Shown: in pieces, positions 1 to 31,334 of the stretch
How positions within the stretch are numbered: position 1 is the first letter of the stretch
Layout: every line of letters starts with the position of its first letter
From: a virus
Strand: one strand, 5' to 3'
DNA: 31,334 bases
Virus record (IMG/VR): IMGVR_UViG_3300005606_000003
Span: 1 to 31,334 of that record
Position numbers and translations under genes: made by a program
The notes under the pieces: model-generated
What the model was told of the DNA's origin: nothing
What the model saw: only the letters and a program-made list of their open reading frames with translations
Database searches by the model: none

Positions 1-2217
1 GAGTTTAAAAACTTATCAAAAGCAGACCAAAAAAGAGTTTTGCAAAATATCGTAAGTCAGCAAATGGTCACCGGCCAACAGGACAACACCAGAAGACCGG
101 AAGAAATAGGCAATATAAAAGGTTTATCCAGGGCCGCTTTAGGCCAGGGCCTTTTATTTGGTTTTGGAGACGAGCTAGAGGCCGGGGTTAGATCCGGTTT
201 CGGTTTGCTTGGCGATTATGGCGATAAAGTAAAAGATGTCCGTCAAGAAATTGCAGACTACCAGGCACTTAATCCTGGCAAAAGTATTTCAGCAGAAATA
301 GGCGGAGCAGTTATACCAAGTGTCATCGCCGGTATATTTAGTGGCGGTACCGGTACTGCGGCCGGAGGTGCTGCAACAACAGCTAGAATAGCGGCAAGGG
401 CCCCAAGTATTGCTAGGCAATTTGGACAAGGGGCAAAAATAGGAGCCGGGTACGGAGGTGTATACGGCGTCGGTACAGGCGAGAGTGAGGACGGGGCCAG
501 TATAGGTCAAATTGCTTATGATCGTGCTATGAGCGGTCTAAAAGGTGCCGCAGTAGGTGGTACAGTCGGTGGTGTTATGCAACCGGCAATCGGTGGAGGT
601 ATTAGAGGTATTAATAAAGTCAGAGATATGGCTAACCAGGCCGGTATCCTGGGTGGCAAGTCAGCAGACGACGCCGCCGAAAGATTTGCAAATAGAAAAA
701 TTCTCCAGGCTACGGACATGGACGGCACAAATTTGCGAGTCCAATACAATAACCTTAAGGCTCAAAGAGATGCTCTTATTAATAAGGCAAATGCTGAAAA
801 GAAAATGTTTCCAGATGAGGTTTATGAAATAGACGCACAGATGTCTAAATTAGCAGATGAGCTAAATATCAATCCAGGTGTCAAAGGCCTAGACGACGCC
901 GCCGATGGCCTTAATAAAACTTTAGCAGACACAGGAGAAGCGGCCACAAGACTTGGCTATGCTTCACAAAGTATTACAAACCCGTCAAACACTAAAGTAG
1001 CGGACACCCTGGTAGGAAGACAATCAGACCAGGCAATGCGAATTGTGAACAATACACAAAAAGCATTAAAAACGGATCCAGACAAAATAGGTATAAATTA
1101 TATTGACGACCTGGCATCACAACAATCTATCCAGGCACGAGCTAATTATCCAGAGGCATATAATAAAACTATAAGTGTTGCTAAATTTGAGGACTTTTTT
1201 GGCAACAGGGCATATTCAAATTTATTGAATGATGCCGCTAAAAGAGCACAAAAAATTCTCCAGGCAGAGGGTAAAGATGTACCAGACCTGGCCGCAATAT
1301 TGGCCGACAAAGGTAAAACTTATTTTGGATCATACAAAGATTTTCTAAACCAAGATTTATCGACTGAATTTTTCCACGCTCTTAAGATGGGTATGGACGA
1401 TATTATTGATGCCGGGACAAAAGTTAATGCAATAGGTCAGACTGAGGTCACTAAATATGCACAAAAAGTTATAAAAACTAAAAACGCTTTTGACAAAGTT
1501 ATTAGGGACAATAACTCTTTATATGCAAAAGCAAATGATGCTTTTTCAGATAAGGCCAGACTCTTAAATGTTTTTAAAGATGGCACTAAAGTTAACAAAA
1601 TGGATATTAGGACAATACAGAATAAGTTTGAAAAAATGAATCCTGGCGAAAAAGAGGCTTTTAAAAATGGTGTGGTTTCTCATTTCATAGAATTAGCTGA
1701 AAAGTCATCGTCTAATAGAAATTTTGTGACACAAATTTTCGGCAATGAAAAAAATAAACAATTATTTAAGACGATTATGGATCCAAAAACCTATAAGCAA
1801 TTTGAGGCATATATCAAAAAAGAGGTAGCGGCATCTAAAACCTTAAAAGATGTGTTGCAAGGCTCTCCGACTGCTACAAGACTCCAGGCACAAAGAGAAT
1901 TAGCCGAGGGTGGTGGTGAGGCTCTCATACAAGCCGGGAACAGAGGCTTAACAGGAAACCTAATGTATTTTGGCGGCAAGGCTATAAATAGACTTGGCGG
2001 CGTTGACTCACAAAGGGCCGCTAGGATTGCTGATAAATTATTTGAAACAAACCCGTCACAACAAAGGGTGATTATTAATCAATTAGCAAAAGAAAATGAT
2101 GCAATGGCTAAAGAGGTCGCTAGGATCTTACAGCTTTCAAATAAAGGAGCCGGTGTAGTCGGTGGCCCGTTTGCCGTTGGTGTCGTTTCGGATCCGAATA
2201 ACCCCAATAGAAGATAG
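1..2217 (+). CDS. Internal virion / DNA-ejection-like protein (5' partial)
   Basis: The frame is open from base 1, so the gene starts outside the window; 738 residues are visible. Near the visible N-terminus is a phage structural-protein-like stretch containing GFGDELEAG. It is followed by about 110 residues very rich in Gly and Ala with glycine-zipper spacing (nt ~290-610), then a long charged, mostly helical region to the end. Long helical virion proteins with a Gly/Ala-rich membrane-active segment are typical of podovirus ejection proteins carried inside the capsid and injected with the genome. That role is inferred from composition and from its place at the end of the structural genes. 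CCWGG occurs 16 times in this gene, far above expectation. The stop overlaps the next start by one base (TAGTG), suggesting coupled translation. Confidence 0.6.
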   Translation, partial: EFKNLSKADQKRVLQNIVSQQMVTGQQDNTRRPEEIGNIKGLSRAALGQGLLFGFGDELEAGVRSGFGLLGDYGDKVKDVRQEIADYQALNPGKSISAEIGGAVIPSVIAGIFSGGTGTAAGGAATTARIAARAPSIARQFGQGAKIGAGYGGVYGVGTGESEDGASIGQIAYDRAMSGLKGAAVGGTVGGVMQPAIGGGIRGINKVRDMANQAGILGGKSADDAAERFANRKILQATDMDGTNLRVQYNNLKAQRDALINKANAEKKMFPDEVYEIDAQMSKLADELNINPGVKGLDDAADGLNKTLADTGEAATRLGYASQSITNPSNTKVADTLVGRQSDQAMRIVNNTQKALKTDPDKIGINYIDDLASQQSIQARANYPEAYNKTISVAKFEDFFGNRAYSNLLNDAAKRAQKILQAEGKDVPDLAAILADKGKTYFGSYKDFLNQDLSTEFFHALKMGMDDIIDAGTKVNAIGQTEVTKYAQKVIKTKNAFDKVIRDNNSLYAKANDAFSDKARLLNVFKDGTKVNKMDIRTIQNKFEKMNPGEKEAFKNGVVSHFIELAEKSSSNRNFVTQIFGNEKNKQLFKTIMDPKTYKQFEAYIKKEVAASKTLKDVLQGSPTATRLQAQRELAEGGGEALIQAGNRGLTGNLMYFGGKAINRLGGVDSQRAARIADKLFETNPSQQRVIINQLAKENDAMAKEVARILQLSNKGAGVVGGPFAVGVVSDPNNPNRR

Positions 2218-2660
2218 TGCCAAGAGATACCGAGCGGCTAGGCCGTAGCGGAGAATATATAGTGGCCGCATATTTGTCACTTTATAGCGACACAGTCTCC
2301 ATAATTCCACACGGATCACACGCCGACATAATTGCCGAGTTTGAAGATCAGTTATTAAAATTCCAGGTTAAGTCTGTCAGAATGCAGAGGCGTAAATATA
2401 AGACGAAACAAAACAAAAAAGATAAGGCCAGGAGCGGTTGGCTAATGGATATGAGGCGTAGCGGGAACACCCTGGATAGAAATTATCGTGGTAGTGTTGA
2501 TATTTTTGCTTTATATATAGTCCCCCTGGGAAAGCTATTATTCCATCCGGCTATTGATGGAATAAGCAAAACATTTAGTGACCGATTCGTTGCCAATGTA
2601 GATTCTGAGGAAATGCTTTACGATTCTGTTAAACAGGCCCTCAACAAAGGCAATAAATGA
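2217..2660 (+). CDS. Small PD-(D/E)XK-type endonuclease (QxK variant)
   Basis: This 147-residue protein starts at a GTG that overlaps the upstream stop. Residues 8-55 resemble the core of small restriction-like or intron-type nucleases: a helix with E13 (RLGRSGEY), then D37 in GSHADII, then Q50-V-K52 in LKFQVKSV. The D-X12-QxK arrangement is the PD-(D/E)XK signature with Gln in place of the usual acidic residue, as seen in some VSR/Mrr-like enzymes. The middle (52-75) is strongly basic, suiting DNA binding. It is the last gene before the putative attachment site, so it could be a homing-type or recombination nuclease or a cargo gene. The exact substrate cannot be told. Confidence 0.6.
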   Translation: MPRDTERLGRSGEYIVAAYLSLYSDTVSIIPHGSHADIIAEFEDQLLKFQVKSVRMQRRKYKTKQNKKDKARSGWLMDMRRSGNTLDRNYRGSVDIFALYIVPLGKLLFHPAIDGISKTFSDRFVANVDSEEMLYDSVKQALNKGNK

Positions 2661-2669
2661 TTTTATGAT
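2641..2669 (+). promoter_or_regulatory. Possible promoter just upstream of the tRNA fragment
   Basis: TCAACA (2641-2646), a 17-base spacer and TATGAT (2664-2669) resemble a sigma70 promoter. Initiation would fall about 25 bases before the tRNA-Ser fragment. If the phage integrates through that fragment, this element could drive the rebuilt host tRNA. Only the hexamer match supports it. Confidence 0.3.
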
Positions 2670-2700
2670 CACAAAAATTTTTCGCAGTTTTCCAGGCTTC

Positions 2701-2740
2701 GGAGAGATGGGTGAGTGGTTGAAACCGGCTCCCTGCTAAG
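2701..2740 (+). other. attP: Putative attP core: 5' half of a tRNA-Ser(GCU) gene
   Basis: These 40 bases read as the 5' half of a tRNA-Ser. They comprise acceptor strand GGAGAGA (2701-2707), TG, a D-arm closed by GGT/ACC with GAGTGGTTGAA between (2710-2726), and an anticodon loop CTGCTAA (2733-2739) with anticodon GCT. After the loop the sequence turns A-rich and cannot close the anticodon stem, and no T-arm or matching 3' acceptor strand follows, so this is not a working tRNA. Phages that integrate at tRNA genes carry such identity segments in attP, and a tyrosine integrase lies about 0.95 kb downstream. Which end of the tRNA is carried, and the exact core limits, need the host sequence. Confidence 0.7.
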
Positions 2741-2798
2741 AAAAAGATTTAATCGGTTTCCGTACTAGATTTCCCGCCATTTATGAGCAAGTGTCCTG

Positions 2799-2818
2799 GT
2801 TATGGCTTGGCCCATAAC
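2799..2818. repeat. Inverted repeat near putative attP
   Basis: GTTATGG (2799-2805) and CCATAAC (2812-2818) form a 7-bp inverted repeat with a 6-base loop, about 60 bases after the tRNA fragment. A related TGGTTATTGGC follows near 2845. Such repeats near attP can be integrase or excisionase arm sites, but that is inference. Confidence 0.35.
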
Positions 2819-2890
2819 TATTGCTAACCCTACCAAGTTATGCCTGGTTATTGGCAAAAGCCTCAACATAAACTCAACAAGGAGAGAGTG

Positions 2891-3076
2891 ATGAGTCAAA
2901 TTAAAAAGCTACACTTAACGCAAAGCGAGATAGATATGCTTAGTGATATTCTAAACCGCTTATATGAACGCAATAAGTGCCAGGGCCGAAAGGATTTAAA
3001 CTGGCTTAACTTTGATCATACGAGAAAGTATGTAGAGCAAGTCGCCCAGGAGAAACCCTTAAAACTTATCGATTAG
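2891..3076 (+). CDS. Small hypothetical protein in lysogeny region
   Basis: This is a 61-residue, mostly helical protein starting MSQIKKLHLTQSEID. The start at 2891 is chosen over an upstream in-frame ATG because GGAGAG lies at 2881-2886 with suitable spacing. The upstream extension would run over the sequence next to the attachment site. I recognise no family. In an integrated prophage it would be the first gene inside the end that carries the host's own tRNA promoter, so it might be transcribed in the lysogen; that is inference. Confidence 0.6.
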   Translation: MSQIKKLHLTQSEIDMLSDILNRLYERNKCQGRKDLNWLNFDHTRKYVEQVAQEKPLKLID

Positions 3077-3084
3077 GTTGAGTA

Positions 3085-3113
3085 GACTTCAACAAGGGAA
3101 GTCGAGCTATAAT
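3085..3113 (+). promoter_or_regulatory. Possible promoter with perfect -10 box
   Basis: TATAAT sits at 3108-3113, about 40 bases before the start at 3153. The -35 position (GACTTC, 17-base spacing) is weak, so this rests mainly on the -10 match. Confidence 0.35.
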
Positions 3114-3152
3114 ACGCCTTTATTAACCATTTTTCATTTAGAGGAGTACATT

Positions 3153-3620
3153 ATGAAAAATATAAACAAAAGGGAGGCCGAGCTAATTAGGCAACTATTA
3201 GAAGCAGAATTACCGGCCATTTTAAAAAAACATAACCTTAACTTTGAGCTAGGCAACGCCGTTTATGACGGATCCTCGGTCAAATTTAATGGCTTTAGAC
3301 TTTCAACTGCCGATGCCAAAACACCGGCTATGAAAGAACTTGATAGGGAAAATGAATTTAGAAAACAAATAAATTCAGCGACCATATTAAGAACGGGCCT
3401 TAATTATAAAGATGGCAAAAAAACTTATCACTTGGTTGGCTATAAACCAAGGGCAAGAAAAAACCCTTATATAATTGAATGCCTGGAAACTGGCGGTCAC
3501 TTTGTGATCACAGAAAAACTTGCCGAGGATATGTTTGGCGGCCCTAACCCGGATTTTGATAAATCAAAATTGGATTATGAACTTCCTAACCGCCATATTG
3601 AACTTAAAGTACAAGGATAA
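3153..3620 (+). CDS. Hypothetical protein between attP and integrase
   Basis: This is a 155-residue protein. The start at 3153 follows GAGGAG at 3141-3146 and begins MKNINKREAELIRQLLEAEL; an upstream TTG extension would cross a promoter-like region and has no ribosome site. The N-terminal ~40 residues look helical, and the middle contains a basic segment (YKPRARKNPY). I do not recognise a family. A strong terminator follows, so it is probably the last gene of a short transcript that is separate from the integrase. Confidence 0.6.
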   Translation: MKNINKREAELIRQLLEAELPAILKKHNLNFELGNAVYDGSSVKFNGFRLSTADAKTPAMKELDRENEFRKQINSATILRTGLNYKDGKKTYHLVGYKPRARKNPYIIECLETGGHFVITEKLAEDMFGGPNPDFDKSKLDYELPNRHIELKVQG

Positions 3621-3631
3621 ACAAAAATTAA

Positions 3632-3659
3632 GGCCCGGCAATGTCCGGGCCTTTTTTTT
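3632..3659 (+). terminator. Rho-independent terminator
   Basis: GGCCCGG (3632-3638), loop CAATGT and CCGGGCC (3645-3651) form a perfect 7-bp GC-rich stem followed by eight T residues. It lies directly after a gene and before the integrase ribosome site, so the integrase must have its own signal or depend on read-through. Confidence 0.93.
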
Positions 3660-3683
3660 CGCATATAAACAGAGGAGTTAAAA

Positions 3684-4757
3684 ATGCAAACTAGAAAAAC
3701 AGATAACAAAAATACTAACCTGGTTATGATCACACGCCATTTCAAGGACGATATTTCATTGCCAACTTATACAACCTATTATGCAAAACTTTACGAAAAG
3801 GGCCGCAAAAACCCTAGGTTAAAAAAAATAGGAATATCAACTGAGCAAGTTAGCCTGGCGGTTATGCGGGAACGATGCCGCTTGTACATTGAGGAACACG
3901 GCCGTTTCGGTAGGTCAAGCCACACACTAGACCAGGCTTTTTATGAAATCTATTTAGGCGAACTGAAAAAGAAATCAGCTAAAACAATCGACGACATAAA
4001 AAGAAATTATGAAAAAGATATAAAGCCTCATTTTGGCAAAATTCTTATGAGCGATATTGATTCGCCAATGATATTGTCCTGGTTTAATAAATTAACCGAA
4101 CGAACTGAGGGCGGGGCTAACCATTGTTTGTCAATTTTAAAAGCTATGTTTACTTTATGTATGGCCCTGGGGGTTTGTAAGCACAACCCTTGTTTGCCTA
4201 TTAAAAAAAACCCGGACAAGGAAAGAACTAGGTCATTTACTCAGGGCGAACTAATTGCTTTTAGGGCCGCATTAAAAGAAGCTAAGTCCAGGTCAATTTA
4301 TGCCTGGAGTTTTATTATGCTAATGTTTTTGACCGGGGCCCGAAAGGGCGAACTAGCCAGGGCAACTTGGGGCGACATAAAAGGCGAAAGCATTGTTTTA
4401 ACGGATCACAAAACCAAACATAAAACCGGCAAGGATAGATATATTTATTTAAACGACCTTGCAAAAGCAGTAATAAATAATTTACCAGTCGGCCAGGATC
4501 ACGAAACAATTTTAAAAATTAAGGATCCTAGAACTGTTTGGGAAACTATGATGCGAGAAGCAAATATAAAAGACTTTAGAATGCACGACTTAAGGCACAA
4601 TTTTGCCTCGGCCGGTGTGAATAGTGGCTTAGATATTATTAGAACGGCCGCATTAACGGGCCATATGAGTTTAAATTCTATGAAAAGGTATCAAAGGCCT
4701 AATATTGAAAGGAAAATAAAGGACACAAAAATAATTGAAAATCAATTAACCAATTAA
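3684..4757 (+). CDS. int: Tyrosine-type site-specific integrase
   Basis: This is a 357-residue tyrosine recombinase that would catalyse integration between attP and the host attB. The catalytic set is visible: Arg220 in LTGARKGEL, a Lys in the following beta-turn region (TKHKTGK, ~243-250), the HxxR box with H301 and R304 (MHDLRHNF), H327 in LTGHMSL, and nucleophile Tyr336 (MKRYQR). The N-terminal ~75 residues look like an arm-binding domain, followed by a SAM-like core-binding domain (~80-165). GAGGAG precedes the ATG with good spacing. Its 3' end overlaps a convergent gene by 12 bases. It marks the phage as temperate and fits the tRNA-derived attP upstream. Confidence 0.95.
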   Translation: MQTRKTDNKNTNLVMITRHFKDDISLPTYTTYYAKLYEKGRKNPRLKKIGISTEQVSLAVMRERCRLYIEEHGRFGRSSHTLDQAFYEIYLGELKKKSAKTIDDIKRNYEKDIKPHFGKILMSDIDSPMILSWFNKLTERTEGGANHCLSILKAMFTLCMALGVCKHNPCLPIKKNPDKERTRSFTQGELIAFRAALKEAKSRSIYAWSFIMLMFLTGARKGELARATWGDIKGESIVLTDHKTKHKTGKDRYIYLNDLAKAVINNLPVGQDHETILKIKDPRTVWETMMREANIKDFRMHDLRHNFASAGVNSGLDIIRTAALTGHMSLNSMKRYQRPNIERKIKDTKIIENQLTN

Positions 4758-5012
4758 TTTGTTTCCTTGGCTATCTCTTTTATATTTAGTTTCTAATTCT
4801 AAATCGATATAGTGCTTGGCTTTTAATAAGTCTTGCACTTTATCGTCCTCGTTGCCTTTATCTCGGCAAATATATTTCACAACATTACCTAGGCAATAAC
4901 TAAGTTTGTTGGCCAAAATAAATTTAATTGGTTGGATCCCAAGGACTTTGTAATGGCCCCCGCCAACTTGAACATCACTTGCAGAAATTTTTTTTTTCGA
5001 CAATTTTTCCAT
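4746..5012 (-). CDS. DUF3310 family protein
   Basis: This 88-residue protein matches the DUF3310 pattern seen in many phages: HYK...GIQPIKFI, then LSYCLGNVVKYICR, then a basic and acidic stretch and DLLKAKHYIDLELE. The family is small, helical and of unproven function; it is sometimes annotated loosely as nucleotide-kinase-like. It is the only leftward gene in this part and is convergent with the integrase. It is divergent from the excisionase-like gene at 5195, and the region between holds promoters for both. The ATG lies just after AGG with too little spacing, so the ribosome site is atypical. Confidence 0.8.
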   Translation of the reverse strand: MEKLSKKKISASDVQVGGGHYKVLGIQPIKFILANKLSYCLGNVVKYICRDKGNEDDKVQDLLKAKHYIDLELETKYKRDSQGNKLIG

Positions 5013-5037
5013 CCTGGCTAATTATTTTCATTGATCA

Positions 5038-5066
5038 ATTATAAGATAGTACGAAATTTAATAACA
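5038..5066 (-). promoter_or_regulatory. Leftward promoter with operator half-site
   Basis: On the minus strand TATAAT lies at 5043-5038, giving a ~20-base leader before the DUF3310 start. The -35 is weak. Overlapping the spacer, ATAGTACGA (plus strand 5046-5054) is identical to a half-site of the operator-like palindrome at 13450-13474, next to the -10 of the other leftward operon. A shared repressor is inferred. Confidence 0.5.
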
Positions 5067-5117
5067 GTTAGTGCAAACATTATCCGTAATTTTTTTTAAT
5101 TAATTTCTGTCGTCTAC

Positions 5118-5147
5118 TTGCTTTTTGATTCCGACATAGGTCATAAT
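5118..5147 (+). promoter_or_regulatory. Rightward early promoter candidate
   Basis: TTGCTT (5118-5123), an 18-base spacer and CATAAT (5142-5147) resemble a sigma70 promoter placed about 40 bases before the excisionase-like gene. It would drive the replication operon and is back to back with the DUF3310 promoter. Confidence 0.45.
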
Positions 5148-5194
5148 TTGGCCTCATAAGGTTTCACATAACTAGCGATGGAAAAAATTATAGG

Positions 5195-5392
5195 ATGGAA
5201 AGCTCTATAAAATTATTAACAACTAAAGAGGTCGCCGCTTTTTTAAAGATTAGTCCGGTGACTTTAGAAATGTGGAGAGCCGAAAACAAGGGCCCAAAAT
5301 TTATTAAAGTGGGCCGCTATGTAAGATATAGCACTACTGATTTAGCAGAATATGTGAGGAGACAAACTCGTGGAACTGATCCAGGCCAATAG
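5195..5392 (+). CDS. Excisionase / AlpA-type helix-turn-helix protein
   Basis: This 65-residue protein is almost entirely one MerR-like DNA-binding domain of the HTH_17 / excisionase type: LLTTKEVAAFLKISPVTLEMW (helix-turn-helix), followed by a basic turn and FIKVGRYVRYSTTDLAEYV. Such proteins act as recombination directionality factors or early regulators. Its place as first gene of the rightward operon, divergent from DUF3310 and about 440 bases after the integrase, suits an excisionase or switch regulator. AGG directly abuts the ATG, an atypical ribosome site; a 10-codon frame at 5178 overlaps the start and might couple to it. Confidence 0.75.
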   Translation: MESSIKLLTTKEVAAFLKISPVTLEMWRAENKGPKFIKVGRYVRYSTTDLAEYVRRQTRGTDPGQ

Positions 5393-5405
5393 GATTTATG
5401 TAGTT

Positions 5406-6149
5406 ATGCCAAGTAAACACGCAATGTGCTCCCCGTCCGCTTTCAATCGTTGGGCGAACTGCCCGGCATCAGCAAAACAAAACCAAATTTTTAGAGGCGA
5501 GTCGTCATATGCGGCCGTTGAAGGAACTGTCTGTCACGAAATTGCAGAGATGGGTTTAAAAGAATTAGTCCAGGGAGTTAGCCTGGAGGATTATTGGTTA
5601 GGCCGTGACGTAGAGGTCGATAATATAAACGTTAAAGTCACACAGACTTTAATCGACACCGCCAAAGTCCATATTGAATATTGTAGAGAGCGAGAGAGAG
5701 AGCTAGAGGGCCGTCTCCTTATTGAAGAGCAAGTCGAAATGAATGAGATTAGCGATGCAGTTTGGGGCACGAGCGACACCTTAATACTTTCAAAAAAGGA
5801 ATTTAATACGATTGAGATTGTGGATTTTAAGGCCGGAAAGTGGCCTGTCAAAGTAGACAATAATGCACAATTAAAAATTTACGGATTAGGTGCCCTTAGT
5901 CGTTATGGCAACGAAAACACTAAGATCATAATGACTATTGTCCAACCAAGGACGCCGGGCAACAAACCCAAAATAAATTCTGCCGAGACAACGGCCGAGG
6001 CTTTAGTCGATTGGGGTTATTCAACCTTAAAAGACGCTGTCGAGCGTTGCCTGGAGGATAAACCCGTTTACAAGGCGGGGGATTGGTGTCGTTTTTGTGC
6101 TTATAAAGAACATTGCGACGAATTCAATAACACTTTTACTAAGGAGTAA
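5406..6149 (+). CDS. DUF2800 family PD-(D/E)XK exonuclease-like protein
   Basis: This is 247 residues from the ATG at 5406, chosen because MPSKHAM...SPSAFNRWANCP is the usual family start. A GTG 12 codons upstream is also possible. Motifs are GTVCHE (40-45), GTSD (121-124), IVDFKAGK (138-145, with D140 and K142 as the D-X-K element) and QLKIYG (155-160). Cysteines C19, C228, C231 and C237 match the four-Cys iron-sulphur arrangement of RecB/Cas4-like nucleases. In phages DUF2800 proteins sit beside an AAA ATPase and a ssDNA-binding protein, as here, in a DNA replication and recombination module. Confidence 0.85.
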   Translation: MPSKHAMCSPSAFNRWANCPASAKQNQIFRGESSYAAVEGTVCHEIAEMGLKELVQGVSLEDYWLGRDVEVDNINVKVTQTLIDTAKVHIEYCRERERELEGRLLIEEQVEMNEISDAVWGTSDTLILSKKEFNTIEIVDFKAGKWPVKVDNNAQLKIYGLGALSRYGNENTKIIMTIVQPRTPGNKPKINSAETTAEALVDWGYSTLKDAVERCLEDKPVYKAGDWCRFCAYKEHCDEFNNTFTKE

Positions 6150-6151
6150 AT

Positions 6152-6499
6152 ATGAGTGGAAATACCGATAAGCCGAAATTCTCGGCCTCCTGGGATGAGC
6201 CTTGCTTAACCAGGACAGAGGATGACGGATCCAAAACTGAATGGTATGAGAGAGACCTTAGTGGGCCCACAATGCAAATTATGGCCGACTTACTTTCTTG
6301 TATTGATCAGTCAAGTAAGCTGATGCCAAAATTTGAAAGTGCCCAAAGCACAGTTCAACATATGGCATCGTTAAATAAAAACCAGGAACTACTTTTTGAG
6401 AAATTAGTAGCTAACAATAAAGGCAAAAAAATTGTCGAAGGTGCCGGGACTATGCAAGTAGTATCAAAAATTAATGGGGGTAAAAATGAGTCTAAGTGA
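6152..6499 (+). CDS. Hypothetical protein in recombination operon
   Basis: This is a 115-residue hydrophilic protein with GGAG six to seven bases before the ATG and two bases after the upstream stop. The N-terminus is acidic and Trp-containing (FSASWDEPC, TEWYERD); the C-terminal half is helical. I do not recognise a family. It lies between the DUF2800 nuclease and the AAA ATPase and overlaps the latter by 14 bases, so it is probably a partner in the same module. Confidence 0.7.
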   Translation: MSGNTDKPKFSASWDEPCLTRTEDDGSKTEWYERDLSGPTMQIMADLLSCIDQSSKLMPKFESAQSTVQHMASLNKNQELLFEKLVANNKGKKIVEGAGTMQVVSKINGGKNESK

Positions 6500-7250
6500 T
6501 ATAAGAAAAAAATCAAAACTCAAGCCTCCAAGATTATTGATCTACGGAACTGCCGGAGTGGGTAAGACTAGTTTTGGGGCCTCAATGGATAAAAGTATAT
6601 TTTTACTTGCCGAGGATGGCCTGGGAACTATTCAAGCAGAACACTTTCCGGTGGCGAAATCTTGGGAAGAGTTTAAAGGACGCCTAGAGACATTAATAAA
6701 AGAGGATCACGAATTTAAATCCTTAATTATTGATTCTGTCGATTGGCTTGAGCCTCTTATTTGGAAATATGTTTGTGAGAAAAATAAGTGGGCCAACATT
6801 GACACACCTGGTTATGGTCGAGGTTTCACGGCCGCTTTAGATGTATGGCGAGAATATGCCGAATTGCTTTCAACATTAAGAGAGCAAAAAGGGATGGTCA
6901 TATGTCAGATTGCTCATTGCATTATTAAGCGACACGAGGATCCGGAGACGGAAGCATATGACAGGTACACAATAAAATTGAATCAAAAGGCCTCGGACTT
7001 GCTCCAGGAGAATAGCGATTGCGTTTTATTTATGTCCTATAAAAAAGGTACAGTCAAAACTCAAGGCAAAGGCGGTAGCAATGTCAAAGTGGTAAGCGGC
7101 GACAGAGTTATTTATACCGAGGAGAGGGCAAGTCACTTGGCAAAAAATAGGTATCAATTACCTTATGAGATGCCGTTTGATTGGCAAAAAATTCGTGCCG
7201 AAATTGCCTCTAATGCAAAACCTAAAGAGTCGGAAGCTAATGCAGACTAA
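6486..7250 (+). CDS. AAA_24-type phage nucleotide-binding protein
   Basis: This is 254 residues from the ATG at 6486, preceded by GGGGG at 6476-6480; an in-frame ATG four codons upstream is less well placed. Walker A is GTAGVGKTS (21-29) and a Walker B-like strand follows at SLIIDSVDWLE. The sequence fits the RecA/Sak4-like phage ATPases often called AAA_24, which are thought to help single-strand annealing or recombination together with a phage ssDNA-binding protein. Both the nuclease and the SSB candidate are in this operon. It overlaps the next gene by 11 bases. Confidence 0.85.
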   Translation: MSLSDIRKKSKLKPPRLLIYGTAGVGKTSFGASMDKSIFLLAEDGLGTIQAEHFPVAKSWEEFKGRLETLIKEDHEFKSLIIDSVDWLEPLIWKYVCEKNKWANIDTPGYGRGFTAALDVWREYAELLSTLREQKGMVICQIAHCIIKRHEDPETEAYDRYTIKLNQKASDLLQENSDCVLFMSYKKGTVKTQGKGGSNVKVVSGDRVIYTEERASHLAKNRYQLPYEMPFDWQKIRAEIASNAKPKESEANAD

Positions 7251-7494
7251 CGATGATTTAGAAATGGCCAGGCAAGACCAGGCTATTGAGTTTGCAAAAG
7301 AGCAAGACTTAGAAATCATAAAAGCAAAAGTGCAAGAGGCTTATAGGCTTCTTGTGCCTTTTGTTGAAAAGTACGGCGGACAATTCCAAACAGATTTTCC
7401 GCATGGCTTGATTGACGAGTCTCAAGATTTATTAACCAAAATCCGAGAGTTTGTAGATTTTATAGAGGACTATGAAAATTACGATCTTGGATAA
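7240..7494 (+). CDS. Small acidic helical hypothetical protein
   Basis: This is 84 residues from the ATG at 7240, which follows CGGAAG with short spacing and lies inside the end of the ATPase gene. It is helical and acidic and ends in a run rich in Asp, Glu and Tyr (FVDFIEDYENYDLG). No family is recognised. It sits between the AAA ATPase and the SSB-like gene. Confidence 0.65.
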   Translation: MQTNDDLEMARQDQAIEFAKEQDLEIIKAKVQEAYRLLVPFVEKYGGQFQTDFPHGLIDESQDLLTKIREFVDFIEDYENYDLG

Positions 7495-7511
7495 TTTATA
7501 AGGAGTAGAAA

Positions 7512-8045
7512 ATGGAAACACCATTTAACTTTGACGATGGCGAACAACCGGCCGCTAGTAATGGCGGCGGTAAATTGCCGGAGGGCCGTTATAACTTTGA
7601 ATTTGTTAGAGTGGCCGGGGCCGATGATAATGCCGAGAGTGGTATTGTGACCGGGAAAAATGATTGGAAGGCCTTAAAATTAATTTTTAAGATGATCAAT
7701 AGCAACATCGATAAAGATTTATTTTTTAGCACTACATTCACAACAGACTACGATCCGACGGCGGTTGCCAAGGACGGCAAGACTAATAAGCGTGAAATGC
7801 TTTTAGATATGAGCAAGGCAAATTATAAAGCCTTATGTCATTTTGCCGGAGCGGATTTAAAAAACACCGACTCGTTAGTAGGTAGGAAAGTTTCTTGCTT
7901 ATGTGTGCAAGGAGACGGAGGCTACCTGGAACTTGATCCTGGCCCAAGAGGAAATAATTGGGACGCTTTTACTGAGGAAAATAAAAGCGAGGATAAGCCT
8001 GGTAGCGGTGTCCTAGATGTGGATGATGATGACATTCCTTTTTAG
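7512..8045 (+). CDS. DUF669-like single-stranded DNA-binding protein
   Basis: This is a 177-residue protein with AAGGAG before the ATG. It has the DUF669-like layout: LPEGRYNFEFVRV near the N-terminus, a beta-rich core, LVGRKVSCLCV, and an acidic tail ending DVDDDDIPF. An acidic tip ending in a hydrophobic pair is the hallmark of ssDNA-binding proteins, where it recruits replication partners. The gene lies between the recombination ATPase and the primase-helicase, as such phage SSBs usually do. Confidence 0.8.
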   Translation: METPFNFDDGEQPAASNGGGKLPEGRYNFEFVRVAGADDNAESGIVTGKNDWKALKLIFKMINSNIDKDLFFSTTFTTDYDPTAVAKDGKTNKREMLLDMSKANYKALCHFAGADLKNTDSLVGRKVSCLCVQGDGGYLELDPGPRGNNWDAFTEENKSEDKPGSGVLDVDDDDIPF

Positions 8046-8047
8046 GA

Positions 8048-8413
8048 GTGGCATTTCCTTACACAAAATTTCCCTCGCTCTGCGGTCATTGTTTGGCCCC
8101 AGGGCGAGGATTTTATTTAGAATTTAATAATAAATATTATGCGGGATGTTCAATGAAACACCTGGACAAAATTAGAGAGGCCCTTGCGGCCGGAAAGAAA
8201 TTAGAAATATCGGCGGCGGGGAATCCGGAGGCCATCGATGTTGCAATGACTCAAATAAAAGAAAAATATAAAGAATATTCAGATAAGGCCGGTACTTTTG
8301 TTATGCACGAGTGGGCCCAGGAAGATAGAAAACAATTTTTTAAATTCTTTATTGCTTATTATTTAAGTTATGAAACGGAGATTGCTAAAAACGGAATGTC
8401 GCCAGGGGACTGA
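8048..8413 (+). CDS. Small putative zinc-ribbon protein
   Basis: This is 121 residues from a GTG two bases after the previous stop; the ribosome site AGGAG overlaps that stop. C12-x2-C15 and C34 followed by H38 suggest a small zinc knuckle in the first 40 residues. The rest is helical, with an aromatic stretch (KQFFKFFIAYYLSYE). No named family is recognised. Its position between SSB and primase-helicase suggests a replication accessory. Confidence 0.65.
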   Translation: MAFPYTKFPSLCGHCLAPGRGFYLEFNNKYYAGCSMKHLDKIREALAAGKKLEISAAGNPEAIDVAMTQIKEKYKEYSDKAGTFVMHEWAQEDRKQFFKFFIAYYLSYETEIAKNGMSPGD

Positions 8414-8415
8414 AA

Positions 8416-10260
8416 GTGGTAGATATAACGAAAATATGGGGCGACTTAGATCAAGACGAGAATTTTGTTTATAAAGACGAAAACAAAACTATTGCTGATC
8501 TAATTACGCAAATGAATAAAGACGGCCTGGATGTCGTCACAATAGATACAAGTGGATCCGTACAAAGGGTAAAAGTTAGGGCAACACCTCAAACCAGGCC
8601 CGATACAGGCCAAGAAAAAAGCGGTTGGTACTTTTTTTACGACAATGGTAATGGAAACTTTTTTTGCAATTATGGTAATTGGCGGACGGGAGAGTCTTAT
8701 AAGTTTGCATCAAAGCAATTTAATGAGTTTGATCCAGGCGAACAGATAAAAATAAAACAAGAATTAGAGCGACGCCTGGAAGAAGCACAAAGGGAAAGGG
8801 AGGCTAATCAAAAAGAGGTGGCCTTACAATGCCAGGAGAAATGGGAAAGACTGAGCGAGGTTACTGATCATAAGTACCTGGATAATAAAAAAATAAAAAA
8901 TTATGGGGCCCGGTTAGCAAATGAAAAATTAGTAGTGCCTTTATATTCCTCTAATAATGGGCCACAAATAACAAGCCTTCAATATATAGACAAAGACGGA
9001 AATAAAAGATTTACGAGTGGCGGCCTTGTCAAAGGATCCATATTTAATGTTGGCTTTAGTTTTAATGAGTGGGACTCTATCAAAAAATTAGTGATTGTTG
9101 AGGGCTATGCCACCGCAATGAGTGTTTTTATGGCCACAAACTTGCCGACTGTTTGTGTTTTTAGTGCAAATTTTGCCTTAGAGGCGGTTTCTAATATTAG
9201 AAAATATTGCAATGCGGAAATAATATTGGCCTTAGATAATGACAAAAGTGGCGTTGGCCAAAGCCAGGCCGACAAAGTTGCGGCGGCCGTTCATAATTGC
9301 AGAGTTAAAGTGCCTCTGGAACTTGGTTATGACTTTAATGATGTCCACAATGAGCAAGGATTAGAAGAGGTCAAAAGACAATTAACAATAAGTGCCTTTA
9401 ATATTAAGGCTAATACAATAAGAAGCCTGGACAAAAACCCGCCGCAAAGAGAATGGTTAGTTGAGGGCCTAATTGAGTCATCTAAAAACGGAGTCATTGC
9501 CTCAATAGGTGGCGTTGGAAAAAGTTTTATATGCCTGGACTTATGTCATAGCGTTGCAAAGGGCAACGGCTTTTTTATGGGTAAGCCAATAAATAAAAAA
9601 GGCAATGCAGTATATATAACGGCCGAGGACGATTTGGCAGAAACCCATAGACGAATAAATGCGTTGGATCCTGGCGGCGATAGGTTTAGTTCTTTATATG
9701 ATGTCTATATAATAAGTGTTCCAGAATTAGCGAGGCCATTAACATTAATCAAGTCGGATAGTGCTAATGGCCTCCATATTACCAAACAAGCATATGACCT
9801 AGTAGATAGCCTGGAATCAATTCCTAACCTGGAATTAGTTGTCTTGGATCCTATCCAGGCGTTTGTTGCGGCTCCGACAAATGATAATGAGGTGGGCCAG
9901 TTATATAGTCAATTATGTCAAATGATCAGTAGCAAATATAATTGTTGCACATTGAGCGTTCATCATATGTCAAAAGCCGGGTTGGTCAGCATTGACGACC
10001 CAATGGCGGCGAGGCAGTCGATCAGAGGTGCCTCGGCCATTGTGGACTCTTCACGAGTATGTTTGGCTTTATTTCTTTGCGACGAAGATAGCGGCCGGGA
10101 AATATGTCTTAAATATGGCGTTGAATATGACCGCTTAAAAGTGATTAGGGCGGCCGTTGTTAAGGCCAATAGTGACGCTGATATGGGTGTTAAAACTATG
10201 ATCAGACGTGAAAATGTCCTGGAAATGGTCAATAAAGAGGAGGATATAAAGTGGAATTAG
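8416..10260 (+). CDS. Primase-helicase: TOPRIM domain plus RepA-like helicase
   Basis: This is 614 residues from a GTG with AGGGG at good spacing. The N-terminal ~210 residues include a charged coiled segment (105-145). A TOPRIM domain follows with E229 (LVIVEGYATA) and D274/D276 (LALDNDKSG). The C-terminal half is a RecA-fold ATPase of the RepA/AAA_25 type: Walker A IGGVGKS (364-370), ITAEDD (401-406), Walker B LVVLDP (474-479) and a SVHHMSK sensor strand. This combination primes and unwinds DNA at the phage replication fork. No DNA polymerase gene is visible in the window, so the phage probably borrows the host replisome. Confidence 0.9.
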   Translation: MVDITKIWGDLDQDENFVYKDENKTIADLITQMNKDGLDVVTIDTSGSVQRVKVRATPQTRPDTGQEKSGWYFFYDNGNGNFFCNYGNWRTGESYKFASKQFNEFDPGEQIKIKQELERRLEEAQREREANQKEVALQCQEKWERLSEVTDHKYLDNKKIKNYGARLANEKLVVPLYSSNNGPQITSLQYIDKDGNKRFTSGGLVKGSIFNVGFSFNEWDSIKKLVIVEGYATAMSVFMATNLPTVCVFSANFALEAVSNIRKYCNAEIILALDNDKSGVGQSQADKVAAAVHNCRVKVPLELGYDFNDVHNEQGLEEVKRQLTISAFNIKANTIRSLDKNPPQREWLVEGLIESSKNGVIASIGGVGKSFICLDLCHSVAKGNGFFMGKPINKKGNAVYITAEDDLAETHRRINALDPGGDRFSSLYDVYIISVPELARPLTLIKSDSANGLHITKQAYDLVDSLESIPNLELVVLDPIQAFVAAPTNDNEVGQLYSQLCQMISSKYNCCTLSVHHMSKAGLVSIDDPMAARQSIRGASAIVDSSRVCLALFLCDEDSGREICLKYGVEYDRLKVIRAAVVKANSDADMGVKTMIRRENVLEMVNKEEDIKWN

Positions 10261-10261
10261 T

Positions 10262-10338
10262 GACCATATGCGTACCCGCAAAGGCCCTCGTTTGCGACCA
10301 TAGGGGTACCCACATAGACATATATAGGAACATATATA
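10262..10338. repeat. Direct repeats after primase-helicase; possible origin or operator
   Basis: GACCATATGCGTACCC (10262-10277) and GACCATAGGGGTACCC (10296-10311) match at 14 of 16 positions with a period of 34. GCAAA/TTTGC form a small inverted repeat between them. ACATATATA then occurs at 10318-10326 and 10330-10338. Iteron-like repeats beside an AT-rich block and a helicase gene fit a replication origin or a regulator site; function is inferred. Confidence 0.45.
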
Positions 10339-10344
10339 TTGGCA

Positions 10345-10361
10345 CGGCCCTGGAGGGGCCG
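10345..10361 (+). other. GC-rich hairpin
   Basis: CGGCCC and GGGCCG close a 6-bp stem over the loop TGGAG, which itself looks like a Shine-Dalgarno core. No T-run follows, so it is not a standard terminator. It may be part of the same regulatory or origin region. Confidence 0.45.
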
Positions 10362-10384
10362 GGCCAATTCAGTAGGAGTGTGAA

Positions 10385-10519
10385 TTGATTGTGGATAATG
10401 CGGCAAGGGGGAAGTCGAGTGCCAGGGAAAAAGATTATTATATCTTTGACTTAGGCGGAAGCCTTACCAGGGGAATTAAGCTTCTAAATTTTAGTACCAG
10501 TTTTTATAAGGGTAATTAG
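10385..10519 (+). CDS. Possible 44-residue protein (TTG start)
   Basis: A frame of 45 codons starts at TTG with AGGAG six bases upstream (10374-10378). It contains the GCC-AGG and ACC-AGG codon pairs typical of coding sequence in this phage. The product is small and basic (ARGKSSAREKDYYIFDLGG). No family is recognised. The good ribosome site and codon style support it; the TTG start and short length weaken it. Confidence 0.4.
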   Translation: MIVDNAARGKSSAREKDYYIFDLGGSLTRGIKLLNFSTSFYKGN

Positions 10520-10588
10520 CACTAATAAGTAGATGATAAATGAATACAGTTTAAGAGAACATTTAGTAAACAGAATAGGAGAAATTAA

Positions 10589-10669
10589 ATGTGCAATTTA
10601 GTAGAAGACACAGATTTATATAAGGCCCGTCAATGGGGCGTTATGATAAACGGGATGATGGGCCCATGA
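10589..10669 (+). CDS. 26-residue leader-like peptide coupled to next gene
   Basis: A short frame starts at an ATG with AGGAG at proper spacing (10577-10581), the best ribosome site in this stretch. Its TGA overlaps the ATG at 10666 as ATGA, so translation of this peptide probably feeds the next gene. It may be mainly a coupling device rather than a functional protein. Confidence 0.5.
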   Translation: MCNLVEDTDLYKARQWGVMINGMMGP

Positions 10670-11040
10670 ATGTAGGTTTAAAGATGCTTGAGTCGATTGA
10701 TTACAGTTTGTGTCACGAAGACTCACCCGAACATAGATTTTATACTCAGTCTATGTTGCACAATATGATTTGTAATTATTTATTTTTAAATAAGAATATA
10801 AACCTGGAGAAAATTTGTCGCCATATACCAAAGCGTATCGGTGGCCGCACAACTATTTATGAGGTGCTAACCCAGGGAATAGGTTCCGAATTTTTAAATA
10901 AAGAGTGCGATGACCAGGATAAAAGATTGAGAATCTACACCCTGGGTAATGGCTTAATAAATCATATGGAAAAGTATTGGCTCAAACCTTTTCAAAGTCC
11001 AGGGGAAAATAATGAAAGGCTATTATCGAAGAAAAAGTAA
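10666..11040 (+). CDS. MarR-like winged-helix protein
   Basis: This is 124 residues from the ATG that overlaps the upstream short frame; an ATG 11 codons earlier is an alternative but lies inside that frame and lacks a ribosome site. The middle reads like a MarR-type winged helix: a helix LEKICRHIP, a recognition-helix region TTIYEVLTQG, and a wing with ECDDQDKRLRIYTLG. It may regulate phage genes or take part in replication initiation. It overlaps the following gene by 29 bases. Confidence 0.6.
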   Translation: MNVGLKMLESIDYSLCHEDSPEHRFYTQSMLHNMICNYLFLNKNINLEKICRHIPKRIGGRTTIYEVLTQGIGSEFLNKECDDQDKRLRIYTLGNGLINHMEKYWLKPFQSPGENNERLLSKKK

Positions 11041-11479
11041 TTTTGATAATTACTGGTGGATCACAACAAGTCTGCCTGGCAAAGATAGTGCTGAAATAAA
11101 TATCCGAGTAGCAAACCACTATAAATCATACGGGCCATTAAAAGCGTCCGTGTGGTTTTGGTATAGAAATAAAGTAGCAAACAGAAAAGATTTAACAAGC
11201 CGGGACAAAATGGTTGCCTGGGCGATTGCTGAAAGATATCGAGGTCAATCGTTTAGTACCTGGGACAGTTTTACTTATTTAGCCGCAATGGTAGGCCTAA
11301 ATAGAAAAACAGTTCATAAGGCCATTGTTGAGCTAATGGAAAAGAATGTTATTTGGGTTGTCTTGGAGGGCCAGGAAAAGATTGGCGTAAGCAAATTAGT
11401 CAGTAAGCGACAAAAGAAACATATAATACTATGCGGCCTTAATTTTATCCTGGCCGAGGAGATAAACAAAAATGAATAA
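11012..11479 (+). CDS. HTH_36-like helix-turn-helix protein
   Basis: This is 155 residues from an ATG preceded by AGGGGAAAA. The N-terminal part is aromatic-rich (NYWWITT, VWFWYR). The C-terminal half contains LTSRDKMVAWAIAE...FTYLAAMVGLNRKTVHKAIVEL, a winged-helix pattern like the HTH_36 domains of replication initiator-type phage proteins. With the preceding winged-helix gene and the repeats near 10300 it could form the initiation or control unit of replication; this is inferred. Confidence 0.6.
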   Translation: MKGYYRRKSNFDNYWWITTSLPGKDSAEINIRVANHYKSYGPLKASVWFWYRNKVANRKDLTSRDKMVAWAIAERYRGQSFSTWDSFTYLAAMVGLNRKTVHKAIVELMEKNVIWVVLEGQEKIGVSKLVSKRQKKHIILCGLNFILAEEINKNE

Positions 11480-11687
11480 AAAAAGTTTTTTAGAAAGCAT
11501 AAGCGATACTTTTATTGGCTTATGTATAAATTTCCCCTTGGGGTTTACTGTCTTGGTTGTGATGACTTGGTTTACAACTAACCCTTTATATATTAGCGGG
11601 GCCCAGACCATAGTCTTGACAATCACTGCAATTATAAGGCGGTACCTAACAAGAGAATTCTTTAGGATCCGTGTAAATGCAGATTAA
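11472..11687 (+). CDS. DUF7220-like small membrane protein
   Basis: This is a 71-residue protein with two hydrophobic helices (about residues 15-33 and 42-55) and a basic C-terminus (IRRYLTREFFRIRV). The pattern SFLESISDTFIGLCIN...GAQTIVLTITAIIRRYLTREFF matches small phage membrane proteins of the DUF7220 type, whose function is not known. It overlaps the upstream gene by 8 bases and is the last clear gene of the rightward early operon. Confidence 0.65.
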   Translation: MNKKSFLESISDTFIGLCINFPLGFTVLVVMTWFTTNPLYISGAQTIVLTITAIIRRYLTREFFRIRVNAD

Positions 11688-11711
11688 TAATGTTATGATC
11701 ATAAAAGATTT

Positions 11712-11762
11712 GGAGCCTGGACACACACTCCCCCATAATTCTCCCAAAAAGGTCTAGGCTCC
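11712..11762 (+). ncRNA. Stem-loop with C-rich loop at operon junction
   Basis: GGAGCCTGGAC (11712-11722) pairs with GTCTAGGCTCC (11752-11762) as 11 continuous pairs in plus-strand RNA, with one G-U. On the minus strand that pair becomes A-C, so the structure fits rightward RNA better. The 29-base loop contains CTCCCCC and CTCCC, complementary to Shine-Dalgarno sequences. There is no T-run. It could be a 3' end structure for two converging operons or a small regulatory RNA. Confidence 0.5.
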
Positions 11763-11767
11763 TCCAA

Positions 11768-11908
11768 CTACATTTTCAAGCTAATAATAGTTATTAAAGA
11801 AATCAGCAGACAATTTGTCAAAAATAAATTTAGGCAAAGGATAGTGTGATACCACACCCAACGAGTCTTATAGGCATTTTCAATATTAATCCTGGTGTCA
11901 GTATCCAC
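11768..11908 (-). CDS. 46-residue membrane microprotein
   Basis: This starts at a GTG (11908) that overlaps the end of the upstream gene by 11 bases, with GAGG upstream; a longer reading from 11950 would run through that gene. The sequence has NAYKTRWVWYHTILCLNLF followed by one hydrophobic helix to the C-terminus, a plausible single-pass protein with a basic-aromatic cytoplasmic side. It is the tenth and last gene of the leftward operon. Function unknown. Confidence 0.55.
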   Translation of the reverse strand: MDTDTRINIENAYKTRWVWYHTILCLNLFLTNCLLISLITIISLKM

Positions 11909-12002
11909 TAGCAACCTCGGCAAAATAAATAATTGTATTAACGCCAACATATGTCGCCATAATTAAAAGCAGTAAGCAAAACCAAAATAATTGTTCATTC
12001 AT
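11898..12002 (-). CDS. 34-residue membrane microprotein
   Basis: It starts at an ATG overlapping the upstream stop as ATGA. The peptide begins MNEQLFWFCLLLLIMATYVG and is hydrophobic through most of its length, giving one membrane helix. The reading is supported by its neat fit between two coupled neighbours rather than by similarity. Confidence 0.5.
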   Translation of the reverse strand: MNEQLFWFCLLLLIMATYVGVNTIIYFAEVASGY

Positions 12003-12106
12003 TTATTCTTTGCCTCTTTAATTTTATATTTGGCTTTCAATCTTTCTAAAGACTTTTCCGAAATGCGGCCGTTAGGCCAGGATTTAGTTTTAACTTCTTT
12101 ATTCAT
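11999..12106 (-). CDS. 35-residue basic microprotein
   Basis: A Lys-rich peptide (MNKEVKTKSWPNGRISEKSL...) whose ATG overlaps the stop of the upstream membrane peptide as ATGA and whose own stop overlaps the next start. No family is recognised. WPNGRISEKSLERLKAKY hints at a small helical nucleic-acid-binding protein, but this is a guess. Confidence 0.5.
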   Translation of the reverse strand: MNKEVKTKSWPNGRISEKSLERLKAKYKIKEAKNK

Positions 12107-12183
12107 ACTAAATATATTTCTAAATTATAAACAAAAGCCACAACAATTATGGCCATAAATAAAATTATAAAATTTTTAATCAT
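12103..12183 (-). CDS. 26-residue membrane microprotein
   Basis: The peptide MIKNFIILFMAIIVVAFVYN... is one hydrophobic helix with a short basic start. It overlaps the upstream gene by 8 bases and the downstream start as ATGA. Length and coupling resemble phage-encoded membrane microproteins; function unknown. Confidence 0.5.
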   Translation of the reverse strand: MIKNFIILFMAIIVVAFVYNLEIYLV

Positions 12184-12355
12184 CGTCTACTAACCCTCCC
12201 TTGGCTTGGTATTTGTCATATAAAAAATCTAAATTTGCGATCACATAATCATCATAAGAAATAGAGTCCTCCTGGTAGGCCCGTCTTTCCCTGTTAGCCT
12301 CTAGCCACATTAAGTGACAATAAGATTTAAAAGATATTTCTAACTGATCTGTCAT
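12176..12355 (-). CDS. 59-residue hypothetical protein
   Basis: It starts at an ATG overlapping the upstream stop as ATGA, with AAGG just before. It is helical in the first half (LEISFKSYCHLMWLEANRER) and acidic at the end (GLVDDD). It contains codon pairs typical of this phage (GCC-TAC-CAG-GAG). No family is recognised. Confidence 0.6.
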   Translation of the reverse strand: MTDQLEISFKSYCHLMWLEANRERRAYQEDSISYDDYVIANLDFLYDKYQAKGGLVDDD

Positions 12356-12501
12356 TTACCTTGGCCTCTATATTTTTTGAACGAGCGTTTGCGGTTTTTA
12401 TTCATTGTACTAAACGCAATGTTGCCTCGACCTTGACTGGTCTTTTTTCCCCTGGATCCACAAACGCTCTGATGTTTGGTTTCTCTGTATTTATTAACCA
12501 T
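12352..12501 (-). CDS. 49-residue very basic protein
   Basis: About one third of residues are Lys or Arg. It ends KNRKRSFKKYRGQGK, a tail I associate with small conserved phage proteins, though I cannot name a family. It lies 12 bases after the preceding gene without a clear ribosome site, and its TGA overlaps the next ATG. Nucleic-acid or ribosome binding is plausible but unproven. Confidence 0.6.
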   Translation of the reverse strand: MVNKYRETKHQSVCGSRGKKTSQGRGNIAFSTMNKNRKRSFKKYRGQGK

Positions 12502-12513
12502 AGGAGTGCCGGG

Positions 12514-12780
12514 TCAAAATCGATGGGGGGGAGTTAGGGGAGTAAGATTTTGCCCGACACCTTGTATTCTTGTTTCTAATTGATAATGAATATAATTATT
12601 TATGGCCTTTAATAATCGCTCGGCCTCTGGACTTATATCTGTCTTATTGCCAGTTAATAAATATCTACTCATTTTTGCATAAATAAGAGGTAATGCCTGG
12701 GGGCCGTCATTTATAAAGTCGTCCTTATGTGCTTCAAAAAAATCCTGGGCCAAGGCATTTAAGTCGCCAGTATTAACCAT
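12514..12780 (-). CDS. 88-residue helical hypothetical protein
   Basis: The start at 12780 is chosen for its strong AGGAGGAAA site; a longer frame to 12807 lacks one. The product begins MVNTGDLNALAQDFFEAHKDD and is helical and slightly acidic, with a Pro-rich end. It overlaps the upstream gene by 8 bases. No family is recognised. Confidence 0.65.
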   Translation of the reverse strand: MVNTGDLNALAQDFFEAHKDDFINDGPQALPLIYAKMSRYLLTGNKTDISPEAERLLKAINNYIHYQLETRIQGVGQNLTPLTPPHRF

Positions 12781-12982
12781 AGTTTTCCTCCTGGATGTTA
12801 TGACCATTAAGTGTGTTGTGATTGACCTGGGCCCCTCTTTGCAACTCCTCGTGCTTTTGTCTTAACTCCAGGGCCTTATCTTTAAGCTCTTGCTCAAATT
12901 GTTTTGGGATCCACACAGTGGATCTAACTAAACCTTTTTCCTTATTTCTTTGAGCATACCTCTCCTGGTTTTTATATTTCAC
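12773..12982 (-). CDS. Ribbon-helix-helix-like small protein
   Basis: This is 69 residues from a GTG with AGGAGAG at good spacing. Residues ~17-42 (GLVRSTVWIPKQFEQELKDKA) read as a short basic beta strand followed by a helix, the pattern of ribbon-helix-helix DNA-binding proteins, with a further charged helix after it. It could be the regulator of this leftward operon and bind the palindrome at its promoter; that link is inference. Confidence 0.55.
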   Translation of the reverse strand: MKYKNQERYAQRNKEKGLVRSTVWIPKQFEQELKDKALELRQKHEELQRGAQVNHNTLNGHNIQEENYG

Positions 12983-13066
12983 AATTCTCTCCTGTAATGT
13001 AAGGGGGTGTTTTTAGAACTAAAATATTCCTATTCATAAAATAGTCGCTCAAAATGGTCGTCCTAT

Positions 13067-13240
13067 TTAGTAGTCTATTATTTCTAAGTTATTCAGACGC
13101 TCTTTTTTAGTACGGATTTTGGCAATTTCTAAATCCCAAAGAACGGCTTTATTTGACTCACGATCTATTCGTGTGATCAAACAGAAATAAGTAGTCCCTA
13201 AAATTCTAACCTTTTGACCTGGTCTGAATGTTAGCTCCAC
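13067..13240 (-). CDS. 57-residue beta-rich hypothetical protein
   Basis: It starts at a GTG inside the last codons of the upstream gene (10-base overlap) next to a GAGAGGAG site. The sequence (LTFRPGQKVRILGTTYFCLITRI...) begins like a small SH3- or KOW-like barrel and ends in a charged helix. It is too short for confident assignment, but coupling and composition support a real gene. Confidence 0.55.
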   Translation of the reverse strand: MELTFRPGQKVRILGTTYFCLITRIDRESNKAVLWDLEIAKIRTKKERLNNLEIIDY

Positions 13241-13425
13241 TCTCCTCTCGCTTTTTCATGTAAATTAATTAGATACTTTTTTTGTACCAGGACATCATAA
13301 CCAGACTCCTTAAGGCTCCTGGCTTTATCTTCGGCTAATTTTTCATCTCTAAATTGATTCCAAATGTAGCCGCCCAAATCTGGCATAAAATATCCAACCT
13401 TGTAAATTACTTGAGTATGTTCCAT
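13231..13425 (-). CDS. 64-residue hypothetical protein, first gene of leftward operon
   Basis: A strong AAGGAGG site precedes the ATG, and a promoter with a palindromic operator lies just upstream. The product (MEHTQVIYKVGYFMPDLGG...) is a compact mixed alpha/beta protein with EDKARSLKESGYDVLVQKKY. As the first gene it is likely the best expressed of the operon. No family is recognised. Confidence 0.7.
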   Translation of the reverse strand: MEHTQVIYKVGYFMPDLGGYIWNQFRDEKLAEDKARSLKESGYDVLVQKKYLINLHEKARGEWS

Positions 13426-13449
13426 TTATAACCTCCTTAAGTAATGTAG

Positions 13450-13483
13450 TCGTATTATAACCGATATAGTACGACCACAACAA
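13450..13483 (-). promoter_or_regulatory. Leftward operon promoter with operator palindrome
   Basis: On the minus strand TTGTTG (13483-13478), an 18-base spacer and TATAAT (13459-13454) form a good sigma70 promoter about 30 bases before the first leftward start. Overlapping it, TCGTATTATA (13450-13459) and TATAGTACGA (13465-13474) form a 9-of-10 inverted repeat around 5 bases. This is a likely repressor site covering the -10. Its ATAGTACGA half recurs at 5046-5054. Confidence 0.7.
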
Positions 13484-13485
13484 GT

Positions 13486-13500
13486 GTCCGGGCCCCGGAC
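13486..13500. promoter_or_regulatory. GC-rich palindrome between divergent genes
   Basis: GTCCGGG and CCCGGAC flank a single C, a perfect 7+1+7 palindrome. It lies just upstream of the leftward -35 and about 50 bases before the methyltransferase gene. A regulator-binding site is likely. It also contains GGGCCC, one of the enriched palindromes of this genome. Confidence 0.5.
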
Positions 13501-13552
13501 TGTTCACAGATTCTAAAATCACTTAAAATATATCGGATAATTTTTTTTATGG

Positions 13553-14848
13553 ATGGACACTATGACAAATGCAGCACAAGAAATTAAGACTCTCCAGGTA
13601 AAGGATTTAATTCCTTACGCCAGGAACAGCAGAACGCACGACGACTACCAGGTAAACCAAATAGTAAGCTCAATAAAAGAGTTTGGCTTTACTAACCCTA
13701 TCCTGGTAGATGACGATAATTCAATAATAGCCGGGCACGGCCGACTAATGGCCGCACAAAAGTTAGGCCTAAAAGAAGTGCCAACAATTAATCTTGGCTA
13801 TCTATCAGACGCACAAAAAAAAGCATATGTAATAGCAGACAATAGACTAGCTCTTAATGCCGGTTGGGACTTAGATATGCTTAAACTTGAAATAGATGAC
13901 CTGGGCGAACTAGACTTTGATGTTGATATCCTTGGCTTTACAGATGATGAGTTAAAGAACATCCTGGCCGATAAAAACGACGGCCTGGTAGATGAAGACC
14001 AGGTACCAGATGTCCAGGACGAATTTATAACGAAGCCTGGAGACTTATGGATCCTGGGTGAGCATAGATTATTATGCGGTGACGCTACCCTGGATACAGA
14101 CTGTAATAAATTAATGGACGGCCAATTAGCTGATCTTGTTTTTACGGATCCGCCGTACAATGTCGATTACTCTGGCGGCCGCCAACAAGATATGCACAAA
14201 AAAGAATACGGCAAAATAAAAAACGACGCTATGACGCCAGACCAATTTAATGAATTTATTGGAGATATATTTGCTAATTATTACTCTTATATGAAGCCTC
14301 TAGCCTGTATATTTGTTTGTCATCCAGACTCAGTAAGTGAGGCCAAGATAACATTCGAGGTAGAGTTTGCTAAACATTTTAAAAAGTCTGCCAATATTAT
14401 TTGGGATAAAGGTAATGCCGGTCTTGGCTACCAAGATTATCGGGCCCAACACGAGCCAATATTGTTTGGTTGGAAGCAAGGCGACGGCCAACATTATTTT
14501 ATCGGGGCCAGAGATAAGACGACTATTTGGAGAATACAAAAAGACTCAACCATGAAATATGTACACGCTACGCAAAAGCCGGTAGCATTGACAGAAGAGG
14601 CCATCTTAAATCATAGTAAAGGTAGCGACATCGTTGCAGATTATTTTGGAGGCTCTGGCTCAACATTAATTGGTTGTGAGAAATCTGGCCGCAAATGTTA
14701 TTCAATGGAACTGGATCCACAATATTGTGACGTTATTATTAGACGCTACCAAGAATACACCGGCAAAGATGCAGTCTTAAAGGTCGGCGATAGTCAAACT
14801 ACATTTAAAGAGTTAGAAGATGAAAGAGATAAAAAACCAGAAGAATAG
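13553..14848 (+). CDS. ParB-domain DNA adenine methyltransferase
   Basis: This is a 431-residue fusion. Residues ~12-130 are a ParB/Srx-like domain (IVSSIKEFGFTNPILVDDD...IIAGHGRLMAAQKLG). The rest is a beta-class DNA methyltransferase with motif IV DPPY (199-202), a catalytic-site sequence usual for N6-adenine (or N4-cytosine) enzymes, and the AdoMet-binding motif FGGSGST (365-371) following it. Such fusions are common in temperate phages and probably protect phage DNA or alter expression; the target site cannot be read from sequence. ATGs at 13553 and 13562 are both possible starts, neither with a strong ribosome site. It overlaps the next gene by 29 bases. Confidence 0.88.
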   Translation: MDTMTNAAQEIKTLQVKDLIPYARNSRTHDDYQVNQIVSSIKEFGFTNPILVDDDNSIIAGHGRLMAAQKLGLKEVPTINLGYLSDAQKKAYVIADNRLALNAGWDLDMLKLEIDDLGELDFDVDILGFTDDELKNILADKNDGLVDEDQVPDVQDEFITKPGDLWILGEHRLLCGDATLDTDCNKLMDGQLADLVFTDPPYNVDYSGGRQQDMHKKEYGKIKNDAMTPDQFNEFIGDIFANYYSYMKPLACIFVCHPDSVSEAKITFEVEFAKHFKKSANIIWDKGNAGLGYQDYRAQHEPILFGWKQGDGQHYFIGARDKTTIWRIQKDSTMKYVHATQKPVALTEEAILNHSKGSDIVADYFGGSGSTLIGCEKSGRKCYSMELDPQYCDVIIRRYQEYTGKDAVLKVGDSQTTFKELEDERDKKPEE

Positions 14849-15302
14849 TCCGGGCCGTAAGATGAAAGTGCTCACGACTGATGATTGCGATAGAATTACG
14901 CAATTAGCCGCAACTGGCCTAGGCATTATGGATATCTGTAAAACGCTTGGGATTTCATGGAATGTTTGGCAAAGAGAGTCTAAAAAAAGTGAAATAAGTG
15001 ACGCATTAAAAAAGGGAGAAAGTTTGGGCCGGGCCAAGATAGTTAATAGCCTCTACCAAAATGCCCTAAAAGGAAGCGTCCCAAGTCAAATCTTTTGGCT
15101 CAAAAACAAGGGTGGCGAGGGCGAATGGCAAGACCGCCAGGAGACTGAGATTAATATTAATTTAAAAGATGTCCTGGAAGACGCCAGGGCCAGGATACAT
15201 GATCAACAAAATAACAACACCAGGATCATAGACGGCGAGAGCCTTGATATAACAGACATTCCCCAGGATAACCATCTTCCTAAAAAGAATGTTGGTAGTT
15301 AA
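14820..15302 (+). CDS. Terminase small-subunit-like protein
   Basis: This 160-residue protein is read from the ATG inside the methyltransferase end; an ATG 14 codons later is an alternative. Residues ~20-60 form a helix-turn-helix (DRITQLAATGLGIMDICKTL, GISWNVWQRE). A charged helical segment follows (KKGESLGRAKIVNSLYQNAL), with FWLKNKGGEGEWQDRQE and an acidic tail. The layout matches small terminase subunits that recognise the packaging site, and TerL is the second gene after it. No enzymatic motif is expected. Confidence 0.7.
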   Translation: MKEIKNQKNSPGRKMKVLTTDDCDRITQLAATGLGIMDICKTLGISWNVWQRESKKSEISDALKKGESLGRAKIVNSLYQNALKGSVPSQIFWLKNKGGEGEWQDRQETEININLKDVLEDARARIHDQQNNNTRIIDGESLDITDIPQDNHLPKKNVGS

Positions 15303-15309
15303 TTACCTA

Positions 15310-15363
15310 TGATTAAGTCCCACAATTTTGAATTCTCTCCATCCACTTCAAAATGCTTAATCA
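15310..15363 (+). other. Nested hairpin before the terminator
   Basis: TGATTAAG (15310-15317) pairs with CTTAATCA (15356-15363). Inside it ATTTTGAA (15325-15332) pairs with TTCAAAAT (15347-15354), leaving a 14-base loop rich in C and T. Two perfect 8-bp stems in one 54-base element, five bases before a terminator, suggest a regulatory RNA structure or a packaging (cos/pac) element. Confidence 0.6.
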
Positions 15364-15367
15364 GAAC

Positions 15368-15408
15368 GGGGGAGGATCTAACTCCTCAGATCCCCCCCCT
15401 ATTTTTTT
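15368..15408 (+). terminator. Rho-independent terminator
   Basis: GGGGGAGGATCT (15368-15379) pairs with AGATCC and C residues (15388-15399), allowing one bulge, around the loop AACTCCTC. Seven T residues follow. It would end transcripts coming through the methyltransferase and small-terminase genes, before the TerL cluster. Confidence 0.85.
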
Positions 15409-15483
15409 CCGGACCCCATGTTTTGTGCGACCTATGCACTAATTTTTTTTCTGTTTTCAAAGAGCCTGGAGAGTAGTAGCACT

Positions 15484-15828
15484 ATGAAACCGCAATCAGC
15501 TAAACAAAAAGGCCGTATATTACAAAAATGGTTTCGCAACCTATTAATTGAAATATTGGATTTAAACCCGGAAGACCTGGAGTCTAGGCCTATGGGTAGC
15601 CAGGGCGAAGATATTATTATCGGATCCGAAAGTCGGGCCCGTTTCCCATATGCCACCGAATGCAAAAACCAGGAGGCCGTTAATGTTTGGAAAAGTTATA
15701 TCCAGGCCCAGGATAATAGCGGCAAATATGAGCCGCTACTTGTAATAAAGCGAAATAGATCGTTACCGCTTGTTGTGGTAGACGCCAAACATTTTGTCGA
15801 ATTAGTAAGGAGAGCAAATGAACAGTAA
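15484..15828 (+). CDS. PD-(D/E)XK nuclease upstream of TerL
   Basis: This is 114 residues from the ATG at 15484, which follows GGAGAG; a longer frame starting at 15418 would begin at the terminator and has no ribosome site. The core is GSQGEDIIIG (D43), ATECKNQE (E59, K61) and a Gln in SYIQAQ (Q74), the pattern of small VRR-NUC- or Holliday-junction-resolvase-like phage enzymes, followed by LLVIKRNRSLPLVVVDA. Such genes often lie just before TerL in marine phages and may trim branched DNA before packaging. It overlaps TerL by 11 bases. Confidence 0.8.
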   Translation: MKPQSAKQKGRILQKWFRNLLIEILDLNPEDLESRPMGSQGEDIIIGSESRARFPYATECKNQEAVNVWKSYIQAQDNSGKYEPLLVIKRNRSLPLVVVDAKHFVELVRRANEQ

Positions 15829-17344
15829 ATATGAAAAGGAACTAATGGCTTCTATATGGTCGCCAGAAATAAAAGACAGTCCATTAAAATTTGTAAATTT
15901 TATTTTTGAGTGGGATAAGCCAGGCACCCCCTTGCATAATTTTAAAGGGCCCCGTGCCTGGCAAAAAAAAATTTTACTGGATCTAGAACGGGCCATTGCT
16001 AGAAACCAGGGAGATATAACTCCGGAAATGTTTAGACAGGCCGTAGCATCGGGCCGTGGTATTGGAAAGTCGGCCCTGGTAGCCTGGTTAATTTTGTGGA
16101 TGTTATCTACCAGGCTAGGTAGTACGACTATTGTCACGGCAAACACCGAACAACAATTAAGGTCAAGGACTTGGGCCGAACTAGGAAAATGGTTAACCCT
16201 GGCTATTAATAGTCATTGGTTTGCAAAAACAGCAACGACCATAAGACCGGCCCCCTGGTTTGATGAGGCCTTGAGAAAAGATTTAAAAATTGACACCGGA
16301 TATTATTACGCCCAGGCACAATTATGGTCGGAAGAGTCCCCGGACGCTTTTGCCGGTGTGCACAGTAATTATGGAATTTTATTAATTATGGATGAGGCCT
16401 CTGGTATACCAGGATCTATTTATTCAGTTAGTGAGGGTTTCTTTACAGAGCCAACACCAGATAGGTTTTGGTTTGCTTTTTCTAACCCCAGGAGAAATAG
16501 CGGCCCATTTTATGAGTCATTTCATAGTGCCAAAAGTTATTGGAACACCGAGCAAATAGACTCCAGGACAGTTGAGGGTACAGACAAAGAATTATTTAAT
16601 AAAATGCTAGAGCAGTACGGCGAAGAGTCTAGCGTGGCCAGGGTTGAGGTTATGGGAGAGTTTCCCAGGTTTGATGATGACACAGTTATTGGAATGGATC
16701 TAATAAGGTCGGCCATTGATAGAGATGTTGCACTTACCGGATCCGAGCCGATAGTTTGGGGCCTTGATGTAGCCAGGCAAGGTAGCGACCAGAGTGCTTT
16801 ATGTATTCGCCAGGGTAATCATATTCTCGAAATACGAACTTATAATTCGATGGACTTGATGCAATTATGTGGGGCAATAAAAAATAAATACGACGACGAG
16901 CAAACTAACAACAGGCCGCAAGAAATATTAATTGATGTTATTGGTATTGGGGCCGGGGTTGTTGACAGATTAGCCGAACAGAATTTACCTGTTAGAGGTA
17001 TTAATGTTGCAGAGAGCCCGGCGTCTAGAAAGAATTATTTAAACCTTAGAGCCGAGTTATGGTTTGCGGTTAGAGATTGGTTGGCGGGGCGTGATGTCCG
17101 GATTCCCAACGACGATGGTCTAGTGACAGAATTAGCCTCGCCAATTTACAAATATACATCAACGGGAAAAATTAAAATTGAGTCTAAAGAAGAAATGAGA
17201 AAAAGAGGAATCAAGTCGCCGGACAAAGCAGACGCCCTGGCACTAACGATGGGATCAAGTGCGGCCGCCTTTAGTGTAAAAGATTCTTTTATGGGATATA
17301 ATTTTAAGAAACCCCTAAAGTCTAAAATTTACAGAGTAGGTTAA
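15818..17344 (+). CDS. terL: Terminase large subunit
   Basis: This is a 508-residue packaging motor and nuclease. The ATPase half has Walker A ASGRGIGKS (77-85) and Walker B LLIMDEAS (188-195), with a SNPRR coupling-type strand near 222. The C-terminal RNase H-like nuclease has acidic residues D317 (GLDVARQGSD), D373 (LIDVIGIGAG) and D472 (SPDKADALAL). AAGGAGAG precedes the ATG. It translocates DNA into the prohead through the portal encoded next. The gene carries 17 CCWGG sites in 1.5 kb. Confidence 0.96.
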   Translation: MNSKYEKELMASIWSPEIKDSPLKFVNFIFEWDKPGTPLHNFKGPRAWQKKILLDLERAIARNQGDITPEMFRQAVASGRGIGKSALVAWLILWMLSTRLGSTTIVTANTEQQLRSRTWAELGKWLTLAINSHWFAKTATTIRPAPWFDEALRKDLKIDTGYYYAQAQLWSEESPDAFAGVHSNYGILLIMDEASGIPGSIYSVSEGFFTEPTPDRFWFAFSNPRRNSGPFYESFHSAKSYWNTEQIDSRTVEGTDKELFNKMLEQYGEESSVARVEVMGEFPRFDDDTVIGMDLIRSAIDRDVALTGSEPIVWGLDVARQGSDQSALCIRQGNHILEIRTYNSMDLMQLCGAIKNKYDDEQTNNRPQEILIDVIGIGAGVVDRLAEQNLPVRGINVAESPASRKNYLNLRAELWFAVRDWLAGRDVRIPNDDGLVTELASPIYKYTSTGKIKIESKEEMRKRGIKSPDKADALALTMGSSAAAFSVKDSFMGYNFKKPLKSKIYRVG

Positions 17345-17349
17345 AAGTT

Positions 17350-19485
17350 ATGGCACACGAAGATAAGTACGAAATGGATGAGCAAGAATATGACTCACAA
17401 GAATTATCATCAATTATTAAAACAGAAATGGACGACGCTCGTGACTTCATCGACCAAATTGGTCAAGAACGAGCAGAAAACACAGACTATTATTTAGGAG
17501 CCGAGCCTGTAAATGGTAGCGAACTCCAGTCAGAATATGTCAGCACAGATGTAAGAGACAGCGTTTTATTTATGATGCCGTCTATAATGCGTACTTTTTT
17601 CGGATCCAAAAAAATTGTTGAATTTGTCCCCCAGGGGCCAGAAGACATAGAATTAGCTGAACAACAAACCGACTATATAAATTATGTGATCACACAAAAA
17701 AATAATGGTTTCCAGGTTTTATATAATGCTTTCAAAGATGCACTAATTAGAAAAGCCGGGTTTGTTAAAGTTTATTATGACGAGGGCCTAACAGTCACAA
17801 ACCACAGTTATACAAATTTAACATCAGACCAACGCCAGGCATTGCTCCAGGACATTGAGGTAGAAATTGTAAAAGAAAAAACCGAGGAAATGACCAGGGA
17901 GGTTTATGACGACAGTACGGGCCAACAAATAACACAATCTATTCCGCTAAGATACGACATAGATATTAGGCGTGTAAAAAAGAAAAACAAAGTTTGCGTT
18001 GATGCCGTGCCGCCAGAGGAAATTTTAATATCCAGGGACGCCAGGACAATAGAGACCGCAAGTTATGTGGCCCACCGCCGCTTAATGACAGTTTCAGAAT
18101 TAGTATCGATGGGTTATGACCCAGAAGAGGTCGAGCAATATGCCGGGGCCGGGAACTACTTAGATCCAGAAACGCAAAACGAAATACAGGCCAGAAACCC
18201 TTTCAATGATGTCACGGGCCCAGATAGAGCCGACTCTAAAGAGGTTTATTATGTTGAACACTATTTGCACTATGACCTAGACGGCGATGGTATAGATGAA
18301 AGAATTAAAGTTTGTACGGCCGGAGAAGGTTGCAATATTTTATTTATAGAGCCTTGCGACGAGCTACCAATAGCAATGTTCTGTCCGGATCCAGAGCCAC
18401 ACACGGCGATAGGATCTTGTCCGGCAGATTATTTAAAACCTATCCAGGCGGCTAAATCGCAAATAATGAGAGATAGCCTGGACAGTTTGGGCCACGCTAT
18501 TTTCCCCAGGTATGCAGTCGTTGAGGGCCAGGTAAATTTAGAAGACTTAATGAACACCGATATTGGTCAACCAATTAGGCAAAGAGCTCCTGGACAAATT
18601 CAAGCATTGACGACACCTTTTGTCGGCAAGGAAGCGTTCCCGGTTATGAATTACCTGGACAATGTTAAAGAAGAGCGAACAGGTGTTTCTAAAGCGTCGA
18701 TGGGCCTAAATGCAGACGCCTTACAATCATCAACAAAAGCGGCCGTCGTTGGCACAATGAGTGCGGCCCAGGGCCGTATAGAATTAATTTGTCGTCATTT
18801 TGCAGAAACAGGCCTTAAGCCATTATTTAGAATTGTAAATAATGTCGTGATAAGAAACCAAAACGAGCAAGATGTTTTCAAATTAAATAATAAATTTATT
18901 CCGGTAGATCCTAAATTTTGGGATATCAATAAAGACATACAAGTCAACGTTGCTATTTCTAAATCAAGCGACGAGGAAAAAGCGGCCGTCCTGGCAAGTC
19001 TTTTAAGCAAACAAGAAATGATTTTAGAAAAGTTAGGCCCTAACAACCCATTAGTGACAGGCCAACAATACGCTAACGCTATGACTAAATTTATTGAGTT
19101 AGCCGGTTTTAAAGACGCACAACAATTTATAAACACTCAAGTCGCCCCAACGCCACCACCTAGTCCGGAACAACAAAAACCAGACGCCCAGGAAATGTTG
19201 GCAATGGCTGAGAGTGAAAAAGCAAAAGCATCGGCAAATAAAGCCATCGTCGACGCTGAAAATGACAGACTTAAAATTCTTATGGATGACGATTTCAGAA
19301 GAGACCAGGCCCAGGCCGACGCAATATTAAAAGTGATGGAACTTAATGCTAAATATGGCACAGAACTAACTATGGCGGAAATAAATGCGTACCTGGAAAG
19401 AGATAAAGAAGAAATTAGACAACGAAACAAGTCTGTCGGACTTAACGGATCATCTACTGGAAACCCTGGCGGCCAACCGCAATAA
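17350..19485 (+). CDS. P22-like portal protein
   Basis: This is 711 residues, right after TerL, with only a weak ribosome site. The N-terminal third matches P22-type portals: YYLGAEPVNGSELQSEYVS, SVLFMMPSIMRTFFG, VEFVPQGPEDIELAEQQ, and a segment on the delivery of a long helical crown. The C-terminal ~150 residues are helical, rich in Ala, Gln and Glu, ending in a Gly/Ser-rich tail. Twelve copies would form the DNA channel at one capsid vertex. Its 3' end overlaps the next gene by 101 bases in another frame. Confidence 0.92.
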   Translation: MAHEDKYEMDEQEYDSQELSSIIKTEMDDARDFIDQIGQERAENTDYYLGAEPVNGSELQSEYVSTDVRDSVLFMMPSIMRTFFGSKKIVEFVPQGPEDIELAEQQTDYINYVITQKNNGFQVLYNAFKDALIRKAGFVKVYYDEGLTVTNHSYTNLTSDQRQALLQDIEVEIVKEKTEEMTREVYDDSTGQQITQSIPLRYDIDIRRVKKKNKVCVDAVPPEEILISRDARTIETASYVAHRRLMTVSELVSMGYDPEEVEQYAGAGNYLDPETQNEIQARNPFNDVTGPDRADSKEVYYVEHYLHYDLDGDGIDERIKVCTAGEGCNILFIEPCDELPIAMFCPDPEPHTAIGSCPADYLKPIQAAKSQIMRDSLDSLGHAIFPRYAVVEGQVNLEDLMNTDIGQPIRQRAPGQIQALTTPFVGKEAFPVMNYLDNVKEERTGVSKASMGLNADALQSSTKAAVVGTMSAAQGRIELICRHFAETGLKPLFRIVNNVVIRNQNEQDVFKLNNKFIPVDPKFWDINKDIQVNVAISKSSDEEKAAVLASLLSKQEMILEKLGPNNPLVTGQQYANAMTKFIELAGFKDAQQFINTQVAPTPPPSPEQQKPDAQEMLAMAESEKAKASANKAIVDAENDRLKILMDDDFRRDQAQADAILKVMELNAKYGTELTMAEINAYLERDKEEIRQRNKSVGLNGSSTGNPGGQPQ

Positions 19486-19654
19486 GGTTTTCCATTTAGA
19501 GGCCGTTGCCGAGGACAGATTATTTGTTGGCACAGAAATAAAAGCCGACACTTATGAAGAGGCCGAGCTTTATTTAAGATTAGTTTTTAGAGAGGCATTA
19601 TTAGACAACGATAAAATTGAAATAGTAAAAGTAAGTGAGGAATGGCTACATTAA
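19385..19654 (+). CDS. 89-residue protein overlapping the portal gene
   Basis: The only usual in-frame start is the ATG at 19385, with GCGGAAA upstream, so the first ~33 codons share DNA with the portal tail in another frame. The C-terminal part (FHLEAVAEDRLFVGTEIKAD...) is a small alpha/beta protein, acidic. No family is recognised. If the overlap is real, the portal's Gly-rich tail and this N-terminus constrain each other. Confidence 0.65.
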   Translation: MRTWKEIKKKLDNETSLSDLTDHLLETLAANRNKVFHLEAVAEDRLFVGTEIKADTYEEAELYLRLVFREALLDNDKIEIVKVSEEWLH

Positions 19655-19941
19655 TGGAAGATATAAGCGACAAAAGCAAATTAACTTTTTCTTTGCCTTA
19701 TCTAATTCAGATAATTGGGGCCATCGGTGCTCTTACTTATACTTATGTGACTTTAACTGAACAGGTAAACACCCTGGATAACCAGGTTATCTCATTAAAG
19801 GCCGATATAAAAGAACTCTCACAATGGCAACGTGAGTGGGAAAGCGGAGGTGTCTTGCCCCTGGATGTCGAGCAAAATGAAAAAATAAAGTACCTGGAGA
19901 AAGAAGTCGGCAAATTACACGAGACAATATACGGAAATTAA
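19642..19941 (+). CDS. Membrane-anchored coiled-coil protein (holin/spanin-like)
   Basis: This is 99 residues with one hydrophobic helix at about 17-37 (LPYLIQIIGAIGALTYTYV) and a charged coiled coil after it. The ATG at 19642 is used; an ATG at 19654 overlaps the upstream stop as TAATG and may be the true start. The layout resembles small phage membrane proteins near lysis genes. A role as holin partner or inner-membrane spanin is possible but not shown. Confidence 0.65.
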   Translation: MATLMEDISDKSKLTFSLPYLIQIIGAIGALTYTYVTLTEQVNTLDNQVISLKADIKELSQWQREWESGGVLPLDVEQNEKIKYLEKEVGKLHETIYGN

Positions 19942-19942
19942 T

Positions 19943-20221
19943 ATGGCAAGGGATCCAAGACTAAAAAGAGCCGGGGTATCGGGTTTCAACAAGCCTAAAA
20001 GAACGCCTGGACATAAAACTAAGAGCCATGTTGTCGTCGCTAAGAGCGGAGACAAAATAAAAACGATTAGGTTTGGCCAACAAGGAGTCTCCGGGGCCGG
20101 AAAAAGTCCGTCAAGTGCAAAAGACAAGGCCAGACGAAAGTCATTTAAGGCCCGACACGCAAAAAATATCGCCAAAGGCAAGATGAGTGCTGCTTATTGG
20201 GCCAACAAAACTAAATGGTAG
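19943..20221 (+). CDS. DUF6321-like basic protein
   Basis: This 92-residue protein is very rich in Lys and Arg: MARDPRLKRAGVSGFNKPKR, then SHVVVAKSGDKIKTIRFGQQ and a C-terminus KMSAAYWANKTKW. I recognise this as the DUF6321 pattern, common in marine phage structural regions. The charge suggests contact with packaged DNA or RNA, but the role is unknown. GGAAA precedes the start. Confidence 0.8.
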   Translation: MARDPRLKRAGVSGFNKPKRTPGHKTKSHVVVAKSGDKIKTIRFGQQGVSGAGKSPSSAKDKARRKSFKARHAKNIAKGKMSAAYWANKTKW

Positions 20222-20230
20222 GAGGTAATA

Positions 20231-20407
20231 ATGCCAAAAAAGAAAAGACCAGGGTTATATAAAAATATTCACGCCAAACGGGCCAGGATCAAGTCCGGAT
20301 CCGGCGAGAAAATGCGTAAGCCAGGAACTAAAGGGGCCCCAACGGCCAAGGCGTTCCGACTTGCCAAAAAAACTGTTAAAAAACCAACCAAAAAAAGGAG
20401 GGCATAA
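20231..20407 (+). CDS. 58-residue Lys/Arg-rich protein
   Basis: A strong AGGAGG site precedes the ATG. The product (MPKKKRPGLYKNIHAKRARI, then GSGEKMRKPGTKGAPTAKAF) is a pattern I know from many phage genomes near portal or capsid genes, with no proven function. Strong positive charge suggests a DNA-condensing or head-interior protein. Its stop overlaps the next start (TAATG). Confidence 0.75.
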   Translation: MPKKKRPGLYKNIHAKRARIKSGSGEKMRKPGTKGAPTAKAFRLAKKTVKKPTKKRRA

Positions 20408-20490
20408 TGCCAAAAGGTAAAGGTACTTATGGATCTAAGCGTGGAAGACCGCCGATGAAAAATAAAAAGAAAAAAAGCAAAAAAAAATAA
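20407..20490 (+). CDS. 27-residue Lys-rich microprotein
   Basis: MPKGKGTYGSKRGRPPMKNK plus a poly-Lys end. Start and stop each overlap neighbours as TAATG. GRPP next to Lys runs looks like an AT-hook-type motif, which would bind the DNA minor groove. The MPKGKGTYGSKRGRPP start is familiar from other phages, supporting a real gene. Confidence 0.7.
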   Translation: MPKGKGTYGSKRGRPPMKNKKKKSKKK

Positions 20491-20615
20491 TGTCCAAGGG
20501 GTCGGATCCAAGGCCGATGAAAGTTAATAAAAAAACTTTTGACGCCAACTGGGACAAAATTTTTAAAACTAAGAGGAAAACAAATGATCGAAAGTCTATT
20601 AAAACCGGCGTCTGA
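20490..20615 (+). CDS. 41-residue small phage protein
   Basis: The peptide begins MSKGSDPRPMKVNKKTFDAN, followed by WDKIF, a short conserved pattern seen in small phage proteins. It starts on the TAATG of the preceding gene and ends inside the holin gene in another frame (32-base overlap). Function unknown. Confidence 0.65.
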   Translation: MSKGSDPRPMKVNKKTFDANWDKIFKTKRKTNDRKSIKTGV

Positions 20616-21000
20616 TATTATTGGAAAATTTGTCAAAGACAAAGATCTCCAGGCTAAATTAGACCACGAACTGCAAACTCTATTTCACCAGGCTAATATG
20701 GCCCAGATTGAATTATTAAAAGAGGATGCAAAATCAAAAAATTGGTTTCAAAACTCCTGGCGACCTAGTGTGGGATGGATATGTTCTATTGCCCTGGGCG
20801 TTCATTTTATTATTTTACCAATAGCAGAGTGGGCCGCACGATTATCTGGCGTTAGTGTAGTTTTGCCAGAGTTTGATTTCACACAATTATCGACAATATT
20901 GATGGCTATGCTTGGAATGAGTGGCTTAAGATCATACGACAAGTCAAATTTATTGAAAGAAAAAACTAAAGTAGCAAAAGAAATTATAGATCCTCGCTAA
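20584..21000 (+). CDS. Holin, 3TM family
   Basis: This is 138 residues from the ATG at 20584, after AAGAGGAAA. An amphipathic helical start (PASDIIGKFVKDKDLQAKL) is followed by NWFQNSWRPSVGWICSIALG and two or three hydrophobic helices (about 65-85, 88-100, 105-118), as in the three-helix holin family also found in gene transfer agents. It would permeabilise the inner membrane to release the nearby M15 endolysin. The stop overlaps the next start as TAATG. Confidence 0.8.
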   Translation: MIESLLKPASDIIGKFVKDKDLQAKLDHELQTLFHQANMAQIELLKEDAKSKNWFQNSWRPSVGWICSIALGVHFIILPIAEWAARLSGVSVVLPEFDFTQLSTILMAMLGMSGLRSYDKSNLLKEKTKVAKEIIDPR

Positions 21001-21191
21001 TGTTAATGTTTCTTTCAGAAATAAAAGCCATTTCGTCAACGGGCCAGGAACATTTATTTAGTGGGCCCATAATTAAGGCTTTAAGTTTTGAGGACGCCCA
21101 GGAAAAAGCAATAAAAATGAATCCGGATCTAATAATCGTAGGCGAATACCTGGGCCATATAGGAGTGTTTAATGATTTGGAACTTTCCTAA
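21000..21191 (+). CDS. 63-residue hypothetical protein in lysis region
   Basis: It starts on the TAATG of the holin gene. The product is mixed alpha/beta (FEDAQEKAIKMNPDLIIVGEYLG), soluble, without a recognised family. It overlaps the endolysin start by 20 bases. Placement between holin and endolysin suggests a lysis accessory, which is only inference. Confidence 0.65.
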   Translation: MLMFLSEIKAISSTGQEHLFSGPIIKALSFEDAQEKAIKMNPDLIIVGEYLGHIGVFNDLELS

Positions 21192-21546
21192 TTTCAATCC
21201 GGAAGAGTTTGCTTGTCAGCATTGCGGCAAACAAGGAATATCGCTTGACCTGGTTTCTAAATTGCAACAATTAAGGACTAAAGTAGATATGCCTCTAAAA
21301 ATATCCTCCGGGTATCGTTGCGACGACCATCCAATAGAGAAAAAGAAAAAAATAAAAGGAACACACAATAAAGGCCTGGCGGCCGACATCTTGTGTTCTG
21401 GAGCCGATGCTCATAAAATATTATGTGCGGCAACCGAACTAAATTTTTCCGGAATAGGTGTTAATATGAAAGGAGACCACAAACAGAGGTTTATTCACTT
21501 GGATATATCTAAGGCGAATAATCGACCTACTGTCTGGAGTTATTAA
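21172..21546 (+). CDS. M15-type peptidase endolysin
   Basis: This is 124 residues with AGGAG upstream. The fold signature is that of Peptidase_M15_3: SSGYRC (45-50), GTHNKGLAADI with zinc ligands H65 and D72, and FIHLDI with H109. The family cleaves peptide crosslinks in peptidoglycan. C15 and C18 near the start (ACQHC) may add a small metal or disulphide site. There is no signal peptide, so export depends on the holin. Confidence 0.88.
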   Translation: MIWNFPNFNPEEFACQHCGKQGISLDLVSKLQQLRTKVDMPLKISSGYRCDDHPIEKKKKIKGTHNKGLAADILCSGADAHKILCAATELNFSGIGVNMKGDHKQRFIHLDISKANNRPTVWSY

Positions 21547-21548
21547 TT

Positions 21549-21788
21549 ATGGAATTGACACCTTATTTAGTCTGGAATGTTATTTTAACTCTGGTATACG
21601 CCCCGCTTGTTTATGGGATCCGTCAAAATAGCCAGGAGTTAAAAAGAGTCGATATTTTATTAAATAAAACTAGGGAGGAAATGTCTAAAGACTATGTTTC
21701 AAAAATCGATAATGAGCGTGATATGGACAGGCTTTTGAGTCGATTTGACAAACTTGAGGAAAAAATAGACCAAATATTAAATGGATAA
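21549..21788 (+). CDS. Membrane-anchored coiled-coil protein (spanin/holin-like)
   Basis: This is 79 residues with one N-terminal membrane helix (about 5-24, PYLVWNVILTLVYAPLVYGI) and a charged coiled coil. It directly follows the endolysin, the usual place for an inner-membrane spanin, and resembles the protein at 19642 in layout. No partner lipoprotein spanin is visible in this part. Confidence 0.65.
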   Translation: MELTPYLVWNVILTLVYAPLVYGIRQNSQELKRVDILLNKTREEMSKDYVSKIDNERDMDRLLSRFDKLEEKIDQILNG

Positions 21789-22041
21789 ACAAAAAGAGAT
21801 AAATGACGGCCAAGAGGCCGAAAGACTCCTGGAAAGTGATGTCTTTAAAAGTGCTTTTAATAATTACAAAAATGAGTTAATAAAAGAATGGGAATCAACC
21901 TCGGCTAAAGACCTGGACACACGGGAGAATCTTTACCGGGCATTAAAAGTTTTACCAGAGGTAGAACGACATTTAAGAATCATCGTCGAAAAAGGGAAAC
22001 TAAATTCTAAGGACTTTAATGTTTTAAGAAAAGTTTCTTAA
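21781..22041 (+). CDS. Small conserved phage protein before scaffold
   Basis: This is 86 residues, helical and charged, with AERLLESDVFKSAFNNYKNE and a central RALKVLPEVERHLRIIVEKG, a layout I recall from small phage proteins encoded next to scaffold and capsid genes. Function unknown. It overlaps the upstream gene by 8 bases and is the last gene before the promoter at 22050. Confidence 0.7.
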   Translation: MDKQKEINDGQEAERLLESDVFKSAFNNYKNELIKEWESTSAKDLDTRENLYRALKVLPEVERHLRIIVEKGKLNSKDFNVLRKVS

Positions 22042-22049
22042 GGTGGCTA

Positions 22050-22079
22050 TTGTAATTTTTACAGTAGTCGTGAGATAAT
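22050..22079 (+). promoter_or_regulatory. Promoter for scaffold and capsid genes
   Basis: TTGTAA (22050-22055), an 18-base spacer and GATAAT (22074-22079) lie 20 bases before the scaffold start. It would give extra transcription of the most abundantly needed virion proteins. The leader would be very short, since GAGGA lies right after the expected start. Confidence 0.6.
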
Positions 22080-22098
22080 TTAACTAGAGGACACGAAT

Positions 22099-23106
22099 AT
22101 GAGCGATAACAACGAGACCGCTTCTCAAGATCCAACAGAAAAAGCTGAGTCTATTTTCCTGGATATGCTTACTCCCGAAGAGGAAAAACAAGCAGAGCCA
22201 GTACAAGAGACAGAGCAAGAAGAGTCGGAAGAAACGGAAATAGAGACTGAGGTAGAGGCGGAAGCTGAAACCGAGGAAGAAATAGAAGAAGAAACCGACG
22301 AGCGATCCGAAGAGGACGAAGTAGAAGACCAGGGCGAAGAGGAGCCTCAAATTTTCACTGTCAATGTAGGCGGAGAAAATGTGGAGGTAGACCTTGACGA
22401 GCTTAAGGCCGGATACAGTCGTCAGAAAGATTACACAAAAAAGACACAAGAGGTAGCAGAGCAAAGAAAACAAGCTGAACAACAACAGCAAGAATTTAAT
22501 GCAAAGAATCTCGAACTGTCTGAGGAAAGAGCGTTATATAACGACTTATTACCTAAGATGCAGATGATGATAAAAAATAATCTGCGACAGGAGCCGAATT
22601 GGCAACAGTTAATCGACCAGGACCCTCAAGAATATTTGAGGCAAAAGGAAGAGTGGAATAAAACAGGCGAAACGCTGAAATTTGTAGAAAACGAAATGAA
22701 TCGTTTGAAACAAGAGCAAGAATTTGAAAGCCAGGCGGCTTTAAGATCACAAGCGGTAGAAGGCCAAAAGCTAATAGACGAAAAAATTCCAGAATGGAAA
22801 GACAACGAATTAGCAAAAAAAGAAGCCGAGTCAATGATGACTTACGCAAAAGGTTTAGGTTTCACTCAAGAAGAACTGTCACAAATTTATGACGGGCGAC
22901 TTATTCTCTTATTGAGAGACGCTTGGTCACACAGCAAAGTAAAAAAGGCCGTGAAGACCAAACCGAAAGAAGCTCCGGCAAGAATTTCTAAGCCAGGAAA
23001 CTCTAACAAAATCAAAAGTAATACTCCGTTAAAGAACGCTAAATCGAAACTAAGGAAAAGCGGAAGCGTAAGCGATGCGGCCAAAGTTTTCGAGCAACTT
23101 TTATAA
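22099..23106 (+). CDS. Capsid assembly scaffold protein
   Basis: This is 335 residues. The first ~85 residues are extremely acidic (long Glu/Thr runs). TVNVGGENVEVDLDELKAGY follows, then a long coiled coil rich in Gln and Glu (~115-250), then a basic C-terminal ~55 residues that would bind the capsid shell. This charge order is typical of phage scaffolds, and the capsid gene follows. Compared with its neighbours it has few CCWGG sites. Confidence 0.88.
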   Translation: MSDNNETASQDPTEKAESIFLDMLTPEEEKQAEPVQETEQEESEETEIETEVEAEAETEEEIEEETDERSEEDEVEDQGEEEPQIFTVNVGGENVEVDLDELKAGYSRQKDYTKKTQEVAEQRKQAEQQQQEFNAKNLELSEERALYNDLLPKMQMMIKNNLRQEPNWQQLIDQDPQEYLRQKEEWNKTGETLKFVENEMNRLKQEQEFESQAALRSQAVEGQKLIDEKIPEWKDNELAKKEAESMMTYAKGLGFTQEELSQIYDGRLILLLRDAWSHSKVKKAVKTKPKEAPARISKPGNSNKIKSNTPLKNAKSKLRKSGSVSDAAKVFEQLL

Positions 23107-23138
23107 CAACTAAATAATCTTTAAAGGAGGATTATAAA

Positions 23139-24080
23139 ATGGCAAAAGTCACAAATGCTTTTACAACTTATGATGCTACTGCGGATCGTGAAGAACTATC
23201 GAACACGATTTTTAACATTGATCCATCAAGTACACCATTTATGTCAGCACTAGGAACTAAAAATGTTTCTAATGTTGTCTTCGATTGGCAAACAGAAAAC
23301 TTACCGGCGGTAAGTGCAACAGGAGAAATAGAAGGTTTTGAAATTTCTCGTGCGGCATCTACTCCAACTGTAAGGGAAACAAATGTTTGTCAAATTAACT
23401 CAGTCAATGCGACAATTTCCGGATCTCAAGAAGGAAGTGACCCGGCGGGTAAAAGGTCAGAAATGGCACACCAACTCGCTATTATGTCAAAAGCTCTTAA
23501 GAGAAATATGGAAACTGCATTGTGCCAAAACCAGGCTAAAAATGCCGGTAATGCTTCAACTGCAAGAGCTACAAGGTCTTTCGAGGCTTGGGTTGCTACT
23601 AATGTAAGCAGAGGTACTGGAGGCTCTAACGGATCCGCTTCTGCGGCCGCTACTGATGCCTCTACTGCAAACAGACGTGCACTAACTGAAACACTTTTGA
23701 AAGGTGTTTTACAGTCTATGTTCACAAATGGAGCAGAGCCTAAATTAGCAATCGCCGGGCCAGTAAATAAACAAGTTATTTCTGGTTTTACTGGACGAGC
23801 TAACACTAGAGCGACTGTAGATGTAAACACAGTAAGCTCAAGCGTTTCAATCTATGCGTCTGATTTCGGAAATTTAGAAATAATTCCGTCAAACAGAAGC
23901 AGAGACAGGTCTCTACTTTTAGTAGATCCAGAGTACGCTAAAGTGTGTTTCTTAAGAAACTTTAAAACAGTAGACATCGCCGCTATTGGTGATGCTGAAA
24001 CTAAACTATTACTCGCTGAGTATGGTTTAGAGGTTTCTAACGAAGCAGCACACGGAATCGTAGCTGATTTAACTGCATAA
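23139..24080 (+). CDS. Major capsid protein, SU10/DUF5309 type
   Basis: This is 313 residues with the strongest ribosome site of the window (AAGGAGG). The start NAFTTYDATADREELSNTIF, followed by STPFMSALG, and the segment MAHQLAIMSKALKRNMETAL are typical of SU10-type (DUF5309) HK97-fold capsid proteins. A Gly/Ser/Ala-rich insertion lies near 155-180. Codon use differs from neighbours: only one CCWGG in 942 bases, as expected for a very highly translated gene tuned to host tRNAs or under separate constraint. Confidence 0.93.
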   Translation: MAKVTNAFTTYDATADREELSNTIFNIDPSSTPFMSALGTKNVSNVVFDWQTENLPAVSATGEIEGFEISRAASTPTVRETNVCQINSVNATISGSQEGSDPAGKRSEMAHQLAIMSKALKRNMETALCQNQAKNAGNASTARATRSFEAWVATNVSRGTGGSNGSASAAATDASTANRRALTETLLKGVLQSMFTNGAEPKLAIAGPVNKQVISGFTGRANTRATVDVNTVSSSVSIYASDFGNLEIIPSNRSRDRSLLLVDPEYAKVCFLRNFKTVDIAAIGDAETKLLLAEYGLEVSNEAAHGIVADLTA

Positions 24081-24087
24081 TAAATAT

Positions 24088-24118
24088 TGGGGCCCTGGTT
24101 TATTCTCCTGGGGCCCCA
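24088..24118 (+). other. GC-rich hairpin after the capsid gene
   Basis: TGGGGCCC (24088-24095) pairs with GGGCCCCA (24111-24118) around a 15-base loop containing TTCTCCT. There is no T-run, so it is more likely a 3' stabiliser or leaky attenuator that sets capsid mRNA level above downstream genes. Confidence 0.7.
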
Positions 24119-24130
24119 CTATGATCAGCT

Positions 24131-24421
24131 ATGAAAAAAACAACGCTTATTGCCAATAAATCTGGTTTAAAAACTGAATTCCACACGGAAGACGGAAAGG
24201 GAGTCACAACGACTACCCAGGATGTCAGCAATACTATTGGTTATGTTAAGCAACTAAGAGATAACGCCCCTGGGAAAGATTTACGTCACGTAGCAGAGGT
24301 GCCCCTGGTCATCTGGGAAAAAGCAGTCCAGGAAGGTTGGCACAAAGATAAAGCAAAATGGCGTCAATGGTTAAACAACCCAGACAACGCCATTTTTAGA
24401 ACTTGGCCAGGAAAGGTTTGA
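24131..24421 (+). CDS. Small conserved virion-region protein
   Basis: This is 96 residues without a strong ribosome site. The C-terminal half (WHKDKAKWRQWLNNPDNAIF, then RTWPG) is a conserved pattern that I have seen in small proteins encoded right after phage capsid genes. The role is unknown. It is probably expressed at lower level beyond the hairpin after the capsid gene. Confidence 0.7.
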   Translation: MKKTTLIANKSGLKTEFHTEDGKGVTTTTQDVSNTIGYVKQLRDNAPGKDLRHVAEVPLVIWEKAVQEGWHKDKAKWRQWLNNPDNAIFRTWPGKV

Positions 24422-24422
24422 T

Positions 24423-25073
24423 ATGAATTACACAGAATTAAAAACGCAAATTTCAAATTATCTTAATAGATCAGACCTAACTAATGTCCTGGACGATTTT
24501 ATTAAACATACTGAGGCCGAAGTTAATAGAAAACTAAGGCACAAAGATATGATGAAAAGAGTGACGGCCGTCGCTGATACACAATATGTTCAATTACCTG
24601 GCGATTGGCTAGGTGCCGTCAATATAGATATTCAAAACACAAACCCGACAGTCAATTTGAAACAACTTAGCCTGGAGTCAATGGATGATTATAGAACTGC
24701 AAATGATGATCCTACCGGACAACCTAAATATTTTGCAGTAGACGGCGACACTTTAGAATTGGCCCCAACACCAGACCAGAGCTACACGCTACAAATGGTT
24801 TATTATGCGGAACTACCGCCCCTGGGAACTGTCAATACAGAAAATTTTTTATCAAGAACTGCCCCCGATGTTTATTTATATGGGGCCTTGAAACACGCTT
24901 CTATTTATTTAATGGAAGATCAAAGAATTCCTTTATTTGTCCAATACTTTGAAAAAGCAATGGAAGAACTAAGGATGCAACAGGCGAAAGCGGATTATCA
25001 TAAGGGATCCTTAATTTTAAAAAGGCGAACTTATGGCAAACCAAAATCGCAAAATTACTACTATAAAAGCTAA
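24423..25073 (+). CDS. Head-tail adaptor, SU10-type
   Basis: This is 216 residues. It begins MNYTELKTQISNYLNRSDL and has DFIKHTEAEVNRKLR, a beta-rich middle, and APDVYLYGALKHASIYLMED followed by a helical, basic end. This matches phage adaptor proteins that bind under the portal and form the upper neck. The position after the capsid gene fits. Confidence 0.8.
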   Translation: MNYTELKTQISNYLNRSDLTNVLDDFIKHTEAEVNRKLRHKDMMKRVTAVADTQYVQLPGDWLGAVNIDIQNTNPTVNLKQLSLESMDDYRTANDDPTGQPKYFAVDGDTLELAPTPDQSYTLQMVYYAELPPLGTVNTENFLSRTAPDVYLYGALKHASIYLMEDQRIPLFVQYFEKAMEELRMQQAKADYHKGSLILKRRTYGKPKSQNYYYKS

Positions 25074-25093
25074 ATTATAAGGAGGAACTTACT

Positions 25094-25477
25094 ATGGCCG
25101 GTTTTAGTGATTTTTTAGAGACGAAAGTCTTAGAACACGTATTCGGTGGCTCGGCTTATACCGCCCCGACTACTTTACATATCGCCCTTTACACGGCGGC
25201 CCCCACGGATTCAGGGGGAGGCACAGAGGTCAATGGTGGAGCTTATGCTCGACAAACTGCGACTTTTAATGTCAGTGGAAACACGGCGACTAACGCCGCA
25301 AACGTTGAATATGCTACTGCAACCGCAAACTACGGAACTGTTGTTGCAATGGGTATCTTTGACGCCGCCACAAGCGGAAACTTACTTGCATACGGAACGC
25401 TAACTACTTCAAAAAGTGTTAGTACCGGAGATGTGTTTAGATTTAACGCTTCTGCGATAGATATTACACTTACATAG
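25094..25477 (+). CDS. Putative decoration / tail-associated protein
   Basis: This is 127 residues with AAGGAGG upstream. GFSDFLETKVLEHVFGG, then APTTLHIALYTAAPTDSGGG and GAYARQ, is the pattern of a widespread small phage virion protein, variously called tail fibre-like or capsid cement protein. The rest is Thr/Ala-rich beta. I favour a virion surface protein without choosing between capsid and tail. Confidence 0.7.
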   Translation: MAGFSDFLETKVLEHVFGGSAYTAPTTLHIALYTAAPTDSGGGTEVNGGAYARQTATFNVSGNTATNAANVEYATATANYGTVVAMGIFDAATSGNLLAYGTLTTSKSVSTGDVFRFNASAIDITLT

Positions 25478-25489
25478 TAGAGGTCTTAA

Positions 25490-27067
25490 ATGTCCTCTGT
25501 TCCTTACGGCAGTTATTTCTATGGGCGTTCCAGGTACGGAACGCCTGGATACCATTTTGCTGAGTCAGATATAAGCGGCACGGCGGGTGTTAGTCAATCT
25601 CCAAGTTTGACTTTTACTCTCTTAGGCCCGGAAACTGTTGCTCAAGGGACAAGTGCGTCTATCCAGGGTAATCATATATTTCAACAAAGCTCGACTGTTA
25701 ATGGTGTTTCTGATTTAAATGCAGATTACAGGCGAATAAAATTAGGGATCCCCTTAACTTTATCTGAAGGATCTGGGAGCCTGGTACACGGAACACAGGT
25801 CGACCAGGCAGAAACATTTATTTTGGTTACTTCGGGCCATACGGCAACCGGTAATCAAATTGACCAGGGCCAGGTTTCTATTTCACTTGCATCGGCTTCT
25901 AACCAAACCGGCACACAAATTGATCTAGGAGCAACAAGTTTAAGCGAAACCTCGTCACAGACGGCCGTCGGCACACAAATTGATTTAGGCCAGGTAAATC
26001 CGCAAGGAACATCATCGACAATATCAGTAGGGACACAAATTGATTTAGGGGCCACAACCTCAATAAACGAGGTTGCTAATGTTTTAACGCTAAATCCTCA
26101 ATATCAAAGTCAATATATAGATTTTTATGTTGTTTCTTATGGCGGTGGAAATGCTTTCTCCCCTTATAATAGTGGATCCGCAAGAGCAGATATTACTTTA
26201 AAACCAGACTATGCAATAAGGTTAATCCAGGAAGACACTTCAAACGCCGGTCATCCTATATTTTTATCAGCCGCCCCAGATGGTGTTCACAACAATGTTA
26301 TGGCACATATTTCACTAAGAAAAGATAGTAGTGGAAATGAATATTTACAAATTGCGGCCGCTTCCGATAGTGATCAAAACCCTGGCGGAACAGGATCAAA
26401 ACAAAGAAGAACTATTTATATCAATAATGGCGATACATCTGGCCAGGCCCCAACTTATACCGGCAATGCTTATCCTTATGTTTATCCAACCACGACAGTC
26501 ACAAAAGATCCACAAGTCACGGCCACTATTGGAACTATCCTCGTAAATGGCCTAAATGTTTTGTCAATAAATGGACTCCCCGCCTATCAAGCAGTAGCAG
26601 ACACAAGCCCAGGAACGGCAAGTGCAACCGGGTCAACTTTTAAAGCAATTTCGGCTAATGGTACTCCACACACTACATCCCCGGCATCTGCTTTTGTTTA
26701 CGACTCTTTATATTGGGTTGGAGCAACTTATGTTGGCACACCAGGAACACCGGGAGCCTATTTATCAGTCAATAATATTACAGGCACGACACAACAATTA
26801 TATTATTTTTGTGCTAACCACCCTGGTATGGGAGGCCAGGCCGATATAGGATCCGTGCAACCAGGCGTTGAGGCTACATTCTTGTTAGTAGGGTCATGTA
26901 ATGTGGTACCGGAATCTGGACTTTCCTCAAGCGGTATAAGAAGGTATTTTCTGGAGGCGTCATTGTCGCCGTCCTCTAGTATTTTAAGTGATGGCGGTTT
27001 AAAATGGACATTGCAAAGTGCAACCGCAACCACCTGGACACAACAAAAAATTGCACGAACTCCATAA
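25490..27067 (+). CDS. Repeat-bearing virion protein with cupredoxin-like motif
   Basis: This is 525 residues, Ser/Thr/Gly-rich and beta. Residues 101-200 hold five repeats of exactly 20 residues, each starting G-T/N-Q-V/I-D-Q/L. From ~205 on there is a domain known from marine phage virion proteins, with GHPIFLS (H255) and, after a long insert, LYYFCANHPGMGG, in which C441, H444 and M447 match the C-x2-H-x2-M copper loop of amicyanin-type cupredoxins. Metal binding is not established for this family. The gene lies in the tail region and likely encodes a fibre or other surface protein. Confidence 0.7.
   Translation: MSSVPYGSYFYGRSRYGTPGYHFAESDISGTAGVSQSPSLTFTLLGPETVAQGTSASIQGNHIFQQSSTVNGVSDLNADYRRIKLGIPLTLSEGSGSLVHGTQVDQAETFILVTSGHTATGNQIDQGQVSISLASASNQTGTQIDLGATSLSETSSQTAVGTQIDLGQVNPQGTSSTISVGTQIDLGATTSINEVANVLTLNPQYQSQYIDFYVVSYGGGNAFSPYNSGSARADITLKPDYAIRLIQEDTSNAGHPIFLSAAPDGVHNNVMAHISLRKDSSGNEYLQIAAASDSDQNPGGTGSKQRRTIYINNGDTSGQAPTYTGNAYPYVYPTTTVTKDPQVTATIGTILVNGLNVLSINGLPAYQAVADTSPGTASATGSTFKAISANGTPHTTSPASAFVYDSLYWVGATYVGTPGTPGAYLSVNNITGTTQQLYYFCANHPGMGGQADIGSVQPGVEATFLLVGSCNVVPESGLSSSGIRRYFLEASLSPSSSILSDGGLKWTLQSATATTWTQQKIARTP
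25790..26089 (+). repeat. Five in-frame 60-base repeats
   Basis: Units start at 25790, 25850, 25910, 25970 and 26030. The start of each (for example GGCACACAAATTGATTTAGG) is well conserved in the last three, with more divergence in the first two. The rest of each unit varies. This encodes the 20-residue repeats of the virion protein. Confidence 0.85.
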
Positions 27068-27082
27068 AAAATAGGAAATATT

Positions 27083-28294
27083 ATGAGCGATACATTTACT
27101 AATAATCTAAATTTAACAAAACCGGCCGTTGGCGGATCCACGGACACCTGGGGCACAAAAATAAATAATGACCTGGACTCCGTTGATGCAATTTTCTCAG
27201 CTACGGGAACTGAGGTTAATATAAGATTTAATTCAGCAAACTTTGACGATAATAAAAAAGCATTATTTGGTACAGGGGATGATTTAGAAATTTACCATGA
27301 TGGCTCAAATTCAATAATTAAAGATTCTGGAACAGGTAATTTAACTTTATTAGCTACAAATTTAAGTATTAAAAATGCTGGTGATAGTGAAAACTATTTA
27401 ACTGCTAATGATGGTGGCGATTTAATTCTTTATAAAGCTGGAACAGAAAAAGCCAGAACTAGCACAAATGGTTTCAATGTCACAGGAGATATTGCAGTCA
27501 CAGGAACTGTTGATGGTAGAGATATTGCAACAGATGGAACTAAACTGGATGGGATTGCGGCCGGGGCCACAAATGTCACGAACACAAACCAATTAACAAA
27601 CGGAGCGGGTTTTCTTACCAGTGCCGATGGCGGAAATGCGGCCCAAGTAGACGGGTTTGACGCCTCGACTGGAGGCGGAAATTCTAAATTAGTAGCTACT
27701 GAATCGTTTGGATATATGCATTTAGATAATTGGATGAGACTTGCAAATGATACTGGTATTTTTATTAATGAAACTAGTGCTAGACACTTTTATGCTAAAT
27801 CAGGAAGTGTTTATTGGCACTCAAGGTCATCAGACACCACAGTAAGTGGTTTTAGACTAGAAAATTCTGGTGGTACTCAAATTGGTTGGATTTATGTAGA
27901 TGCTAACTCTGCACAAGGATTTTTAACTACAAGTGGTGGTTGGGCGATAAGAACAGACAATTCTGGAAATTTCACAGCGACAGGAAATGTCACGGCTTAT
28001 TCAGATGAAAGATTAAAATCTAATATCAAAGATATTGACTCTGCATTAAACAAAGTTTGCTCTTTAAGAGGTGTTGAGTACACCAGGAACGCTACTGGCA
28101 AAAAAGAAATAGGTGTTATTGCACAAGAAGTGAAAGAGGTTGTTCCAGAACTTGTAGATATAGTAGACGAATCAACTGAAGAGTCTGAGGGCTTAAAAGA
28201 TTTGCATATTATGAAATATCAAAACACAGTCGGTTTGCTTATTGAAGCTATTAAAGAGTTAGAGAAAAAAGTTTCAGATTTAGAGGGTAAATAA
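27083..28294 (+). CDS. Tail fibre with C-terminal S74 chaperone
   Basis: This is 403 residues. The N-terminus (NLNLTKPAVGGSTDTWGTKI...) is a virion-attachment segment common in marine phages. Middle repeats include DLEIYHDGSN and DGRDIATDGTKLDGIAAGAT. The C-terminus from ~307 is an intramolecular chaperone of the Peptidase_S74 family: SDERLKSN places S307 and K312 five apart, as in the Ser/Lys dyad that cuts the chaperone off after trimer folding. GVIAQEV and a final coiled coil complete it. Much of the gene (27240-27550 and 27690-28080) lacks the palindromes common elsewhere and is AT-rich, suggesting recent exchange. Confidence 0.88.
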   Translation: MSDTFTNNLNLTKPAVGGSTDTWGTKINNDLDSVDAIFSATGTEVNIRFNSANFDDNKKALFGTGDDLEIYHDGSNSIIKDSGTGNLTLLATNLSIKNAGDSENYLTANDGGDLILYKAGTEKARTSTNGFNVTGDIAVTGTVDGRDIATDGTKLDGIAAGATNVTNTNQLTNGAGFLTSADGGNAAQVDGFDASTGGGNSKLVATESFGYMHLDNWMRLANDTGIFINETSARHFYAKSGSVYWHSRSSDTTVSGFRLENSGGTQIGWIYVDANSAQGFLTTSGGWAIRTDNSGNFTATGNVTAYSDERLKSNIKDIDSALNKVCSLRGVEYTRNATGKKEIGVIAQEVKEVVPELVDIVDESTEESEGLKDLHIMKYQNTVGLLIEAIKELEKKVSDLEGK

Positions 28295-28842
28295 TGCCAG
28301 TACCTAGTAGTGGAGCGATATCCTTAAATCAGTTTCATGTAGAAGCCGGGGGCACAAGCGGCACCACTTGCTCTATTAATGATTCAGACATCAGAGGTCT
28401 AATAGGAAAAGCCTCTGGAGTCACAATGTCTTTCAATGAATGGTATGGGGCGTCGGCAAGTGTACCCAACCAAGTCACAGGAAATTTGGTTTACTACGTT
28501 CCCCCTAACAGCAAATATAATGAAAAAAATTGGACGATGACAAGCTTCACAGACAGTACATTAGGCTCTTACACTGTTGAAAGAATTCTCATTGCAACTA
28601 GCTCGTTAATAAATTCAGGAGAAATAAGAATTGTTGGAAACGTATCATCGTATAGTACCCTTCAAGCGTTGGTTGGATATAGATACATGAAGATAGGTAG
28701 TACAACAATTTTGGACTTATCCTCGCAAGGAGCGGTCACTATGTACCTTTCTGGTCTAAATGTGACTAAGTTCCCTATTATTGCTCATTCGGCATCTCCG
28801 GCACAATCAACTCAAACCACAACATTTACTTTTGCTAATTAA
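28294..28842 (+). CDS. Tail/fibre-associated protein
   Basis: This is 182 residues, overlapping the fibre stop (TAATG). The first ~55 residues (PSSGAISLNQFHVEAGG, DSDIRGLIGKASG, SFNEWYGAS) are a conserved virion segment seen in many marine phages. The rest is beta-rich and variable, as expected for a receptor-facing or fibre-tip domain. The whole gene lacks GGCC, CCWGG and GATC, unlike most of the window. Confidence 0.7.
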   Translation: MPVPSSGAISLNQFHVEAGGTSGTTCSINDSDIRGLIGKASGVTMSFNEWYGASASVPNQVTGNLVYYVPPNSKYNEKNWTMTSFTDSTLGSYTVERILIATSSLINSGEIRIVGNVSSYSTLQALVGYRYMKIGSTTILDLSSQGAVTMYLSGLNVTKFPIIAHSASPAQSTQTTTFTFAN

Positions 28843-28846
28843 TATT

Positions 28847-28945
28847 ATGGAAAAAGAAAAATCACAAGATACAACGGATCCGGTGGTTGGCGATATCACA
28901 AAGCCGTCAAAGGATCTTCCGGTCACAGAAACGGAGTCAATATAA
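28847..28945 (+). CDS. 32-residue hydrophilic peptide
   Basis: A frame of 33 codons fills the gap between two genes and ends on the next start (TAATG). The peptide is acidic and Thr-rich (MEKEKSQDTTDPVVGD...). It has no strong ribosome site. Coupling and position favour a real gene, but similarity cannot be judged. Confidence 0.45.
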   Translation: MEKEKSQDTTDPVVGDITKPSKDLPVTETESI

Positions 28946-29658
28946 TGGAAATGACTTACGAATTTAAATGTTCCTATCCTTCGTGGGTACATAATTTTGA
29001 CGATGAAATTCAAGTCACAGTCGTCGAGGGACAAATTGGCGACAAAATTACAAGAGAAAAACTTGAGGACAATGTTGACGGCGATAACTTGGTTTATGAC
29101 AGTCAAAGCGACAAAATTTTTAAAAGGCCTAATAAAATGATTTGCATCCAGGGCAGTATTGAAATGAATAACTTTTGGTCAAACGAGGGCATAGAGGCTA
29201 CGGACATTGATAGGCTTAAAGAATTGACTGCTAATGACAAAATAAAAGCCGGTGTGTATAGCGAAAGCACAACCGAGGATGCAATTTCTAACAAAGCATT
29301 CAACAGCACTTACCAATTTAATTCCGATTATGATGTATTGGCCCCAATGTCTAGAGAGTGGGCCCTGGCAACACCTGGAACATTAAAAGCGACATCAACC
29401 GACACCAGGCTTTTTTGTATGCTAACCGAAAGGTCAGATTATGAAATAAAAATAATTGATATTTTTCCAGGAGATTTAAAAACAATAAATAAAGATGAAA
29501 GCAAAACTTTCAGTTATGTTTTCTTTTCTCAAAAATGCTCAATTAGAAACGGGGCCGGAGTTTGTGATCAATATTCTGTCAAAAAATTACAAAGCGACAC
29601 TGTTGATATAAGAAACCTGGGCGACCTAACCGCAAGAATTATTTTAATAGAGAGGTAA
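28945..29658 (+). CDS. Hypothetical protein upstream of Coq4 homologue
   Basis: This is 237 residues, mostly beta. A region near 165-195 (IKIIDIFPGDLKTINKDESK) resembles a strand pair of cupin-like barrels, but without the metal-binding His residues, so this is weak. It lies three bases before the Coq4-family gene. I do not recognise the family; it may be a virion protein or a partner of the Coq4-like protein. Confidence 0.6.
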   Translation: MEMTYEFKCSYPSWVHNFDDEIQVTVVEGQIGDKITREKLEDNVDGDNLVYDSQSDKIFKRPNKMICIQGSIEMNNFWSNEGIEATDIDRLKELTANDKIKAGVYSESTTEDAISNKAFNSTYQFNSDYDVLAPMSREWALATPGTLKATSTDTRLFCMLTERSDYEIKIIDIFPGDLKTINKDESKTFSYVFFSQKCSIRNGAGVCDQYSVKKLQSDTVDIRNLGDLTARIILIER

Positions 29659-29661
29659 ATT

Positions 29662-30519
29662 ATGGCGTGGAATTTATTAAAAATGGGTAAAAGCATACAC
29701 CACTTGATGACTACATATGGCGAGGGGAATGATCTTGAGCCAATGGAAAAAGACCTAACAGGCGAAAGCCGTGTGGATCATGTTGTGTCTTTATATAGAG
29801 AAATGAACGTTCCGTTTGGAATAATGATGATGTTAAAAAATAGAGTTTCAGAAAACGGCAGACACATAATTTGGGGAAGAAAATGGAATGACCGAAAGTA
29901 TGTTGAAGAAACAGTAATACCAAAATTGATGGATTATGATTATTTGTCATCATTGCCACCTAACACAGTAGGTGCCCATTATCACAACTTAATAAAAGAT
30001 TTTGGAATTGAAAAACTTTACAACCAAAGATTTAAAAAAGAGGAAAAAAGAGAGGGCGGTATCAATAATATTTATAATTCTTTCAGCGATGACATAAGAG
30101 AGAACGCCTCCAGGCACTTATTACTAAGCCACGATATTTGGCACGTTTTATTTAGATATGACACAACGCCAATGGGCGAGGCTATGATCCAAACAATAAC
30201 GGCCAGGATCTTTAATTTTTTTCCGCCGCACTTAACAGGATTTTTTGGTACCTGGAAGATGGCTAAAAAAACTGGGAGCAAACTACCTTGGAAAGTTTGG
30301 AAAGAATGCCTAAAACTTTCAAAAGGAGTCAATAAAGAATTAGCCTTATATAGTCCGATTGAATTTTTAGAACACGATATTCAAGAAGTAAGAGACAGAT
30401 TTAACATATTCACTCCTAAAGTCTATGCTGAATATGTTAAGTCTTTACCAAAGTTTTCTAGAATGGACACTATCCACCCTAATTATCAAGACAAAGTATG
30501 GAACTCAGAAATAATTTAA
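29662..30519 (+). CDS. Coq4-family protein (ubiquinone biosynthesis homologue)
   Basis: This is 285 residues. The Coq4 metal motif HDxxH-x11-E is intact: H157, D158, H161 and E173 in LLSHDIWHVLFRYDTTPMGEA. Upstream, LPPNTVGAHYHNLIKD matches the P-x-G/N-T-x-G-x-x-Y segment of the family. Coq4 works in ubiquinone synthesis, where it has been linked to the oxidative decarboxylation of the quinone head precursor, and associates with the inner membrane. Here it lies among tail genes and overlaps a small membrane protein gene by 22 bases. It may alter host respiration or be recruited for another purpose. It carries CCWGG, GGCC and GATC in its second half, so it is not an obviously recent arrival. 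Confidence 0.85.
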   Translation: MAWNLLKMGKSIHHLMTTYGEGNDLEPMEKDLTGESRVDHVVSLYREMNVPFGIMMMLKNRVSENGRHIIWGRKWNDRKYVEETVIPKLMDYDYLSSLPPNTVGAHYHNLIKDFGIEKLYNQRFKKEEKREGGINNIYNSFSDDIRENASRHLLLSHDIWHVLFRYDTTPMGEAMIQTITARIFNFFPPHLTGFFGTWKMAKKTGSKLPWKVWKECLKLSKGVNKELALYSPIEFLEHDIQEVRDRFNIFTPKVYAEYVKSLPKFSRMDTIHPNYQDKVWNSEII

Positions 30520-30716
30520 AATGGAATTGGCCCATATTAACAAAAATTAAAAAGGTTTATAAAGAAAAGGGCCTGGCTAAAACTGTTTTATGGATCCTAG
30601 TTATATTTTTAGGAATAAAACTTGTGATCCTAAATGGAATTATTTTTTTATTAAATAATGTTTTTGGCACTGCTTTTGAATATGCCCCAATATTAAGATT
30701 TGTTTTTGGAGGTTAA
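30498..30716 (+). CDS. Single-pass membrane protein coupled to the Coq4 homologue
   Basis: This is 72 residues; the ATG lies inside the end of the Coq4-like gene. The N-terminal ~28 residues are basic, then a long hydrophobic segment (TVLWILVIFLGIKLVILNGI) spans the membrane. The tight overlap suggests co-production and perhaps a membrane anchor for the Coq4-like protein. No family is recognised. Confidence 0.65.
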   Translation: MELRNNLKWNWPILTKIKKVYKEKGLAKTVLWILVIFLGIKLVILNGIIFLLNNVFGTAFEYAPILRFVFGG

Positions 30717-30717
30717 T

Positions 30718-31334
30718 GTGCCCTATATTTCAATAACTCCACCACCTGGCATAAAGAAAAACGGAACAGATTATGCAAATAAAAATTCTTGGATTGATGG
30801 AAATTTAGTTCGTTTTGAAAATGGATTTTTAGCAAACGTTGGCGGTTGGCGAAAACTAAAAGACACTCCGGTTGTTGGCACACCGATTGGGGCCTACGCT
30901 TATTACACAAATACAAACAGACAAGTCTTGGCAATAGGTACCAGGGAGAAAGTTTATGTTAATTATGACAACCAATGGTACGACATCACGCCGACAGGTT
31001 TTACGGGCGACGTCGCTAACTCTCCTCTTGGTTATGGGGCCTATAATTGGGGAGCAGAAGATTACGGCGATGCAAGATCACAAAGTGGCCTGGCTTTTAA
31101 CACAAAGCCTTTTAGTTTTGCAAACTTCGGAGAAAACTTAATATTTGTTTGTGGCTCTGATCAAAAAATTTATAAATGGCGTCCGGACAACGGATCCGGA
31201 ACAACGCCTCCGACACCAGACTCACAAGCACAACAATTAACAAACGCTCCCCTGGGGGCCCAGGGCATATTAGTGACTAACGAGCGTCATATTTTTACGT
31301 TTGGTAATAATAGCAATCCAAGACAAATAAAATG
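30718..31334 (+). CDS. Tail protein, stabilisation/tail-tube-B-like (3' partial)
   Basis: The frame is open from the GTG at 30718, with GGAGG upstream, to the end of the window (205 residues). The start (MPYISITPPPGIKKNGTDYA, then IDGNLVRFENG and GGWRKL) and the repeated beta strands with Gly-Trp and Asn-rich turns match a large podovirus tail protein of marine phages, likened to the T7 tail-tube B protein or beta-propeller tail proteins. The rest of the gene lies beyond the window. Confidence 0.75.
   Translation, partial: MPYISITPPPGIKKNGTDYANKNSWIDGNLVRFENGFLANVGGWRKLKDTPVVGTPIGAYAYYTNTNRQVLAIGTREKVYVNYDNQWYDITPTGFTGDVANSPLGYGAYNWGAEDYGDARSQSGLAFNTKPFSFANFGENLIFVCGSDQKIYKWRPDNGSGTTPPTPDSQAQQLTNAPLGAQGILVTNERHIFTFGNNSNPRQIK

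Follow-up and report, generated by a model that had tools for sequence, protein, structure and literature searches.

The window, by which we mean the whole stretch of DNA that was analysed, is a virus record of 31,334 bases with a GC content of about 40%. Its genes include an integrase, exonuclease, primase, terminase, portal, scaffold, capsid, holin and endolysin, a content that we read as that of a temperate tailed phage. A 431-aa protein encoded at 13553-14848, just 5' of the small terminase gene, fuses a ParB-like domain to a DNA methyltransferase. The adjoining stretch at about 11480-13550 has no long forward ORF and a negative GC skew, and may correspond to a temperate phage's leftward repressor region. 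The portal does not suffice to name a host, as its best match among the Alphaproteobacteria sampled has 43% identity.

The gene of interest lies near the end of the contig, among tail genes that all run on the + strand. A tail fibre with an S74 intramolecular chaperone (27083..28294; Pfam Peptidase_S74, 1.3e-16; PHROG tail fibre) is followed by a fibre-associated protein with a conserved N-terminus (28294..28842; phrog_26746, 1.3e-22) and by a gene for a 237-aa protein (28945..29658), which, like its family as a whole, has no match in Pfam. Three bases further on begins the gene for a Coq4-like protein of 285 aa (29662..30519). Its predicted metal site, HDxxH-x11-E, is encoded at 30130..30180 (HDIWHVLFRYDTTPMGE; H157-D158-I-W-H161-x11-E173). 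The end of this gene overlaps by 22 nt the gene of a 72-aa single-pass membrane protein (30498..30716), whose hydrophobic segment is encoded at about 30582-30653. The last gene, for a tail-stabilisation or virion structural protein (30718..31332; phrog_3287, 2.9e-16), has homologues at L004:11060 onwards (contigs are designated by L numbers) and among annotated phage stabilization proteins, and is cut by the contig end. GTG at 30718 is its likely start, because TTG at 30700 falls within the membrane gene. This layout, with the 3-base gap and the overlapping membrane gene, is that of the original prediction, and the trio of 237-aa, Coq4 and membrane genes recurs in many other phages. In the relatives L003, L004 and L007 the Coq4 gene is interior to the contig, so the locus is not an assembly artefact. 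In L007 and L008, the genes past the tail-stabilisation gene run back to the first gene of the window.

Coq4 family membership of the 285-aa protein

The 285-aa protein matches the Pfam Coq4 profile (PF05019) with an E-value of 3.7e-9; its score of 36.6 bits clears the cut-off of 22.9, as do those of other phage homologues (40.7 bits in L008, 43.0 in L100, 37.1 in L017 and 24.8 in L010). The N-terminal part of the phage protein is poorly matched by the profile. Single-sequence phmmer gave no real match in the PDB, whereas a profile of the phage family retrieved from it only 3msq (4.5e-8) and 6e12 (4.6e-5), both of which are Coq4 proteins from Nostoc. Nostoc is a cyanobacterium and makes plastoquinone, not ubiquinone.

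An AlphaFold (AF2) model built from an alignment of 29 diverse homologues reached a pLDDT of 83.8 and a pTM of 0.84; a model based on 9 close sequences had a pLDDT of only 42 and was discarded. Foldseek placed 3msq and 6e12 at the top ranks for this model. Structural superposition by VIA-align gave a Z-score of 18.4 (rmsd 2.6 over 204 residues) to 6e12 and of 16.3 (rmsd 3.2) to 3msq, while the next, unrelated entry scored 4.1. The original claim of Coq4 homology had been staked on the fold, and the model matches both of the solved Coq4 structures, although the phage protein is only 15-16% identical to them.

Eight columns are invariant in the 29 aligned phage homologues (T102, G104, H157, D158, H161, E173, E215 and R244), and the G, H, D, H, E, E and R columns are also common to two aligned bacterial Coq4 proteins. 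The phage protein thus shares with the Coq4 family (3msq, Alr8543/6e12 and animal COQ4) the profile match, the fold, the exact HDxxH-x11-E and the T-x-G, E and R positions. The metal-site motif, originally noted as intact in the window, is indeed present there and is exact in all 57 near-full-length viral copies; a looser form occurs in 111/111 bacterial Coq4-like matches. Since the profile match, the PDB profile search, the model fold and the invariant columns agree, the assignment of the protein to the Coq4 family is firm.

Viral distribution, membrane partner and genomic contexts

Scans of viral contigs located a Coq4-like gene in 59 distinct contigs, including the window, so that the gene is present in many marine phages that have not been cultured. 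The gene is near-full-length in 57 of them, though many of these copies are closely related and do not amount to 57 independent observations (21 types at about 85% identity in the set then in hand). L010 and L017 carry a second deep type of phage Coq4 in the same genomic slot. Its position in the tree is unsure, and its long branches leave undecided whether it was acquired independently from bacteria.

No phage Coq4 is on record in the literature and database searches that were made. When four different members of the family were compared by tblastn with 50,697 phage records, no true match emerged, and the two hits to S-CAM1 (E=0.4) lie under a DNA helicase and were therefore rejected. No sequenced phage isolate carrying the gene was found in this search. 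The Coq4-like protein had no match in PHROG and no matching model in BFVD, and no paper tying Coq4 to phages was found in the open full-text literature, whose coverage is incomplete.

The coupling to a single-pass membrane gene, noticed originally in the window, extends across the family. A homologous gene of about 70-85 aa follows Coq4 within about 80 bases in 48 of the 57 loci with downstream sequence; in 47 of the 57 it starts no more than 60 bases from the Coq4 stop, and in L108 it starts at -76. W9, P12, K41, N46 and P64 are invariant in this protein. In L287, L288 and L290, and presumably in their near relatives L286 and L289, the Coq4 gene instead overlaps at its end with a small membrane ORF that has no sequence relationship to the usual partner. 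In L287, L288 and L290 this ORF is followed by a 2OG-Fe(II) oxygenase-like gene. Four loci (L010, L017, L109 and L110) have Coq4 without the small membrane gene. An overlapping gene for a P-loop sulfotransferase-like protein takes the place of the membrane gene at L109:6813-7424 and at L110:1909 onwards.

The membrane protein is not exclusive to Coq4, because homologues of the 237-aa and membrane genes are paired in five contigs (L269-L273; e.g. L271:916-1829) that lack Coq4 throughout. This weakens the idea of the membrane gene as a partner of Coq4 only. In the two of these contigs that were read out, the pair lies directly 5' of M15-like endolysin and holin-like genes.

Two genomic contexts were seen for the phage gene. 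In 42 of the 59 contigs it lies between tail-fibre and tail-stabilisation genes, as in the window. The 237-aa gene is directly 5' of Coq4 in 37 of the 38 loci of this kind that could be tested; in the 38th (L110) it overlaps Coq4 solely through the choice of start codon. The other 17 contigs are T4-like. In these, phosphoribosyltransferase/redoxin genes lie on one side of Coq4 and glutaredoxin/glycosyltransferase genes on the other, PhoH and exonuclease genes are neighbours too, and none of the 17 gave a 237-aa homologue. The isolate nearest to them is Pelagibacter phage HTVC008M (42% identity in a large neighbouring protein). A second membrane protein of 53-74 aa lies just 5' of Coq4 in T4-like loci (e.g. 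L134:5821-5982), which places membrane proteins on both sides of the enzyme; it had no match in phage isolates.

The phage backbones of the two contexts are of at least two unrelated types, and the Coq4 tree requires at least two switches between them; the cassette has therefore moved between phage types. The absence of the 237-aa gene from T4-like loci suggests that Coq4 and the membrane gene are the moving unit, which the 237-aa gene joins in tail-region phages. Because the pair also occurs in the auxiliary-gene region of T4-like phages, a mobile metabolic cassette is favoured, and the evidence points to this rather than to a part of the virion. Of the two roles first entertained for the gene, the metabolic one thus gained ground and the virion one lost it.

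The place of the gene among virion genes, which had been considered odd, is less so in the light of Pelagibacter phage HTVC023P, where a tail-stabilisation gene of this kind is preceded by 2OG-Fe(II) oxygenases and a ferrochelatase. Metabolic genes thus stand in the same slots of marine tailed phages in HTVC023P and in the T4-like phages, but the enzymes there (2OG-Fe oxygenases and ferrochelatase; redoxin, glutaredoxin and glycosyltransferase) belong to families other than Coq4.

Selection and cellular relatives

The Coq4 gene is under strong purifying selection. Between the window and L002, dN is 0.010 and dS is 0.43-0.52, which corresponds to an omega of about 0.02; the gene, which has phage genes on both sides, is thus maintained by selection, as an auxiliary metabolic gene would be. 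Comparison of the window with L004 and L008 gave an omega of 0.06-0.07 with dS saturated, and deeper pairs gave 0.035-0.13 with dS high or saturated. The 237-aa gene (omega 0.10) and the membrane gene (0.12-0.31) evolve faster than Coq4. Among relatives, Coq4 remains 85-98% identical while the upstream S74 fibre drops to 31-49%.

Scanning genome contigs with the close-family alignment found no relative. Use of a mixed phage-bacterial alignment brought up 222 distant relatives, of which the best 80 were kept. None of the cellular relatives is close; the best are Coq4 proteins of Alphaproteobacteria and Cupriavidus, with about 25-36% identity. A cellular donor was not found in these scans. A tree of phage and bacterial Coq4 proteins only puts the main phage clade outside every bacterial sequence sampled, at the end of a long stem. 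The bacterial Coq4 loci examined also differ from the phage loci in having neither the small membrane gene nor the 237-aa neighbour, and the phage membrane-gene profile found no homologue in bacterial loci L136-L241.

The settings of cellular Coq4 are mixed. Some bacterial copies stand in catabolic clusters, as on a Sphingobium plasmid, where Coq4 lies among P450, acyl-CoA dehydrogenase and nitronate monooxygenase genes. A Coq4-like match was present in 26 of 289 sampled Alphaproteobacteria, and UbiD in 9 of these 26 as against 115 of the 263 Coq4-negative genomes. We considered whether Coq4 replaces UbiD across Alphaproteobacteria; these counts show no clear association, and only a small-genome, Coq7-linked subset fits. 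The subset comprises six genomes of 1.4-1.9 Mb in which Coq4 lies about 1-7 kb from Coq7 and DsbB, and in none of the six was UbiD matched. The Coq7/DsbB proximity and the missing UbiD match make at least one cellular Coq4 lineage look ubiquinone-linked, and the six genomes are candidates for a natural Coq4-based ubiquinone route in bacteria. UbiD is reported not to be always conserved in ubiquinone-making proteobacteria (PMC10626278). These alphaproteobacterial proteins, whose genomic setting suggests ubiquinone synthesis, share family and metal site with the phage protein, but in the tree they and the phage clade occupy separate sides. In these six genomes, G177, G052, G273, G153, G252 and G021 (L277, L278, L281 and L310-L312), an ArsC-like gene is also found near Coq4.

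Possible function and alternative explanations

Photosynthesis, carbon metabolism and nucleotide metabolism are among the functions for which phage-borne genes are known. We favour, with a probability of about 0.5, the reading that the phage protein is a membrane-anchored auxiliary metalloenzyme for which the best single guess of substrate is the C1 carboxyl of a ubiquinone precursor. The metal content, the recruitment to the membrane, the substrate, what the phage gains and the part played by the 237-aa protein are inferred. The phage would carry a genuine Coq4-family metalloenzyme as an auxiliary metabolic gene, and the 72-aa protein may anchor it to the membrane or otherwise be its partner, with translational coupling keeping the synthesis of the two in step. 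During infection the pair would reside at the host inner membrane and accept a polyprenylated substrate, with (oxidative) decarboxylation of the C1 carboxyl taking place at the predicted HDxxH-x11-E site. The outcome would be a quinone pool and a respiration that are kept running or reshaped while virions form. In animal COQ4, the HDxxH-x11-E site sustains Zn-dependent decarboxylation at C1, which is lost in double mutants of the four ligands (PMC7615680); for human COQ4, oxidative decarboxylation of C1 in one step has also been reported (PMC11495197). The scan of the window genes recognised no further gene of ubiquinone synthesis; such adjacency would be supportive, not defining.

Because cellular Coq4 occurs in such mixed settings, family membership suggests a role in ubiquinone synthesis but does not prove it, bacterial Coq4 also being found in non-ubiquinone contexts and the solved structures coming from the plastoquinone-making Nostoc. 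Orthology to the ubiquinone-linked lineage is likewise only putative, as the phage clade stands on its long stem outside the sampled bacterial Coq4. The Sphingobium cluster, the sparse occurrence of Coq4 in Alphaproteobacteria (9 of the 26 carriers also having UbiD), the deep separation of the phage clade and the oleic acid bound in the solved structure 6e12 would all suit a Coq4-family auxiliary membrane enzyme that acts on another isoprenoid or acyl lipid, such as a polyprenyl-phosphate carrier, a carotenoid, a fatty acyl group or another aromatic acid. We regard this as possible though somewhat doubtful, since a Coq7-linked lineage devoid of UbiD does exist in small-genome Alphaproteobacteria and the metal site is identical to that of the ubiquinone enzyme.

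The small coupled membrane protein could also belong to a moron for host control or superinfection exclusion, in which the Coq4-like protein and its partner, placed in the inner membrane, would block the entry of later phages or alter host physiology, the fold binding lipid without catalysis. The variable location on the tail-fibre side, which many of the phages share, and the membrane gene beside lysis genes in contigs that have no Coq4 would agree with it. We consider it improbable, as the invariance of the four metal ligands in all 57 copies points to catalysis and Coq4 retains high identity next to a variable fibre. Least probable, and very unlikely in our judgement, is a structural or tail-associated virion protein. 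Its position between tail fibre and tail-stabilisation genes in most loci, with the 237-aa gene adjoining wherever this could be tested, would be in keeping with such a role; however, the gene stands away from tail genes and without the 237-aa gene in the 17 T4-like loci, phages with a homologous stabilisation gene (L011-L016) have no annotated Coq4 in the same slot, and HTVC023P holds metabolic enzymes there.

The ubiquinone reading leaves unexplained the lock between Coq4 and the 237-aa gene in the tail context. We also entertain, tentatively and at low probability, that the 237-aa, Coq4 and membrane proteins form a membrane complex evolved in viruses, with a Coq4 branch long apart from its cellular counterparts. 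Such a complex would reprogram the quinone or isoprenoid-lipid pool of the host and would be swapped between unrelated marine phages with or without its 237-aa subunit.

Should the enzyme act on ubiquinone, marine viruses would interfere directly with the carrier that moves electrons in host respiration. The phage copies are small natural variants that come with their own membrane partner, and in that case they would help to settle the role of Coq4 and the route by which it reaches its membrane-bound substrate. If another lipid is the substrate, the disease-linked Coq4 family would have a second chemistry. A ubiquinone-pathway gene has already been reported from viruses of the Baltic Sea, namely ubiG (PMC9301287), which resembles the phage Coq4 gene in being a metabolic gene of that pathway and differs from it in encoding another enzyme family.
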